A stretch of DNA of 64,000 nt. It comes from an uncultured Sphingomonadaceae bacterium (GTDB lineage: Bacteria; Pseudomonadota; Alphaproteobacteria; Sphingomonadales; Sphingomonadaceae). Location: NCBI GenBank assembly GCA_913060895.1, contig CAJXSN010000003.1:62001-126000 (forward strand). Reading direction: 5' to 3'. Positions 1 through 64,000 of this stretch are shown piece by piece (the stretch's first letter is position 1; every line of letters begins with the position of its first letter). A program made the translations under genes and the position numbers. Under the pieces are notes generated by a model that was not told the DNA's origin, ran no database searches, and worked only from the letters and a program-made list of their open reading frames with translations.

Positions 1-1
1 G

Positions 2-769
2 GTTCAGCTTATCGAAGCCGACTGGACTGCTGAATCTATAGCCCCAATGCGCCGGATGACCAATTCGGGCGGCGCGCTGACTAGGCAGGTTGTGAGCGAG
101 CTTCGCAGCCTGTTCCCTGAAGCGCGGCTGTTTCCAATGTACGGGTTGACCGAGGCGTTTCGCTCGACATTTCTCGACCCCGGTCTGGTCGATAAACACC
201 CAACCTCTATGGGAACTGCGATTCCGCATGCCGAGATTTTGGTGATCGCCGATAACGGCGCTGTCGCTGCTTCTGGCGAAGAGGGCGAGCTTGTCCATTG
301 CGGACCATTGGTGGCGCAGGGTTACTGGCAGGATGCCATCCGGACTGCCGAGCGTTTCAAATCCGCGCCCTCCGTTTCACGGTATGGCGGCACAGCCGTC
401 TGGTCCGGCGATCGGGTGATACGCGACGAGAAGGGTCTGCTCTATTTTGTCGGACGGCGCGATGCGATGATCAAAAGTGCTGGCAACCGGATCAGCCCAC
501 AGGAAGTGGAAGAGGCAGCCTTGGCAACGGGGCTGGTAGCCGAAGCTGTCGCTTTGGGCGTGAAGGACGAGCGGCTGGGGCAGGCGGTCCATCTGGTCGT
601 CCGGGCGGAGCCGGATGCGATGAACGCCGAAACTGCGCTGCCAGGCGCACTGGCCAGAGACCTTCCCAATTTCATGCAGCCGCAGACTATTCACTGGCGT
701 GAGACAATGCCGCTAAATCCCAATGGAAAACTGGACAGAACTGCGCTTGCGAAGGAGGTTGGGGCATGA
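2..769 (+). CDS. AMP-forming acyl-CoA ligase, exosortase A-associated (5' end missing)
   Basis: C-terminal part of an adenylate-forming (ANL superfamily) ligase that would activate an acyl or amino acid as an adenylate. The frame is open to the left edge, so the start lies outside the window. Visible motifs are the TNSGGAL loop, YGLTEAF (A5-like), the hinge motif GRRDAMIKSAGNRISP (A8) and the C-terminal catalytic lysine in NPNGKLDRTAL (A10). The stop overlaps the start of the PLP decarboxylase by 4 bases (ATGA), so the two are translationally coupled. Ligase plus decarboxylase next to an xrtA locus matches the known exosortase A-associated ligase family (TIGR03098 type). The substrate cannot be read from sequence. 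Confidence 0.88.
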   Translation, partial: VQLIEADWTAESIAPMRRMTNSGGALTRQVVSELRSLFPEARLFPMYGLTEAFRSTFLDPGLVDKHPTSMGTAIPHAEILVIADNGAVAASGEEGELVHCGPLVAQGYWQDAIRTAERFKSAPSVSRYGGTAVWSGDRVIRDEKGLLYFVGRRDAMIKSAGNRISPQEVEEAALATGLVAEAVALGVKDERLGQAVHLVVRAEPDAMNAETALPGALARDLPNFMQPQTIHWRETMPLNPNGKLDRTALAKEVGA

Positions 770-2004
770 GTGTGAAACCCAAACCTGTCGGCCCTATCCC
801 TTCGGGCTACGAAACTGTTGATGGCGAGTTGGCCATTGCGGGCAAGCCTGTAAGCTCGCTGGTAGAGGAAGCTGGTGGATCGCCGCTATTTGTCTATTCG
901 CGCGACAGGCTGACTGCGCGCATGGAAATGCTGCGTTCTGCCATGCCGAAACGGCTGGCCATTAACTATGCCATCAAGGCCAACCCTTTCGAACCTCTGC
1001 TGCAACATATGGCGCCGCTGGTCGATGGTTTCGACATCGCTTCCGGCGGAGAGCTGGAAATACTGCGCGGGGCCGGAATTGATCTGGCACGCGTCAGTTT
1101 TGCCGGGCCGGGCAAGCGTGACGATGAATTGAACGCAGCCATTGCGGCTGGGGTTACGCTGAACCTGGAATCCGAAAACGAAGCACGGCGTGCTCTGACA
1201 ATCGCGGACAAGCTGGGCATCACCCCCCATCTGGCGATCCGCGTCAATCCCGACTTCGATATGAAGGGGTCGGGTATGAAGATGGGCGGCGGGGCCAAGC
1301 AGTTCGGTGTGGATGCGGAGCGCGTTCCCGCTCTGGGCCGCGAACTGCTGGCTGCGGGTGCGAAGTGGCTCGGCCTGCATATCTACACCGGATCCCAGGC
1401 GCTTTCTGCCGAGGCGATTATCGAAACACAGGCCAATGTGCTGGCTCTGGCAGACCGCATCGCAAGCGACATCGGGCAGCCTTTACCAAAGCTCAATATG
1501 GGCGGCGGGTTCGGGATTCCCTATTTTCATGGGGATGAAGAACTGGATGTTTCTGCCATCGGTTCTGCCTTGTCTGCACGCTTCGATGCTTTGCCCGATA
1601 CGCTTAAAGACGCGCATTTATGTATCGAATTGGGTAGGTATCTGGTGGGGCTTGCGGGGGTGTATCTGACCCGGATTGTTGACCGGAAAGACAGCCACGG
1701 CGAAACCTTTCTGATTACCGATGGCGGCTTGCATCATCAACTGGCCGCATCGGGCAATTTCGGAACCGTGGTGCGGCGCAACTATCCTGTTGCTATCGCA
1801 AGCAGATTCGGCGCGCCAGCCGATGATTTGGCGAGCGTGGTCGGATGCCTGTGCACTCCGCTGGACCGGCTCGCCGACCGGGCGCACCTACCACGCGCCG
1901 AAGTGGGCGATCTGGTCGCGGTTTTCTGCGCCGGGGCATACGGGGCTACGGCATCGCCAGCAGCCTTTCTGGGGCAGGGCCCGGCAAGGCAAATGCTCGC
2001 TTAA
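766..2004 (+). CDS. PLP-dependent decarboxylase, exosortase A system-associated
   Basis: 412-residue fold type III PLP enzyme related to diaminopimelate and ornithine decarboxylases. The PLP lysine is K71 in INYAIKANPF. Further family signatures are HIYTGSQ and the glycine-rich phosphate loop NMGGGFGIPY. The C-terminal half carries the CVELGRYL-like ELGRYLVG segment and a late Cys-Gly-rich dimer-interface segment (VGCLCTPLD). It starts inside the stop of the ligase, so the pair is probably made together. The likely role is to supply a decarboxylated amino acid or amine for the ligase and carrier protein of the exosortase A system (TIGR03099 type). The exact substrate is not evident. Confidence 0.9.
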   Translation: MSVKPKPVGPIPSGYETVDGELAIAGKPVSSLVEEAGGSPLFVYSRDRLTARMEMLRSAMPKRLAINYAIKANPFEPLLQHMAPLVDGFDIASGGELEILRGAGIDLARVSFAGPGKRDDELNAAIAAGVTLNLESENEARRALTIADKLGITPHLAIRVNPDFDMKGSGMKMGGGAKQFGVDAERVPALGRELLAAGAKWLGLHIYTGSQALSAEAIIETQANVLALADRIASDIGQPLPKLNMGGGFGIPYFHGDEELDVSAIGSALSARFDALPDTLKDAHLCIELGRYLVGLAGVYLTRIVDRKDSHGETFLITDGGLHHQLAASGNFGTVVRRNYPVAIASRFGAPADDLASVVGCLCTPLDRLADRAHLPRAEVGDLVAVFCAGAYGATASPAAFLGQGPARQMLA

Positions 2005-2017
2005 CCTTTACGGCGCA

Positions 2018-2042
2018 GATGTCCCGTTATGGGATATCCCGT
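2018..2042. repeat. direct repeat GATRTCCCGT, two copies, in the EPS-operon leader
   Basis: GATGTCCCGT (2018-2027) and GATATCCCGT (2033-2042) are nearly identical 10-mers whose starts are 15 bases apart, in the 166-base gap before the export gene. A partial inverted repeat TCCC-N5-GGGA (2022-2034) overlaps both. The position between two gene blocks suggests a binding site or leader structure controlling the export operon. No clear -35/-10 pair could be placed. Confidence 0.35.
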
Positions 2043-2170
2043 CGGAAACAGCCAAAAACTAACGAGATGTTCACCCTTTTTGGCGAGGAACGATCCAAAT
2101 CAATGGGACCAGTGTATCCGGACTAGCCGGAATGCTGCGACCCCGAAGGTATGGTCAAGGAAGCGTTCCG

Positions 2171-2818
2171 ATGTCGAATACTCGCATCTCAAAACTCCTC
2201 GCGACATCTGTCGTCTCAACTCTCGCACTTGCTGGATGTGCAGGTGCAAGCGGCGGCCCCGAATTGCCGCCCGCTGCGTTTGTTGCCGCACAGGAAGGCC
2301 CCAGTCAGGAATATGTGATCGGCCCGCTCGACAAACTGTCGATCCATGTATGGCGCAACCCCGAACTGGGCGCACAAGCCATTCAGGTGCGGCCTGACGG
2401 GCGCATTACCATCCCGCTGGTGACGGACATGCCAGCCGTCGGGAAAACGCCTGCGATGCTGCAGGAAGATATCCGCCTCCAGCTTTCGCAGTTCATCGAA
2501 CAGCCGATTGTTTCTGTCATCGTTACCGAATTTGCAGGCACATTCAGCCAGCAGGTCCGCGTTATCGGTGCGACGGCCCAGCCGGCATCCATTCCCTACC
2601 GCGCCAATATGACGGTGCTGGATGCGATGATCGCTGTCGGTGGCCTGTCCGAATTTGCTGCCGGTAACCGGTCCAAACTCATTCGTTTCGATCCACAAGA
2701 GGGCCGTCAGAGCGAATACGGCCTGCGTTTGTCCGACTTGCTGAAGCGGGGCGATAGTCAGGCGAATGTGATGCTTCGCCCCGGCGACGTGATCATCATC
2801 CCCGAGAGCAGCTTCTAA
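2171..2818 (+). CDS. XrtA/PEP-CTERM system polysaccharide export lipoprotein (Wza-like)
   Basis: 215-residue outer-membrane polysaccharide export protein (Poly_export plus SLBB type, TIGR03027 family). The start at 2171 is preferred to the longer 2132 ATG because AAGGAA lies just upstream and the protein then begins with a clean lipoprotein signal peptide ending in the lipobox LAGC. The mature part opens with YVIGPLDKLSIHVWRNPEL, typical of Wza-like periplasmic domains. It is the first gene after a 166-base non-coding gap and so probably heads the export transcription unit. It should form the secretion channel working with the chain-length protein downstream. Confidence 0.92.
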   Translation: MSNTRISKLLATSVVSTLALAGCAGASGGPELPPAAFVAAQEGPSQEYVIGPLDKLSIHVWRNPELGAQAIQVRPDGRITIPLVTDMPAVGKTPAMLQEDIRLQLSQFIEQPIVSVIVTEFAGTFSQQVRVIGATAQPASIPYRANMTVLDAMIAVGGLSEFAAGNRSKLIRFDPQEGRQSEYGLRLSDLLKRGDSQANVMLRPGDVIIIPESSF

Positions 2819-2833
2819 AGGCGGCTATAGACC

Positions 2834-4372
2834 ATGAACGAAGTATTCGACGAGGTCAGATCGGCGCTTTATTCTGCGTGGGCGCGCAAGTGGATGGTGC
2901 TGGGCGTTGCCTGGGCTATCTGCATGCTTGGCTGGCTGGTGGTCGCCATGATCCCCAACAGTTACGAAGCGAAGACCAAGATATTCATCCAGCTCGACGA
3001 TGTTCTTGCCCAGCAAATCGGCATCGCCGGAAGCGACAAGACCGACATCGCGCGCGTCAAGCAGACGCTGGCAGGATCGGACAATCTTGAGAAAGTCATC
3101 CGCTCAACGAAGTTGGGTGAAGGAGTGTCGACACCGCTCGAAATGGAGCGCGAAATCGGCAGCCTTGCAGAGAATGTGACGGTGCAAAGCGAAGAAGACA
3201 ACCTCTTCGAGATTACGGCAACCCTCGGGAAAAGCCATCTGACAGATGCACAGAACGCTGCGCTGGCGCAGGATGTCGTGCAGAAACTGATCGATCTGTT
3301 CCGCGAGGAAAATATCGCAGGAAACCGGGGCGAAGTTGCCGAAACGGTTGTCTTTCTGGACCAGCAGCTGGCCGAACGTGCGACCGAACTGGAAGCTGCG
3401 GAAGCACGCAGGACAGCGTTCGAGGCCGAGCATCCCGAATTGATTGGTGGCGCTGCCGCGATTTCTACAAAACTTGGGGCGCTGCGCACTGAAATGCGCG
3501 GGGTCGATGCTGATCTGGCGGCTGCGCAAAGCGCGCTTGCTGCCATTCAGGGCCAACTTGCCGGAACGCCCGCAACATTGCAGGGCGCAACGGTCCAGTC
3601 GCCGGTCGGCTCTGCAACAGCTGCGCTATCGCAGGCGCAGTCCCAGCTTGCTGGTCTGCGCGCGCGGGGGCTGACAACCAACCATCCAGATGTGATCGCG
3701 GCCCAGCGGCAGGTTGCCCTGCTGCGTCAGCAGGCTGCGGCAGAAGGCCCGCAGACCAGCCGGGCCAACAGTTCCCCCAATCCGGCTTACAGCTCGCTCA
3801 TTTCCATCCGGGCGGAACGTCAGGCCAATGTGCAGGCATTGCTGGCGCGCAAGGCATCCTTGCAGGCCGATATGTCCTCCATGATTGCCGATCAGGCCAG
3901 CGAACCTGCCCTGGCCGCTGAAGCCCAGCGCATCAGCCGCGATTACGAGGTTCTGAAGACCAAGTATGACGATCTGCTGCAGGACCGTGAGGAAATGAAG
4001 CTGCGCGGTCAGGTTGAAAGCGAGCGGAGTTCATTCAAATTCGATGTAATCGTTCCACCTGCTCTTCCACGCAAGCCAGCTGCGCCAAATCGTCCGCTGC
4101 TTCTGCTCGGCGTACTGATTGTCGGCTTGGGCGCCGGTGTTGGCTCTGCTTTCGCGCTTAGCCAAATCAAGTCGACATTCAGCACCACCGCCTCGCTGGA
4201 GCGGGCGATGGATTTGCCGGTAATCGGCGCCATCTCGCGCACGATGACTGAAGCCCAAGCCGCTGTCGAAGCCCGAAAGATGAAGATGTTTTACGCGGCC
4301 AGCGCCGCGCTGGGAGGGGTGTTCGCAATCCTGCTGGCCATCGAATTTGTCCAGGTCGGCACGGTAGCGTGA
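2834..4372 (+). CDS. XrtA system polysaccharide chain-length determinant (Wzz/GNVR family)
   Basis: 512-residue inner-membrane polysaccharide co-polymerase. A transmembrane helix sits near residues 20-40 (WMVLGVAWAICMLGWLVVAM), followed by a Wzz domain and a long alanine/glutamine-rich coiled coil (about 170-390). A second helix lies near 420-445 and a third hydrophobic segment at the C-terminus (about 485-507). It begins 15 bases after the export gene and precedes the tyrosine kinase by 13 bases. In Wzc-type systems this protein sets chain length together with the kinase. Assignment to the PEP-CTERM-locus subfamily (TIGR03007 type) rests on gene order and overall layout. Confidence 0.9.
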   Translation: MNEVFDEVRSALYSAWARKWMVLGVAWAICMLGWLVVAMIPNSYEAKTKIFIQLDDVLAQQIGIAGSDKTDIARVKQTLAGSDNLEKVIRSTKLGEGVSTPLEMEREIGSLAENVTVQSEEDNLFEITATLGKSHLTDAQNAALAQDVVQKLIDLFREENIAGNRGEVAETVVFLDQQLAERATELEAAEARRTAFEAEHPELIGGAAAISTKLGALRTEMRGVDADLAAAQSALAAIQGQLAGTPATLQGATVQSPVGSATAALSQAQSQLAGLRARGLTTNHPDVIAAQRQVALLRQQAAAEGPQTSRANSSPNPAYSSLISIRAERQANVQALLARKASLQADMSSMIADQASEPALAAEAQRISRDYEVLKTKYDDLLQDREEMKLRGQVESERSSFKFDVIVPPALPRKPAAPNRPLLLLGVLIVGLGAGVGSAFALSQIKSTFSTTASLERAMDLPVIGAISRTMTEAQAAVEARKMKMFYAASAALGGVFAILLAIEFVQVGTVA

Positions 4373-4385
4373 GGGGGATCAGACA

Positions 4386-5525
4386 ATGACCGAACATAAA
4401 AAAATCCCGCTCCCCGGTAAACCTGACGAGGGCGGCAAAAAAGACAGTTCGCTGTTCGAACGGGCCAGTGGCGCTTTCGGACTGGACGGTTTTGGCCCTG
4501 CGCCGATGCCCGGAAAGCTTGCCGATGCGCCGATGAAGCGCGCACGTCCGGTGCAGCGCAAGACCGCCCCTGATGCCACGTCGCAAGATCCGGTAAGGCA
4601 AAACCCTTCGGTTCAGGATGCTCCCGATCTCGAAACGCTTGCTGCGCGCGTCCGTGCAAAGCTGATGGAGAATGAAGCACCCGGCACCGCGCAGCATCAC
4701 CCTGCGGAGGATCCTGATCCGCAGGATAACAGCGTATATGACGCGAAAACGCCAGCACCTGCCAGTGTTCCTGTAACAATCGACGCGCCGGGCCACAGCA
4801 TGCCGTTTCGCGGCAATTCATTCGCGATTGACCGTAAGCATCTGCGCGATCAGGGTCTGATTGACCCCGACGGCGAAGTCACTGCTTTGCTGGAAGAATT
4901 CCGTATTGTGAAGCGTCAGGTGATCGGGGCCGCGCGCGAGACGGGCGCTTCGGCTGCCCGCCGTATCCTGATCTCCTCGCCGCATTCGGACGAAGGGAAA
5001 ACCTATTGCGCTGTCAATCTGGCCATCGCTCTGGCGGCCGAGAAGGATCTGGAAATCCTGCTGGTCGACGCGGACTTTGCAAAACCCAGCCTGCCGGATG
5101 TTCTGGGGATTCCCGCTTCGACCGGATTTATGGATGCTCTGGCTGACCCGAATTGCCATGTCGAAGATCACGTTCTGCGAACGGATATCGGCAATCTCTG
5201 GGTTCTGCCCACAGGCAGCCGGTCGAATACCGATAGCGAATATGTCGCCAGCAGCCGCACGGCGGATGTTCTGGACCGGCTGACGCAGGGACATCCGAAC
5301 CGCATTGTTATTTTCGATACGCCGCCAGCGTTGGCTGCCTCTGCAGCGGCCGAACTGGCCAAGCATGTCGGGCAGGCCATTCTTGTCGCGCGGGCGGATC
5401 AGACAGGGCGTAGCGCCCTGGAAGATGCTTACCAGCTTCTGTCCGCCTGCGACGATATCAAGCTGCTTCTCAATGCAACCAATTTCAGCCCGAGCGGTCG
5501 CCGCTTCGGCTCATACTACAAGTGA
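4386..5525 (+). CDS. XrtA-associated cytoplasmic tyrosine autokinase (BY-kinase)
   Basis: 379-residue BY-kinase, the cytoplasmic half of a split Wzc system. A disordered, Pro/Asp-rich N-terminus of about 140 residues precedes the P-loop ATPase. Walker A is SSPHSDEGKT (197-206, Lys205) and Walker A' is ILLVDAD (224-230). The Walker B-like strand is IVIFDTPPAL. The C-terminus RFGSYYK holds only two tyrosines, far fewer than the tyrosine clusters of E. coli Wzc. It would phosphorylate itself in a cycle controlling polymerisation by the upstream chain-length protein (TIGR03018 type). Confidence 0.9.
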   Translation: MTEHKKIPLPGKPDEGGKKDSSLFERASGAFGLDGFGPAPMPGKLADAPMKRARPVQRKTAPDATSQDPVRQNPSVQDAPDLETLAARVRAKLMENEAPGTAQHHPAEDPDPQDNSVYDAKTPAPASVPVTIDAPGHSMPFRGNSFAIDRKHLRDQGLIDPDGEVTALLEEFRIVKRQVIGAARETGASAARRILISSPHSDEGKTYCAVNLAIALAAEKDLEILLVDADFAKPSLPDVLGIPASTGFMDALADPNCHVEDHVLRTDIGNLWVLPTGSRSNTDSEYVASSRTADVLDRLTQGHPNRIVIFDTPPALAASAAAELAKHVGQAILVARADQTGRSALEDAYQLLSACDDIKLLLNATNFSPSGRRFGSYYK

Positions 5526-5536
5526 GGGGACGATCG

Positions 5537-7237
5537 ATGCGCGCCCATTTCATGCTTTCCGCCGCGATTGTAGCGTTGGCCATTCCAGCCGCCGCGCAGG
5601 CGCAGTACTATGGCGATGACGAGGTCACCGGCGGCAGCGGTTCTACCGGGGCGGCCGAACCTTTTGGCGGACGTCCAGAGCGCGAAAGCACACGCCAGCG
5701 CCCACAGGTCACGCCCTACATCGAAGCAAGTCAGGTCGTGCTGCAGGAAATCTCGCCCGGCAGTGATACGGTCACTTACACGCAATTGGCAGCGGGCGTC
5801 GATGCGACCGTTCAGGGCCGCAATAATGGCGGCTCCGTCTCGCTGCGCTATGAACGCAATATCGGATACGGCGATGCAGCGGTCGACAGCGATACCATCA
5901 CCGGTATTGCCCGCGGCTACACCTCAGTCGTTCCGCAAGTCCTGACTGTGGAAGCGGGCGCATTGGCCGCGCGTACCAGCATTGGCCAGAGCGGCTCCTC
6001 CACCTTCAATTCGATCGAGGGCGTGGGCGAGGATAGCGAAAGCGAAATCTATTCGGTTTATGCCGGGCCTACATTGGCAACGCGCGTTGGCGCGGCGCAA
6101 GTGTCTGCGCAGTATCTGTTCGGATACAACCGGGTCGATGGACCGGAAGTCGTCCCTCTGGATGGCTCGGGCGACCCGGTCGACATTTTCGACGAAAGCA
6201 CCGTCCACTCGGCCACCGCCAGTATTGCGGTAAAACCGGCCGATGTGCTGCCGGTGGGCCTCGCGGTCTCCGGTGGAGCCTATCAGGAAGATATCTCCAA
6301 TCTCGACCAGCGCGTGCGTGATTTAAACGTGCGTGCAGGTATCACTGTGCCGCTGACACATTCGTTCGCCGCTACGGCAGGCATCGGATACGAGGATGTG
6401 GAAGTGTCCAGCCGCGATGTGGCCCGCGATGCGGCAGGCAATCCGATTGTCGATGCCAGTGGCCGGTTCGTCACAGACGGCGACGCTCCGCGGCAGATCG
6501 CCTTCGAAACAGACGGCCTGATCTGGGATGTCGGAGTGGTATGGCGCCCGTCGCGGCGCACCTCGCTTTCGGCGTCCTATGGCCGCCGCTATGACAGCGA
6601 CACTTATTACGGCACCTTCGCCTATGCGCCCGATGCACGCAGTTCGCTGGGTATCTCGGTATATGATTCGCTGGTCGGCTTTGGCGGCCAGCTGACCAAT
6701 TCACTGGCGGCTGTTTCGACCGATTTCACTGCCGGGCGTAACCCGCTTACCGGCGACTTCAATGGCTGCACTTCGGGTGCAGAAGGCGGAGGCTGTCTCG
6801 GCGGCGCGCTAGGCTCTGTCCGCAGTGCCGTTTATCGCAGCAAAGGTGTTGCGGCAAATTACTCCCGCCAGCTCGGCCGGATCAATGCAGGCATCGGCCT
6901 TGGCTATGATCGCCGGACATTCATCGCGGCGCCGAACACGGTTCTGGCCAGTGCAGATGGTCTGACTGATGAAAGCTATTACGCCACGGTATTTCTCAGC
7001 GGCCAAATCGGCAACAATGCCGGTTTCAGCACGAATGCCTACGCCAATTACATCGACAACGGCACGGGACTGGGCGGCGACGCAACCGTCCTGGGTGCAG
7101 CGGCGTCTTACAACCGCACCATCTGGCAGGGACTTTCGGCCCGGGCTGCGGTGGCTGTGGATCATCTCGACAGCGAACTTTCTGCGGAGGACCTGACAAC
7201 GGCCTCTGCCCTGTTCGGCCTGCGTTACGACTTCTGA
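5537..7237 (+). CDS. PEP-CTERM/XrtA system-associated outer-membrane beta-barrel protein
   Basis: 566-residue predicted outer-membrane protein. The start at 5537 is chosen because AGGGGA (5526-5530) is well spaced and a clear signal peptide follows (MRAHFMLSAAIVALAIPAAA, cut near AQAQ). The open frame also has a GTG at 5522. The rest is rich in alternating aromatic/polar strands such as GISVYDSLVGFGG and ends in RYDF, the terminal Phe typical of BAM-inserted barrels. Its place after the kinase matches the TIGR03016 family of EPS loci, thought to serve in EPS secretion. The exact role is unknown. Confidence 0.85.
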   Translation: MRAHFMLSAAIVALAIPAAAQAQYYGDDEVTGGSGSTGAAEPFGGRPERESTRQRPQVTPYIEASQVVLQEISPGSDTVTYTQLAAGVDATVQGRNNGGSVSLRYERNIGYGDAAVDSDTITGIARGYTSVVPQVLTVEAGALAARTSIGQSGSSTFNSIEGVGEDSESEIYSVYAGPTLATRVGAAQVSAQYLFGYNRVDGPEVVPLDGSGDPVDIFDESTVHSATASIAVKPADVLPVGLAVSGGAYQEDISNLDQRVRDLNVRAGITVPLTHSFAATAGIGYEDVEVSSRDVARDAAGNPIVDASGRFVTDGDAPRQIAFETDGLIWDVGVVWRPSRRTSLSASYGRRYDSDTYYGTFAYAPDARSSLGISVYDSLVGFGGQLTNSLAAVSTDFTAGRNPLTGDFNGCTSGAEGGGCLGGALGSVRSAVYRSKGVAANYSRQLGRINAGIGLGYDRRTFIAAPNTVLASADGLTDESYYATVFLSGQIGNNAGFSTNAYANYIDNGTGLGGDATVLGAAASYNRTIWQGLSARAAVAVDHLDSELSAEDLTTASALFGLRYDF

Positions 7238-7250
7238 TCGGGGAACCTTT

Positions 7251-8372
7251 ATGTTCGACGACTTCTATGGCCTGACCGGGCGACCATTCCAGCTGACGCC
7301 GGATCCGGAATTCTATTTCGAGAGCGTGACGCACCGCAAGGCGCTGTCCTATCTCGGCTACGGCATGGCGCAGGGTGAAGGTTTCATCGTCATTACGGGC
7401 GAGGTAGGCGCCGGTAAATCGACGTTGGTGGCCCACCTGATGAACAAGGTGGACCCCGAGCGCCTGACAGTGGGGCAGGTTGTGACCAGCAATCTCGATG
7501 GGGAAGAGCTGGTTCATATGGTGGCGCAGAGTTTTGGCCTCGACATCGAAGGTCATGACAAAGCCAGCGCGCTGGGTGCGATAGAGGAATTTCTGCACGA
7601 AGAAGCCCGCGCCGGTCGCCGCTGTCTGCTGACTGTAGATGAATCCCAGAACCTATCCGTGGAAGCACTGGAAGAACTGCGGATGCTATCGAACTTTCAG
7701 CTGGGCAGCCATCCGCTGCTGCAATTGCTGTTACTGGGCCAGCCGGAATTCAAGGCTACGCTGGCCAATCACGAAGAACTGGAGCAACTGCGCCAGCGTG
7801 TGATTGCCGCGCATCATCTCGATGCGATGGAGCCTTCCGAACTGCAGCCCTATGTAGAGCACCGCCTTCAGTGCGTAGGGTGGGAGGGCAATCCGTCCTT
7901 CGACCAGCGCGTTTATGCAGAACTGTATCAGGCGACAGGCGGCATTCCGCGCCGAGTCAACCAGATCGTCACGCGGCTTCTGCTTTTGGGTGCTGTCGAG
8001 CAGCGGACCCGGATTGACGCGTCCATGCTGTCTTCCGTGATGGAAGAAATGGTCAATGACAGCACATTCCCTGCCGCTGCTCCCAAGCCGATGACGAAGG
8101 CCGAGCCTGCTGCTGCGGCACCGGCACCCCTCAACCACGCACCGCGCATCGACGCGGAGCAGGTGGAAGCTATGCTGGCATCGCGCGATGCACAGATCAC
8201 GGAGCTTCAGCAGGCTGTTGTCGAGCTGTCAGATGCGCCGGCCGTACCTGCCGATCTCTCGCACCGCATTTCTGCACTTGAAGCGCGTATTGACGATCAG
8301 GAGCAGTCTGTCCGCCACGTCCTGACGATCCTGATCGAATGGATCGAAGGCGACGAGCGCCGCGCAGCCTGA
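7251..8372 (+). CDS. XrtA-associated AAA ATPase (ExeA/GspA-like)
   Basis: 373-residue AAA+ ATPase that begins with the signature YGLTGRPFQLTPDPEF. Walker A is GEVGAGKST (50-57) and Walker B is LLTVDESQNLS (about 125-135), followed by an arginine-rich sensor region (GGIPRRVNQIV). The C-terminal quarter is an Ala/Pro linker and a short coiled coil (about 310-365). This layout fits the PEP-CTERM-locus ATPase family (TIGR03015), related to ExeA of type II secretion. It lies 13 bases after the barrel gene and overlaps no neighbour, and probably acts in assembly or energising of export. Confidence 0.9.
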   Translation: MFDDFYGLTGRPFQLTPDPEFYFESVTHRKALSYLGYGMAQGEGFIVITGEVGAGKSTLVAHLMNKVDPERLTVGQVVTSNLDGEELVHMVAQSFGLDIEGHDKASALGAIEEFLHEEARAGRRCLLTVDESQNLSVEALEELRMLSNFQLGSHPLLQLLLLGQPEFKATLANHEELEQLRQRVIAAHHLDAMEPSELQPYVEHRLQCVGWEGNPSFDQRVYAELYQATGGIPRRVNQIVTRLLLLGAVEQRTRIDASMLSSVMEEMVNDSTFPAAAPKPMTKAEPAAAAPAPLNHAPRIDAEQVEAMLASRDAQITELQQAVVELSDAPAVPADLSHRISALEARIDDQEQSVRHVLTILIEWIEGDERRAA

Positions 8373-8392
8373 TACGAAAAGGCCCATACTCC

Positions 8393-9280
8393 ATGCAGGC
8401 AACAGCCGCCACAAACCCGCGCATCGTCAATGGATTGTCTGTCGATGTTGAGGACTGGTTCCAGGTCGGCGCGTTCGAAGATGTGATCGAGCGCGGCGAT
8501 TGGGACAGCCTTGCCAGCCGTGTGGAGGACAATGTTCTGCGCATTCTCGACTTGTTCGACGAAGCGGATGTGAAGGCAACGTTTTTTACGCTGGGCTGGG
8601 TTGCCAAGCGGCACGGGCCCCTGATGCGCCGCATTGTAGAGCGGGGGCATGAACTGGCCAGTCATGGGTATGACCACGCCCGCGTTTTCAATTTCGATCG
8701 CAAACAATTTGCAGGCGATCTGAAGCTGGCACGAATGATCCTCGAAGACGCGTCAGGCGTGCGGATCACCGGCTACCGCGCGCCCAGCTTCTCCATCGAT
8801 CAGCGCACTCCGTGGGCCTATATGGAACTGGCGGAGCAAGGTTATACCTATTCCTCCAGCGTCGCGCCGATTACTCATGACCATTATGGTTGGCGCGAGG
8901 CACCACGTTTCGCGTTTCGTCCTCTGCCGTGGTCCGATCTGATCGAAATTCCGGTTACGACCGCAATTCTTGGTGGCCGGAGGATTGCAGCTGGTGGAGG
9001 CGGGTTTTTCCGCGTGTTGCCCTATGCCTTCAGCCGCTGGGCCATCCGGCAGGTGAACCGGCGCGAAGAACGGCCGGCAATTTTCTATTTTCACCCGTGG
9101 GAAATCGATCCGAAGCAGCCACGCGTTGGCCATGCTCCGGTGAAGTCGAAGCTGCGCCATTATACCAATCTGGACAGAATGGCGGACAAGCTGGGTGAGC
9201 TTGTGCATGAATTTGACTGGGGCCGAATGGATGCGCTGGCGTACCGCGAAGCGGTGCGTGCACCGGAGTTGGCCGCGTGA
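8393..9280 (+). CDS. XrtA system polysaccharide deacetylase
   Basis: 295-residue NodB-type carbohydrate esterase (CE4). The 8393 ATG is favoured over 8339 because the longer form overlaps the ATPase gene and adds a basic, non-homologous N-terminus; AAAAGG lies about 10 bases upstream. The metal and catalytic motif SVDVEDWF is at residues 16-23, and the metal-binding histidines are in ASHGYDH (His91, His95). Later motifs are GYRAPSFS and YFHPWEIDP. The SVDVEDWF opening is typical of the PEP-CTERM-locus subfamily (TIGR03006). It would remove acetyl groups from the exopolysaccharide in or at the periplasm. Confidence 0.92.
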   Translation: MQATAATNPRIVNGLSVDVEDWFQVGAFEDVIERGDWDSLASRVEDNVLRILDLFDEADVKATFFTLGWVAKRHGPLMRRIVERGHELASHGYDHARVFNFDRKQFAGDLKLARMILEDASGVRITGYRAPSFSIDQRTPWAYMELAEQGYTYSSSVAPITHDHYGWREAPRFAFRPLPWSDLIEIPVTTAILGGRRIAAGGGGFFRVLPYAFSRWAIRQVNRREERPAIFYFHPWEIDPKQPRVGHAPVKSKLRHYTNLDRMADKLGELVHEFDWGRMDALAYREAVRAPELAA

Positions 9281-10341
9281 ATGCGCCCTTCGGTCTGTGT
9301 GAAGTGCAGATAAGCCTGGCGGATGTGTCCGACCCGGGCGAAGCGGCACGGATCGAACAATTCGTATTCGCGCACGGTGCCTCGCCATTTCATCTGCCGC
9401 GTTGGCTGTGTGCGGCAGAGCAGGGGGCCGGGCAGAAGGCGTTGGGACTTGTTGCCGAGCGCGGCGGAATGGTGACTGGTTGGCTGCCGCTGACTGAAGT
9501 CCATTCTTTGATTTTCCCCCGCGCGCTTGCATCAAGTGGCTTTGCCGTCGACGGCGGAATTCTGGCCGATGACCCGCGCACCGCAAACCGTCTTGCGCGC
9601 GCAGCGCAGGAACTTGCCCAGCGGCGCGCCTGCGCCTCGGTAGAACTGCGCGGCGGCCATGCCCCCGATGGATGGCAGGTCCGGACTGACAGCCACTGCG
9701 GCTTTCGGGCGGAATTGGCGCTCGACGATGAAGCACAATTGCTTGCCATCCCGCGCAAAGCCCGCGCCGAAGTCCGCAAGGGCATAAAAAACGAATTGCG
9801 CGTCACCACCGGGCAAAGCGAGATTGATCGCTCGGCGCATTATGCGTGCTATTCCGAAAGCGTTCGCAATCTGGGTACGCCGGTGTTCCCGCGCAGCCTG
9901 TTCGATGCCGTGCTGGATGCATTTGGCGACGATGCCGACATTTTGACCGTGTGGAATGGCGACAGGCCCGTGGCCAGTGTTCTGTCGCTGTATCATCGCG
10001 GTGATGTGATGCCGTATTGGGGCGGGGGAGTGTGGGATGCGCGCACCCTTCGCGCCAATGAAGTGATGTATTACGAACTGATGTGCCACGCCCGGCGCAA
10101 GGGCTGCACCGCGTTCGATTTCGGGCGCAGCAAAACAGGCAGCGGGCCCTATGCGTTCAAGAAGAACTGGGGCTTCGAACCCGAACCATTGAGCTATTCC
10201 AGTTGGACGGCCGACGGTGCGCAAGCGCGCGATGTCGACCCCACCAGCGCAGCCTACAGCCGCAAGATTGCCCTGTGGAAGAAGCTGCCCCTGGGCATCG
10301 CCAATCTTATCGGACCGCCGATCGCACGCGGACTCGCCTGA
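9277..10341 (+). CDS. FemAB-like protein, XrtA/PEP-CTERM system-associated
   Basis: 354-residue GNAT-fold protein of the FemAB family (TIGR03019 type). It starts with GTG overlapping the deacetylase stop (GTGA). The C-terminal acyltransferase half has YYELMCHARRKGCTAFDFGRSK and SGPYAFKKNWGFEPEP, the usual ending of this subfamily. FemAB relatives transfer amino acids from aminoacyl-tRNA; in EPS loci an acyl or aminoacyl transfer onto sugar or protein has been supposed but is unproven. It overlaps the following glycosyltransferase by one base (TGATG). Confidence 0.88.
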   Translation: MNAPFGLCEVQISLADVSDPGEAARIEQFVFAHGASPFHLPRWLCAAEQGAGQKALGLVAERGGMVTGWLPLTEVHSLIFPRALASSGFAVDGGILADDPRTANRLARAAQELAQRRACASVELRGGHAPDGWQVRTDSHCGFRAELALDDEAQLLAIPRKARAEVRKGIKNELRVTTGQSEIDRSAHYACYSESVRNLGTPVFPRSLFDAVLDAFGDDADILTVWNGDRPVASVLSLYHRGDVMPYWGGGVWDARTLRANEVMYYELMCHARRKGCTAFDFGRSKTGSGPYAFKKNWGFEPEPLSYSSWTADGAQARDVDPTSAAYSRKIALWKKLPLGIANLIGPPIARGLA

Positions 10342-11558
10342 TGGGCGATATCCTGTTTCTCTCGCACAGAATTCCGTTTCCGCCCGATCGGGGCGACAAA
10401 ATCCGCTCTCATCACCTGCTAAAGCACTTGGTGAAGGAGCACCGTGTTCATGTCGGCACGTTCGGTGAAACGGCAGCGGATATGATGGCCGAAAGCGAGC
10501 TGGCGGCTGTTGCTGCGAGCCATTGCCTGGTCAAAAGGTATAAGCCGCTGCCGCTTGCTGGGCTGGAAGCGGTTTTGACCGGAAAGCCGGTCAGCCTGAC
10601 GGCTTTCGACCACGCGCGCGTGCATGATTTTGTCCTACGGACTCTCAGGCAGCATCCGATCGAGGCGATTGTCGTTTTCTCCGGCCAGATGGGTCAGTAT
10701 ATACCGGACGACTATCGTGGGCGCGTGGTCATCGACCTGTGTGATGTAGATTCGGCGAAGTTCGATACCTATGGAACGAAGAGCGGCGCGCGGGCCATGA
10801 TCGACCGGCGCGAAGGCAAAATGCTTGCACGCGAGGAGGAGCGACTTGCCCACCGCGCCGACACTACGATCCTGATCAGCGACAATGAAGCGGCATTGCT
10901 CCTATCGCGGATGGAGCGGCCAGAACTGGCAAATGTCACGGTGCTGGGCAATGGTATCGATACCGTCACCTTCGATCCGGCCAAGGTAGAGCGCCATGCC
11001 GATCTGGATGCGCGCCCCGGACCCAATCTCGTGTTTACCGGCCAGATGGATTATCCGCCCAATATAGATTCGGCATTGCGTGTGATGGACACTCTGATGC
11101 CGCGCATCCGGGCAGAGTTTCCGGATGCGGTATTTCACTGTGTCGGGCGCGCTCCAGTGGGTGCTCTCACATCCCGTGATGGAGAACTGGGAATTCGCGT
11201 CTGGGGCGAAGTGCCCGATGTGAAACCGTTCCTGCAATCAGCCGACATCGTCATCGCGCCGCTGATATTGGCACGCGGTATTCAGAACAAGGTGCTGGAA
11301 GCGATGGCAATGGCCCGTCCGGTGGTTCTGTCACCCGAAGCCGCTACCGGTATAGACGCCGTCGATGGCGAACATTTCATTGTCGCTGCAGACGATGAAG
11401 CCTTTGTGCAGGCAGTTGCACGTCTGGAAACGGATTCGGCCAAGGCTGACGCACTGGCGAAAGCTGCCCGCGAATTCGTGATCCGTGAACAAGGCTGGGA
11501 CGCAATGTTCGCGCCGCTCAACGATATTGTTGCAGGGCCGATGCGCAGTGCAGCCTGA
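10341..11558 (+). CDS. Glycosyltransferase, XrtA/PEP-CTERM (EpsH1) system-associated
   Basis: 405-residue GT-B, GT4-like glycosyltransferase. The start at 10341 makes a TGATG junction with the FemAB gene; the open frame extends 86 codons further upstream, but that part lies antiphase inside femAB and has no family character. The N-terminal acceptor domain opens with FLSHRIPFPPDRGDKIR. The donor domain includes GNGIDTVTF, VFTGQMDYPPN and the E-x7-E-type segment IQNKVLEAMAMARPVV. It belongs with the PEP-CTERM/EpsH1 sugar transferases (TIGR03087) and should add a sugar during repeat-unit assembly. Its end overlaps xrtA by 11 bases. Confidence 0.9.
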   Translation: MGDILFLSHRIPFPPDRGDKIRSHHLLKHLVKEHRVHVGTFGETAADMMAESELAAVAASHCLVKRYKPLPLAGLEAVLTGKPVSLTAFDHARVHDFVLRTLRQHPIEAIVVFSGQMGQYIPDDYRGRVVIDLCDVDSAKFDTYGTKSGARAMIDRREGKMLAREEERLAHRADTTILISDNEAALLLSRMERPELANVTVLGNGIDTVTFDPAKVERHADLDARPGPNLVFTGQMDYPPNIDSALRVMDTLMPRIRAEFPDAVFHCVGRAPVGALTSRDGELGIRVWGEVPDVKPFLQSADIVIAPLILARGIQNKVLEAMAMARPVVLSPEAATGIDAVDGEHFIVAADDEAFVQAVARLETDSAKADALAKAAREFVIREQGWDAMFAPLNDIVAGPMRSAA

Positions 11559-13110
11559 CATCACCCTTAGCGCCCTACGCAGTGGCAACTGGCGTTCGCG
11601 TGTTCCGGAGGCCTGGAAACTGCCTTTGATAAGGCTCGCGATTGCCTGGGCCGCCCTGATGCTGCTCACTGCGCGTGCATGGATCGAAATGGCTGTGCAG
11701 TGGTGGAATATTTCCACCTACAACCACATCCTGTTCATCCCCTTTACAGTTGGGTGGCTGATCTGGATCAGACGTGGCGAACTGGCGCATCTGAAGCCCG
11801 GAAGCTGGACACCCGGCCTTCTGCTAGTGACGGGCGCACTGTTCGTCTGGCTGTTGGGAGAGCTGGCCGGTGTCAATATCGTCGCGCAGACAGGCGCGGT
11901 GGGCGCACTTCAGATGAGCGTTATTGCGATACTCGGCCCGCGCGTTGCATGGGGTGTGTTCTTCCCTCTCGCGTATATGGTCTTTCTGGTGCCGTTCGGC
12001 GATGAACTGGTTCCAACCTTGCAAATGCTTACTGCCGATCTGGTGATCTGGCTGACACGATTGAGCGGAATACCGGCTGTGATCGATGGTGTGTTCATCG
12101 ATACGCCGGCCGGCCTGTTCGAGGTTGCCGAAGCCTGTTCCGGGGTCAAATTTCTGGTCGCCATGATTGCACTGGGTGTCCTTGTCGCGCAGACCTGCTT
12201 TACCAGATGGCGCCGCCGCATCGCGTTCATGGCCGCCTGTATCGCTGTTCCGATCATCGCCAACGGCGTGCGCGCATGGGGCACGATCTACATCGCACAG
12301 TCGCAGGGCATCGAATTCGCTGCAGGTTTCGACCATATTTTCTATGGCTGGGTGTTCTTCGCCATCGTCGTTGTTCTGATACTGGGCGGCGGATGGCAGT
12401 TCTTCGACCGCGATCCGGAAGAGCCCGGCCTGGACGGGGCCCGACTTGCGAAAGAACCCTTTTTCGATCACTTCGACGCACGTACGGCCAGCGGCAAAGC
12501 CGTTGCTGCGGGGTTCGCTATCCTCATCGCCGGCTTCGGGATTTGGAACGTGCTTGCCTCACATCTGGAAGCAGACCTGCCTGCGGAACTGACTGTGCCT
12601 GAAGTGGGGGGATGGACGAAGGTCGATCCCGATATGGCGCTTTCATGGGAACCGCGCGCGTTCGGTGCAGACCATCGTTTGCTGACCAGTTACGCAGACG
12701 ATCAGGGCCGCCGGGTGGATGTGTTCGCGGCCGCCTATGCAGCGCAAGGCAATGGCAGGGATCCCGGTGCGCAGGGTGAAGGGGCCTTGGTGCCGGATAC
12801 GGACTGGCGCTGGCTCCGCACCGGTCCGCAGCGCGCCAATGCCCGGACGGATTATCTGTTTGCCCTGGGATCGATAAAGCGCCTGACGGAAACCAGCTGG
12901 CGCATCGGAGAAACCACCACCGCCAGTGCAGCGCGCCTGACGCTGGAGGCCATGCGAGACAAGCTGACGCTGAATCCGCGGCCGACCTTGATGCTGATTG
13001 TATCGGCAGAGGAGCGGGACGGAGTGGCTGCGCAAGATGCCGTCGACGCATTCCGCCGGTCCACAGGCCCGCAGGATGAGTGGATGGACCAGTTCCTTGC
13101 GACACCGTAG
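11548..13110 (+). CDS. xrtA: Exosortase A fused to a C-terminal EpsI domain
   Basis: 520-residue polytopic membrane transpeptidase. The start is a GTG at 11548, just inside the 3' end of the glycosyltransferase gene; the earlier GTG at 11485 would add an unrelated N-terminus. About eight membrane helices carry the exosortase catalytic residues: Cys197 in EVAEACSGVKF, Arg242 in IANGVRAWG and His263 in GFDHIFYGW. From about residue 345 a soluble EpsI (DUF3485) domain follows (VPEVGGWTKVDPD). Exosortase A cleaves PEP-CTERM sorting signals and couples them to the EPS system. The fused EpsI domain, separate in many bacteria, is usual in sphingomonads as far as I recall. Confidence 0.94.
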   Translation: MQPDITLSALRSGNWRSRVPEAWKLPLIRLAIAWAALMLLTARAWIEMAVQWWNISTYNHILFIPFTVGWLIWIRRGELAHLKPGSWTPGLLLVTGALFVWLLGELAGVNIVAQTGAVGALQMSVIAILGPRVAWGVFFPLAYMVFLVPFGDELVPTLQMLTADLVIWLTRLSGIPAVIDGVFIDTPAGLFEVAEACSGVKFLVAMIALGVLVAQTCFTRWRRRIAFMAACIAVPIIANGVRAWGTIYIAQSQGIEFAAGFDHIFYGWVFFAIVVVLILGGGWQFFDRDPEEPGLDGARLAKEPFFDHFDARTASGKAVAAGFAILIAGFGIWNVLASHLEADLPAELTVPEVGGWTKVDPDMALSWEPRAFGADHRLLTSYADDQGRRVDVFAAAYAAQGNGRDPGAQGEGALVPDTDWRWLRTGPQRANARTDYLFALGSIKRLTETSWRIGETTTASAARLTLEAMRDKLTLNPRPTLMLIVSAEERDGVAAQDAVDAFRRSTGPQDEWMDQFLATP

Positions 13111-13121
13111 CAGATAACGAC

Positions 13122-15020
13122 ATGTGCGGAATCGCTGGCTTATTTCATCTTGGAACGCCCAAACCGGTCGATCCTGCCCGGGTGCGGCAAATGTCCGACA
13201 CGCTGGCCCATCGCGGGCCTGACGGATCGGGCGTCTGGACCGCGCAGGGGGTAGGGCTGGGCCATCGCCGCCTGTCGATTATCGACGTCGAGGGATCGCC
13301 CCAGCCGATGCATTCGCCAGACGGCCGCGCGACGATTGTTTTCAACGGCGAGATTTACAATTTTGCGGAACTGCGCAGCGAGCTGACCCAGCGCGGAGCG
13401 CGGTTTGCGACCGACGGCGATACCGAGGTTATTCTGGCGGCGTGGCAGCAATGGGGCCCGGACTGCCTGAAGCGGTTCAACGGCATGTTCGCGTTCGCGC
13501 TCTATGATCATAGGGATCGCACGCTTTTCCTTGCGCGTGACAGATTGGGTGTGAAACCGCTGTTCACTGCTGAACTCAGTGATGGCAGCCTGGCTTTTGC
13601 CAGTGAATTGAAGGGTCTGCTGGCGCATCCCCTACTGCGCCGCGATATCGATCCGCTTGCCGTAGAAGACTATCTTGCATGGGGCTATGTTCCCGATCAC
13701 CGCTCCATCCTGAAGGGTGTAGAGAAGCTGGCCGCCGGGCATTACCGTTTATTGCGGCATGATTCCCCGCCTGCAAAACCGGTGCAGTGGTGGGATGTCG
13801 ATTTCAGCCAGCGGCACGAGGGAAGCGAAGCGGATCTTTCGGCACAACTGCTTCACCATCTGCGCGAAGGCGTGACATCGCGGATGGTATCGGACGTGCC
13901 ATTGGGGGCGTTTCTATCGGGCGGAGTGGACTCCTCCAGCGTAGTCGCCCTGATGGCAGAGAGTAGTGCAAACCCGGTTACGACCTGCTCAATCGGCTTC
14001 GATGTCGCAGCGCTGGACGAGACATCCCACGCCCGCAAGGTGGCCCGGATGTTTGCCACCGATCATCACGAGCGAATTGTCGATCCCGATGACTTCGGCG
14101 CGCTCGATGCTCTGGCCGGGATGTTCGACGAACCCTTCGCAGACGCGTCCGCCTTGCCGACGTGGAGGGTATGCCAGCTGGCGCGGGAAAATGTGACTGT
14201 GGCACTGTCAGGGGACGGTGCGGACGAAGCCTTTGCCGGATATCGCAGGCAAGTGTTCCATGCCCGTGAAGAACAGGCCCGCTCGCTTTTGCCAGCTGCC
14301 CTTCGCGAGCCGGTTTTCGGAACGCTGGGGCGGTTATGGCCGAAGGCCGATTGGGCCCCGCAATTCCTGCGCGCCAAATCGACCTTTCAATCGCTCGCGC
14401 AAGCCGGAAACGAAGGGTATGCAAGAGGGCTGTCCGCGCTCGCACCCGAACAGCGTGGCAAGCTCTACACCGATACCATGCGCCGCTCGCTCGGCGATTA
14501 TCGCGCAGAGCAGCCGTTCATAAAACTGATGCAAAACGCTCCTGCCCAAAGCGGCCTTGACCGGGCTCAATATGCCGATCTGAAATTCTGGATGCCTGGC
14601 GACATTCTGACCAAGGTGGACAGGACCAGCATGGCGACCAGCCTCGAAGCGCGAGAGCCGTTGCTGGATCACCGATTGATCGAATTTGCCGCCGGCCTGC
14701 CACACAGCGCCCGCATCAAAGGCAGACAGGGCAAATATCTGCTCAAGCACACTATGGAAAGGTATCTTCCGAACGATATTCTGTACCGTTCGAAAATGGG
14801 TTTCGTCACTCCGCTGGCCCAATGGTTTCGCGGTCCGCTGGCACAGCAGGCCCGAGCCATCGCCAAAAGTGGCACATTGTCACGAACCGGTTGGTTTGAC
14901 ACTGTCCATGTGGCGAATCTGGCGGAGGATCATATCGCCGGGCGGTCGGATAATAGCCGGGTTCTATGGCAGCTGATGATGCTTGACCGATCGCTGGTCG
15001 GGCTGCTGGCAGCCCGTTGA
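13122..15020 (+). CDS. XrtA/PEP-CTERM system asparagine synthetase-like amidotransferase
   Basis: 632-residue glutamine-dependent amidotransferase (AsnB family, TIGR03108 type). Starting at 13122 puts the nucleophile Cys at position 2 (MCGIAG), required for this Ntn-hydrolase class, which decides the start over the longer 13080 frame. The glutaminase domain has AHRGPDGSG and VFNGEIYN. The synthetase domain has the PP-loop SGGVDSSS and LSGDGADEAFAGY. It probably transfers ammonia to a sugar acid or peptide of the EPS or its protein partners rather than making free asparagine. It is the last gene of the operon. No clear terminator was found in the next 190 bases. Confidence 0.9.
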   Translation: MCGIAGLFHLGTPKPVDPARVRQMSDTLAHRGPDGSGVWTAQGVGLGHRRLSIIDVEGSPQPMHSPDGRATIVFNGEIYNFAELRSELTQRGARFATDGDTEVILAAWQQWGPDCLKRFNGMFAFALYDHRDRTLFLARDRLGVKPLFTAELSDGSLAFASELKGLLAHPLLRRDIDPLAVEDYLAWGYVPDHRSILKGVEKLAAGHYRLLRHDSPPAKPVQWWDVDFSQRHEGSEADLSAQLLHHLREGVTSRMVSDVPLGAFLSGGVDSSSVVALMAESSANPVTTCSIGFDVAALDETSHARKVARMFATDHHERIVDPDDFGALDALAGMFDEPFADASALPTWRVCQLARENVTVALSGDGADEAFAGYRRQVFHAREEQARSLLPAALREPVFGTLGRLWPKADWAPQFLRAKSTFQSLAQAGNEGYARGLSALAPEQRGKLYTDTMRRSLGDYRAEQPFIKLMQNAPAQSGLDRAQYADLKFWMPGDILTKVDRTSMATSLEAREPLLDHRLIEFAAGLPHSARIKGRQGKYLLKHTMERYLPNDILYRSKMGFVTPLAQWFRGPLAQQARAIAKSGTLSRTGWFDTVHVANLAEDHIAGRSDNSRVLWQLMMLDRSLVGLLAAR

Positions 15021-15210
15021 TGAATTGTTTTCCGCAGCCGGACTGATGAATTCTCAGGGTAACGGATCGAGCGAGCGAGGAGACACGCTGCACTTTTATC
15101 AAACGCTTTGTCCATGCGCCATTCGGGACTGGTTTTTGGTGGCCGCGCGGTGAAGATCGCTTGCGGGTCAGCGCGTTCGCAAGAGAAGGTCGTACCGCTG
15201 GTCTTGTAGA
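15021..15210. other. non-coding gap between convergent asnB-like gene and zapE
   Basis: 190 bases between converging genes. A 31-codon ATG frame (15115-15210) has no convincing ribosome-binding site or family character. A short repeat TGATGAATT occurs twice (15018 and 15047). I see no strong hairpin with a T-tract. Confidence 0.4.
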
Positions 15211-16332
15211 TCAGGTGGAGGAATCAGATGCGCCGTGGCCCAGCGCCATATATTCAGCGCTGCGCATCTCCATCAGACGGCTCGCTGTGCGTTCGAATTC
15301 AAAGCTACCATCCCCTGCGATATACAGGTCATCCGGCTCGGCATCAGCAGTGGCAAACAGCTTCACCCGGTATTCGTAAAGCGCATCGATCAGTGTGACG
15401 AAGCGTGCGGCTTCGTTGCGCATGTCCGGGCCCATTTGCGGAATGCCGACGACGATAACAGTATGAAATTCCTGCGCGATGGCAAGGTAATCAGGCGCAC
15501 CGCGCGCTTCGCTGCATAGGCGTTTGAAACTGAAAACGGCCACACCCTTTAGCGCGCGCGGCACATGCAGACTGCGCTTCTCTCCGATTGCCAGCTCCAT
15601 CGACGGAACATCGCCGGTATCGGGATCGTAATCGGTGAGGCGGAAGAATGCCTCGCGCACCTGCGCTGTTGCAGCATCGCCCAAAGGGGTATGCCAGTTC
15701 TGCAAATCCCCCAACCGGTCAAGCCGATAATCGGTTGGTCCGTTGAGAGGCAGAACATCCAGCCGGTCTTCGATCAGCGCGATGAAGGGCAGGAAATGCT
15801 CGCGGTTCAGCCCGTCCTTGTACAGATCCGACGGCGGACGGTTGGACGTGGCGACGATGGTGACGCCTTCATCCACGATCAGTGCGCGGAACAGTCGGCT
15901 CATGATCATGGCGTCTGCGGAGTTGTTGACCACCATTTCATCGAAGGCGAGGCATTCCAGATTGGCCGCAATGTCGGCGGCAACTGGCGGGATAGGGTCG
16001 CCGCTCTCACTCTTACGAGCTTCTCTCAATCGGGCGTGAACCTCCTGCATAAAAGCATGGAAATGCGCGCGGCGTTTGCCTTCGATTGCCAGTGTGGTGT
16101 GAAAGAGGTCCATCAGCATGGATTTGCCACGACCCACGCCGCCCCAGACGTAAAGCCCCCGGGGCTCCGGCGTTTTGCTACCGAACAACTTGCCCAGGAA
16201 GCCTGCATTGCCCTGCGAAGTCAGTGTTTGCTGCAAGACATTCAACCGCTCGGCCGCTGCTGCCTGTTCCGCATCTGCGCGTAGCTCGCCAGCCTCAACC
16301 AGCGCTTGATAGCGCGCCAGTATGCCACTCAC
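15211..16332 (-). CDS. zapE: Cell division protein ZapE (AFG1-like ATPase)
   Basis: 373-residue P-loop ATPase of the AFG1/ZapE family. Walker A is GGVGRGKS (64-71), preceded by the family signature GLYVWG. Walker B is CLAFDEMVV, and the sensor region reads VATSNRPPSDLYKDGLNR. The C-terminus has VIVVGIPQMGPDMRNEAARF, also characteristic. ZapE associates with the divisome and FtsZ in E. coli; mitochondrial relatives act in protein quality control. Its ATG overlaps the stop of the thioesterase gene by 4 bases, so both follow sdhB in one - strand operon. Confidence 0.93.
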   Translation of the reverse strand: MSGILARYQALVEAGELRADAEQAAAAERLNVLQQTLTSQGNAGFLGKLFGSKTPEPRGLYVWGGVGRGKSMLMDLFHTTLAIEGKRRAHFHAFMQEVHARLREARKSESGDPIPPVAADIAANLECLAFDEMVVNNSADAMIMSRLFRALIVDEGVTIVATSNRPPSDLYKDGLNREHFLPFIALIEDRLDVLPLNGPTDYRLDRLGDLQNWHTPLGDAATAQVREAFFRLTDYDPDTGDVPSMELAIGEKRSLHVPRALKGVAVFSFKRLCSEARGAPDYLAIAQEFHTVIVVGIPQMGPDMRNEAARFVTLIDALYEYRVKLFATADAEPDDLYIAGDGSFEFERTASRLMEMRSAEYMALGHGASDSST

Positions 16333-16805
16333 TGTGATGCCTTGGGTGCAGATGCCTTGCGTACCAGACCGCTAAACGCGGCGACCAGATGCTCGTCATT
16401 CTCGCCCTGAACCACTTCACCGCGCAGGAAGATCAAGCGCCGTGTTTCGCGCAGAACTTCTACCACGGCATCCAGAGGCTGGTCGACCTTCCCGCCCCCG
16501 ATAAACTGAGTGGAAAGTTCCAGGGTCACGGCCATTCCGGCATCGCTTTCGCGCAGCATGTGCATGCCCGAAAAAAGCGCAATGTCGATCAGGGATAACG
16601 TCACTGCCCCGTGGATCATGTCCTGCAGATTGGTGTGCCGCACTTCGGGGAACATCCGCAGACGGGCACGATCACCATCCTGACGGACCCGCAGAGAGCC
16701 CATAACGGCTCCGTTAAAGCGCGATTCGTCTTTCAGGTCCCAGCTGTACCAGCCGGGCGCGTCTGGAATTTCTTCATAATCGAAGAAGGTCGGTGGGTTT
16801 TTCAC
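16329..16805 (-). CDS. PaaI-like hotdog-fold thioesterase
   Basis: 158-residue single hotdog-domain protein. The motif HGAVTLSLIDIALF resembles the HGG-x4-D motif of PaaI-type acyl-CoA thioesterases, with Ala in place of the second Gly. The following strands MAVTLELSTQFIGGGKVDQPL fit the 4HBT fold. It probably hydrolyses an acyl-CoA thioester; the substrate is unknown. It sits 13 bases after sdhB and is coupled to zapE by a 4-base overlap. Confidence 0.82.
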   Translation of the reverse strand: MKNPPTFFDYEEIPDAPGWYSWDLKDESRFNGAVMGSLRVRQDGDRARLRMFPEVRHTNLQDMIHGAVTLSLIDIALFSGMHMLRESDAGMAVTLELSTQFIGGGKVDQPLDAVVEVLRETRRLIFLRGEVVQGENDEHLVAAFSGLVRKASAPKASQ

Positions 16806-16818
16806 GGAGGTATTCCAA

Positions 16819-17601
16819 TCAAATCGTACGTTCGGCCATCATCTTCTTGGTTTCGGCAATGGCCTTGGCAGGCGAAAGCCCCTTGGGGCAGACATTCGCG
16901 CAGTTCATGATCGTGTGGCAGCGATAGAGGCGGAAGGGATCTTCCAATTCGTTCAAACGCTCACCGGTCATCTCGTCACGGCTATCGGCAAGCCAGCGAT
17001 AGGCTTGCAACAGGATTGCAGGGCCGAGAAACTTGTCGGAATTCCACCAGTAAGACGGGCACGCTGTAGAGCAGCAAGCGCACAGAATGCACTCATACAG
17101 ACCGTCGAGTTCCTCGCGTTGTTCGGGCGACTGCAAGCGTTCCTTGCCGCTCGGCGTGGGGGTTACAGTTTGCAGCCAAGGGCGAATGCTGGCGTATTGC
17201 GCGTAGAAATGCGTGAAATCGGGCACCAAATCCTTGACCACTTCCATGTGGGGCAGGGGGGTGATGCGGATTTCGCCCTTCATATCCTCGATCGCGCTGG
17301 TGCAGGCGAGACCATTCTTGCCATTCATGTTCATCGCGCAGGAACCGCATATCCCTTCGCGGCAGGAACGGCGGAAAGTCAGCGTCGGGTCGATATCGTT
17401 CTTTATCTTGAACAGGGCGTCCAGAACCATCGGGCCACAATCATCCAGATCGACCTCGAAAGTATCGTAGCTCGGTGTCTTGCCACCTTCGGGATCGTAG
17501 CGATAAATCTTGAATTTCTTGATCCGGCCCCCGCTTTCCGCGCGGTGCACTTCGCCGTTCTTGCGGATTTTCGAATTCTTCGGGAGCGTGAAAGTGGCCA
17601 T
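16819..17601 (-). CDS. sdhB: Succinate dehydrogenase iron-sulfur subunit
   Basis: 260-residue SdhB of respiratory complex II, carrying electrons from FAD in SdhA to quinone. The [2Fe-2S] ligands are Cys80, 85, 88 and 100 ([13 protein letters not shown]). The [4Fe-4S]/[3Fe-4S] motifs are [12 protein letters not shown] and [16 protein letters not shown] lies 13 bases before the ATG, a good ribosome-binding site. Thioesterase and zapE follow. No sdhC, sdhD or sdhA lies upstream, where a + strand short-chain dehydrogenase remnant is found instead, so this gene is detached from the rest of sdh. Confidence 0.96.
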
Positions 17602-17860
17602 GAGTCTTACGGATTCCTGCTGTTTTGTTGCAGCCTATCTAACGAATGTCGGCAGCAACACAAGCTGGTCCAACGCCCTACGACGACATGTTGGATCGCA
17701 GTTGGCTTCGCGGGTGGACAAACGTTCATCTGAAACACGCCCCGTGAAAGAAAATTCTGTTCTGCGGAGCGGAATTTGCCTTTTTGCAGAAAAACCGTCG
17801 GGGGAACCTTGCTGCCATTCGGGCCGTCTAACCGGCACGACTGATGTAGGACAGCCATCA

Positions 17861-18573
17861 ATTGAAAGCGCCGCAATTTTCGGGGCGAGCGGAGGGATCG
17901 GCCGGGCTCTGGTAGAGGCGTTGGCACAGCGCAGAGTGGCGACCATCCACGCAGGTTCGCGCAGCGGCAATGTGCCGCAGGGTAAGGGCATTCATCCCTT
18001 CAGGTTCGATTACGATACTCCGTCCAGCCTGAAAAATGCAGCTGCGGGGATGGCGGACACTCCGCCGCAACTGGTGGTCGTGGCGACTGGCGTACTTACC
18101 CTGCCTGACGGAACCGGACCGGAACGCAGTTACAGGCAACTGGAAGCCGATACGATGGCGCAGGTTCTGCAACTTAATACAATCGGACCGGCTCTGGCCG
18201 CACAAGCAATGTTGCCGTTATTCCCAAAGGCAGGGCGCAGTGTCTTTGCCGCTCTGTCGGCCCGTGTCGGGTCCATCGGCGATAATAGTTATGGCGGATG
18301 GCACAGCTCCGTGCATCGAAAGCAGCCCTCAATATGCTGGTGAAAAACTTTGCTATCGAACTGGGCCGGACACACAAGCAGGCAGTGGCGGTGTCGCTGC
18401 ATCCCGGCACTGTGGATACAGCCTTGTCAGAGCCGTTCCAATCCAACCTTCCGGAAGGACAGCTTACTCAGGCACAGGAGGCAGCTGCCAATCTGCTATC
18501 GGTGATTGATCGACTGACGCCTGAAGATAGCGGGCACCAGATTGACTGGAAGAGAGAGCGCGTTCCAGACTGA
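17861..18573 (+). pseudogene. Short-chain dehydrogenase/reductase, frameshifted at the catalytic Tyr
   Basis: SDR-fold oxidoreductase split over two frames. The first part has the Rossmann motif AAIFGASGGIGRALV and VVVATGVL; the frame then breaks at 18308-18310. In the next frame it resumes as RASKAALNMLV, HPGTVDTALSEPF, to 18573. Related SDRs read GGWxSYRASKAALN here. The DNA reads AGC TCC GTG where AGC TAC CGT would restore the frame, so one base (the A of TAC, catalytic Tyr) is missing. There is also no ATG/GTG/TTG near the N-terminus: the codon in the expected place is ATT at 17861, and the nearest GTG is 17744. A sequencing error is possible. Confidence 0.75.
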
Positions 18574-18595
18574 GCCGGATAGCGCCGCGCGGAGA

Positions 18596-19399
18596 TCAGC
18601 CCTTGATTGGGCGCGTCGGCAGCAATTCCTCGCAAACATCGTATGTTCGCTCGTTATCGACATCGATGGCCAGCGCGCCGTCTTCGAACTCCACCGCACG
18701 GATCGTGGCCCCCAGTCGTTCGCCAAGTACTTCCATTGCAGGATGCAATTTAAGCAATCCGGCTTTAAGCAGGAGAATATTTAGCAGTCCGAAAGCGCGG
18801 ATCATACGGCCCGGATTGGACATGAATTGACCGCCTTCGCGAAAGACTTCGGCAGCTTTGAACGCTTTGGGGCCGGCCAGACCATAAAGGTTGCAATTGG
18901 CGATACCGCCATCTGAAAAGCCGTAATAATTTCGTTGGCCTTCGGGATGCGCGGCCTTCACATTTTTCTCGCGTGCAATCCCTATAACAGCATCGGCGGT
19001 TCGCAATTCATCACCCACCTGTACAATCGCGTCGCGTGTCACCAGAACATTATCGGCAGTGGTAATAACGAAAGGCCCGGAGCTTTTACCTGCCGCTTTT
19101 GCAACACTTTCAACGATATTGACGTCGCTCGCAACGAGTGTAACCGGCACATCGGGCCGTGCGTAATCGGCCAGCACGGCTTCCAGTTCTGCGTGAACCT
19201 CCGGCTCCACCGAAACGCGGATAGCTTCGACATTGGGAACAGTGACCAGCGTTTCCATGACGTGACGGATCAGTGCCTTGCCGCGTATGGGGGCGAGGCA
19301 CTTGTGCGAGACACCGGCACGCTCTGCCAAAGGATTGACCACGCCTGCACGCTGTGCGGCCAGCAGAATTATAGTGATGGGAGCAGCGGCGTCGGTCAT
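18596..19399 (-). CDS. Nucleotidyltransferase-like protein (MobA/GlmU-type fold, degenerate motif)
   Basis: 267-residue protein resembling the NTP_transferase Rossmann fold. The start at 19399 has AGGAGAG just upstream, better than the 19429 start. The N-terminus ILLAAQRAGVVNPLAE stands where a GGxGTR/GGxSxRMG loop would be, so the nucleotide loop is altered, while HKCLAPIRGKALIRHV keeps the usual Lys and PL-type segment. VITTADNVLV corresponds to the metal-binding D-x-D-like strand. It lies 30 bases after the ATP-grasp gene, suggesting a joint pathway, perhaps nucleotide activation followed by ligation. No product can be named. Confidence 0.65.
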   Translation of the reverse strand: MTDAAAPITIILLAAQRAGVVNPLAERAGVSHKCLAPIRGKALIRHVMETLVTVPNVEAIRVSVEPEVHAELEAVLADYARPDVPVTLVASDVNIVESVAKAAGKSSGPFVITTADNVLVTRDAIVQVGDELRTADAVIGIAREKNVKAAHPEGQRNYYGFSDGGIANCNLYGLAGPKAFKAAEVFREGGQFMSNPGRMIRAFGLLNILLLKAGLLKLHPAMEVLGERLGATIRAVEFEDGALAIDVDNERTYDVCEELLPTRPIKG

Positions 19400-19429
19400 G
19401 TGTCTCTCCTTCAGGTCAGGCTGGTGCAC

Positions 19430-20446
19430 TCAGGCGCCTGCAATCAGTCCGTTCCGTCGCCACGCTTCGGCCAGTAGGGTTTCCAGCAGGTCCGCATGGC
19501 TGAAGCCGGCATATGCGGCCGCTTTGGCCATTACCTTTTCCGACCATAGATTGCAGTTGAGATTGATCTCGATGAAATTCACATCGCCGGTATTCAGATC
19601 GACGCGGAATTCGATCCGGCCATAATCGAAAGGGAGAAATTCCTGCGCTACGCGTGTCGCGTAGTCTTCGACCTTGGCTGCCAACTCCGCATGCTCGAAA
19701 AGTTTGAGGGCTGCTTTCTCAGTATTCTGGACCAGATCGCGTTTCTCGTAATAGGTCCACAGTTTTTGCGTGTCCTCCCGCTCGTACCACAGCATGGGCA
19801 ATGCGGTTGGCACATCGTTTAACGTGATGAAGGCGCATTGGACATCGTATCCGTCCAGATATGGCTCCACAATCGCATCATGGCCCTGTCCGTGAATATT
19901 GGCCACGGCATTGGCGACGCCCTGAAAATCGAACGCATCGGAAATGCCCCAGCTGGCAGACGAGGCATTGGGCTTGATTACCCAGCGGCCATCAGCCGAT
20001 GCGGGCAAGTCCTTCTCCAGAACCGGGGCGCCCCGGCGGTAACAGAACCACGGTGCGGTGGGCACTCCGGCATGCTGGCACACCAGCTTCGATACCGATT
20101 TGTCATCGCCCAGACCGCGCAGGAACGGCATTGCTCCCAGATAGGGAATCCGGTGCATATTGCAGAGCAGCGGGATCAGCATTTCGGAATTTACGAAGCC
20201 GCCTCGATTGAGCAGCGGGAAAACAAAATCCGCTTCCGGCTGCTCGAACAAAATCTGGTAATTATCTGTAAATTCCAGCTGCAGGCCTAGAGTTTCCAGA
20301 GTGGTTCGGACCTCGTGATGGTAGATCGCATGATTGCCGTCTTCGGGATGCATTCCTCCGCCCCACAGGGCGTGTTTCGCCATGAACAGCGTACGTACGC
20401 GGTCCTTGGCTTCTTGAGGGATGGTCAGAGGTGCAATTGCCGTCAT
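19430..20446 (-). CDS. ATP-grasp ligase, D-Ala-D-Ala ligase-like
   Basis: 338-residue ATP-grasp protein. Signs are GDDKSVSKLVCQHAGVPTAPWF (entry to the ATP-grasp domain), WVIKPNASSASWGIS (ATP-binding Lys and loop), IVEPYLDGYDVQ and the metal motif FIEINLNCNLWSEKV near the C-terminus. The start has CAGGAAAACAC before the ATG. ATP-grasp enzymes join a carboxylate to an amine or thiol via an acyl-phosphate. It is flanked 61 bases upstream by a haloalkane dehalogenase gene and 30 bases downstream by a nucleotidyltransferase-like gene, all on the - strand. The substrate is unknown. Confidence 0.78.
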   Translation of the reverse strand: MTAIAPLTIPQEAKDRVRTLFMAKHALWGGGMHPEDGNHAIYHHEVRTTLETLGLQLEFTDNYQILFEQPEADFVFPLLNRGGFVNSEMLIPLLCNMHRIPYLGAMPFLRGLGDDKSVSKLVCQHAGVPTAPWFCYRRGAPVLEKDLPASADGRWVIKPNASSASWGISDAFDFQGVANAVANIHGQGHDAIVEPYLDGYDVQCAFITLNDVPTALPMLWYEREDTQKLWTYYEKRDLVQNTEKAALKLFEHAELAAKVEDYATRVAQEFLPFDYGRIEFRVDLNTGDVNFIEINLNCNLWSEKVMAKAAAYAGFSHADLLETLLAEAWRRNGLIAGA

Positions 20447-20507
20447 GTGTTTTCCTGCGCTGCTTGTCAGCCTGCCTTAGCGGAAGCGGGGCACGGGAAA
20501 AGACTTA

Positions 20508-21470
20508 TCACGCGCCGGCCGCTTTTGCCGTGTCGAGAATGGCGGCCACGAACCCCTGCGGATCATCCTCCTGAATGAAGTGATTGCCGTTCAGTGTGCG
20601 GTGGAGATCATGCCCTTTTGTACCGGGGATCCGGCCGATAAAGGCTTTCTCTCCACCGGCGGTAATCGCATCCTGGTCGCTGAACGCACAGACGAAAGGC
20701 TTGTCGAATGTCTCCAGCGATTTCCAGGCTTTCAGTTGATCGGGCACGGCAACATTATTGCCCAATGGGACCAGAGTGGGAAATACGCGAGCGCAGGCTT
20801 TGCTGTCTTCGTCGGGGTAGGGCGCATCATACGCTGCCACCTCGGCCTCTGTCAGATCGCGGCTGGTCGCGCCTTGCAGGATATTGCCAACGGGAAACAC
20901 GGGACTTTCCTGAGAAAACTTGCGCCAGGCAGAAAAGGCGGGAGGTGGCTCCTGACCCGCAGGCAATCCGCCATTGGATAGAGTCACCCCGGAAAAGCGT
21001 TCGGGCATTTCGGCCACAAGCCGCAATCCGATCAGGGAACCCCAATCCTGGCAAGCGAGTATGATCCCGGTGAGATCCAGCGTCTCCACCCATTCGCGCA
21101 TCCACGCGACATGGCCTGCATAGCTTAAAACATCGCGGTCCGCCGGTTTGTCCGATTTGCCGAAGCCAATGAGATCGGGCGCCAGCACCCGGTATCCGGC
21201 ATCCACAACGGGGCCGATCATGTGACGGTATAGGAAGCTCCAGCTGGGTTCGCCATGCATCATCAGCACAGGCGTGCCATGCTGTGGCCCTTCATCGACA
21301 TAGTGCAGCCGCAATTGATCGGAGAGTTCGTGGTAATGCGGCGAGAAGGGATAATCGGGCAGATTGGCGAAGCGCTCTTCGGGAGTGCGAATGACAGTTA
21401 TGGGAATGATTCCTCTCTGGTTACGACTTGTGCCATAGTCCGGCAGACAGGGACAGGAGGAGGTTACCAA
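20508..21470 (-). CDS. Haloalkane dehalogenase (subfamily I-like)
   Basis: Alpha/beta hydrolase that should replace halide by hydroxyl on haloalkanes. With the TTG start at 21470 it has 320 residues: oxyanion motif HGEPSW (72-77), nucleophile Asp142 in CQDWGS with halide-binding Trp143, cap-domain Trp182 (AFSAWRKF), acid probably Asp267 (or Asp265) in FSDQDAIT, and His297 in NGNHFIQED. The D-D-H triad and two Trp match subfamily I (DhlA/DhmA type). Homologous sequence begins only near residue 24 (ITVIRTPEERF), where the codons are ATT/ATA rather than ATG. The only canonical start overlaps the divergent methyltransferase ATG, so the true start is uncertain. Confidence 0.88.
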   Translation of the reverse strand: MVTSSCPCLPDYGTSRNQRGIIPITVIRTPEERFANLPDYPFSPHYHELSDQLRLHYVDEGPQHGTPVLMMHGEPSWSFLYRHMIGPVVDAGYRVLAPDLIGFGKSDKPADRDVLSYAGHVAWMREWVETLDLTGIILACQDWGSLIGLRLVAEMPERFSGVTLSNGGLPAGQEPPPAFSAWRKFSQESPVFPVGNILQGATSRDLTEAEVAAYDAPYPDEDSKACARVFPTLVPLGNNVAVPDQLKAWKSLETFDKPFVCAFSDQDAITAGGEKAFIGRIPGTKGHDLHRTLNGNHFIQEDDPQGFVAAILDTAKAAGA

Positions 21471-22105
21471 TGGGAATAGCGGAATGGTGGGACCGACACG
21501 GTGTACCGCGCGTGATCAAGCTGGCCTGCGGAGCGCCAGGGATTATGAAGTTGCGTGCGAAGGTTGTGCCGTTGGCGCGCGGCGACGTGTTCGAAATCGG
21601 CTGCGGTGGCGGCATAAACCAGCCGTTTTATCAGGCTGACGCAATTACACACTATGCCGGAATCGATCCGGGTGCGAAATTGCTCGATTACGCGCGAGCC
21701 GAGGCCAGTAAGAAAGGCTGGGTCGCCGATATCCGCGAGGGAGTGGGCGAAGCTATTCCGTTTGGAGACAACAGCTTCGACACCGTCGTATGCACCTATA
21801 CAATGTGCTCAGTGGAAGATCAGGCGCAGGTCGTGCGCGAGATGCGCCGTATTCTGAAGCCGGGCGGAAGGCTGTTGTATCTGGAACATGGACGGGCGCC
21901 CGATAGCCGTGTGGCGAAGTGGCAGGGCCGGATCGAACCTTATTGGAAGCCGGTGGCAGGCGGCTGCCATCTGACCCGCCCGATTACCGATGCGGTGCGG
22001 GCAGGGGGATTGGTTACTGAACAGATGGGAGAGCGCTATGCCGCGAAAACTCCGCGCCCGGTTGGTTGGATGGAATGGGGTGTTGGGGTCAAGGATGGTG
22101 CTTAA
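21470..22105 (+). CDS. Class I SAM-dependent methyltransferase (UbiE/type 11-like)
   Basis: 211-residue methyltransferase. The start at 21470 has a strong GGAGGAGG ribosome-binding site about 7 bases upstream. SAM-binding motif I is VFEIGCGGGINQPFY, motif II region is GIDPGAKLL, and the post-motifs IPFGDNSFDTVVCTYTMCSV and LKPGGRLLYLEHG are typical of Methyltransf_11. The late PYWKPVAGGCHLTR is shared with a group of small methyltransferases of unknown substrate (some called phospholipid methyltransferase-like). It is divergent from the dehalogenase gene; their start codons lie on top of each other. Confidence 0.82.
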   Translation: MGIAEWWDRHGVPRVIKLACGAPGIMKLRAKVVPLARGDVFEIGCGGGINQPFYQADAITHYAGIDPGAKLLDYARAEASKKGWVADIREGVGEAIPFGDNSFDTVVCTYTMCSVEDQAQVVREMRRILKPGGRLLYLEHGRAPDSRVAKWQGRIEPYWKPVAGGCHLTRPITDAVRAGGLVTEQMGERYAAKTPRPVGWMEWGVGVKDGA

Positions 22106-22139
22106 CCAGACACCCTAACCGGCTCGCGACCATGAAAAA

Positions 22140-22168
22140 GGGGCGCCAACCTTGATGGTTCGCGCCCC
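22140..22168 (-). terminator. Rho-independent terminator of rne
   Basis: An 11-bp stem with one mismatch: GGGGCGC (22140-22146) pairs with GCGCCCC (22162-22168), extended by AACC/GGTT around a 5-base loop. Reading the - strand, the stem is followed by TTTTT (22139-22135). It lies 41 bases after the rne stop and also between the converging methyltransferase and rne genes, so it may stop both. Confidence 0.85.
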
Positions 22169-22208
22169 GTATATTCTGGCTTCACATGTAAGAAAACTGC
22201 GTCAACGA

Positions 22209-25016
22209 TTATTCACCGAATGTGCGCTGCCACCAACCGCGTTTCGGCTTGGGGAATTTGTTACCGGTTTCCTCAGCTATAGCCTCGGCGGTTTTCGGAG
22301 CGTTGTCCGGCTCGGATACTACGGCAGCGTCTTCCTTCACCTGGTCGGCGACGGCGCTGGCTTCCGCAGGCGGCTCGATCGCATTTTCGCTGGCAGGTTT
22401 CTTGCGCGGCGCACGTTTGCGCTTGGGCTTGGGTGTTTCTTCGCCCGTTTCGGTCGCAGCATCTTGACCATCACCTGTCCCGGCGGTTTTGTCCGCATCC
22501 TTCGCGGGGGCTTTCTTACGCGGCGCACGTTTGCGCTTGGGCTTCTCTACTTCTTCCGTTGCAGATTCATCCTTAGCCGTTTCGTCGGTTGTAGAAGTAG
22601 CTTTCTTGCGCGGAGCGCGCTTGCGCTTCGGCTTTTCCTCGGCCTTCTCGTCCGCCATTGCCTCGGCAGTTTCCGGCGCATCATCCGGGCCGGCAACCAC
22701 AGCCATGTCGTCCTTCACCTGCTTCGAAACACCGTTCATATTTCCGGCTTCGGACTGTTCGTTATTCTCGCCGTTATCGCTGTTTTCATCCGAGCGACTG
22801 CGGCCTCGGCCACCCCTGCGACGTCCACCCCTGCGACGGCGCTTCTTGGGCTGGCCATCGTCGTCGTCTGACTGTTCATCGCTGGATTCGTTAGTGTCGT
22901 TATCACTATCGTTTGAGGAATCTTCAGTTCCGTCATCATTTTGGTCATCGCGGCTTTTGTTGCGGCCCCGACCACCGCGGCGGCGGCGGCGCTTCCTGGG
23001 CTTGTCGTCATCATCCCGATTGGAGAGATTGTCCTCGTCTTCTTCTTCTGCAGCAGCGTCTTCCTCCACATCGTCATCTTCTTCCTCAATGACGATCGGG
23101 TCGAATTTCGGCGCTTCGGTCGGGCGCGGGCCGGAGCTGCCGATTTCCATCTTGGCCCCTTCATCTTCGCCTTCGGGAACCACTTCGACGGAGACGCTGT
23201 AACGCTCTTCGATTTCCTGCAGTTCGCTGCGCTTGGAATTCAGCAGGTAGACTGCCGCTTCCGTGCTGGCTGACAGGGTGATGATCGAACCTTTGCCTTT
23301 GGCTGCTTCGTCTTCGATCAGACGCAAAGCGGATAGCCCAGCACTGGAGGCCGTACGGACAAGGCCGGTTCCGTCGCAATGCGGGCATTCGCGGGTCGAT
23401 GCTTCCAGTACTCCGGTACGAAGACGCTGGCGGCTCATTTCCATCAGGCCGAAGCTGGAAATACGGCCAATCTGGATGCGCGCGCGGTCGGTCTTGAGCG
23501 AATCCTTCATGCACCGCTCTACTTTACGGATATTGCCCGTCCGCTCCATGTCGATGAAATCGATCACTACCAGGCCAGCCATGTCGCGCAGGCGCAGCTG
23601 GCGGGCGATTTCCTTGGCTGCTTCCAGATTGGTTGCGGTTGCAGTCGCTTCGATGCCGTGTTCTTTTGTGGAACGGCCCGAGTTGATGTCGATGGATACC
23701 AGCGCCTCGGTCGGGTTGATGACCAGATAGCCGCCTGATTTAAGCTGCACGACAGGGTCGTACATAGCGCGAAGCTGGTCCTCTGCTCCATAACGCTGGA
23801 ACAGCGGTACGGGGTCGGAATAGGCCTTCACCCTGCGTGCATGGCTGGGCATCAGCAGCTTCATATACTGCTTGGCTGCCTTGTATCCGTGCTCCCCTTC
23901 GACGACCACTTCCTCGATCTCGCGGTTGTAGATGTCGCGGATTGCCCGTTTTATAAGATCGCTGTCGGAATGGATCAGGCTGGGCGCGCTGGAACCGAGC
24001 GTATTCTCTCGGATCTTGTCCCACAGACGCGCCAGGTAATCGAAGTCGCGCTTGATCTCGGTTTTGGTGCGGGCAATGCCTGCGGTACGGACGATCAGGC
24101 CCATGCTCTTTGGCAGGCTGAGATCATTGATCACCTGCTTCAAGCGCTTGCGGTCGCTTGCGGAATTGATCTTGCGGCTGATGCCGCCGCCGTGGCTGCT
24201 GTTCGGCATCAGGACCGTGTAGCGGCCAGCCAGGCTGAGATAAGAGGTCAGGGCAGCGCCCTTATTTCCGCGCTCTTCCTTTACGACTTGAACAAGCAGA
24301 ACCTGGCGACGCTGGATTACATCTTGAATCTTGTAACGGCGGCGCAAGGCCTGACGGCGGGCGCGGACATCATCCACTTCCTTCGCACGGCTGCGGCTCT
24401 TGTCGTTGCCCTTGCCTCCGCGGGCACCTTGCCGGCGTCCGCGACCACGGCGGCCACGCCGCTGGGAACCATTGCCCCCTTCTTCGCTGTCATCGCTGTC
24501 ACTATCGTCGTCGTCATCGTCGCCATCATCATCGTCGTCACTGTCTACGTGACCTTCTTCGATGGTAGCGACCTTCTCCTTGTCGGAGGTGTCGATTTCT
24601 TCCAGTCCGTCTTCGGCCATATCTTCTGCGAGGGCTTCACCGCTTTCATCATCCTCCGCGTCGTATTCGTCGCCGGGAATTTCGCCCCGATCTTCCTCTT
24701 CGGAACGCAGGCGAGCCTCTTCCTCGGCCGCCTCGGCTTCTTCGGCCAGAAGCTGCTCGCGATCTTCCTTCGGAATCTGGTAATAGTCAGGATGGATTTC
24801 GCTGAAGGCGAGGAATCCGTGGCGGTTGCCACCGAAGTCCACAAAAGCAGCCTGCAGGGACGGTTCGACCCTGGTGACTTTCGCTAGATAGATATTTCCT
24901 TTGATCTGCTTGTGATCAGCAGATTCAAAATCGAACTCCTCAATCCGGTTTCCCTTGAGGACCGCCACCCGGGTTTCTTCCGAGTGGCGCGCATCGATTA
25001 GCATGCGCGTTGCCAT
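22209..25016 (-). CDS. rne: Ribonuclease E/G
   Basis: 935-residue RNase E, the main endonuclease for mRNA decay and rRNA/tRNA maturation. The start at 25016 gives the standard opening MATRMLIDARHSEETRVAVL. The S1 domain is interrupted by a long acidic insertion (about 75-220) with runs of Asp. The catalytic DNase I-like domain has SIDINSGR and LVVIDFIDME with the metal-binding aspartates; the Zn-link is ECPHCDGTG. The C-terminal 300 residues are low complexity, with acidic tracts, RRRRGG arginine-rich blocks and three KPKRKRAPRKK repeats, ending in WWQRTFGE. This part probably binds RNA and degradosome partners. Confidence 0.96.
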   Translation of the reverse strand: MATRMLIDARHSEETRVAVLKGNRIEEFDFESADHKQIKGNIYLAKVTRVEPSLQAAFVDFGGNRHGFLAFSEIHPDYYQIPKEDREQLLAEEAEAAEEEARLRSEEEDRGEIPGDEYDAEDDESGEALAEDMAEDGLEEIDTSDKEKVATIEEGHVDSDDDDDGDDDDDDSDSDDSEEGGNGSQRRGRRGRGRRQGARGGKGNDKSRSRAKEVDDVRARRQALRRRYKIQDVIQRRQVLLVQVVKEERGNKGAALTSYLSLAGRYTVLMPNSSHGGGISRKINSASDRKRLKQVINDLSLPKSMGLIVRTAGIARTKTEIKRDFDYLARLWDKIRENTLGSSAPSLIHSDSDLIKRAIRDIYNREIEEVVVEGEHGYKAAKQYMKLLMPSHARRVKAYSDPVPLFQRYGAEDQLRAMYDPVVQLKSGGYLVINPTEALVSIDINSGRSTKEHGIEATATATNLEAAKEIARQLRLRDMAGLVVIDFIDMERTGNIRKVERCMKDSLKTDRARIQIGRISSFGLMEMSRQRLRTGVLEASTRECPHCDGTGLVRTASSAGLSALRLIEDEAAKGKGSIITLSASTEAAVYLLNSKRSELQEIEERYSVSVEVVPEGEDEGAKMEIGSSGPRPTEAPKFDPIVIEEEDDDVEEDAAAEEEDEDNLSNRDDDDKPRKRRRRRGGRGRNKSRDDQNDDGTEDSSNDSDNDTNESSDEQSDDDDGQPKKRRRRGGRRRGGRGRSRSDENSDNGENNEQSEAGNMNGVSKQVKDDMAVVAGPDDAPETAEAMADEKAEEKPKRKRAPRKKATSTTDETAKDESATEEVEKPKRKRAPRKKAPAKDADKTAGTGDGQDAATETGEETPKPKRKRAPRKKPASENAIEPPAEASAVADQVKEDAAVVSEPDNAPKTAEAIAEETGNKFPKPKRGWWQRTFGE
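22398..22644 (-). repeat. three 33-base repeats encoding KPKRKRAPRKK in rne
   Basis: Near-identical copies at 22398-22430, 22512-22544 and 22612-22644 each encode KPKRKRAPRKK. Spacing is irregular, filled with acidic/Thr-rich linkers. DNA identity between copies is high, with only a few differing bases, so the repeats may be recent duplications or kept similar by recombination. Confidence 0.85.
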
Positions 25017-25435
25017 TGAATTGTCTCCATGCGCCACATCGCCGCTGGACATTGCCCGGGGGTGACTGGCGCAAATATGTGTGAAAGCCGCTCGCCAAGA
25101 TGGCGCCAGCGGCTGTTATGGAAAGGGAAGGGCACTCTGCCACCGTTCCCGCAAAATGCGTGTCTGCAAAAAATGCACTGCGCGTTCGACGCGCTTTTGC
25201 CGGACCATTGTTCACGCCGCTGCCTGCAGGCAGCATCGTGAAATTGGCGGGGCAGATATGCATTGTCGCTTCAACCTGTTGAATTATCCTGAGCACTATA
25301 CGGCGCAAGGATTGCCGAACCGTTGCCAATCTGAGGAAAAGGCAAGCCGACTTGGTAAATCAACGCTAGCAGGCCACCGCCAAAGCAGCAACCATATTGC
25401 GCTGCGCCCCTGCCAGCCCCTAGACGCAGCAGGTA
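25017..25435. other. 419-base divergent region: rne leader and amidase upstream region
   Basis: No credible gene. On the rne side a hairpin, GCCGCTCGCC (25087-25096) pairing with GGCG (25102-25105) and AGCGGC (25108-25113), lies about 70 bases before the rne ATG and would be in its 5' leader. On the other side GCGCG-TTCGA-CGCGC followed by TTTT (25180-25198) looks like a small + strand terminator or attenuator. E. coli rne is autoregulated through its 5' leader; the same is only a possibility here. Short frames overlapping this stretch lack ribosome-binding sites and family likeness. Confidence 0.45.
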
Positions 25436-26311
25436 ATGAGTATGCGAACGCAGATATGGCTAATTTTCACAGCGCCGCTGGCATTGGTGGCTGGTCTATT
25501 TATTTTCGGCCTGACATTGCCCGTACCATATCTCGGGCGGGATTATGTCTTGCGACTGGCACTGCCCGATGCAGGGGATCCGGTGGACTTGCCTAAAATT
25601 AGTGGCCCACCCGACCGCTCTCGCCCGCTGGTCGTGATCGATGCCGGACACGGAGGCAAGGATCCCGGTGCGGTGCATGGCGGTGTGCGGGAAAAGGACA
25701 TTGTTCTGGGCCTCGCCAAAGCTCTTAAAAGCGAATTGCTGGCCAGCGGCGGCATCCGCGTTGCCTTGACGCGCGATACCGACAACTTCCTTGTTTTACA
25801 GGAACGCCCCGAAATTGCCCGCAGGCTGGGTGCCGATCTGTTCGTTTCAATTCACGCGGATAGCGCGGGCGAAGTCCGCGGAGTCCGCGGGGCCAGTATC
25901 TACACCCTATCCAACGAAGCATCGAGCGAGGCGGCGGCAAGATTTGCCGAGAGGGAGAACAATACCGACCGCCTGAACGGTGTATCGGTTCAGGGGCAGA
26001 GCGAGGCAATCAGTTCCATATTGGTGCAACTGTCCCAGCGACGTGTGCAGGAAAATTCGTCGCAATTTTCTCGTCTGGTCGTGCGAGAGGGTGATGGAAC
26101 GCTACGTTTTCATCCCCAGACCCGTCGCTCCGCAGAACTGGCTGTGCTGCGCGCTCCCGATGTCCCGGCGATTTTGTACGAGGCCGGGTATATTACCAAT
26201 CCCGAAGAGGCCCGTGCACTGGCATCGGAGGAAGGCCAGGAGACATTCGCCAGAACCATGACGCGGGCCATTCGGATTTACTTCGCGCGCGAGCGCGGCC
26301 GAACTGAATAA
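25436..26311 (+). CDS. N-acetylmuramoyl-L-alanine amidase (Amidase_3, AmiC-like)
   Basis: 291-residue zinc amidase cleaving the bond between muramic acid and the stem peptide to separate daughter cells. An N-terminal hydrophobic segment (about 5-25) anchors or exports it. The catalytic domain begins VVIDAGHGGKDPGAVHGG with the first Zn His and is followed by REKDIVL (Zn Glu), SIHADSA (second His) and ILYEAGYITNPEEA (catalytic Glu). No AMIN domain is present, so it is shorter than E. coli AmiC. It is followed after 85 bases by PBP1A. The start may be 25436 or the in-frame ATG at 25442. Confidence 0.92.
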   Translation: MSMRTQIWLIFTAPLALVAGLFIFGLTLPVPYLGRDYVLRLALPDAGDPVDLPKISGPPDRSRPLVVIDAGHGGKDPGAVHGGVREKDIVLGLAKALKSELLASGGIRVALTRDTDNFLVLQERPEIARRLGADLFVSIHADSAGEVRGVRGASIYTLSNEASSEAAARFAERENNTDRLNGVSVQGQSEAISSILVQLSQRRVQENSSQFSRLVVREGDGTLRFHPQTRRSAELAVLRAPDVPAILYEAGYITNPEEARALASEEGQETFARTMTRAIRIYFARERGRTE

Positions 26312-26396
26312 TGCGCAAAACAGTGGCCAAAACCGATTGCGGTGTCATTCGTTATGGCAAGTGACAGAAACCCCGTGCTAGGCGCTTCAACCGATT

Positions 26397-28919
26397 ATGG
26401 CTGACGGATTTTCTCCAGACTCGTTTCACTACCGTATCCGGCGCGAAGCGTCGGGTGCGGTGGCGTTTGTGCGGCGCAACTGGACGGATCGCCGCTTTTT
26501 ACGCTGGATAGTGTATGCACTGGTCGGTTTTATCCTTCTGTGGCTGGCGTTGTGGTTCTTCCTCGCCCGTGATCTGCCGGATGCAGAATCGCTGGTCGAT
26601 TACGAAACCCCGCTGCCATCGGTGGTTCGAGGGGGCGACGGGGAGATTGTGCATTCCTACGCCCGTGAACGGCGGGTCCAGCTGCAATTCGATGATTATC
26701 CGAAGCAACTGGTTCAGGCGTATTTGTCGGCCGAAGACAAGACGTTCTTCAGTCATGGCGGGGTCGATCTGACGGGGACGGCCAATGCCGTGTTCGATTA
26801 TGTGACCAAGTTTGGTTCCGGCGAACGTGCGGTGGGTGGGTCAACCATCACCCAGCAGGTGGCGAAGAACCTGCTTCTGGGCGATGAATATTCGGTCACT
26901 CGCAAACTAAAGGAAATGATGCTGGCCCGCCGGATCGAAGCGGTGCTGAGCAAAGAAGAAATTCTGACGCTGTATCTCAACGAGATTCCGCTGGGCCGCC
27001 GTAGTTTCGGGGTTCAGGCGGCAGCACGCGCCTATTTCGATAAGGATGTCGGCGATCTTAATCTGAATGAAATCGCGTTTCTTGCGATTCTTCCCAAAGC
27101 GCCCGAACGATACGGCCGCGCGGCAAATGAAGAGGCTGCGCTTGATCGTCGCAATTTCGTGTTATCGCAAATGGTTGCCAATGATTTTGTCAGCGCATCG
27201 GACGCACAGGCGGCGCGTGGAACGGCTCTGGGCCTTGTTACTCAACGCAGCCAGCGGTCTGCCGATGCGGGCTATTTCATCGAGGAAGTGCGGCGGCAGT
27301 TGATGGAACGGTTTGGCGAGACCGCAGAAGATGGCGACAACAGTGTATATGCCGGCGGTCTTTGGGTGCGCACTTCGCTTGATATGGAAATGCAGAATGC
27401 GGCGCGTGATGCGTTGCGTAAGGGACTGCTGCGTTATCACGGACGCCGTGGATGGAGCGGGCCGATTGCGACCTTGGACCCGGACAAGGGATCTTTAACC
27501 GGCCAGTTGGCCAGCTCAACCATCAGCATCAGCTATGACGACTGGCGTGTAGGTGTTGTAACCGAACGTTCGGGATCACGGGGAACAGTCGGTTTCTCGG
27601 ATGCTGAGACAGGGCCACTCATCGGGATTCCCGGCGCTGTTAAGGCCGGGGATGTGATTGCCGTGAAGGCATCGGGCAATGGCTGGGCCGTGCGCGCTCT
27701 TCCAGAGGCTGAGGGAGCGCTGGTGGTGCAGGACGCTCAGCTTGGCCGGATTACAGCGATGCAGGGTGGATTTGATTCGCGGCTCGGCAGTTTCAACCGG
27801 GCGACACAGGCGCAGCGTCAGCCGGGTTCCACCATCAAACCATTTGTCTATGCCACAGGGCTTGATCACGGCATGACACCGGCCAGCGCGATCGATAATG
27901 GCCGCTACTGCTATTATCAGGGCAGTCGTTACGGGGAGAAATGCTTCCGCGGCGGGCGGGGCGGGCAGTTCCCGTTGCGTTACGGCCTGGAGCAGTCGCA
28001 GAACGTCATGACCGTTCAGGTCGCGATGACGGCAGGTATGCCCAATGTTGTGAAGCAGATCGAGGATCTTGGCATCGGCAGCTATGACCCATACCCCGCG
28101 TTTGCCTTGGGTGCGGGTGAAACCACGGTGATGAAAATGGTCGCTGCTTATGGTGCGCTCGCCAATCACGGTCGGATGAACCCGCCCAGCGTTATTGACT
28201 ATGTGCAGGACCGGCGCGGCAAGGTTATCTGGAGTTCCGACACCCGTGACTGCGAGCGATGCAACATGGCTGACTGGGACGGCCAGCCGATGCCGCGTCT
28301 TGGCCTGAAGGGTAAGCAGGTGATGGATGCCCGCACTGCTTTCCAGACAATGCATATGCTGCGCGGCGTAGTTCAGCGCGGTACGGCAACGACGCTCAAT
28401 TCTATCGACCTTCCACTGTTCGGCAAGACCGGCACCACCACCGGTCCGAAGGATGTGTGGTTCATCGGTGGAACGCAGCGGATGATTGCCGGTGCCTATG
28501 TCGGGTTCGATCGGCCACGCAATATGGGTGGATATGCACAAGGCGGCACAATTGCTGCGCCCATCATCAAGGACTTAATTCGCAATTCGCGCGATTTATG
28601 GAGTGATAGCCCGGCGGTCGCACCATCCGGTGTGCGGATGGTCAGGATTAACCGGCGTACTGGCAAGCGCGTGCTCGACGGTCTGCCCGGAAGCGGGGAC
28701 AAATCCGCGGTTATTTGGGAAGCTTTCAAGCCCGATACTGAACCGCCACGCGCCACCGCAGCAGATGAAATCGCATCCCGTCGGGCAGAAATTCTCGATC
28801 TGATCCGCAAGGCACGCAGCGGCGGGACGACCGCTAGCCCTGCTGGTCGCAGTTCCACACCCAGCGAGACCGAAGCCCCTCCATCGGATTTCGTGGAAGA
28901 TCAGGGCGGCATTTACTGA
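26397..28919 (+). CDS. mrcA: Penicillin-binding protein 1A
   Basis: 840-residue class A PBP, a bifunctional peptidoglycan synthase in the inner membrane. One transmembrane helix lies near 40-60. The GT51 domain has the catalytic Glu113 in AEDKTFFSHGG and GGSTITQQVAKNLLL. The transpeptidase domain has the nucleophile in STIK (Ser478), SQN and KTGTT (GKTGTTTGPKDVWF). An OB-like insertion lies between the two (about 350-430). The C-terminal 80 residues are Pro/Thr/Ser-rich. It follows the amidase gene by 85 bases and may share its promoter. Confidence 0.95.
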   Translation: MADGFSPDSFHYRIRREASGAVAFVRRNWTDRRFLRWIVYALVGFILLWLALWFFLARDLPDAESLVDYETPLPSVVRGGDGEIVHSYARERRVQLQFDDYPKQLVQAYLSAEDKTFFSHGGVDLTGTANAVFDYVTKFGSGERAVGGSTITQQVAKNLLLGDEYSVTRKLKEMMLARRIEAVLSKEEILTLYLNEIPLGRRSFGVQAAARAYFDKDVGDLNLNEIAFLAILPKAPERYGRAANEEAALDRRNFVLSQMVANDFVSASDAQAARGTALGLVTQRSQRSADAGYFIEEVRRQLMERFGETAEDGDNSVYAGGLWVRTSLDMEMQNAARDALRKGLLRYHGRRGWSGPIATLDPDKGSLTGQLASSTISISYDDWRVGVVTERSGSRGTVGFSDAETGPLIGIPGAVKAGDVIAVKASGNGWAVRALPEAEGALVVQDAQLGRITAMQGGFDSRLGSFNRATQAQRQPGSTIKPFVYATGLDHGMTPASAIDNGRYCYYQGSRYGEKCFRGGRGGQFPLRYGLEQSQNVMTVQVAMTAGMPNVVKQIEDLGIGSYDPYPAFALGAGETTVMKMVAAYGALANHGRMNPPSVIDYVQDRRGKVIWSSDTRDCERCNMADWDGQPMPRLGLKGKQVMDARTAFQTMHMLRGVVQRGTATTLNSIDLPLFGKTGTTTGPKDVWFIGGTQRMIAGAYVGFDRPRNMGGYAQGGTIAAPIIKDLIRNSRDLWSDSPAVAPSGVRMVRINRRTGKRVLDGLPGSGDKSAVIWEAFKPDTEPPRATAADEIASRRAEILDLIRKARSGGTTASPAGRSSTPSETEAPPSDFVEDQGGIY

Positions 28920-28999
28920 CCTGCGGACGTCGCACAGGTTGCCAATCGCGTATGTTTCGCTAAGCGCTGACAGCCTATGATTTGTGGGATACACAGCTG

Positions 29000-30127
29000 A
29001 TGCGTGCCGAGGGACAGGCCCATATCGACAGGATCGAAGCGGCTCTGGCGCTGGTGCGCCAGTCGCTTGACTGGGAGCGCGCACTGCGCCGTCTGGACGA
29101 GCTGAATGCGCGGGTCGAAGACCCTACATTGTGGGATGATCCCAAGCAGGCACAGGCGTTGATGCGCGAGCAGAAGCAGCTCGAAAGCGCGGTCGGCACG
29201 GTTAATGAAATCTCTGCCGAGATGTCCGATGCCGTAGAGTTCATCGAGATGGGCGAGGCCGAGAGCGATGACGATATCGTCATCGATGGCTTGGCGTCTT
29301 TGCAAAAACTTGCCGATCGAGCAGATGCGGACAAGGTACAGGCACTGCTGTCGGGCGAGGCCGACGGTAACGACACCTATCTTGAAATCCACGCGGGCGC
29401 GGGCGGGACGGAAAGCAATGACTGGGCTGAAATGCTGTTCCGTATGTACAGCCGTTGGGCCGAACGCCGCGGCTTCAAGGTCGAAACGGTCGAGTATCAG
29501 GCGGGCGACCAGGCGGGCGTCAAAAGCGCAACTCTGCTGATCAAGGGCGAAAATGCTTATGGTTATGCCAAGACCGAAAGTGGTGTGCACCGGCTCGTGC
29601 GTATCAGCCCGTATGACAGCAGCGCGCGCCGTCACACGTCATTTTCCAGTGTCTGGGTCTATCCCGTGATCGACGACGATTTCGAAGTCGAGATCAATGA
29701 AAGCGACCTGAAGATCGACACCTATCGCGCATCGGGCGCAGGTGGCCAGCACGTAAACACCACTGACAGCGCCGTTCGCATTACCCACCAGCCGACCGGC
29801 ATCGTGGTGGCCAGCCAGAACGACCGCAGCCAACACAAGAACCGCGCCACCGCGATGAACATGCTGAAGGCGCGTCTGTTCGAACGCGAAATGGCCGAAC
29901 GTGAAGCTGCAGCGGGCACGGAATACGAATCCAAGACCGACATCGGTTGGGGCCACCAGATCCGCAGCTATGTTCTGCAACCTTATCAGATGGTCAAGGA
30001 TCTGCGCACCGGCGTTACCTCCTCGGCGCCTGATGCGGTCCTCGACGGGGCAATCGACGAATATATCTCCGCCGCCCTGGCGCAGCGCGTCACTGGCGAG
30101 ACGGTGGAGGTGGAGGACGTGGAGTGA
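29000..30127 (+). CDS. prfB: Peptide chain release factor 2
   Basis: 375-residue class I release factor for UGA/UAA. The start at 29000 gives MRAEGQAHIDRIEAAL, usual for alphaproteobacteria; the earlier 28982 frame adds six residues. The peptidyl-tRNA hydrolysis motif GGQ is at 248-250 (ASGAGGQHVNTT). The stop-codon recognition tripeptide reads SPY (203-205) instead of SPF. The frame runs unbroken from the start, so the programmed +1 frameshift known from E. coli prfB is absent. The 3' end overlaps the next gene by 4 bases (GTGA). Confidence 0.96.
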   Translation: MRAEGQAHIDRIEAALALVRQSLDWERALRRLDELNARVEDPTLWDDPKQAQALMREQKQLESAVGTVNEISAEMSDAVEFIEMGEAESDDDIVIDGLASLQKLADRADADKVQALLSGEADGNDTYLEIHAGAGGTESNDWAEMLFRMYSRWAERRGFKVETVEYQAGDQAGVKSATLLIKGENAYGYAKTESGVHRLVRISPYDSSARRHTSFSSVWVYPVIDDDFEVEINESDLKIDTYRASGAGGQHVNTTDSAVRITHQPTGIVVASQNDRSQHKNRATAMNMLKARLFEREMAEREAAAGTEYESKTDIGWGHQIRSYVLQPYQMVKDLRTGVTSSAPDAVLDGAIDEYISAALAQRVTGETVEVEDVE

Positions 30128-30894
30128 CACGCGTCGCTGCCCTTCTTGCTCTGGCTTTGTCGACTACAGCCTGTGAACGCGTGCCGGATAAGCCGGAGCG
30201 TCCTGAAACCGCTCTCCGGTTCCCCACACCGGACCGGCCTGTTTCGGAGTTGGGATCCAACCAGTTCAGCACGGAAACTGATCGCGACAGTGTGGGTGAA
30301 GCGCGGAAGGTGATGGATTTCGCGGCAATAGAACCGGGTATGACCGTCGCCGACATCGGCGCGGGTGAGGGATATTACACGGTTCGTCTGGCCGAGCGTG
30401 TTGGTGAAAACGGCCGGGTGTTGGCTCAGGATATCGACGACGATGCGCTGGGCAGGCTGGGCCGCAGGGTAGAGCGCGAACGGCTCGACAATGTGTCGAT
30501 TCAGCCCGGAGCGGCCGATGATCCACGGCTGCCGGGCGACAGTTTCGACCGCGTCTTTCTGGTCCATATGTATCACGAGGTAGAGGAGCCCTATGCCTTC
30601 CTGTGGCGCCTGTGGCCTGCGCTGAAAGAAGGCGGACAGGTGATCGTAGTCGATGTAGATCGACCGACGGACCGACACGGCATCAGTCCGTTTCTGCTGA
30701 CCTGCGAGCTAGAGCAGGTCGGCTTTACCCTTGATACCTTGCGCAATGCTCCTGAACTGGCGGGGTACTATGCACAGTTCCGCAGAAACGCTACCAGACC
30801 GGAACCGACCGCGATTGCCCCGTGCAAAGGGGATGCGGGAAATAAGCCTGCGAAGGCAAAGACAGTCGAAGCCGCTGCGGGCGGGCTACAATAA
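30124..30894 (+). CDS. Predicted secreted/lipoprotein class I methyltransferase
   Basis: 256-residue protein with a methyltransferase fold: motif I VADIGAGEGYYTVRLAERVG, then VLAQDIDDDALGRL and FLVHMYHEVEEP. Unusually it begins with a signal peptide, VAALLALALSTTAC, whose final Cys would suit lipoprotein processing, although the Thr at -3 is not ideal. Such exported methyltransferase-like proteins exist in alpha- and gammaproteobacteria (COG4798 group); since SAM is not known in the periplasm, the activity is doubtful. GTG start overlapping the prfB stop indicates translational coupling. Confidence 0.8.
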   Translation: MTRVAALLALALSTTACERVPDKPERPETALRFPTPDRPVSELGSNQFSTETDRDSVGEARKVMDFAAIEPGMTVADIGAGEGYYTVRLAERVGENGRVLAQDIDDDALGRLGRRVERERLDNVSIQPGAADDPRLPGDSFDRVFLVHMYHEVEEPYAFLWRLWPALKEGGQVIVVDVDRPTDRHGISPFLLTCELEQVGFTLDTLRNAPELAGYYAQFRRNATRPEPTAIAPCKGDAGNKPAKAKTVEAAAGGLQ

Positions 30895-30916
30895 TACATA
30901 CAGAAATGGATAATTA

Positions 30917-32323
30917 ATGGCGTTCAAAGGTTTGCAGCCGGTTTCTTACGGTGGACGTGAAGTCTGGCCATTGGTCGAAGGGGGGAAGGGCGTCTCTGCG
31001 ACCAACCACCTGAGCTCTGGCGCCTGGGCTGCTGCCGGCGGTATCGGTACAGTCAGCGCGGTAAATGCCGACAGCTACGACGAAGTCGGCAACCCGGTAC
31101 CGCAAATCTATGACGCAGCTACTCGTAAGGAACGCCACGAGCAGTTGGTCCGCTATGCCATCGATGGCGCGACCGAACAGGTCAAACGCGCCTATGAAAT
31201 GTCGAACGGCAAGGGGGCGATAAATATCAACGTCCTGTGGGAAATGGGCGGCGCGCAGGAAGTGCTGGAGGGCGTATTGTCCAATACGCCGGGGATGATC
31301 ACCGGTGTCACCTGCGGGGCCGGTATGCCTTACAAGCTGGCGGAAATCGCTGCGCGGCATAATGTCTGCTACCTTCCGATCATCAGTTCTGCCCGGGCGT
31401 TTCGCGCCCTGTGGAAACGGAGTTACTCCAAGGTTCCCGACCTGATGGCTGCGGTGGTTTACGAAGACCCGTGGCTGGCCGGCGGGCATAATGGCCTGTC
31501 CAATGCCGAGAACCCGCGCGATCCCCAAGACCCGTATCCCCGCGTGGTCGCTTTGCGCGAAACCATGCGCAAGGAAGGCGTTTCGGAAGAAACCGCTATC
31601 GTCATGGCGGGGGGCGTCTGGGCCCTTCGCGACTGGAACGAATGGATCGACAATCCGGACATTGGCAAGATCATGTTTCAGTTCGGAACACGGCCCCTGC
31701 TGACGCAGGAAAGCCCGATCCCGCAGGTTTGGAAGGACCTGCTGCGCACCGTCGATGAAGGCGATGTGCTACTGCACAAATTCTCTCCCACCGGTTTCTA
31801 TTCCAGCGCTGTGAAAACCTCATTCCTCTATGACCTGATGCATCGCAGCGAGCGGCAGGTCGCTTTTGTGAAAGAGCAGGATGAGGAACACACGCGTCAG
31901 CTTGATTTCGGGGCCAAGGGTAAGAAGATGTGGCTCACGCCCGATGATTACCAGCGGGCCAAGGCATGGCACGGTGAAGGCCAGACAGAGGCCTTGAAAA
32001 CGCCTGACGATACTCTGGTTTTTGTCACTCCGGAATCGCGCGATGTCATCCGTAAGGACCAGAAGGATTGCATGGGCTGCCTGTCGCACTGCCAGTTTTC
32101 CAGCTGGAAAGATCATGATGATTACACCACCGGTCGTCTCGCGGATCCGCGTAGTTTCTGTATCCAGAAAACCCTGCAGGATATTGCCCACGGCGGCGAT
32201 CCGGATGATAATCTGGCGTTCGCAGGGCACTCCGCATACCGGTTCAAGCAGGATCCGTTCTATTCGAACAATTACACGCCAACAGTGAAGGAACTCGTCG
32301 AGCGGATTTTGACAGGGGATTAG
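30917..32323 (+). CDS. Nitronate monooxygenase-like flavoprotein
   Basis: 468-residue NAD(P)H-dependent flavin oxidoreductase of the 2-nitropropane dioxygenase/YrpB family. The TIM-barrel FMN-binding region includes GVTCGAGMPYKLAEIA, LPIISSARAF, AVVYEDPWLAGGHNG and IVMAGGVWALRDW. The protein is about 100 residues longer than classical nitronate monooxygenases. Its C-terminal extension holds a cysteine cluster, Cys385, 388 and 392 (CMGCLSHC) and Cys415, that could bind a metal or Fe-S cluster. AATGGATAATTA precedes the ATG without a strong ribosome-binding site. It converges on the hydroxyacid dehydrogenase gene. Confidence 0.85.
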   Translation: MAFKGLQPVSYGGREVWPLVEGGKGVSATNHLSSGAWAAAGGIGTVSAVNADSYDEVGNPVPQIYDAATRKERHEQLVRYAIDGATEQVKRAYEMSNGKGAININVLWEMGGAQEVLEGVLSNTPGMITGVTCGAGMPYKLAEIAARHNVCYLPIISSARAFRALWKRSYSKVPDLMAAVVYEDPWLAGGHNGLSNAENPRDPQDPYPRVVALRETMRKEGVSEETAIVMAGGVWALRDWNEWIDNPDIGKIMFQFGTRPLLTQESPIPQVWKDLLRTVDEGDVLLHKFSPTGFYSSAVKTSFLYDLMHRSERQVAFVKEQDEEHTRQLDFGAKGKKMWLTPDDYQRAKAWHGEGQTEALKTPDDTLVFVTPESRDVIRKDQKDCMGCLSHCQFSSWKDHDDYTTGRLADPRSFCIQKTLQDIAHGGDPDDNLAFAGHSAYRFKQDPFYSNNYTPTVKELVERILTGD

Positions 32324-32349
32324 GCACCTTTGCGTAGGCAAGCCACCTG

Positions 32350-33387
32350 TCAAACCAGCGCGTCGAGAACCTGATCCGGGGGACGATGACCGTCGGCCCA
32401 AAAACGGATATTGGTGATCACTTTCTCACCCGATGCCTCGCGCCCTTCTATCGTCGCGCTGCCGATATGCGGTAAGGCAATGACATTGGGATGGGCCAGC
32501 AGGCGAGGGTCGATTTCAGGCTCCTGGGGAAAGACATCCAGTCCTGCGCCGGACAGACGCCCTTCTTGAAGCGCCGAAATCAACGCTTCATAATCCACCA
32601 GATCGCCGCGCGCGGTATTCACCAGCGCACTGCCCGGTTTCATGGCAGCGATCCGTCCGGCATCAATCAGACCATGCGTTTCTGGCGAAGCGGGGCAGTG
32701 AAGGGTGACAATGTCCGACCGGCCCAGCATTTCGTCCAGATTCTCAACGTAAGTCGCGCCGAACATGCTCTCTATCGCGCGGGGCAGAGGTTTACGATTG
32801 TGGTAGTGGATCTCCAGCCCGAAAGCGCGGGCCCGATGTGCGACAGCCTGCCCTATCCGGCCCATTCCGACGATGCCGAGTATTTTCCCGCCAAGCTGGC
32901 GTCCCAGCAGAGCGGACGGTGCCCAGCCGGTCCATTCCTTTTGCCGGACCAGAGAAGTCCCCTCGCGGATACGTCGCGGCACTCCGATAATCATCGCCAT
33001 AGTCAGATCGGCCGTATCGTCGGTAAAAACGCCGGGAGTGTTGGTGACCATAATCCCGCGCTTCGCCGCAGCGGCCAGATCGATATGATCCGTGCCGGCA
33101 CCGAAACTGGCAATCAGCTTCAGCCTGTCACCGGCAGATTCGATCAGGGAAGTGTCGATTGTGTCAGTAACCGTAGGGACCAGAACGTCACAATCCGCTA
33201 TCGCAGCTTGTAACTCTTCATGTGAGAGTGCTCGGTCGTCAGGATTGAGGCGGCTGTCGAATAACTCCCGCATACGGGCTTCGATGCTGGGCAGCAGGTG
33301 GCGGGTCACAACAACGCGCGGTGTGCCGTTCACACGGCGTCCGTCAGCATCGCCATTTGCGGGCAGTGAAGATGGTGTTGCACTCAT
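32350..33387 (-). CDS. D-2-hydroxyacid dehydrogenase (glyoxylate/hydroxypyruvate reductase-like)
   Basis: 345-residue NAD(P)-dependent dehydrogenase. The start at 33387 (MSATPSSLPAN) is chosen; the open frame runs 235 codons further upstream, but that stretch covers the divergent SH3 gene. The NAD loop is GIVGMGRIGQAVA. Catalytic residues are the Arg in NTARGDLVDYEAL, the Glu in FPQEPEID and the His in LPHIGSAT. It probably reduces glyoxylate, hydroxypyruvate or a similar 2-keto acid. It is a single gene, divergent from the SH3 protein with 135 bases between the starts. Confidence 0.92.
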   Translation of the reverse strand: MSATPSSLPANGDADGRRVNGTPRVVVTRHLLPSIEARMRELFDSRLNPDDRALSHEELQAAIADCDVLVPTVTDTIDTSLIESAGDRLKLIASFGAGTDHIDLAAAAKRGIMVTNTPGVFTDDTADLTMAMIIGVPRRIREGTSLVRQKEWTGWAPSALLGRQLGGKILGIVGMGRIGQAVAHRARAFGLEIHYHNRKPLPRAIESMFGATYVENLDEMLGRSDIVTLHCPASPETHGLIDAGRIAAMKPGSALVNTARGDLVDYEALISALQEGRLSGAGLDVFPQEPEIDPRLLAHPNVIALPHIGSATIEGREASGEKVITNIRFWADGHRPPDQVLDALV

Positions 33388-33522
33388 ATTCCGTGACGAT
33401 TGGCGAATGCGCCATAAAGGGTCAAGCGCTGAACACGCGGGAACGGGGGTGGGTGAATACTGAACATTTTGCGGGTTCCCGCTTGAATGGGTGTGCCTGG
33501 CTGCCGTATCGTTAATGACGAT

Positions 33523-34002
33523 ATGAGTCGCTCCAAACGCATCGTCATCAGTTTGGCCTCCTTTGTCTCGCTTTGCGCGGCACCTGTTGCTGCGCAAAAT
33601 CGTGATACGCCGTATTGGGCGTCGATCGACACGACAGAACTGAATATGCGCGTTGGACCTGGGAGGGATTACCAGATCGAATGGGTTTACGAGCGTGAAG
33701 GACTGCCGCTGAAGGTTCTGCGCGTGCAGGAAGGCTGGCGGTATGTGCGCGATCCCGATGGCGAGGAAGGGTGGGTTGCCGCCAGCCTGATACGGGACAC
33801 TCGGCCCGGTGCGTTCGTTGCCGGCGAAGGGCTCGCCCCGATGCGCGATAGCCCCGCGGACAGTGCTGCGCTTCGCTGGAATTTGGAACCAGGGGTTGTC
33901 GGTCTTCTGGGCGACTGCAGCGCAGGCTGGTGCGAGCTTTCGGTTGGCAAACGCGTAGGCTTTGTGCCGCAAAGCCGCCTTTGGGGTGCAGGCGAACCCT
34001 GA
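33523..34002 (+). CDS. Secreted SH3-domain protein
   Basis: 159-residue exported protein. From the start at 33523 a signal peptide runs KRIVISLASFVSLCAAPVAAQ. The first bacterial SH3 domain has ELNMRVGPGRDYQIEWVYER and EGWVAASLI; a second SH3-like half follows (LAPMRDSPADSAAL to GFVPQSRLWG) with a Cys pair in GDCSAGWC. Such periplasmic SH3 proteins usually bind cell-wall peptides. It is followed by a bidirectional hairpin terminator. Confidence 0.88.
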   Translation: MSRSKRIVISLASFVSLCAAPVAAQNRDTPYWASIDTTELNMRVGPGRDYQIEWVYEREGLPLKVLRVQEGWRYVRDPDGEEGWVAASLIRDTRPGAFVAGEGLAPMRDSPADSAALRWNLEPGVVGLLGDCSAGWCELSVGKRVGFVPQSRLWGAGEP

Positions 34003-34011
34003 CAAATTAAA

Positions 34012-34035
34012 GGGGCCCTGCCTGAGCAGGGACCC
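34012..34035. terminator. Bidirectional hairpin terminator between SH3 gene and thiolase
   Basis: GGG-x-CCCTGC (34012-34021; the central base of the 5' arm is mismatched) pairs with GCAGGG-x-CCC (34026-34035) around a CTGA loop. In the - direction it is followed by TTTAATTT, supporting use by the thiolase gene. It sits exactly between the two converging stops. Confidence 0.75.
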
Positions 34036-34043
34036 GTTCTGGA

Positions 34044-35240
34044 CTAAATCAATTCGACTGCGACAGCGGTGGCTTCGCCGCCGCCGATACACAGGCTGGC
34101 GATACCTTTGGTCTTGCCTTGGGTTTTCAGGGCATTGAGCAGCGTGACGATAATCCGCGTTCCGCTGGCACCGATGGGATGACCCAGTGCGGTGCCGCCG
34201 CCGTTTACGTTAATCCTGTCATGCGGGATGCCGATATCGCGCATGGCAAACATCGCCACGCAGGCAAACGCTTCGTTGACTTCCCACAGCTCTACTTCGT
34301 CGGCGTTCCATCCTGCGCTTTCCAGCACCTTGGTAATTGCGCCGATCGGCGCGATGGTAAATTCGCTGGGCTCCCGGGCGTGGGCGGCCATGGCGACGAT
34401 TTTTGCAACCGGCGTATGGCCGTTTTCCTTCGCGCTACTTTCCCGTGCAAGCACAACCGCCGCAGCGCCATCGGAAATGGAGCTGGATGTAGCCGCCGTG
34501 ATCGTACCGTCCTTGGCAAAAGCAGGGCGAAGTGTAGGGATTTTGTCCGGACGTCCGCGGCCCGGCTGCTCGTCATGCTCGACAGTAACGTCGCCCTTGC
34601 GGGAAGAGAAGCTGACCGGTACGACTTCACCGTCAAACGCGCCGCTTTCGATGGCGGCATTGGCGCGGCGCAGGCTTTCGATGGAATATTCGTCCATTTC
34701 CTCGCGCGTCATCTGGTAATCATTCGCAGTGTCCTGCGCGAAAGTGCCCATAGCGCGGCCTTCCTCGTAGGCATCTTCCAGACCGTCCAGGAACATATGA
34801 TCGTAAGTGGTGTCGTGGCCCAGCCGTGCTCCGCTGCGATGCTTTTTCAGCAGGTAGGGCGCATTGGTCATGCTTTCCATTCCGCCCGCAACCACATAGT
34901 CGACCGTGCCACTGGCGAGAGCTTCTGCCCCCATGATGACGGTCTGCATTCCGCTGCCGCACACTTTGTTGACTGTGGTCGCCTGCACCGATTTTGGCAG
35001 GCCGGCCTTGACCAATGCCTGCCGCGCCGGAGCCTGACCCAGTCCGGCAGGAAGTACGCAGCCCATATAGCCACGGTCGAACTTGTCGCCTGCAACACCT
35101 GACCGCTCTACCGCAGCCTTCACTGCCGTCGCACCCAGCTCGGTGGCGGAAACATCGGCCAGCGCGCCCTGCATTCCGCCCATCGGCGTGCGGGCGTACG
35201 AGAGAATGACAATCGGATCGGCGGGGGAAAAATGGGACAT
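34044..35240 (-). CDS. Acetyl-CoA C-acyltransferase (thiolase)
   Basis: 398-residue thiolase II-type enzyme condensing or cleaving acyl-CoA. The acylated Cys is Cys94 in NKVCGSGMQTV. NVNGGGTALGHPIGASGTR carries the catalytic His, and the C-terminal CIGGGEATAVAVE has the second Cys. The N-terminus VILSYARTPMGGMQGALAD is typical of acetyl-CoA acetyltransferases. No reductase or PHA gene adjoins, so a role in fatty-acid breakdown or acetoacetyl-CoA formation is open. It is divergent from the aldehyde dehydrogenase, 97 bases apart. Confidence 0.93.
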   Translation of the reverse strand: MSHFSPADPIVILSYARTPMGGMQGALADVSATELGATAVKAAVERSGVAGDKFDRGYMGCVLPAGLGQAPARQALVKAGLPKSVQATTVNKVCGSGMQTVIMGAEALASGTVDYVVAGGMESMTNAPYLLKKHRSGARLGHDTTYDHMFLDGLEDAYEEGRAMGTFAQDTANDYQMTREEMDEYSIESLRRANAAIESGAFDGEVVPVSFSSRKGDVTVEHDEQPGRGRPDKIPTLRPAFAKDGTITAATSSSISDGAAAVVLARESSAKENGHTPVAKIVAMAAHAREPSEFTIAPIGAITKVLESAGWNADEVELWEVNEAFACVAMFAMRDIGIPHDRINVNGGGTALGHPIGASGTRIIVTLLNALKTQGKTKGIASLCIGGGEATAVAVELI

Positions 35241-35337
35241 CGGTAATTCTTGCCTTTCAGGAGCGGAACGTCTTGCAGTGCATTATTTAGATGAAGCTGC
35301 TAATGCTGCGGTGCAAGATAATCAAATGGAGAGAATG

Positions 35338-36774
35338 ATGGGTGACGGCAATAAGAGCGAACTGGAGCGTGTTCTAAAGGTGCAGCGGGACGCATTCACC
35401 ACGGCGCGTCCAGAGCCGATGGAAGTACGCAAAGACCGGATCAAGCGCGGAATCGCTCTGCTGGTCGATCATGGTGAAGATCTGGCCCGCGCGATGAGTG
35501 CGGATTTCGGCAGTCGCAGCTTCGAAGCCACAATGGTGACAGATATCACCAGCACAATCGGTTTCGGCAAATACTGCCTGAAGAATATGGATCATTGGGC
35601 CAAGACCCAGAAACGTTCACCGCGGTTCCCGCTTGGCCTGCTCGGTGCGAAGGCAGAGGTTCGGTACGAACCCAAAGGCGTGATCGGCATTCTAAGCCCG
35701 TGGAACTTCCCCATTCAACTGTCGCTTAGCCCGCTGATGCAGGTTCTGGCTGCCGGTAACCGCTCGATGATCAAGCCGAGTGAATTTACCGAGGCGACCA
35801 GCGAGCTGACGAAAAACCTTATCCAGCAATATTATAATGAAGACGAGGTGGCTGTAATTACAGGCGGCCCCGAAGTGGCTCAGGCATTTTCTGGTTTGCC
35901 GTTCGATCACCTCGTCTTCACAGGCTCGACGCAAACCGGTGCCAAGGTGATGGAAGCGGCCGCCAAGAACCTCGTCCCCGTCACTCTGGAATTGGGCGGC
36001 AAAAGCCCGGTCGTGCTGGGCCGGAGTGCAGATTACGAAAAAGCTGGCGAGCGGATCGCTATGGGTAAGATGATGAATGCCGGGCAAATCTGCCTTGCGC
36101 CCGATTATATGATCGTTCCTGAAGAGCGTGAGGAGGCCGCCGTCGCCGCCGTCCAGCTGGGGGTTCACCATATGTATCCCACTTTGCTCGACAACGACGA
36201 CTATTCCTCTGTCGTCACTGACAAGCATTTCGACCGCCTGCAATCTATGGTGGAGGATGCCCGCGGGAAGGGCGCCGAGGTTATCGAGGTGAATCCAGGC
36301 GACGAAGACTTCTCTGGCTCCAACGCGCGAAAGATGCCGCTCACCATTTTGCGCAATGTCACCGACGATATGCAGGCAATGCAGGAAGAGATTTTCGGCC
36401 CCATCCTTCCGGTCAAAACCTACAGCCAGACAAACGAGGCCATCGATTACATCAATGGACGCGACCGCCCCTTGGGCCTGTATTATTTCGGCAATGACAA
36501 GGCCGAGCGGGAGGAGGTGCTGACCCGCACAATTTCTGGCGGTGTCACTGTCAACGATGTGCTTTTCCACGTTTCGGTGGAAGATCTGCCGTTCGGAGGT
36601 GTCGGCCCGTCGGGTATGGGATCCTATCACGGGCCAGAGGGGTTCCGTGAATTCAGCCATGCCCGCGCAGTTTATACCCAGCCCAAGATAGACATTGCCA
36701 AACTGGCCGGTTTGCGCCCGCCTTACGGCGATTCAGCGCGCAAGACGATCGCGCGGGAAATGAAAAAGGTATAG
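35338..36774 (+). CDS. Aldehyde dehydrogenase, coniferyl-aldehyde dehydrogenase type
   Basis: 478-residue NAD(P)-dependent aldehyde dehydrogenase. The start at 35338 is favoured because GGAGAG (35328-35333) is well placed; ATGs at 35326 and 35335 are alternatives, and the frame is open back to 35083 across the thiolase start. Motifs are GILSPWNFPIQL, FTGSTQTGAKV (NAD site), TLELGGKSP with the catalytic Glu, and NAGQICLAPDY with the nucleophile Cys. QICLAPDY and the C-terminal PYG-x7-K group resemble coniferyl-aldehyde dehydrogenases, which oxidise aromatic or fatty aldehydes. Confidence 0.92.
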   Translation: MGDGNKSELERVLKVQRDAFTTARPEPMEVRKDRIKRGIALLVDHGEDLARAMSADFGSRSFEATMVTDITSTIGFGKYCLKNMDHWAKTQKRSPRFPLGLLGAKAEVRYEPKGVIGILSPWNFPIQLSLSPLMQVLAAGNRSMIKPSEFTEATSELTKNLIQQYYNEDEVAVITGGPEVAQAFSGLPFDHLVFTGSTQTGAKVMEAAAKNLVPVTLELGGKSPVVLGRSADYEKAGERIAMGKMMNAGQICLAPDYMIVPEEREEAAVAAVQLGVHHMYPTLLDNDDYSSVVTDKHFDRLQSMVEDARGKGAEVIEVNPGDEDFSGSNARKMPLTILRNVTDDMQAMQEEIFGPILPVKTYSQTNEAIDYINGRDRPLGLYYFGNDKAEREEVLTRTISGGVTVNDVLFHVSVEDLPFGGVGPSGMGSYHGPEGFREFSHARAVYTQPKIDIAKLAGLRPPYGDSARKTIAREMKKV

Positions 36775-36796
36775 GGGCCGAAATTAACGCGGCGGC

Positions 36797-36824
36797 GGGA
36801 AGGGTGGGCGAACCCATCCTTCCC
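36797..36824 (+). terminator. Hairpin terminator after the aldehyde dehydrogenase gene
   Basis: A 12-bp stem, GGGAAGGGTGGG (36797-36808) with CCCATCCTTCCC (36813-36824), one G-T pair and a CGAA tetraloop. It lies 22 bases after the stop. No T-tract follows, so termination may need Rho. It separates this gene from the nuo operon, whose promoter should lie between 36825 and 36965; no clear -35/-10 pair could be placed there. Confidence 0.7.
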
Positions 36825-36965
36825 CTCATGGTGCGATCGTTCGGAGAAATTGGCGAAATCCGGCCTGAATATGACCCTTGCCCCCCTTGCACCCTATGGG
36901 GCGGAGGACTAGAGCGCGGCCATACCTAACGCAGCCAATGCTGCGCAACTTGAAGTGAGTCCCCC

Positions 36966-37340
36966 TTGGTCGACCTTTCGCAGTATTTACCCATCTTGCT
37001 CTTTCTGGGCGTTGCGGTGGCTTTGTCTGCCGCATTCGTGTTTTTGCCAATGGGCGTTTCGCGCCTGACCGGCGCGCACGCACCCAATGCCGCGAAGTTG
37101 AGCGAATACGAGTGCGGTTTCCCCGCTTTTGAAGAGCCGCGCAGCCAGTTCGATGTGCGGTTTTACCTCGTCGCTATCCTGTTCATCATTTTCGATCTGG
37201 AGGCCGCGTTTCTGTTTCCTTGGGCTGTAAGTCTGGGGGCGACAGAATGGACCGGTTGGCTGTCGATGATGGGGTTCCTGTTCATCCTCACAGTAGGCTT
37301 TGCTTACGAGTGGAAGATGGGCGCGCTGGATTGGGAATAG
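36966..37340 (+). CDS. nuoA: NADH-quinone oxidoreductase subunit A
   Basis: 124-residue three-helix membrane subunit of complex I and first gene of the 14-gene nuo operon. It starts with TTG, read [15 protein letters not shown], which matches the expected N-terminus; no ATG or GTG is nearby. The conserved loop [19 protein letters not shown] with the quinone-site Cys is present, as is [12 protein letters not shown]. The weak TTG start at the head of the operon could hold down its translation. Confidence 0.95.
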
Positions 37341-37344
37341 TATT

Positions 37345-37923
37345 ATGAGCGAACAGAGCACAATCAGCCCCAATGGCCGTGACGCAATGGTCCAGCCGAC
37401 TGCGCAGCCGGGCGAAATTCGCCAGCCGGATGCAGAATTTTTCAACGCGCTGCAGACCGAAGTGAACGACAAGGGGTTCCTGGTCGCCAGCACAGAAGAC
37501 CTGTTCCAGTGGGCCCGCACCGGCTCGCTATGGTGGATGACCTTCGGCCTTGCCTGCTGTGCGGTGGAGATGATCCACGTCAATATGCCGCGCTACGATA
37601 TGGAGCGTTTCGGTGTCGCACCGCGCGCTTCTCCGCGTCAGTCGGACGTGATGATCGTGGCGGGTACATTGTGTAACAAGATGGCTCCGGCGCTGCGCAA
37701 GGTTTACGACCAGATGTCGGAACCCAAATATGTTATCAGCATGGGAAGCTGCGCCAATGGTGGCGGCTACTACCATTACAGCTATTCCGTAGTGCGCGGA
37801 TGCGACCGTATCGTGCCAGTGGACATCTATGTGCCGGGCTGCCCGCCAACGGCAGAGGCGCTGCTGTACGGGGTGATGCAATTGCAGCGGAAAATCCGCC
37901 GCAGCGGGACGATTGAAAGGTAA
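37345..37923 (+). CDS. nuoB: NADH-quinone oxidoreductase subunit B
   Basis: 192-residue peripheral subunit carrying the terminal cluster N2. The cluster ligands are the adjacent Cys pair in [10 protein letters not shown], the Cys of MGSCANGGG and that of [11 protein letters not shown]. An N-terminal tail of about 40 residues before the core is longer than in E. coli. It starts 4 bases after nuoA at 37345. It passes electrons from the peripheral arm to quinone together with NuoD. Confidence 0.97.
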
Positions 37924-37928
37924 TTTCG

Positions 37929-38783
37929 ATGGCCACCGTTCTCCACTCTGCCCCGAAATACGCCTCTAACGATGGTGTGCAGGATACGCTGACTGCGGCG
38001 CTGGGCAGCCACGTGCTGTCCGCGCGTGAAGAGCATGGCGAAATCATGCTGACCGTGAAGCGAGAGAGCATCGCCGATGTGCTGAAAATGCTGCGCGACA
38101 ATCACGCTTACCAGCAGCTGATGGAAATTGCCGGAGTCGATTATCCAGGGCGGACAGAGCGTTTTGAAGTCGTTTACATGCTGCTCTCGGTCACGAAGAA
38201 CCACCGTATAATGGTAAAAACGTCGACCGACGAGGCGACGCCTGTGCCTACAGTTACTACTGTCTGGCCCAATGCCGGCTGGCTAGAGCGTGAGGTGTTC
38301 GATCTGTATGGTGTGCTGTTTGATGGCAATACCGATCTGCGCCGCATCCTGACCGACTATGGCTTTGAGGGACATCCTTTCCGCAAGGATTTTCCACTGA
38401 CCGGCTACACAGAGCTCCGGTATTCCGAAGACGAAAAGCGGGTGGTTTACGAGCCGGTCAAGCTGGCGCAGGATTTGCGGACGTTCGACTTCATGAGCCC
38501 CTGGGAAGGTGCCGATTACGTTCTTCCGGGCGACGAGAAGGCGGCGACGCCTCCGGTCGATGATCCCAAGGTCACGGAAAAGCCCTCTGATAGCGGCGCA
38601 GGCAAAAAAGCAGACAAGCACGCTGCGGAAAAGGTAAGCGCGGGATCGCCTGCCGAGGAAGCGACCGACAAGGCTCGTACGCCTCCGCCAGAGCCGACCG
38701 AGGACCAGCCGGCGCGTGAAGAGCGCAAGGGCAAGACAACCGATACCGCCGCCGCGACCGAGCCAGAAGGAGACGCAGAATGA
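37929..38783 (+). CDS. nuoC: NADH-quinone oxidoreductase subunit C with long acidic tail
   Basis: 284-residue NuoC (30-kDa subunit), separate from NuoD. The core (1-200) has the signature [20 protein letters not shown] and [14 protein letters not shown]. Residues 201-284 form a low-complexity tail rich in Pro, Glu, Lys and Ala, absent from classical NuoC and probably disordered. It starts 5 bases after nuoB and overlaps nuoD by 4 bases. It helps join the peripheral arm to the quinone module. Confidence 0.96.
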
Positions 38784-39991
38784 GCGTCCAACTCGAAGAA
38801 TCGCCGACCACCGGCGATGAAGTCATCTCGAACTACACGATTAATTTCGGTCCTCAGCACCCGGCGGCCCACGGTGTGCTACGCATGGTTATGGAACTGG
38901 ACGGCGAGATTATCGAGCGCGTTGATCCCCATGTCGGCCTGCTGCATCGCGGCACCGAAAAGCTGATCGAGCACAAGACGTATCTGCAGGCGCTGCCGTA
39001 TTTTGACCGTCTCGATTACTGCTCCCCGCTGTGTCAGGAACACAGCTATGTCCTCGCTATCGAGAAGCTGTTGAATATCGAAGTTCCGGAGCGGGCCCAG
39101 TATCTTCGCGTTCTGTTTGCGGAGCTCACGCGTATTTCCAATCACTTCCTGAACATCGGCGCGCATGTCATGGATGTAGGCGCGATGACGCCGAATCTGT
39201 GGGTGTTCGAGCTGCGCGAAGATTGCATGAATTTCTTCGAGCGGGCGAGCGGGGCGCGGATGCATTCCGCGTGGTTCCGCCCCGGCGGTGTCCATCAGGA
39301 TGTGCCCGAGAAACTGCTGGTGGATATCGGCGAGTGGATCGACAACCGTCTGCCAGAGCTGTTCGGCGACGCGATGAGCCTGGTAATGGACAACCGCATT
39401 TTCAAACAGCGCAATGTCGATATTGCCGTAGTGAGCAAGGAAGACGCGCTGGCGTGGGGTTTCTCCGGCCCGATGATCCGTGCTGCCGGCATCCCGTGGG
39501 ACTTACGTAAATCGCAGCCTTACGAAGTGTATGACCGGATGGAATTCGATATTCCGACCGGCACGAATTCCGATTGCTACGACCGGTTCATGGTCCGCGT
39601 AAACGAAGTCTATCAGTCGGCCCGCATCATCAAGCAATGCCTGGCCGAAATGCCCGCTGGCCCTGTGGCCAGCACCGACGGCAAGGTCTCCCCGCCCAAA
39701 CGCGGCGAGATGAAGCAGTCGATGGAAGCTCTTATCCATCACTTCAAGCTGTATACCGAAGGCTTCCACGTTCCCGCAGGCGAAGTGTATGTCGCCACTG
39801 AAAGCCCCAAGGGCGAGTTCGGTGTGTATCTGGTCAGCGACGGGTCGAACAAACCCTACCGCTGCAAGATCCGCCCGACGGCATTTTCACACCTCCAGGC
39901 TATGGACTTCATGTGCAAAGGCCACATGCTGCCCGACGCAACCGCCATTCTGGGCGCAATCGACGTGGTGTTCGGGGAGTGTGACCGGTGA
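38780..39991 (+). CDS. nuoD: NADH-quinone oxidoreductase subunit D
   Basis: 403-residue 49-kDa subunit forming the quinone pocket with NuoB. Landmarks are [14 protein letters not shown] near the N-terminus with the quinone-site His, [13 protein letters not shown]-type [12 protein letters not shown] and the C-terminal DVVFGECDR, which ends exactly as usual. Its ATG overlaps the nuoC stop (ATGA), and its stop overlaps the GTG of an extra small gene inserted before nuoE. Confidence 0.97.
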
Positions 39992-40416
39992 TTATCTACA
40001 CTGCCAATATTGTTGTCCTTGGTTTGCTGGGAAGCACTGCAACGCCAGATATCCTCGAAACAGCCGAGCAGGCGATCGAAACCCGCAACGTTAAGGCTTT
40101 GGAATCGATGAGATTTACGGCTTACGGGACAGATCGGGACGCTCTATCTGCTGCAGATTTGATTGCCCGCTTGTCGGAATGCACTCGGGCCAACAGGGAA
40201 ACCGATCTGGGGCCAGGAGCCAGAATACAAATTAGCTATAACTGCGCCATGGGTGAAAAGGCCAATGCGCGCTGCGAGAGTGACACTCTCCTACTCGGCC
40301 TTGACCGCGCGTCTTCGCCGCATGTGTTTGCTCAATTATCCTATCGAAGGATAGTTTCTCAGGAGTGTACACTTCCCGCGCCGCCATCGCGAACAGTCGA
40401 GCAGTCATCCTCATGA
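39988..40416 (+). CDS. Small secreted protein of unknown function inside the nuo operon
   Basis: 142-residue protein that I do not recognise. It begins with GTG overlapping the nuoD stop. The N-terminus [17 protein letters not shown] is hydrophobic and may be a signal peptide, with cleavage near residues 17-20. The mature part has three cysteines ([21 protein letters not shown]) and one near the end (SQECTLP). The region around 60-125 might be a small mixed fold. It overlaps the following small membrane gene by 4 bases, so it is embedded in the translational chain of the operon. It may be an accessory or a passenger gene. Confidence 0.6.
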
Positions 40417-40595
40417 TACTCCGCGAAATCTTCATCTTCGTCGCCGCGTTCGCTGCGTTTGCTTCGGCAGTCGCGGCGTATCTGCTGGCGTTTCACGGCG
40501 AGACGTCGCTGAAAGACATTCTTTCGACGGCCGCTGCTGCTGTCATCGGCCTGTATGTGGGCCGCTATCTGCAAACGAGATTGACCCATGGCTGA
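40413..40595 (+). CDS. Small membrane protein between nuoD and nuoE
   Basis: 60-residue protein starting at the ATG of an ATGA overlap (40413); a longer 76-residue start at 40365 is less likely. It has two hydrophobic helices, IFIFVAAFAAFASAVAAYLL and ILSTAAAAVIGLYVGRYL, joined by a short polar loop with HGETSLKD. Its 3' end overlaps nuoE by 8 bases. No known complex I subunit matches. The overlaps on both sides suggest it is expressed with the operon. Confidence 0.6.
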   Translation: MILREIFIFVAAFAAFASAVAAYLLAFHGETSLKDILSTAAAAVIGLYVGRYLQTRLTHG

Positions 40596-41256
40596 TCGCC
40601 GCCTTGCCCCCGATACGCCCGAACTGCGCGCGCAATACAGCGCGTGGGCCTTCACGCCCGAGAACAAGGCGAAGGCGGATTATCACATCGCCAAATATCC
40701 CGAAGGCCGCCAGAAATCGGCAGTGATGCCGCTGCTCGATCTGGCGCAGCGTCAGGTGGGCGAGGAAACGAATACGCAAGGCTGGTTGCCTCTGCCGGTG
40801 ATGGAATATGTCGCCACGTATCTCGATATGCCGATCATCCGGGTGGTCGAGGTTGCGACCTTCTATTTCATGTACAACCTTCAGCCGGTCGGCAAATTCC
40901 ATGTCCAAGTGTGCGGCACCACGCCCTGCATGCTGCGCGGCAGCGACGATATTATCGCTGCCTGCAAGAAGCGCGGGATGCAGAAGGGCAATGTCTCCGA
41001 AGATGGCCTGTGGACCCTCACCGAAGTGGAATGCATGGGCAATTGCGCCACCGCGCCAATGGTCCAGATCAATGACGGCAATTACGAAGACCTGACCGTG
41101 GAGCGCCTCAATGCCGTTCTGGACGCGCTGGCCGCTGGGGAGCCGCCCACGGAAGGCACGCAGGAGCCGGGCCGCCATACCAGCGAACCCAGCGGCGGGC
41201 CGACCACGCTGAAAGAAATGGTCGACGCCAATCACGATTACCGGAGTGAGTGGTGA
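40588..41256 (+). CDS. nuoE: NADH-quinone oxidoreductase subunit E
   Basis: 222-residue 24-kDa subunit with a thioredoxin-like [2Fe-2S] domain (cluster N1a). Ligand motifs are CGTTPC (in HVQVCGTTPCML) and ECMGNC (in LTEVECMGNCATAP). The N-terminal helical part includes MPLLDLAQRQ and VATFYFMYN. The C-terminal 50 residues after the cluster domain are Gly/Pro-rich. It is joined to a further small gene by a TGATG overlap. Confidence 0.96.
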   Translation: MADRRLAPDTPELRAQYSAWAFTPENKAKADYHIAKYPEGRQKSAVMPLLDLAQRQVGEETNTQGWLPLPVMEYVATYLDMPIIRVVEVATFYFMYNLQPVGKFHVQVCGTTPCMLRGSDDIIAACKKRGMQKGNVSEDGLWTLTEVECMGNCATAPMVQINDGNYEDLTVERLNAVLDALAAGEPPTEGTQEPGRHTSEPSGGPTTLKEMVDANHDYRSEW

Positions 41257-41399
41257 TGTCTGAACTCATCACTATCGGCGTCGCGCTCGTCCTCGCGTTT
41301 ATCGCGTGGAAGGTGCTAATGGGCATGGTCAAATTCGGCGTGATGGCCGTTATCGGTATCTCCGCACTCTATTTCCTCACACAGGGAGGGTTCGCCTGA
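41256..41399 (+). CDS. 47-residue membrane peptide between nuoE and nuoF
   Basis: A short frame read directly from the DNA: ATG at 41256 inside the nuoE stop (TGATG) and TGA at 41397-41399, itself overlapping the nuoF ATG. It encodes [20 protein letters not shown], then a second hydrophobic run [17 protein letters not shown]. Both ends are tied by one-base overlaps to nuo genes and the GC-rich third positions look coding, which argues for a real gene. Function is unknown; it could be a tiny supernumerary membrane subunit or assembly factor. Confidence 0.65.
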
Positions 41400-42694
41400 T
41401 GGCGCTCGCTGATAAGGACAGGATTTTTACCAATGTCTACGGATTCCAGGATTGGGGCTTGAAGGCAGCGCAGAAGCGCGGTGATTGGGACAACACGAAA
41501 GCTCTGATCCAGCGCGGTAATGATGCAATCATCGACGAGATGAAGGCATCTGGCCTGCGCGGGCGGGGTGGGGCAGGCTTCCCCACAGGTCTCAAATGGT
41601 CCTTCATGCCGAAGGAAAGCAAGGACGGTCGTCCGTCTTTCCTCGTCATCAATGCCGACGAGTCCGAGCCCGGTTCTTGCAAGGACCGGGAGATCATCCG
41701 CCACGATCCGCACAAGCTGATCGAGGGCGCTCTGGTTGCTGGTTTCGCCATGCGGGCCCGTGCGGCCTACATCTACATTCGCGGTGAATATATCCGCGAG
41801 GCGGAAACGCTCCAGAAGGCTATCGACGAGGCATATGCCGCGAAGCTGATCGGCAAAAACGCCAGCGGCTCAGGCTATGATTTCGATGTGTTCATGCACC
41901 GCGGTGCTGGCGCCTATATCTGCGGTGAAGAAACCGCGATGATCGAAAGCCTTGAGGGCAAAAAGGGCCAACCGCGCCTCAAGCCTCCTTTTCCGGCAGG
42001 CGCGGGCCTTTATGGCTGCCCAACCACGGTGAATAACGTGGAAAGCATCGCGGTCGTCCCCACGATATTGCGGCGCGGTGCAGGCTGGTTCGCCGGATTT
42101 GGCCGTGAGGGCAATGCGGGCACAAAGCTGTTCCAGATCAGCGGCCATGTCGAAAAGCCCTGCGTTGTAGAAGAAGAGATGAGCATCCCGTTTGAGGAGC
42201 TGATCGAGCGCCATTGCGGCGGGATCACTGGCGGGTGGGACAACCTGCTTGCTGTCATCCCCGGTGGTTCGTCTGTCCCACTTGTCCCTGCTGAGCAAAT
42301 CCGCAGCGCACCGATGGATTTTGACGGGCTGAAGGAAGTCGGCTCCGGCCTCGGCACAGCAGCAGTGATCGTGATGGATAAATCGACAGATATTGTCCGC
42401 GCAATCAGCCGCATCAGCTATTTCTACAAGCATGAGAGCTGCGGCCAATGCACCCCCTGCCGCGAAGGCACAGGCTGGATGTGGCGCATGATGGAGCGTT
42501 TGCGAACCGGCGATGCCGCAATCGAGGAAATCGACATGCTGCAGCAGGTGACCAAGCAGGTCGAAGGCCACACTATCTGCGCGCTGGGCGATGCGGCGGC
42601 ATGGCCGATACAGGGCCTGATCAAGCACTTCCGCCCCGAACTGGAGCGGCGCATTCACCAGCATAACGCGCAGTTTGCGGAGGCGGCTGAGTGA
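41399..42694 (+). CDS. nuoF: NADH-quinone oxidoreductase subunit F
   Basis: 431-residue 51-kDa subunit, where NADH is oxidised by FMN. The nucleotide and flavin motifs are [30 protein letters not shown] and [15 protein letters not shown]. The [4Fe-4S] cluster N3 ligands are in [15 protein letters not shown] with the later Cys in HTICALGDA. The start at 41399 ([12 protein letters not shown]) forms a TGATG overlap with the 47-residue gene. Its stop overlaps a secreted-protein gene. Confidence 0.97.
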
Positions 42695-43311
42695 TGCGTA
42701 TGATGTTTCTTTTGGCGGTATGCTTTGCCTTTATTGGATTGTGTATTTCACCAGCGAGCGCGCAATCGCGTGACGATATGCTGGCTCAGAGAGAGCTCGG
42801 CAGAATGGCGAGCTGCTTGGCCAACAGAAGAGGCAATGACGCCAAGGCACTTTACTCTGATTCCTACGGTCAGTCGGAATTTGACAGGCTTATGGGCGAG
42901 CTTGTTCTCGGGACGGAAGGTTGTTTTCCTTCTGGCACCATGAAACTCGATCCCGTTGCGATTTCAGGCGCTCTTGCGGAAGCGCTCATCTTGAAAGAGG
43001 GCGAGTCCCGCTTGACGCTTCTGTCGATGAGCGTTCTTGGCGAAGCTCCTCCGGCTCCTACGACGCAAGACGCGGTTGCCCTGTGCATCGTCAGAGGAGC
43101 ACCACATCTCGCAGCCAAGCTTCTGGAAACGGGTGTTGCAACCTCGAAACAACAAGAGGCCATAACAGCACTTCAGCCGGTTCTCGGGCATTGTATTGCA
43201 CAATCGGACGATGCCGGGGGCCTTCAGTTTTCTGAATATGGGTTCCGGTCGATAGTTGCGATTGCCGCCTACCGTCAGATTATCGCTCACGAAAGCAATG
43301 CCGATGCCTAA
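42694..43311 (+). CDS. Secreted protein with internal duplication, inside the nuo operon
   Basis: 205-residue exported protein of unknown function. The ATG at 42694 overlaps the nuoF stop; a GTG three bases earlier is possible. A signal peptide [20 protein letters not shown] ends near ASAQ. The mature part appears to be two related halves: half one (about 35-100) has ASCLANRRGNDAKAL, then a second Cys in EGCFPSG and ISGALAEALI; half two (about 125-200) has ALCIVRGAPHLAAKLL, LGHCIA and FRSIVAIAAY. I recall similar proteins of unknown role in other sphingomonads. It overlaps nuoG by 8 bases. Confidence 0.65.
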   Translation: MRMMFLLAVCFAFIGLCISPASAQSRDDMLAQRELGRMASCLANRRGNDAKALYSDSYGQSEFDRLMGELVLGTEGCFPSGTMKLDPVAISGALAEALILKEGESRLTLLSMSVLGEAPPAPTTQDAVALCIVRGAPHLAAKLLETGVATSKQQEAITALQPVLGHCIAQSDDAGGLQFSEYGFRSIVAIAAYRQIIAHESNADA

Positions 43312-45316
43312 AGTCACCGTAGATGGTACCGAAATCGACGTTCCCGACGGCGCGACCGTACTTCAGGCGTGCGAGTTGGCGGGGAAAGAAATTCCGCGCT
43401 TCTGCTATCATGAGCGGCTGAGCATTGCGGGCAATTGCCGCATGTGTCTGGTTGAGGTGAAGCCCGGGCCGCCCAAGCCGCAGGCGAGCTGTGCACTGCC
43501 AGCTACCGACGGTCAGGAAATCCGCACCGATACGCAGATGGTGAAGGCAGCGCGTGAAGGCGTAATGGAATTCCTGCTAATCAACCACCCGCTCGATTGC
43601 CCGATCTGCGATCAGGGCGGCGAGTGCGATTTGCAAGATCAGGCCGTTGCTTATGGCCGTGGCGGATCCCGCTACGACATGAATAAGCGTGCGGTGACAG
43701 AAAAATATATGGGCCCGCTGATCAAGACGATCATGACCCGCTGCATCCACTGCACACGCTGCGTGCGTTTCTCCGAAGAGATCGCCGGGGTTGATGAAAT
43801 CGGCGCGCTCTATCGCGGTGAGGATATGCAGATCACCACCTATCTGGAGCAGGCCGCTAGCCATGAGCTGAGCGCCAACGTAATCGACTTGTGTCCGGTC
43901 GGCGCGTTGACCAGTCGTCCCTATGCTTTCGAAGCCCGCCCGTGGGAATTGAAGCGCACGCTGAGCATTGATGTATCGGATGCCGTTGGCGCGAACATTA
44001 CGCTGCATTCGCGTGGCCGCGAAGTCATGCGCGCTCTGCCGCGGATCAATGACGACGTGAACGAGGAATGGTTGTCGGACAAGGCACGCTATCAGGTCGA
44101 TGGCTTGAGTCGCCGCCGTCTCGATAAGGTATTCGTTCGAAAGAGTGGCAAGCTGGTCGAAGCTGGCTGGGACAATGCTTTCAAGGCGATTGCCAAGCAG
44201 TTGAAGAGCGACCCTTCCAGCATCGCAGCCGTCGCAGGCGACATGGTCGATTGCGAGACGATGTTCGCGGCCAAGGCACTGCTGGGTGCGCTCGGCTCCG
44301 ATCTGCTCGAAGGTCGCCAGACCGGCATGGATTACGATGTATCGAACCTTGCGGCAGTGAATTTCAATTCGACTTTTGCCGGGATCGAAACCGCTGATGC
44401 AATCCTGATTGTCGGCAGTCAGGTCCGTCATGAGGCCCCGCTGGTCAATGTCCGCCTGCGCAAAGCCGTAAAGCGCGGCGCGAAGGTATTTATCGTCGGC
44501 CCGCACTGGGATCCGACATTCCCGGTCGAGTATCTGGGTGACGACACAAGCGTTCTGAACGATCTGCCTGGACACGTTGCCGATGCTTTCAAGGCAGCAG
44601 AACGCCCCGCGATCGTGATAGGCGGCGCAGGTTTGGCCGCAGATGTGCTCGATGCAGGACTGATTTTTGCAGAGCAGTTCGGCCTCGTCAAAGATGGGTG
44701 GAATGGTTTCAACGTCATGCATTTTTCGGCTGCGCGTATGGGCGGGCTGATGCTCGGTTACGCGCAAAAGGGCGGTATCAAGGATATCGTCAATACCGCC
44801 CCTAAAGTGATGCTTGCACTGGGTGCGGATGAGCTGGATTTCGACGCGTTTGCGGACAGCCTGAAAGTCTATATTGGCCATCACGGCGACAAGGGCGCGC
44901 ATGCGGCAGACATCGTTCTGCCTGCTGCCAGCTTCGCTGAAAAGGACGGAACCTACGTTAACACCGAAGGGCGTGTGCAATTCGCCGAGAAGGCGGTTTT
45001 TGCGCCAGGCGATGCACGTGAAGACTGGACTATCCTGCGTGCGCTGGCCGATGCTTTGAAAGTGAGTGTCGGGTTTGACAGTTTTGCTGAATTGCAAAAT
45101 GCTATGATTGCGGCTGTACCTGCGCTGGGTGAAGAAGGTCTCGCTGATTACGGCAAGCTGCCCAAAGCGAAGAAGGCGGCTAAAGGTAATGTGATTGGAG
45201 GCTATCCGATCAAAGACCCATACCTCACCAACTCCATTGCCCGCGCCAGCGATGTGATGCAGCGCTGTTCGGAGGAGCTCTTCCACGGTGAACAACTGGC
45301 GGAGGCGGCCGAATGA
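43304..45316 (+). CDS. nuoG: NADH-quinone oxidoreductase subunit G
   Basis: 670-residue 75-kDa subunit carrying several Fe-S clusters. The N-terminal [2Fe-2S] motif is [19 protein letters not shown]; then [16 protein letters not shown] and [10 protein letters not shown] for the next clusters. A molybdopterin-oxidoreductase-like domain without cofactor follows (about 220-600), with [19 protein letters not shown]. The start at 43304 ([12 protein letters not shown]) fits the family; an ATG at 43298 is also in frame. It overlaps nuoH by 4 bases. Confidence 0.97.
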
Positions 45317-46368
45317 CGAAGTTCTTCCAATCTTGGGGTATGACCTACGAGGCCGCATGGTTCGCCGCAACTATCAGCGGCATTCTGCTCATCGCCTTGC
45401 CGCTGATGCTCAGTGTAGCGATGGTAATTTATGTTGATCGCAAAGTCTGGGCAGCGATTAACCTGCGGCGGGGGCCTAATGTGGTCGGGCCGTTCGGTCT
45501 GCTGCAAAGTTTTGCCGATGGATTAAAAGTCTTCCTGCAGGAAACCATCATCCCAAGTGCTGCGAACAAGGGCATTTTCCTGCTCGCGCCAATTGTAACC
45601 TTCACCGTTGCTCTGGCTGCATGGGCAGTAATTCCGTTTGATGCTGGCGTTGTACTGGCGGATATCAATGTGGGTTTGCTCTACATTCTCGCGATAAGCA
45701 GCCTATCTGTATATGGCGTGGTGATGAGCGGGTGGGCATCAAACTCCAAATACCCGTTCTTCTCCGCCATGCGCGCTGCGGCGCAGATGATATCCTACGA
45801 AGTGTCCATCGGGTTCATTCTGGTGTGCGTTGTGTTGTGGGCAGGCAGCTTCAATCTGACAGAAATCGTCGAGGCGCAGCGGGGCCACGGGTTTGGCATC
45901 GTCAACGGGTATATCTTCAACCTGTTGTTGTTTCCGATGTGGGTGATGTTCTTCATCAGCTGTCTGGCGGAAACCCAGCGCGTACCTTTTGATTTGACCG
46001 AGGCAGAAAGCGAATTGGTTGCCGGATACCAAACCGAATACAGCTCAATGTCATTCGCGCTTTTCTGGTTAGGTGAGTATGCCAACATTCTGCTGATGTG
46101 CAGCCTCAACACCATTTTGTTTTTCGGCGGTTGGTTGCCCCCGCTCGACATTGATTTAATCCCGTGGTTCGACATTCCGGGCATCGTCTGGTTTCTTGGG
46201 AAGACGTTCTTTTTCTTCTTCCTGTTCAGCTGGGTGATGGCCACGGTGCCGCGCTATCGCTATGATCAACTGATGCGCCTCGGGTGGAAGGTATTCCTGC
46301 CGATCAGCCTGATCTTTATTGTTGTTATATCCGGCTATCTTATGGCCACTGGACATTTTTCGGCATGA
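45313..46368 (+). CDS. nuoH: NADH-quinone oxidoreductase subunit H
   Basis: 351-residue membrane subunit with about eight helices that links the quinone pocket to the proton pumps. Conserved loops are [21 protein letters not shown] and the quinone-cavity segment [22 protein letters not shown] with its row of Glu residues. The C-terminal helices contain [13 protein letters not shown]. It is coupled by ATGA overlaps to nuoG and nuoI. Confidence 0.97.
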
Positions 46369-46853
46369 GTACCGTTTCACACCTCGTCAAGTCGTTCACC
46401 CTTTGGGAGTTCGTAAAAGCGCATGCCCTGACCTTGAAGTATTTCTTCAAGCCCAAGGTGACGATAAATTACCCTTACGAAAAAAACCCTTTGAGCCCGC
46501 GTTTCCGGGGTGAGCATGCACTGCGGCGCTATGCCAACGGAGAAGAGCGGTGCATCGCGTGCAAACTTTGCGAGGCTGTATGCCCGGCGCAGGCTATCAC
46601 TATCGAGAGCGAACCTCGCGACGATGGTAGTCGCCGAACCACCCGCTACGACATTGATATGACGAAGTGCATTTATTGTGGTTTCTGTCAGGAAGCGTGC
46701 CCCGTGGATGCAGTGGTCGAAGGACCAAACTTTGAATATTCTACCGAGACACGCGAAGAATTGCTTTACGACAAAGCGAAACTGCTCGCGAATGGTGACA
46801 AGTGGGAGCGGGCAATAGCCGCAAACCTTGAAGCCGACGCGCCCTACCGCTAA
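46365..46853 (+). CDS. nuoI: NADH-quinone oxidoreductase subunit I
   Basis: 162-residue ferredoxin-like subunit with two [4Fe-4S] clusters (N6a, N6b). The motifs are [15 protein letters not shown] and [15 protein letters not shown]. The N-terminal amphipathic part includes [17 protein letters not shown]. The start at 46365 ([11 protein letters not shown]) overlaps the nuoH stop. It relays electrons from NuoG to NuoB. Confidence 0.97.
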
Positions 46854-46879
46854 CCGCGCGCACATCGAACCGGGGCCCT

Positions 46880-47500
46880 ATGATACAGACTATTGCCTTT
46901 TATCTTTTTGCTAGCATCGTGATTGGCAGCGGCGTGCTGACAATCATGGCGCGCAACCCGGTGCACTCCGTACTGTGGCTAATCCTCGCGTTCTTCAACG
47001 CGGCGGGTCTCATGGTGCTTGTAGGGGCAGAGTTCCTCGCGATGCTGCTGGTCGTGGTATATGTCGGCGCGGTGGCCGTCCTGTTCCTGTTCGTCGTGAT
47101 GATGCTGGACATTGACTTCGCCGAATTGAGGGCTGGTTTCATGCAGAACTTTCCACTCGGCATTGCGGTGGCCATTGTTTTACTAGCGGAAATCCTTTTC
47201 GGTTTGGGCGCAATCAGCGCCGGACCTATTGAGTTAGGCACTGCTGATGGCAGTGCGACCCCGGTCCTGGGACAGAGCAATATCGAAAATATTGGCGCGT
47301 TGCTTTACACGCACTACGCCTTCCTGTTCGAGATTGCAGGAATGATCCTGCTGGTGGCTATGGTGGGGGCAATTGTCCTGACGCACCGCGAACAGAAGGC
47401 AGTCCGCGGCCACCAGAACATCAGTAAGCAGAACCAGCGCAGTCCTGATGAGGCGATCGTCATGAGGCAGCCATCCATTGGCCAGGGGATCGACTTGTGA
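46880..47500 (+). CDS. nuoJ: NADH-quinone oxidoreductase subunit J
   Basis: 206-residue membrane subunit with five helices. The signature [20 protein letters not shown] and [20 protein letters not shown] are typical, the latter including the pi-bulge helix. A soluble C-terminal tail of about 35 residues follows [10 protein letters not shown]. It starts 26 bases after nuoI, the widest gap in this part of the operon, and overlaps nuoK by 4 bases. Confidence 0.96.
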
Positions 47501-47802
47501 TCGGGATTGAACACTACCTTGTTGTAAGTGCTATGCTGTTCGTCCTAGGCGTGCTCGGCATCTTCCTCAATCGGAAGAACATCATTGTCATTCTCATGGC
47601 TATCGAGCTGATTCTGCTTGGCGTAAATCTCAATCTGGTCGCATTCAGCGCGTTTCTTGACGACCTATCGGGTCAGATTTTCGCGATGTTCGTGCTAACA
47701 GTCGCTGCAGCAGAGGCGGCCATCGGGCTTGCCATTCTCGTCATTTACTTCCGCGCTCGCGGTACCATTGCGGTCGACGATGTCGATCGGCTGAAGGGAT
47801 AA
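47497..47802 (+). CDS. nuoK: NADH-quinone oxidoreductase subunit K
   Basis: 101-residue three-helix subunit related to MrpC. The conserved glutamates lie in [17 protein letters not shown] and [14 protein letters not shown], part of the proton path. GTG start in a GTGA overlap with nuoJ. Length equals the usual family length. Confidence 0.97.
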
Positions 47803-47809
47803 TCCGGGC

Positions 47810-49804
47810 GTGTCCACCGAAATTCTGCTGATTGTTTTTCTCCCTTTGCTGGCCGCGATTGTTGGCGGGCTTGGCAATCGCGCGCTGGGCAATACAGTGG
47901 TCAAAGCGATCACTACTGGTGCGCTGTTTATCTCGTGCGCATTGAGCTGGCCTATTTTTCTGGGCTTCATCGCGGGTACAACGCAAGCAGATGTTGTTCC
48001 GGTGTTGCAATGGGTGCGCTCCGGCGATCTGTCGTTCGACTGGGCCCTGCGAGTCGATACGCTGACGGCAGTCATGCTGGTGGTCATTACCAGCGTCTCC
48101 GCGCTCGTTCATCTGTATAGCTGGGGCTATATGGACGAGGATCCGGACCAGCCGCGCTTCTTTGCTTACCTTTCGCTTTTCACCTTCGCCATGTTGATGC
48201 TGGTGACGGCCGATAACCTCGTCCAGATGTTCTTCGGTTGGGAAGGGGTGGGCCTCGCCAGTTATTTGCTGATCGGTTTCTGGTTCAAGAAACCGAGTGC
48301 CAACGCCGCTGCGATCAAAGCCTTCGTCGTCAATCGTGTTGGCGATCTTGGCTTCATGCTTGGCATCTTCGGGACCTTCCTCGTATTCGGCACGACCTCG
48401 ATCCCCGAAATTCTGGCAGCAGCACCTGCGATGAGCGGGAGCGACATCACCTTCCTCGGATTCCGTTTCTATACGATGGATATCCTGTGCATCCTGCTGT
48501 TCATTGGTGCGATGGGCAAATCGGCGCAGTTAGGCCTGCACACATGGCTGCCAGACGCGATGGAGGGGCCAACGCCGGTCTCCGCTCTGATCCACGCGGC
48601 CACCATGGTGACCGCGGGCGTCTTTATGGTTTGCCGCCTGTCGCCAATGTTTGAAACCGCGCCAACAGCGCTCGCCATCGTGACCTTTGTCGGCGCTGCC
48701 ACCTGCATTTTTGCCGCTACAGTTGGTACAACGCAGTGGGACATCAAGCGTGTTATTGCGTATTCAACGTGCTCCCAGCTCGGCTATATGTTCTTCGCAG
48801 CTGGCGTGGGCGCATACGGTGTGGCAATGTTCCACTTGTTTACGCACGCCTTTTTCAAGGCATTGCTTTTCCTTGGTGCAGGCTCCGTAATACACTCGAT
48901 GCACCACGAACAGGATATGCGCTATTACGGCGGCTTGCGTAAGAAAATTCCGGTCACTTTCTGGGCGATGATGTTCGGTACTCTCGCGATTACCGGAGTT
49001 GGCGTTTATCATCTCGGGATCGGCTTTGCCGGTTTCTGGTCGAAGGATGCGATCATCGAAGTTGCTTTTGCGCGTGGCACAGAAACCGCAAACTTCGCCT
49101 TCTGGATGGGCGTATTCGCTGCATTGCTGACCAGCTTTTACAGCTGGCGGCTTATGTTCCTGACCTTCTGGGGTAAGCCGCGATGGATCGAGAGCGAACA
49201 TATCCAACATAGCGTACACAAAACCCCTGAAGAAGTTGGCGAGGACACCACGGGTGGCTATCGCCCGCATGAAAGCCCACTGACGATGCTGGTTCCGTTA
49301 GGGCTGTTGTCAGTGGGAGCTATCTTTGCGGGCCAGATATTCGCGCCAACATTCTTGGATTCGGCTGAATTCTGGAATGGTTCTGTATTCTATAACGAGC
49401 CGCTTATCCACGCGATGCACACGGTGCCATACCTTGTTAAATACGCGGCGCTGATTGTTATGGTCATCGGTTTCGTCATTGCCTGGTACGGTTATATCAA
49501 AAACACCAGCTTTCCCGGTAAAGTGGCTGAACAGCTCGGCCCGATTTATCGCTTCCTGTACAATAAGTGGTACTTTGACGAGCTATACAATATCCTTTTC
49601 GTGAAGCCGTCCTTCATTGTGGGGCGGTGGTTCTGGAAGCTGATCGACATTGGCACGATCGACCGGTTTGGCCCTGATGGAGCGGCATGGGTGGTCCGGC
49701 AGGGTGCCGCAGGGGCTAAGCGGTTCCAATCAGGCTATCTCACCAGTTATGCATTGGTTATGCTTCTCGGCCTTGTCGCCGCCATTACCTGGGTTTTGAT
49801 GTGA
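47810..49804 (+). CDS. nuoL: NADH-quinone oxidoreductase subunit L
   Basis: 664-residue antiporter-like proton-pumping subunit. Key features are the Glu in FFGWEGVGLASYLLIGFWF, the Lys-bearing GKSAQLGLHTWLPDAMEGPTP loop, and the long lateral helix region towards the C-terminus. It begins with GTG at 47810, 7 bases after nuoK. Its last codons overlap the start of nuoM (TGATG). Confidence 0.97.
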   Translation: MSTEILLIVFLPLLAAIVGGLGNRALGNTVVKAITTGALFISCALSWPIFLGFIAGTTQADVVPVLQWVRSGDLSFDWALRVDTLTAVMLVVITSVSALVHLYSWGYMDEDPDQPRFFAYLSLFTFAMLMLVTADNLVQMFFGWEGVGLASYLLIGFWFKKPSANAAAIKAFVVNRVGDLGFMLGIFGTFLVFGTTSIPEILAAAPAMSGSDITFLGFRFYTMDILCILLFIGAMGKSAQLGLHTWLPDAMEGPTPVSALIHAATMVTAGVFMVCRLSPMFETAPTALAIVTFVGAATCIFAATVGTTQWDIKRVIAYSTCSQLGYMFFAAGVGAYGVAMFHLFTHAFFKALLFLGAGSVIHSMHHEQDMRYYGGLRKKIPVTFWAMMFGTLAITGVGVYHLGIGFAGFWSKDAIIEVAFARGTETANFAFWMGVFAALLTSFYSWRLMFLTFWGKPRWIESEHIQHSVHKTPEEVGEDTTGGYRPHESPLTMLVPLGLLSVGAIFAGQIFAPTFLDSAEFWNGSVFYNEPLIHAMHTVPYLVKYAALIVMVIGFVIAWYGYIKNTSFPGKVAEQLGPIYRFLYNKWYFDELYNILFVKPSFIVGRWFWKLIDIGTIDRFGPDGAAWVVRQGAAGAKRFQSGYLTSYALVMLLGLVAAITWVLM

Positions 49805-51351
49805 TGGACGGGTTCCCTATTCTCTCCGTAATGCTGCTGGTGCCGCTTTTGGCGGGCCTTGCATGTTTCTTCTTGGCTTCCAGCGAAGCGCGCATTGTGG
49901 CGTTGCTGGCAACGCTGATTAACCTTGGTCTCGGCATAGTTCTTTGGATCAATTACGAAATCGGAGGGCCGCAGTGGCAGTTCACCGAGCGTGGGGATGT
50001 CTTTGCAGGTTTCCAATATGCCTTGGGAATCGACGGTATCGCGCTGATGCTTATTGTGCTCAGCGTATTCCTGATGCCGATTTGCATTCTGGCCAGCTGG
50101 GAAGCGATCCAGAAGCGTGTGGGCGAATATATGGCGGCCTTCCTGTTGATGGAAGTGCTGATGATCGGCGTATTCGCCGCGCAGGATCTGTTCCTGTTTT
50201 ACATCTTCTTCGAAGCCGGTCTGATCCCGATGTATCTGATTATCGGTATTTGGGGCGGCACTGATCGGATCTACGCCAGCTTCAAATTCTTCCTTTACAC
50301 ACTATTCGGCTCTGTACTGATGCTGATCGCGATGTTCTGGATGGCAAATGAAGCGGGCACGAGCGATATTCCGACGTTAATGCAGTATGATTTCCCTGCG
50401 GGTGCGCAGACATGGCTGTGGCTTGCTTTCTTCGCGAGCTTCGCGGTGAAGATGCCGATGTTCCCTTTTCATACCTGGTTACCAGCTGCTCACGTTCAGG
50501 CTCCAACAGCAGGCTCGGTCATTCTCGCGGGCGTACTGCTCAAACTAGGCGGGTATGGCTTTATTCGGTTCAGCCTGCCGATGTTTCCAGAAGCAAGCGC
50601 ACAGTTCATGTGGCTGGTTTTCATCTTGTCCTGCATCGCTGTGGTTTATGCATCGTTGGTGGCTCTGGTGCAGGAAGATATGAAGAAGCTGATCGCCTAT
50701 TCCTCTGTCGCCCATATGGCGATTGTTACTGCAGGCCTGTTTGCTTTCAATATTCAAGGACTGGAAGGCGCGATGATTATGATGCTCAGTCACGGGCTAG
50801 TGTCTGGCGCGTTGTTTCTGTGCGTAGGCATTATCTACGACCGGCTGCATACCCGTGACATTTCACGCTATGGTGGTCTGGCGATAAACATGCCGAAATA
50901 CGCGATTTTCTTTCTCTTGTTCACTATGGCGAGCATCGGTTTGCCGGGAACCAGCGGCTTCGTTGCAGAGTTCCTCAGCCTTGCCGGTATTTACGAAATT
51001 TCGAGCGACGTGACACTGATCTTGACGACCGGCATCATTCTGGGTGCAGGCTATATGCTGTATCTCTACCGCCGCGTTGTTTTCGGCGCGCAGGTGAATG
51101 AGGATGCTGCCGCTATGCGCGATATGAACGCACGGGAATGGTTCATGCTTGCGCCTGTTGCAGCGGCGGTTCTGTGGATGGGCGTTTATCCCGAAAGCTT
51201 TCTTGCCCCGATGCGCTCCGACATCGCAGCACTGGAGGCCCGTGTGGCCCGCGCTGCGCCACAGGGCGATGCTGCTCTGGCTGCAGGCACGCCGCGAGAG
51301 CATGAGGCGAATTACATTTCTGGCGAGCATGCCAGCGGAGGAGCGCACTGA
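49804..51351 (+). CDS. nuoM: NADH-quinone oxidoreductase subunit M
   Basis: 515-residue antiporter-like subunit. Characteristic segments are FFEAGLIPMYLIIGIWGG (with the essential Glu), KMPMFPFHTWLPAAHVQAPT and KKLIAYSSVAHM. The 49804 ATG in the TGATG overlap is preferred to the GTG three bases earlier. The soluble end is Ala/Glu-rich. It overlaps nuoN by one base. Confidence 0.97.
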   Translation: MDGFPILSVMLLVPLLAGLACFFLASSEARIVALLATLINLGLGIVLWINYEIGGPQWQFTERGDVFAGFQYALGIDGIALMLIVLSVFLMPICILASWEAIQKRVGEYMAAFLLMEVLMIGVFAAQDLFLFYIFFEAGLIPMYLIIGIWGGTDRIYASFKFFLYTLFGSVLMLIAMFWMANEAGTSDIPTLMQYDFPAGAQTWLWLAFFASFAVKMPMFPFHTWLPAAHVQAPTAGSVILAGVLLKLGGYGFIRFSLPMFPEASAQFMWLVFILSCIAVVYASLVALVQEDMKKLIAYSSVAHMAIVTAGLFAFNIQGLEGAMIMMLSHGLVSGALFLCVGIIYDRLHTRDISRYGGLAINMPKYAIFFLLFTMASIGLPGTSGFVAEFLSLAGIYEISSDVTLILTTGIILGAGYMLYLYRRVVFGAQVNEDAAAMRDMNAREWFMLAPVAAAVLWMGVYPESFLAPMRSDIAALEARVARAAPQGDAALAAGTPREHEANYISGEHASGGAH

Positions 51352-52811
51352 TGGAAATCGCTCGCTCCTTTGGACTGATGGTTCCTGAACTTATTTTGGG
51401 CGGGTCCGCTCTTATTCTGCTTCTGGTCGTGGCCTATGGCGGACGATCCGTAACTCGCGCAGTTTTCATTGGGTCTGCGACCGCGATTGGCGCCGCCCTG
51501 ATTTTCACTGTCTCGACCGTGACCGATAACGTCACTGGTGCGGGCGCAGAGGCATTCGGGACACAATTTTCCGCAGACAGTTTTGCTGGTTACGCCAAGG
51601 TGCTGATCTATCTGGCAGCGATGGCCTGCCTCGCTATTGCGCCAGCGTTCCTGAAACGGTTCGATGCCTTGCGCGGAGAATACGCCGTGCTGGTCTTGCT
51701 AGCGGTGATGGGCATGGGCCTGATGGTCTCCGCGACCGATCTGATTGCGCTCTATATGGGCTTGGAGCTTAACAGTCTGGCTGCTTACGTACTCGCCAGT
51801 TTCCTCCGCGATGATCAGCGTTCGGCCGAAGCAGGCCTTAAATATTTTATTCTTGGCGCACTCGCTTCGGGTATCCTGCTTTACGGGATGAGCCTGATTT
51901 ACGGCTTCACCGGGACCACTTCGTTTGACGGCATTGCCGCAGCGATTTCAGGCGAGATATCGACCGGTGCGCTGTTCGGTGTGATCTTCATGCTAGTCGG
52001 TCTGGCCTTCAAAATCAGCGCTGTGCCGTTCCACATGTGGACGCCGGACGTGTACGAGGGCGCACCGACACCAGTTACAACATTTTTTGCAACCGCACCA
52101 AAGGTTGCTGCAATCGCGCTGTTGTCACGGGTTGCACTGGATGCGTTTGGTGATCAGGTCTTTGCCTGGCGTCAGGTGGTGATCTTCGCTGCGCTTGCCT
52201 CGATTGTCGTGGGTGCGCTTGGGGCTATCGGCCAGAACAATTTGAAGCGGCTATTGGCTTATTCTTCGATAAACAATGCCGGGTTTATTCTTATCGGCCT
52301 TGCTGCTGCAACGGTGCAGGGGCTGTCCGCCATGTTGGTCTATCTGGCTATTTATGTAGTCATGTCGCTAGGCAGCTTTGTCGCGGTTCTGATGCTGCGC
52401 AATGGACAAGGCGAGCAACTGGAAACATTTGACGATATTGCCGGTTTGTCGAGCACACGCCCTTTGATGGCATGGTGCCTGCTTATCCTGATGTTCAGTC
52501 TTGCCGGCATTCCCCCGCTCTTCGGGTTTTGGGGAAAATTTGTCGTGTTCCAAGCGGCCGTACAGGCGGATATGGTCTTGCTAGCAGCCATAGGTATCGC
52601 CGCGAGCGTTATCGGCGCGTTCTATTATATCAAGTTCATCAAAGTGATGTTTTTCGACGAGCCGGTGGACCGTGCTACGGGGAAGGCTACACCTGCGAGC
52701 TGGGCAATTCTGATCGGCTCGGCCATTCTTGTCAGCCCGCTGGCTTTCCTGCTCGCGCGCTGGTTGGGTAATCAGGCCGATACAGCGGCGGCATCTTTGT
52801 TCCTTGGCTGA
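51351..52811 (+). CDS. nuoN: NADH-quinone oxidoreductase subunit N
   Basis: 486-residue antiporter-like subunit, the last of the nuo set. Motifs include YMGLELNSLAAYVLASF, GLAFKISAVPFHMWTPDVYEGAPTP and NLKRLLAYSSINNAGFIL. The usual sequence is complete to the stop at 52811. The following birA starts inside its last codons. Confidence 0.97.
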   Translation: MEIARSFGLMVPELILGGSALILLLVVAYGGRSVTRAVFIGSATAIGAALIFTVSTVTDNVTGAGAEAFGTQFSADSFAGYAKVLIYLAAMACLAIAPAFLKRFDALRGEYAVLVLLAVMGMGLMVSATDLIALYMGLELNSLAAYVLASFLRDDQRSAEAGLKYFILGALASGILLYGMSLIYGFTGTTSFDGIAAAISGEISTGALFGVIFMLVGLAFKISAVPFHMWTPDVYEGAPTPVTTFFATAPKVAAIALLSRVALDAFGDQVFAWRQVVIFAALASIVVGALGAIGQNNLKRLLAYSSINNAGFILIGLAAATVQGLSAMLVYLAIYVVMSLGSFVAVLMLRNGQGEQLETFDDIAGLSSTRPLMAWCLLILMFSLAGIPPLFGFWGKFVVFQAAVQADMVLLAAIGIAASVIGAFYYIKFIKVMFFDEPVDRATGKATPASWAILIGSAILVSPLAFLLARWLGNQADTAAASLFLG

Positions 52812-53544
52812 GGGTAAAGTCAGGTCGATCTGCATTGCAGCCGAAACCGGCTCCACCAATGGTGATTTACTGGACGCGCTCAGATCGGGCGAGCGCGTAC
52901 CTGAGGGCGAATGGTTGGTCACCGACCGTCAAACCGCCGGGCGCGGACGTCAGGGCCGCGAATGGTTCGACGGAGCAGGCAATTTCATGGGATCCACTGT
53001 GATACGCCCCGGACCCAATGATCCACCAGCACATACCCTTGCGTTGCTCGCGGGGCTGGCTTTGTATGAAGCAGTAACACCATTGTGCTCGGAACCTTCC
53101 ACACTATCACTCAAATGGCCCAACGATCTCCTCATGGCTGGGGCAAAGCTGGCGGGTATATTGCTGGAGCGCGAGGGCGATGCAGTTGTCCTCGGCTTTG
53201 GCGTCAATTTGGCCAAGGCCCCGAACCTGGCCGACCGCAAAACTATCGCTCTGTCGGCGCTTGGTCCAGCGCCTAGCCGCGATTCTTTTGCCCGCGATCT
53301 GGCGATTGCCCTGGAGCGCGAGTTGGAACGCTGGCGCAATTTTGGCCTTGATCCCATATTGCGTCGATGGTGTGCTGCTGCGCACTCGGTGGGCACGCCG
53401 TTGCAAGTGCACGAGCCCGATGGTTCGATCTGCGAAGGCGCATTTCACGGCCTCGACTCTGCAGGTGCACTTGAGGTCCGACTGACCGATGGAACTTTGC
53501 GTACCATTCATGCCGGCGATGTCATCTTTGCCAAAAGGACCTGA
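52804..53544 (+). CDS. birA: Biotin--[acetyl-CoA-carboxylase] ligase (short form)
   Basis: 246-residue biotin protein ligase that attaches biotin to the carboxylase carrier domain. Motifs are ETGSTNGD, the biotinyl-AMP loop GRGRQGREWF, LKWPNDLLM and GFGVNLAKAP. It lacks the N-terminal helix-turn-helix, so it cannot act as a repressor. The only plausible start is TTG at 52804, overlapping the nuoN stop; the longer frame from 52729 runs inside nuoN. The order nuoN-birA-coaX-rnj is a known alphaproteobacterial arrangement. Confidence 0.93.
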   Translation: MAEGKVRSICIAAETGSTNGDLLDALRSGERVPEGEWLVTDRQTAGRGRQGREWFDGAGNFMGSTVIRPGPNDPPAHTLALLAGLALYEAVTPLCSEPSTLSLKWPNDLLMAGAKLAGILLEREGDAVVLGFGVNLAKAPNLADRKTIALSALGPAPSRDSFARDLAIALERELERWRNFGLDPILRRWCAAAHSVGTPLQVHEPDGSICEGAFHGLDSAGALEVRLTDGTLRTIHAGDVIFAKRT

Positions 53545-53547
53545 TCC

Positions 53548-54324
53548 ATGCTGCTTGCCGTCGATGTAGGTAACACCAATCTGGTATTCGCAGTGTTCGA
53601 TGGTGAGGAGGTGCGCGCCCGCTGGCGTATTGCTACCGATCCGCGCCGGACTGGGGACGAATATGCGGTCTGGTTGTTTCAGCTCTTATCAATAGAGAAT
53701 ATTGCTCGCGAGGGTATCAAACGCATCATCGTAGGTTCGGTGGTGCCGCGTGCAGATCACAATCTGACCGTTCTTGCGGAAAAATACTTTGGCATCACGC
53801 CGCTCATCGCAGGCCGAGGAAAAGCTGAATGGGGCTTTGCCATTGATGTTGAGCAGCCAAGCTCGCTGGGTGCAGATCGCGCATTAAACTGTATTGCGGC
53901 GCATGACCTGGTAGCGGGCGACAAGGTAATCGTCGACTTCGGCACGGCCACCAAATTTGAAGCGCTGGACTACAATGGCACTTACAAGGGCGGAATTATC
54001 ACGCCCGGGATAGATCTTTCACTCGATGCACTGGTTGGCAAAACTGCCAAACTCCCTCGCATCGCCATCCGTGCGCCCGACGGGCGCAGCGTTATCGGTC
54101 GTAATACCGAGGATCAGATGCTGATTGGCATTTTCTGGGGTTACGTTGCTATGATGGAAGGCTTGATACAGCGGATGCGCGATGAAATCGGGCGGCCGAC
54201 AAAGGTTGTTGCGACCGGTGGGCTCGCCGTGCTGTTCGATGACCACACCGATATTTTCGATGTAGTGGATGCCGATCTGACCATTCGAGGACTCAAGTTG
54301 TTGGCAGATCGGGTGGCGTCATGA
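53548..54324 (+). CDS. coaX: Type III pantothenate kinase
   Basis: 258-residue ASKHA-fold kinase for the first step of CoA synthesis. The phosphate motif is [15 protein letters not shown] at the N-terminus. Others are [29 protein letters not shown] and [10 protein letters not shown]. Type III kinases need a monovalent cation and are not feedback-inhibited by CoA. It sits 3 bases after birA and overlaps rnj by 4 bases. Confidence 0.96.
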
Positions 54325-56000
54325 AGAAGAACTACCAGCCAGAAAACGAGCTGTTATTTCTTGCCCTTGGCGGGTCCGGAGAGATTGGCATGAACGTCAA
54401 TCTTTATGGCTGCGATGGCAAGTGGTTGATGGTCGATCTGGGCATGAGCTTTGGCGCAAACGAATATCCCGGCACCGAATTACTGTTTGCAGATATCGAT
54501 TTCATCGAAGAACGGTCCAATGATCTTCTGGGCATTGTGCTGACGCATGCGCATGAGGATCACATCGGCGCAATTCCTTACTTCGCAGCCGAACTGGACG
54601 TGCCGCTATACGCTACCCCGTTCACTGCTGAACTGATCCGACGCAAGCTGGAAGAGGCAGGGCTCCTCAAAGAAGTAGAAGTGCGGATTATCGAGGAGGA
54701 TCACGGCCATATTGAAATCGGCCCGTTCGAAGTCACATACATTCCGCTCGCCCATTCGATTGCTGAGGGCAATGCACTGGTCATAGACACGCCTTATGGC
54801 CGTGTCTTCCACACCGGCGACTGGAAACTGGACGAAGATCCGATTATCGGTGAACCGACCACCGAAGAAGAGTTGCGCGAGATCGGGGACGAGGGCGTGC
54901 TCGCGGTGGTTTGCGATTCGACCAATGTATTCAATCCCGAACCCAGCGGATCGGAAGGCGCGGTTTATCGCGGACTGATGGACGAGGTGAAAAAATGGGA
55001 TGGCCGCCGTGTGATGGTCACCACATTCGCTTCTAATGTCGCCCGCCTGCAGACGCTGGGCGAAGTGGCCAAGGCCAACGGCCGGCAACTGGTCGTTGCC
55101 GGTCGCTCGCTCGATCGCATGATCGAGGTTGCGCAGGAAAACGGATATTTGGAGAACTTCCCAGAGACGGTAGATTGGAATACCGCAATGGGTCTGCCGC
55201 GCGGCAAGGTGATGATCATGGCAACCGGCGGACAGGGCGAACCGCGCGCTGCACTGAGCCGCGTTGCAGAAGAAAACCATCCCCTCAAATTGAGCGAAGG
55301 CGATGTGGTGCTTTTTTCCAGTCGCCAGATTCCGGGCAATGAAATCAGTATCGGAAAGGTACAGAACAAGCTGGCCGAGCGCGGTATCGTAATGGTCACC
55401 GACCGCCAGAGCATGATTCATGTGTCAGGCCATCCGGGGCGTCCTGAACTGGAAGCACTCTACAGTTGGTTGCGGCCTGAAATACTGGTCCCCGTGCATG
55501 GCGAAATCAAGCATATGCAAGAGCAGGCGCGCGTTGGTATCGAAGCGGGAATTCCGAAAGCGGTCTACCAGAAGAACGGAGACATTGTACGATTGGCTCC
55601 GGGCAAACCCGGTAAGATCGCGCAGGTAGAAGCCGGGCGCCTGGTTCTTGATGGCGACATCATTGTGCCTGCTGATGGTGAGAGCATAGTGATGCGACGT
55701 CGCCTTGCGCATAATGGCGTTGTGATCGTAGTTCTGGGCCCCAACAACTCTGTCACTGTGGAAAGTCTCGGCTTGCCGCTGGACGAAGATCAGGCCGATT
55801 TCGTGGCAGAAGCAGAAGCCGATGTGGCAAAGGCAATTTCCTCGTCTGGCAAAAAGCGGCGCGGTGGCTCCAAAGGCGGTTCTAAAGGTCGCTCGCCTGC
55901 CAATGATCGCCTCGAAGCGGCTCGCCTTGCAGCTCGCCGCGCAGCGACGCGGTGGTCCGGTAAAAAGCCGCAAGTACGCGTTATCGATCTGGAAGGGTAA
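54321..56000 (+). CDS. rnj: Ribonuclease J
   Basis: 559-residue metallo-beta-lactamase/beta-CASP ribonuclease with exo- and endonuclease activity. The metal motif is [13 protein letters not shown], followed by [11 protein letters not shown] and the beta-CASP His in [11 protein letters not shown] and [10 protein letters not shown]. The C-terminus is basic ([15 protein letters not shown]). The start overlaps the coaX stop (ATGA). Together with RNase E at 22209-25016 the genome holds both decay systems, as many alphaproteobacteria do. Confidence 0.95.
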
Positions 56001-56005
56001 TTGTC

Positions 56006-56302
56006 ATGGCGTGGACTTCGATCCTGGCGATCTATTTCCTGATCTGGGTGATGTGCGCGTTCATCATGCTACCGTTTGGAGTGAAAACAGCCGAAGAACT
56101 GGGAATGGAAAATATCCCCGGTCAGGCAGAGAGCGCACCTGCCAATTTTCGCCCTAGCAAGATTATAATTCGGGCAAGCATCGCTGCTGCCCTACTGACC
56201 GGACTATGGGTGCTCAATTACCAGAATGGGTGGATCGGCGTCGATGTAATCGATATCTTTGAACGCCCCGGACATCTTGTGGTCGAAGACGAGGCTAATT
56301 AG
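56006..56302 (+). CDS. DUF1467 family membrane protein
   Basis: 98-residue protein with two membrane helices (about 4-24 and 53-71). The N-terminus, SILAIYFLIWVMCAFIMLPFG, and VKTAEELG are typical of DUF1467, found next to rnj in alphaproteobacteria. Function is unknown. It is 5 bases after rnj and ends the long co-oriented block; the converging coiled-coil gene ends 11 bases on, with no visible terminator between. Confidence 0.88.
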   Translation: MAWTSILAIYFLIWVMCAFIMLPFGVKTAEELGMENIPGQAESAPANFRPSKIIIRASIAAALLTGLWVLNYQNGWIGVDVIDIFERPGHLVVEDEAN

Positions 56303-56313
56303 AAAGAGTATAT

Positions 56314-58953
56314 CTAGTTCTCTCGCAACCGCTCGATTGCCTGCGCCAGAACAACATAGAGTTTGCCCATATCGGAACTTAGCAAAGTGACACCTAGTGC
56401 GTTTCCGTCACGGGTTGACAGCATCGTACGCAGCATTGCCTCGAAGTCGTGGATGTAGCGGCTGACATGGTCGCGGAAGTCAGGGTCGCTATCGTAAAGT
56501 TCGGCCACATCACGCGATTGGGTGCTGTCCAGCAAACTCACTGCGCGGCGAGTGAAAATGCCCCGATCGCCGCGCAGGTATGAAGTCCATGCCATGTCGG
56601 TAACATCACTCGACAGCGCTTTGGCGATATCGATAGCATTGGAATTGAGCGCTTCAGTAATCAGCGCCACGCGCCTCGCAAAGTCATTATCGACCTGCTC
56701 TTCTGCCCGTTCCCGGGCGAGCGATACGCGATTCTCCAGATTGCCTGCCAGTTCGTTCACCATTGAAAGCTGATCGCGCAACTGCAAGGCAGCCTGCCGG
56801 GCGGTTTCAGCCGCGCTTGCAGAGGCCAGATCAAGCTCTGCAATGCTACGTGAGGACTGTTCGCTAACCGCATTTGTGATTGCTTGAGCCGTTCTCTCGC
56901 CGATACTTTCGGAGATGAGGGCTAGGCGTTTTTCGCTCTCTGTATCGGCAAGAGAGAGGGCTTCGCGTGCTTTCCCGTCAAGTTCCTCGATTGATGAGCG
57001 CAGGACACTGCTTGCGCGTTCTCCCACAGCGTCACTGTCGCGCTCCAGCGTCGCGATTGTTTCGCGCAGAGCCTCCACCTCGCGGGCAAAGGTCGTGTGC
57101 ATCGACACTATGCGTTCGTCCAGCGAAGTCAGATTGGCATCGACGCGGTCGGTTTCTACGCGCGCGGCCAGAACGTAATCGGAGACGTTACGGGAACGTT
57201 CGCCTGTGCTGTCGAGCAGAACCTGCAGTGCCTCCCCGGCTTCACGGGTCGAAATGAGCCGACTTTCCACTTCTTCCAACGATGCGGGCAAGATGTCACG
57301 GCTATGCTCCGATCCAGCCTGAATCAATTCGAGGAGCCGTACGCTTCTGTCGGTCAGATCTTCGATGGCCGGGCGCAGAGTGTCGGCGTCTTCACGGGCG
57401 GAAGCTAACAGGGTCGCAGCATTATTGCCGGTAGTCTCGAGACGATCATACGCGTCTGCTGCTTGCGAAGCCAGTTGTTCTGCGCGCTCGGCAAGAGCGT
57501 CCATGTGAGTCACACTTGCTTCTGCACGTTTCCGCAAGGCATCGGTGGATTCAGCCTGCCGTGTTTGGCGTTCGGCCAGATTATCATCCAGCGTTGCCAG
57601 CCGCTCATTCAACGCCGTGATCGAAGCCTCTTCAACGGAGGCGATGTCTGCATTCCGCTTGAGCGCACGGTCACGGAATGCTGCATCGCGGTCCGCCATC
57701 GCGGCATCGATATTTTTGGCCTCGTCGCGAAGTTCTGCCAGTTTAGCCTGAGCGCTTTCTAGCGCTTGCGCGTCGAGAGACTGAATTTCTTCAATGGCAT
57801 GACCCAACCGTTCTCGCAGTGCATCCACTTGACGCGCCCAACTTTCACCAGCCTGTTCTTCTGCCGCACGCAAACCAGCTGAAATCGATTGTCCTTCCTC
57901 TGAAAGACCATCGAGCCGCACCTTCATAGTGTCGAACGCAGCTTCCTCAGCGCGAGTCAATTGAGCACTGGCCGCAGCCATTTCCTCGCCGAGACTGTCC
58001 ATTCTGCGACGCATGGCCGCAAGCGATTCAACCTCGCGGCTATCGAGATCACCGCGGAAATCGTCGCTTGCTTCTCGTAGCGCGGTGAAACGTTCAGACG
58101 TCACATCGCCCATATGTATTGCTTGCGCTTCGAAAGCGGAAAGGGCGGCGTCGACTCGTTCGCTCAAAGAAGCAACCTGACGCTCGCTCGCTTGACCAAA
58201 GACGTTCAGACGCTCGAATCCGGCAATAAGCTGCTCAAGCTGCGCCTTGGCTTCTTCGCCAGCAGCGCCGATCTGATTGGATGTATCTCGCGCCGAATTG
58301 GCGATCACAGGCAGGTCGTCGCGCAGCCGGTCCATATTCACCAGAGCACTTTCGCTAACTGTGCCAATTTGTTCGATCGTAGCGTGATTTTCGCCGATCA
58401 AATTTTGCAACCTGTCTGCGTGTTCGCCAATTCGCGTTCCAGCAACGCGCCCCAATGTTTCCAGTTCACGAGATTCGGCTGACAGAAATTCTCGGGCGAG
58501 GCTTAGCTCTCGGTTCACTGTGACCAGTCGGGATTCCAGCAGCGCTGATTCGCTGGACAGGATGTTAGCTACATCGGCGAATCGAGCCGCTTCGCTTCTG
58601 CTGCTGCGCATCGCGATGAGCCAGACACCTATGACGAGAAGGACAGGAAGCGCCCAATCGCCAACCCAGCCAATCCAGATCGCAGGTGTAGCCCCGGATA
58701 ATATCTCTGCCTGATGGGTCCAGCCCAAAAAAGCAGTCCAGCTGAGCACGGTCAGGGTGGCAAGAACTGGCCATATCCACGCAAGACGGGAAGTGGGCGC
58801 ATAGTCCTCTGTATTTTCTTCCCATGAAATAACCTCGTCCTCCTCCTCTGTATCTACTGGGGGAAGGGCGATTTCCGAGGCGTCGTGTGCTCCGGCTTCG
58901 TCCTGCTCGGGGCCTATGGCCCGAATGTGATGACCTCCGCTCATGTGAAACAT
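56314..58953 (-). CDS. Large two-TM coiled-coil protein, TipN-like architecture
   Basis: 879-residue protein. An acidic N-terminus (1-50) precedes two membrane helices (about 57-77 and 92-114), then about 760 residues of almost pure helical, heptad-rich sequence full of Ala, Glu, Arg and Ser. There is no enzymatic motif. The size and layout (two N-terminal helices plus long coiled coil) are those I recall for Caulobacter TipN, the new-pole marker of about 880-890 residues, but no sequence identity could be tested. The start may be 58953 or the ATG at 58944. It is divergent, by 61 bases, from an operon with Hpt-like and histidine-kinase-like genes, which fits a role in polarity. Confidence 0.72.
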   Translation of the reverse strand: MFHMSGGHHIRAIGPEQDEAGAHDASEIALPPVDTEEEDEVISWEENTEDYAPTSRLAWIWPVLATLTVLSWTAFLGWTHQAEILSGATPAIWIGWVGDWALPVLLVIGVWLIAMRSSRSEAARFADVANILSSESALLESRLVTVNRELSLAREFLSAESRELETLGRVAGTRIGEHADRLQNLIGENHATIEQIGTVSESALVNMDRLRDDLPVIANSARDTSNQIGAAGEEAKAQLEQLIAGFERLNVFGQASERQVASLSERVDAALSAFEAQAIHMGDVTSERFTALREASDDFRGDLDSREVESLAAMRRRMDSLGEEMAAASAQLTRAEEAAFDTMKVRLDGLSEEGQSISAGLRAAEEQAGESWARQVDALRERLGHAIEEIQSLDAQALESAQAKLAELRDEAKNIDAAMADRDAAFRDRALKRNADIASVEEASITALNERLATLDDNLAERQTRQAESTDALRKRAEASVTHMDALAERAEQLASQAADAYDRLETTGNNAATLLASAREDADTLRPAIEDLTDRSVRLLELIQAGSEHSRDILPASLEEVESRLISTREAGEALQVLLDSTGERSRNVSDYVLAARVETDRVDANLTSLDERIVSMHTTFAREVEALRETIATLERDSDAVGERASSVLRSSIEELDGKAREALSLADTESEKRLALISESIGERTAQAITNAVSEQSSRSIAELDLASASAAETARQAALQLRDQLSMVNELAGNLENRVSLARERAEEQVDNDFARRVALITEALNSNAIDIAKALSSDVTDMAWTSYLRGDRGIFTRRAVSLLDSTQSRDVAELYDSDPDFRDHVSRYIHDFEAMLRTMLSTRDGNALGVTLLSSDMGKLYVVLAQAIERLREN

Positions 58954-58982
58954 TTACCATAATTTATGTGTCAAGAAACCCT

Positions 58983-58993
58983 GTCTTAACCAT
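58983..58993. promoter_or_regulatory. GTCTTAACCAT, possible CtrA half-site
   Basis: The 11-mer GTCTTAACCAT lies in the 61-base divergent region and occurs again at 60536-60546. TTAACCAT resembles the half-site of the alphaproteobacterial cell-cycle regulator CtrA (full site TTAA-N7-TTAA). A further TTAA follows at 59000, but with 10 rather than 7 bases between, so it is not a canonical full site. Confidence 0.3.
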
Positions 58994-59014
58994 TGCGTTT
59001 TAAGTTATGGTATT

Positions 59015-59314
59015 ATGGCCTTCGAAAATGCTCCGTTCTCTGCGACTTTGGCAGCCGCCGCCGGTGAAGATGCGGGACTGCATGCAGAGTTGCGCATGGC
59101 ATTTCGAGAAAGTCTCGAGCAGCAAATTGACTTGCTGCGTCGCGCACGCTGCGATGGAAATTGGTTGATCGCTGGCCAGCGTATCAAAGGACTGGCGGCC
59201 AGTTTTCACGCCGAACCACTCATGGTCCTAGCTGATGAGGCGATTACCTGTGCTCCTGGCGATCCGGTTATTTTGCGCCGGCTCGATGGATTTCTGAACG
59301 AATTCGACGGCTGA
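59015..59314 (+). CDS. Hpt-like protein lacking the phospho-accepting histidine
   Basis: 99-residue all-helical protein. The segment WLIAGQRIKGLAASFHAEPL matches the Hpt core pattern A-H-x-L-K-G-x-A with following helix, but the position of the phospho-histidine is Gln55. The only nearby His (65) lies ten residues later in the FHA segment and does not fit. It is therefore a degenerate histidine phosphotransfer domain, possibly a binding partner rather than a relay. It heads a + strand operon ending in a histidine-kinase-like gene that also lacks its His. Confidence 0.65.
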   Translation: MAFENAPFSATLAAAAGEDAGLHAELRMAFRESLEQQIDLLRRARCDGNWLIAGQRIKGLAASFHAEPLMVLADEAITCAPGDPVILRRLDGFLNEFDG

Positions 59315-59372
59315 AGGCGTTTCAACGCAACGTCGCTTGGCAGCGTACGATGTCCCCATTAACGCGAGCGGC

Positions 59373-60542
59373 ATGAAACAGAACCACGATTTGATTGCCC
59401 TGCTGGCGTTGGATGACCGTGGCAGGAAAATGTGCCCCAACCGGTCGCGTTTTGCCAACACCCCGACTATCCTGCGTCAAGTCGATATGGCTCTGGCGCT
59501 GGGGTGCAAGACTCTGATTTTGCTGGTGGCAGACCCAAGCGACAGCGATGCCTTGGCAACGCAACATTTGGCGGAAGCCAATGAAATGCGGTTCCATTTA
59601 CTCACCCGGCCGCAACAATTACCAAATCTTTTGACCGATCGATCGGAACTCGTTTTGATTGCGCCTGGCGTAATGGCTGGCGATGCAGTCGTTTTGGAGG
59701 AAATGCTGGGCTCCGAGGGCTTACTCGCCATTCCAGCGGAAAGCCCTGACGGGCAGGGGCTGGAACGGCTTGATCTGCACAGCGCTTGGGGAGGGGCATT
59801 GCGGATGCCCGTAGAGCTGGTGGTCCAGATAGAGATGCTGGGCAATGAGTGCGAATTGCTGAGCGCGCTTCCACGAATTGCGCGTAGCTCTGGCGTGACT
59901 GAACGACCGATCCCAGATGAAATACTCCAAAGCCGCCGATGGACGATGGATGGTACGAAAGCCGATGAGCCTGCAACGGCTCCGGTATGGCGGGACATCC
60001 GCAATAGCATCGTCGCGCCTCTGGCCAGTATCTTTGCGGAAAAGAACTGGCCCGTATTCATTCCTGCCGCTGCGGCCTTGTTGCTTATCGTCATCTCGGC
60101 AATTGCGGTGTGGTTTGAACTCCTCGCCATAGCGGTTGCCGTGCTGGCGGTATCCATGTTCGCTATGTTACTGCAAGTCTTGATCAGCGCGCAGGCGGAG
60201 CCGCTGCGCCTGACAGGCAGCGCGGCGCCACTATGGGCCGGATTTGCGCCTATGTTGCCCGAGATCGTAGCAGCATTCGTGACCGGCATGGCTTTGTCGC
60301 AGAAAGCAAGCCTCGTTCCCTCTGCCTATGCTGCGGCTGCGCTTTTGGGTGCCGGTTGGCTTTCGCGCCGAACTGTCACCGCTGAATATAACGGACTGAC
60401 ATCGGGCCCTCTAGCATGGCTGGTGATTGCGTGTTTTGGGGCAGTGGGACATTGGTGGGCCGGGGTTGCCTTGTTAACAGCCTTCGCATTCGGTGCCATC
60501 GCACTGGAATTACGAGGGTTGCGGCGCATAACCACGTCTTAA
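59373..60542 (+). CDS. Membrane protein with nucleotidyltransferase-like N-terminal domain
   Basis: 389 residues from the ATG at 59373; a TTG at 59337 would add 12. I do not recognise a named family. The N-terminal 170 residues look like a Rossmann-type NTP-transferase fold: IALLALDDRGRKMCPN, ILRQVDMALALGCKTLILL and LVLIAPGVMAGDAV. The glycine-rich nucleotide loop is absent. From about 220 there are roughly five membrane helices (e.g. LLLIVISAIAVWFELLAIAV and WLVIACFGAVGHWWAGVALL). No CDP-alcohol phosphotransferase motif is present. It could be an inactive sensor or an enzyme of membrane lipid head groups. Confidence 0.6.
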   Translation: MKQNHDLIALLALDDRGRKMCPNRSRFANTPTILRQVDMALALGCKTLILLVADPSDSDALATQHLAEANEMRFHLLTRPQQLPNLLTDRSELVLIAPGVMAGDAVVLEEMLGSEGLLAIPAESPDGQGLERLDLHSAWGGALRMPVELVVQIEMLGNECELLSALPRIARSSGVTERPIPDEILQSRRWTMDGTKADEPATAPVWRDIRNSIVAPLASIFAEKNWPVFIPAAAALLLIVISAIAVWFELLAIAVAVLAVSMFAMLLQVLISAQAEPLRLTGSAAPLWAGFAPMLPEIVAAFVTGMALSQKASLVPSAYAAAALLGAGWLSRRTVTAEYNGLTSGPLAWLVIACFGAVGHWWAGVALLTAFAFGAIALELRGLRRITTS

Positions 60543-60546
60543 CCAT
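60536..60546. promoter_or_regulatory. second GTCTTAACCAT, at the start of the helical-protein gene
   Basis: Identical to the 11-mer at 58983-58993. It includes the stop codon of the preceding gene and the first two bases of the 60545 ATG, so if it binds a regulator it would act right at the start of the following gene. Confidence 0.25.
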
Positions 60547-61591
60547 GACGGTTTATGGGCAAGGTATGAATGAGCCGATTGCACCTTCTGAGCCGGACAA
60601 TCCGCTGCCCTCATCGTCTGTGGAAGACGTGATGCGGGATGAACTGGCTTATGGTGATGCAACTCTGGGTACAGTTGGACCGATCCTCGGGCATTTAGTC
60701 TTGAACCATGATCACTCGCTGTTCAGTGACGAAATTGTTGCACGCGTGCGCGGTATGCTGGCAAGTGTTGCCCACCAATTGATTGATATCGAAACAGTGC
60801 AGGCTGGCTCTATTGAACGAAAACCGGGCGATGTGAAAGGCGGTGGCGAGGGCGACGCCGCCAATTCCGATTTGGAAATTAAGGCAGAGCGTCTGGAATC
60901 CCTGACAAATGCAATCGCGGCAGATGCTGGTTTCCTGCAACACTGCCATTCTCTCGCTATAGAATATCAACTGGCTGCACATCTGAAGGCGCGCAATTCG
61001 CTTGATCCGGTACTTAGCCCGCTGATCCAGGCAATGATTGCTGACAAGGATAAGAGCACCGCTAGTATCGCAATGGCAACGCTGGCTGCGCAGGCGCGTT
61101 TTATGCAGCAGCAACGCCGCATGGTCTTGCCGTTGGCGGAATTGCGGGCAAATCTGGCGCAGCATGCGGTGCAGTGTTGGCGCAGCGGATCATCCGTCAC
61201 GGACGATGACATGCTAACTAAGATAATGAATGCGCAGCGCAGCGCGAGTGACGAAACGCGCTCTCGACTGGGTTTGATTCGGCAATTGCTAGATACGATG
61301 GCCCGGACCACGTCCGGCGGATTGGCTGGCTCTTTGTCGATACCGCATGCTGGATTGTCCATCTTCATATCCGCGCTTGGAGCGACAGGCGGGATCACGC
61401 GTGAAGACGCTGCACTGATCACCAATGACCGGCAAATGGCGCGACTGGCGCTGACATTGCGCGGAGCGGGTTTGCAGGCGCAGGCCGTTCAAGAACAATT
61501 TCATTATCTTCACCCAAATATTGAATTACCTGCCGATTTTGACACATTGCGGCCAGATCGGGCGCGTGACATGCTTGGTGCTCGCTCGTGA
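60545..61591 (+). CDS. Helical protein of unknown function
   Basis: 348 residues from the ATG at 60545 (MTVYGQGMNEPIAPSEP); 60566 is an alternative start, and the longer frame from 60416 lies within the upstream gene. No signal peptide, membrane helix or known motif is seen. Most of it is predicted helical with regular Leu/Ala spacing, e.g. VARVRGMLASVAHQLIDIE and ASIAMATLAAQARFMQQQRR. It lies between the membrane protein and the kinase-like gene and overlaps the latter by 4 bases (GTGA), which suggests a shared function with it. Confidence 0.6.
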   Translation: MTVYGQGMNEPIAPSEPDNPLPSSSVEDVMRDELAYGDATLGTVGPILGHLVLNHDHSLFSDEIVARVRGMLASVAHQLIDIETVQAGSIERKPGDVKGGGEGDAANSDLEIKAERLESLTNAIAADAGFLQHCHSLAIEYQLAAHLKARNSLDPVLSPLIQAMIADKDKSTASIAMATLAAQARFMQQQRRMVLPLAELRANLAQHAVQCWRSGSSVTDDDMLTKIMNAQRSASDETRSRLGLIRQLLDTMARTTSGGLAGSLSIPHAGLSIFISALGATGGITREDAALITNDRQMARLALTLRGAGLQAQAVQEQFHYLHPNIELPADFDTLRPDRARDMLGARS

Positions 61592-62964
61592 CTGGCGACC
61601 CGTCGGGCACACCCGCAGAGGTTCATGGGCGCACCGATGCCGAAGACCGGCTTGTTTTTGCAGACGAGATGCTTGGCGGGTTGCAGACCCGATGCGGCGG
61701 CAATTTGCCGGGTGTTATTGCTGTGCCCGAATTGCGTGAATTGGCTTCCAGAACGCGGCACTTCAAGGCCCCGCTCGCGCGCGAAATCCGGGCCTTTGAC
61801 GGGGAAAGGCACATTAGCATCTGGGCCGAAACCGCCCCTGACCGGAGCGGCAATGGCTGCCTTATTTCGCTCTTTAACTGGCGCAATATCGCATCAGATC
61901 ACGAACCTGAGACGGATGATATGCATCGCAACGCCTGTGACCGCGCAACGGCGGATGCAATCGTCCGGCTCGATCCCTCTCAGTGCGTGTTGTATGCTGT
62001 GGGGGAAGGGCGCGACCTTGCAGATATGGTCGAGGCTATGAACGCAGGGAAGGGACGCCTCTGGACCGAGTTCGTCGAATTGGAGAACATCGAGCATCGC
62101 CAGCCATTGCATTGGCGGCTTCTGGACGGGGCGCGATGCAGGGTAGAGCGCAAGGGGAGGACCTTTGCGGTTCGTCTGTTGCCACTCGGACGTTCCCATC
62201 CGGGAAAGGAGGGCTTCGAACTGCTCTTGATCGCCGACTACCCGCTACCAGCACAGAATGACATTCAACACCTTGCCCAAGAGGCGGCATCCCGGGACGG
62301 ACTGTCGGGTGAATTGGGCCCTGTACTGCGGCAACCGATCTCGCGGATCATTGCGAATGCAGAGACAATCCGGGCGCGTTTAGCCGGGCCGTTATCCGAC
62401 GAATACAGCCATTATGCTGCCGATATTGCAACCGCAGGACAGCATTTGTTAGCTCTGGTCGACGATCTGGCTGATCTCGAAGTGGTCGAGGCAGAGGGCT
62501 TCTCGACCGCTCCCGACTTGATCGACTTGGTTGAAGTGGCGCGGCAGGCGACCGGTATTCTGGGCATGCGGGCGCGCGAGAAACAGATTGATTTGATCGT
62601 CCCAACCGATGGCACGAAGCAGGCTGCCACAGGCGAATTTCGCCGGGTTCTGCAGATTTTGCTCAACCTGATTGGCAACGCGATCAATTACGCTCCGCCG
62701 GGTGCGAAAATCACTGTCACCGTCGGCGAGGGTAAAGGAACTGCGTCTGTCACTGTGGCAGATAACGGCCCCGGCATGGCGGAATCCGACGCCGCGCGCG
62801 TATTCGACAAATTCGAGCGTCTTGGCCGCAGCGGAGATGGCGGCTCGGGCCTTGGCCTGCATATATCACGTCGGCTCGCTCATGCTATGGGAGGTGAGCT
62901 TTTGCTGGATACCAAGCCGGGGGAGGGCGCACGCTTTACGCTTTACCTGCCCGTCGCAGCCTAG
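61588..62964 (+). CDS. Histidine kinase-like protein without phospho-acceptor His (PleC/DivJ-like)
   Basis: 458-residue cytoplasmic protein. The N-terminal half (1-225) looks like PAS-type sensor domains with no membrane helix. The dimerisation helix has LRQPISRIIANAETI and YAADIATAGQHLLALVDDLADLE, the pattern of PleC/DivJ kinases, but where SHELRTPL should stand it reads GPVLRQPI: Pro245 replaces the phospho-histidine. The ATPase domain is intact: N box LLNLIGNAINYAP, G1 ADNGPGM (391-397), G2 GGSGLGL (418-424). It could bind ATP yet not autophosphorylate in the usual way, recalling DivL, where the residue is Tyr. Confidence 0.85.
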   Translation: MTGDPSGTPAEVHGRTDAEDRLVFADEMLGGLQTRCGGNLPGVIAVPELRELASRTRHFKAPLAREIRAFDGERHISIWAETAPDRSGNGCLISLFNWRNIASDHEPETDDMHRNACDRATADAIVRLDPSQCVLYAVGEGRDLADMVEAMNAGKGRLWTEFVELENIEHRQPLHWRLLDGARCRVERKGRTFAVRLLPLGRSHPGKEGFELLLIADYPLPAQNDIQHLAQEAASRDGLSGELGPVLRQPISRIIANAETIRARLAGPLSDEYSHYAADIATAGQHLLALVDDLADLEVVEAEGFSTAPDLIDLVEVARQATGILGMRAREKQIDLIVPTDGTKQAATGEFRRVLQILLNLIGNAINYAPPGAKITVTVGEGKGTASVTVADNGPGMAESDAARVFDKFERLGRSGDGGSGLGLHISRRLAHAMGGELLLDTKPGEGARFTLYLPVAA

Positions 62965-62972
62965 CTTGACGC

Positions 62973-63179
62973 CTATCGGCCGTCGACTCGTTTCAGCAGG
63001 GCTAAAAGGGCTATTCCCGTCACTCCCGTCAGTCCGCCAATAGCCAGAAAATCCCGATTGCCGGCAATGAAGCTGGTCGCGGGATCACCGGCCAGTCCAG
63101 CAGCCTGCAATACCCACCAGATACCAGTCAGCAACAACGTTACACCGGCCACCTGCAAGAGGAAGCGCGGCGCACACAT
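62973..63179 (-). CDS. Small membrane protein
   Basis: 68-residue protein with two hydrophobic helices (about 5-27, FLLQVAGVTLLLTGIWWVLQ, and 45-62, AIGGLTGVTGIALLALL) separated by a polar loop. The ATG at 63179 follows the gltA stop by 12 bases on the same strand, so it is probably read through from gltA. Its end lies 8 bases from the converging kinase-like gene. No family is recognised. Confidence 0.6.
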   Translation of the reverse strand: MCAPRFLLQVAGVTLLLTGIWWVLQAAGLAGDPATSFIAGNRDFLAIGGLTGVTGIALLALLKRVDGR

Positions 63180-63191
63180 TGCCGTATTCGC

Positions 63192-64000
63192 CTAGCGCTG
63201 GCCGACCGGCACGTAATCACGCTGTGTCGGGCCGGTGTAGAGCTGGCGCGGACGTCCGATGACCTGAGCGGGGTCGGAAATCATTTCATTCCACTGCGAG
63301 ACCCAGCCCACCGTGCGGGCGAGAGCGAATAGAGCGGTGAACATGCTGGACGGGAAACCAATCGCGGACAGGATGACGCCCGAGTAGAAATCGACGTTGG
63401 GGAACAGCTTCTTCTCTTTGAAATAATCGTCGTTCAGCGCCATTTCTTCCAGTTGCAGCGCAACCTCGAAGACTGGATCCTTGACCTGCAACGCGTCGAA
63501 CACTTCGCGCACGGTTTTCTGCATCACCGTGGCGCGGGGATCGTAGTTCTTGTATACGCGATGTCCAAAGCCCATCAGGCGGAACGGATCGTTCTTGTCC
63601 TTGGCGCGCTCGAGATAATGCGGGATTTTGTCCGGTGTGCCGATTTCGCGCAGCATGTTGAGCGCCGCTTCGTTCGCGCCGCCATGTGCAGGGCCCCACA
63701 GGCAGGCAATCCCGGCCGCAGTGCAGGCGAACGGGTTCGCGCCCGAAGAACCGGCCAGTCGAACAGTCGACGTCGATGCATTCTGCTCATGGTCGGCATG
63801 AAGGATGAAAATTCGGTCCATCGCGCGTTCGATTGCCGGATGGATCTCATATTCCTCGGCCGGAACTCCGAACGTCATGTTCAGGAAATTTCCTGTGTAA
63901 CTGAGGTCGTTCTTTGGTTGAACGAAGGGCTGACCCACAGCGTATTTATACGCCCATGCCGCAATCGTCGGCATCTTGGCGATCAGGCGATGGCTGCTGA
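63192..64000 (-). CDS. gltA: Citrate synthase (5' part beyond the window)
   Basis: C-terminal two thirds of a type II citrate synthase, which condenses acetyl-CoA and oxaloacetate. The frame remains open to the right edge (about 270 residues visible). Key segments are [20 protein letters not shown] with a catalytic His, [27 protein letters not shown] with the second His, and [11 protein letters not shown] with the catalytic Asp. The usual ending [13 protein letters not shown] is complete. Confidence 0.96.

Follow-up and report, generated by a model that had tools for sequence, protein, structure and literature searches.

Within the window, a stretch of 64,000 nucleotides from an uncultured Sphingomonadaceae bacterium, five adjacent genes appear to form a module that we read, with a probability of about 0.5, as a dismantled phosphorelay, retained as an ATP-binding regulator that acts on a membrane coiled-coil complex without phosphate. 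Comparisons of gene and protein sequences support descent from a relay well, and the module proteins probably work now without phosphate transfer, because the phospho-histidines are lost, the ATP pocket is intact, and the genes are kept beside the coiled-coil gene in many genera. The features of the module are as follows.

56314..58953, (-) strand: CC, a membrane-anchored coiled-coil protein of 879 aa, from its reading frame, with a conserved C-terminal domain at approximately residues 730-876.
58976..58993, (+) strand: operator-like conserved motif AAACCC-N4-TTAACCAT, within the 61 bases between the divergent genes, from comparison of homologous gaps.
59015..59314, (+) strand: HPT, 99 aa, Hpt-derived as judged by its reading frame and profile comparison, with the phospho-His replaced by Gln55 (codon 59177-59179).
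59337..60542, (+) strand: NTM, a degenerate IPCT-DIPPS-type membrane protein, from a structural model, Foldseek and motif search.
60545..61591, (+) strand: HEL, an all-helical protein of a divergent DUF2336 lineage, from a model, relatives over the Pfam cut-off and a linking profile.
61588..62964, (+) strand: PHK, kinase-like, with His replaced by Pro245 (codon 62320-62322) and the ATP-binding domain intact, from Pfam and alignment.

The five reading frames all lie where an earlier note on this DNA had placed them, with 61 bases between the divergent CC and HPT genes. NTM begins with TTG in the list of open reading frames (59337), although the ATG at 59373 is judged by eye to be the likelier start; the start of HEL was set at 60545 and not at 60416 as in the longer listed frame; and PHK starts with a GTG that overlaps the HEL stop codon. 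All five genes are present in the window's order, with RNase J/DUF1467 on one side and citrate synthase on the other, in 16 of 22 regions from relatives, and this order recurs across many genera, far above chance. CC is no more than 3 kb from NTM in 46 of the 53 genomes having both, and CC, NTM and PHK are all linked in 33 of 43. The neighbourhood anticipated by the earlier note is thus conserved, and its homologues are not rarely neighbours. Nor is this a single decaying copy of genes that elsewhere keep their histidines, an explanation ruled out by losses that are conserved across a clade and by low dN/dS: four genes compared with a same-genus genome give 0.08-0.17, with dS saturated. The set is not uniformly retained. 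Several genomes have lost HPT, HEL and PHK yet retain CC and NTM, and these two are linked in nine genomes where PHK is not matched at E<=1e-45, which suggests that CC and NTM are the core. PHK is missing from 14 of 59 family genomes at the cut-off used, and in some genomes the set is broken up or incomplete; the relay part is therefore dispensable in places.

PHK matches HATPase_c (3.1e-27) and HisKA (1.9e-06), and the N, G1, F and G2 ATP-binding boxes are all present. At the phospho-His and the next position, where a catalytic HisKA kinase would have His then Glu, it has Pro245-Val246. Of the 67 relatives aligned, 43 do not have the phospho-His, all of them in one lineage, where Pro, Arg, Gly, Ala, Asp, Ser, Thr or Gln stands in its place, and on the tree this takes two changes, the His being lost once and one odd His appearing later. 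Throughout the 43 His-less members, the ATP-site residues Asn364, Asp392, Gly394, Gly396, Gly419, Gly421 and Gly423 are kept without exception. PHK therefore has the attributes of a pseudo-histidine kinase, namely the kinase fold, a His lost over the clade, and an ATP site under selection, and the earlier description of a kinase without its His but with an intact ATPase domain holds.

HPT bears out the corresponding description of an Hpt-like protein without His: the His of the HxxKG helix expected of an Hpt is absent, the residue being Gln55. The window's HPT alone matches no Pfam family, and of 17 members no more than 6 hit the Hpt family (best 0.0025), while a comparison of profiles pairs HPT, at E 2.5e-10, with Hpt proteins that keep the His and are encoded at this place in relatives; descent from a true Hpt is well supported by this profile match. 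Both relay partners are His-less in 25 of the 29 genomes scored for both, three keep both and one keeps only that of the Hpt (a hand count); no His is found at the HPT site in any of the 25 scored genomes whose kinase is also His-less. The odd genome, G005, has an Hpt with its His and a kinase without.

The origin of these proteins can be followed in relatives. Among early-branching genomes an Hpt, a response regulator and a second Hpt adjoin the coiled-coil gene, and there is a DUF2336-kinase pair, often near flgK and a flgL-like gene; relay parts with histidines are found in the early branches G056, G052, G040 and G007. Among 20 fetched sister-family regions, nine have flgK and/or a flgL-like gene within the same region, and the kinase His is kept in all 18 sister-family members read out. 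PHK matches the His-bearing kinases over nearly its full length (E 2.1e-53), and the descent of PHK and HEL from a histidine kinase-DUF2336 pair is well supported. PHK descends from a DUF2336-linked kinase, and kinship with DivL, to which the earlier note compared the locus, finds no support. By comparison, then, the older state comprised a histidine kinase with a DUF2336 protein, and an Hpt-response regulator-Hpt set by the coiled-coil gene. In the window's lineage the locus no longer holds the regulator, the second Hpt or the flagellar genes, neither the kinase nor the first Hpt has its His, and the remaining genes stay together under purifying selection. No FlgK match was found in the window's genome, nor in 10 of 16 relatives with the full set, which points to the set persisting where the flagellum is gone.

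The NTM model (pLDDT 85.2) has a nucleotidyltransferase-like domain and a CDP-alcohol phosphotransferase-like membrane domain, without the signature motifs of either, and matches PDB 4mnd (Foldseek E 1.9e-8; Z 19.4 over 344 residues, rmsd 5.9). The NTP-transferase-like membrane protein of the earlier note is thus given a two-domain IPCT-DIPPS fold, and descent from an enzyme of this type is well supported. The nucleotidyltransferase pattern is missing from 56 of 56 NTM members searched and the DxxDGxxAR motif from 53 of 56, the CDP-alcohol motif being kept only in L048, L213 and L223. It is missing even in His-bearing genomes (L208, L210, L211), so the catalytic losses were not all simultaneous; these NTM proteins, together with G005, rule out a strict co-loss of all activities. 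For HEL (model pLDDT 88.9) a structural search of the PDB found nothing at E<=0.001 (the top hit has E 0.8), an absence that is no evidence for a new fold. The window's HEL is below the cut-off of Pfam DUF2336 (PF10098) and its relatives L111, L112, L048 and L214 are above it; compared directly with the ancestral DUF2336 profile HEL gives a weak match (E 0.0023, probability 12.7), and the link runs via intermediates.

TipN marks the new pole in Caulobacter and consists of N-terminal membrane segments followed by a long coiled coil. CC, which had been likened to it, shares this general layout only. Of the two membrane segments proposed for CC, the one at 90-110 passes a simple hydropathy cut and the first, at about 57-79, falls below it. 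At E<=1e-6, 56 of the 59 family genomes have a CC match, and the C-terminal domain of CC is matched in 37 of 142 alphaproteobacterial genomes (a hand count of the rows listed). With a profile of 23 CC proteins, the C-terminal domain went unmatched in all 30 genomes of one family; this family is presumed to be Caulobacteraceae, since the DivJ model scored highest there (415-466 bits, always below the cut-off of 1000). Six of these 30 match at E<=1, and one at E<=1e-3 (2e-6, in the coiled-coil region only); the proteins weakly matched are PodJ-like, FtsH and one more. TipN orthology is therefore rejected as far as the profile can tell. By comparison of its profile with these genomes, CC is not a detectable TipN relative, and a remote kinship may exist.

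We propose that CC and the degenerate enzyme NTM would form a membrane-bound scaffold as the core. PHK would bind ATP, and a signal via its N-terminal half, and its dimerisation helices would transmit a shape change in place of phosphate. The pseudo-Hpt and the DUF2336-type protein would receive this change, which would adjust scaffold assembly or placement. The non-catalytic signalling complex suggested earlier is the natural reading of the conserved neighbourhood and the conserved His losses. That the module sits at the pole or division site is a guess, and any role in polarity or the cell cycle would likewise be conjectural.

The divergent gap bears on a different reading, that of DivL-like control of CckA-ChpT-CtrA, in which the pseudo-kinase binds CckA or a DivK-like regulator and the other proteins place it at the pole. 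TTAACY is present in 14 of 17 homologous divergent gaps, and the motif looks like half of a CtrA site. Six of the 17 gaps carry the two TTAA halves together; five of these have N8 spacing and L037 alone has the canonical N7, against a consensus of TTAA-N7-TTAAC; the window's gap has the downstream half only. Beyond near relatives, TTAACY is found in 4 of 13 larger CC-HPT stretches, with the full block in one (L129), and in 2 of 8 CC-NTM stretches without HPT. DivL offers a precedent, as a pseudokinase reported to act on CckA (PMC7200025), and Sphingomonadales are reported to keep CckA-ChpT-CtrA with DivJ-PleC-DivK degenerate or lost (PMC2877005). The DivJ model does match PHK, at the catalytic region only (residues 231-456), but DivL descent is unsupported, and divL is reportedly conserved more broadly than other genes for polarity (PMC8116508), so that a substitute may not be needed. 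We consider this reading unlikely.

It is also improbable that the genes have separate housekeeping roles and inherit only their position, in which case the proteins would share no complex, PHK would be a remnant that still binds ATP, and HPT would be a small protein with a structural role. The genomes that keep only CC and NTM favour this, as does genus g59, where the set is intact in G234 (L111) and split in G070 (CC and HPT in L126, NTM to PHK in L119), and where five of six regions have no CC beside NTM and PHK; in G042, CC sits 209 kb off. However, the split in G070 still keeps sub-groups together, the order is maintained across many genera, and the His is missing from both relay partners in most genomes scored. 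More doubtful still is a sensor of energy or central metabolism, in which PHK would sense ATP and the module would tune division together with the product of the adjoining gltA. This gene adjoins PHK in 17 of 18 PHK-bearing regions and the PHK ATP site is invariant, and the Caulobacter citrate synthase CitA, which came from a suppressor screen in tipN cpdR cells, is reported to act on the G1-S step independently of catalysis (PMC7083601); yet gltA and PHK are convergent and form no operon.

Under the preferred reading of a dismantled relay, a wider proposal can be put forward tentatively: over most of a bacterial family a phosphorelay may have become an ATP-gated allosteric device that signals without any phosphate transfer, from pseudo-kinase to pseudo-Hpt to a scaffold of membrane coiled coil and pseudo-enzyme, and that has outlived the flagellum once beside it. 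Single pseudo-kinases such as DivL are already known, and here several linked signalling and lipid-type enzymes without catalytic residues are kept together. Because the relay survives with its histidines in living relatives, the role of a two-component kinase without phosphate transfer can be asked directly. In sphingomonads, given the reported state of DivJ-PleC-DivK there (PMC2877005), the module might also be a missing regulator of polarity or the cell cycle. Literature searches that covered few subscription papers found no description of the locus, nothing on DUF2336, and nothing on TipN together with Sphingomonadales.

Three known systems invite comparison. DUF2336-histidine kinase pairs have the same gene order as HEL and PHK, with a kinase homologous over nearly its full length and a DUF2336 partner, but the sister-family kinases of such pairs retain the His that PHK lacks. 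The bifunctional IPCT-DIPPS membrane enzyme of Archaeoglobus (PDB 4mnd) has the two domains of NTM in the same order, whereas the NTM family is mostly without its catalytic motifs. DivL of Caulobacter has Tyr at the phospho-site and is taken to act without phosphotransfer of its own; the PHK clade has instead the varied residues given above. DivL is like PHK in having a histidine-kinase fold and in being described as a pseudokinase (PMC7200025), but PHK comes from a DUF2336-linked kinase and is accompanied by a pseudo-Hpt.

The five genes that the earlier note proposed as a polarity or cell-cycle module, a TipN-like scaffold with pseudo-signalling proteins, are all confirmed as reading frames, and they lie in a 2.73 Mb assembly in the following context.

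54321-56000, RNase J, the flank on the CC side
56006-56302, DUF1467 protein, between RNase J and CC
56314-58953 (-), CC, a membrane-anchored coiled-coil protein of 879 aa
59015-59314 (+), HPT, an Hpt-derived protein
59337-60542 (+), NTM, a degenerate IPCT-DIPPS-type membrane protein
60545-61591 (+), HEL, an all-helical protein of DUF2336 lineage
61588-62964 (+), PHK, a kinase-like protein
63192-64000 (-), citrate synthase (gltA), from 63192 onward, the flank beyond PHK

A single-sequence search with NTM matched 23 of the 59 genomes of the family, the window's own included, and the regions around NTM in the other 22 were fetched and their parts sought by single-sequence and then by profile searches. 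The order RNase J-DUF1467-CC-HPT-NTM-HEL-PHK-gltA is present in 16 of the 22, so that the neighbourhood, whose conservation the earlier note had left to be checked, does hold its five genes in one order. By the same searches HPT was undetected in regions L036 and L045 (L036 also has no gltA match), L039, L041 and L049 have CC and NTM without HPT, HEL or PHK, and the set is partial in L048. Profiles reach further: CC matches 56/59 family genomes (E<=1e-6), PHK 45/59 (E<=1e-45), and NTM 57/59, or 55 once two short matches are removed. The distance between CC and NTM is at most 3 kb in 46 of the 53 genomes having both, and CC, NTM and PHK are all linked in 33/43; nine genomes have the CC-NTM linkage with no PHK match at E<=1e-45. 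Within genus g59 the set is whole in G234 and split in G070, and CC was not seen beside NTM and PHK in 5/6 regions. gltA is a constant neighbour of PHK (17 of 18 PHK-bearing regions of the first fetched set).

Both phospho-accepting sites have been lost in a conserved manner, and the ATP site of the kinase is conserved. In an alignment of 67 PHK rows, the window's own included, the phospho-His column holds His in 24 and another residue in 43. Eighteen of these 24 are sister-family proteins, five belong to early-branching members of the family (L124, L210, L212, L214 and L219) and one is L218. None of the 43 His-less rows has the Glu that follows the His position, and all 43 keep Asn364, Asp392, Gly394, Gly396, Gly419, Gly421 and Gly423 of the ATP site, with Asn360 and Phe409 kept in 42. 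On a tree made without the H-box columns the His label needs two changes, namely one loss and the odd L218; the tree was made by a quick method with SH-aLRT support only, 27 of its 64 inner branches are weak, and the long branches of L216 and L175 come together. The L218 protein (7398-8837, (-), genome G024) is kinase-like and nested among His-less rows, with its His inside an altered box (DHSFKPSI), and this His is either regained or due to chance. Among 29 genomes in which both partners were scored, by hand count, both His are absent in 25 and both present in three (G040, G056 and G007); one (G005) has His on the Hpt only, and no genome has it on the kinase only.

The early-branching family members keep an older locus, arranged as follows.

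G056, L211: CC, Hpt with His, response regulator, second Hpt with His, NTM, flgK, flgL-like
G056, L212 (separate contig): DUF2336-kinase with His
G052, L210: kinase with His, DUF2336, flgL-like, flgK, NTM, Hpt with His, response regulator, CC
G040, L209: CC, Hpt with His, regulator, second Hpt
G040, L124: flgK, flgL-like, DUF2336, kinase with His
G040, L208: NTM adjoining inositol-phosphate synthase
G007, L219 (poor assembly): CC, Hpt with His, regulator, second Hpt, NTM, flgK, flgL-like, DUF2336, kinase with His
G012, L214: NTM-DUF2336-kinase with His-gltA

Pfam Response_reg is above cut-off in all four relay regions (L209, L210, L211 and L219). In L209, L210 and L211 the second Hpt passes its cut-off, and in L219 it falls short; the first passes in L209, L211 and L217, matches no family in L219, and was looked for as a separate gene in L210 and not found.

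The kinase descends from a DUF2336-kinase pair. In other families of the order, PHK's best relative lies directly behind a same-strand DUF2336 gene, within 2 kb, in at least 59 of 73 genomes, judged from coordinates among the matches listed; of the remaining 14, seven are arranged differently, are cut by a contig edge or have no listed partner, and seven have no kinase among the matches listed. PHK is homologous to the His-bearing kinases over nearly its full length, including the N-terminal half (profile comparison, E 2.1e-53). HEL reaches DUF2336 through intermediates (L111, 3.6e-15; L112, 1e-13; L214, 1.7e-28; L048, 6.7e-61), and, compared directly profile to profile, the two match weakly (E 0.0023). 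Twenty sister-family regions picked for the pairing have DUF2336 in 20/20 and the kinase in 18/20, the frame filter having yielded none in L190 and L191; flgK and/or a flgL-like gene lies in the same region, about 0.1-5 kb off, in nine. Such pairs are widespread in the order (L188-L207), some near flgK. No mention of DUF2336 was found in the literature searched.

FlgK from L124 and L211 is above the curated cut-off, and the FlgL-like genes match the FlgL and flagellin models below theirs. FlgK (TIGR02492, E<=1e-10) is matched in 38/59 family genomes and unmatched in 21, the window's among them, as it is in 10 of 16 relatives with the full gene set (hand count); the module therefore has no need of a flagellum. 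Family FlgK frames fall into two size ranges, about 430-580 aa and about 580-735 aa, sometimes both in one genome, which hints at two flagellar systems, the older one replaced.

At the level of profile searches the kinship of CC with TipN is unsupported, since its C-terminal domain has no match by CC profile in 30 genomes taken, from DivJ-model matches, to be Caulobacteraceae. The only match below 1e-3 there is a protein that reads as PodJ-like, and the others are FtsH or unrelated proteins. Across the class the CC profile matches 43/142 genomes, two of them from the window's family, with the C-terminal domain covered in 37 and the coiled coil only in six (counted by hand from match rows). HPT, NTM and HEL have no match in 20 CC-bearing regions from other families, one of which (L131) shows a kinase match at a distance of about 5 kb. 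Throughout the Alphaproteobacteria the C-terminal domain of CC also closes coiled-coil proteins of great length (for example G164 C10, a 2418 aa frame; L131, 1840-7839).

The divergent CC-HPT gap holds a conserved block, AAACC...TTAACY. TTAACY is present in 14 of 17 homologous gaps vs 0.012 expected per 70 bases at the window's own frequency, a contrast that is not a probability because the gaps are related; more distant genera mostly do not have the block (present in 1/13). The CtrA consensus is given as TTAA-N7-TTAAC (PMC7200025), and both TTAA halves occur in six of the 17, with N8 spacing in five and N7 in one. Against a same-genus genome, dN/dS is 0.086 for CC, 0.171 for NTM, 0.132 for HEL and 0.083 for PHK (RNase J, 0.046), values that are rough because dS exceeds 1; HPT has a saturated dS and a pN of 0.065.

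We suggest that PHK binds ATP, that the parts may contact each other, with CC-NTM as the probable core, and that the output would be assembly or placement of the scaffold. Sphingomonadales are reported to retain CckA-ChpT-CtrA, with DivJ-PleC-DivK degenerate or lost (PMC2877005), and most polarity genes, divL excepted, are described as confined to Caulobacterales and Rhizobiales (PMC8116508). In Caulobacter the citrate synthase CitA is described as having a cell-cycle role that is independent of its catalysis (PMC7083601), which lends interest to the position of gltA next to PHK. The AlphaFold model of NTM (pLDDT 85.2) has as its best structural match the archaeal IPCT-DIPPS enzyme 4mnd (Foldseek E 1.9e-8; Z 19.4, rmsd 5.9 over 344 residues). 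The full CDP-alcohol motif is present in three of 56 NTM members (L048, L213 and L223), where inositol-phosphate synthase and nucleotidyltransferase genes adjoin NTM, and the nucleotidyltransferase pattern searched for is in none of the 56. These three regions (G017, G003 and G038) have at the same place, adjoining the coiled-coil gene, an inositol-phosphate cluster of synthase, nucleotidyltransferase and two CDP-alcohol phosphotransferase-like genes. NTM decay is separate from the relay's His loss, because the motif is also absent in L208, L210 and L211, whose genomes retain the relay His. NTM thus shares, by model, the fold of the 4mnd enzyme, but mostly without its catalytic motifs.
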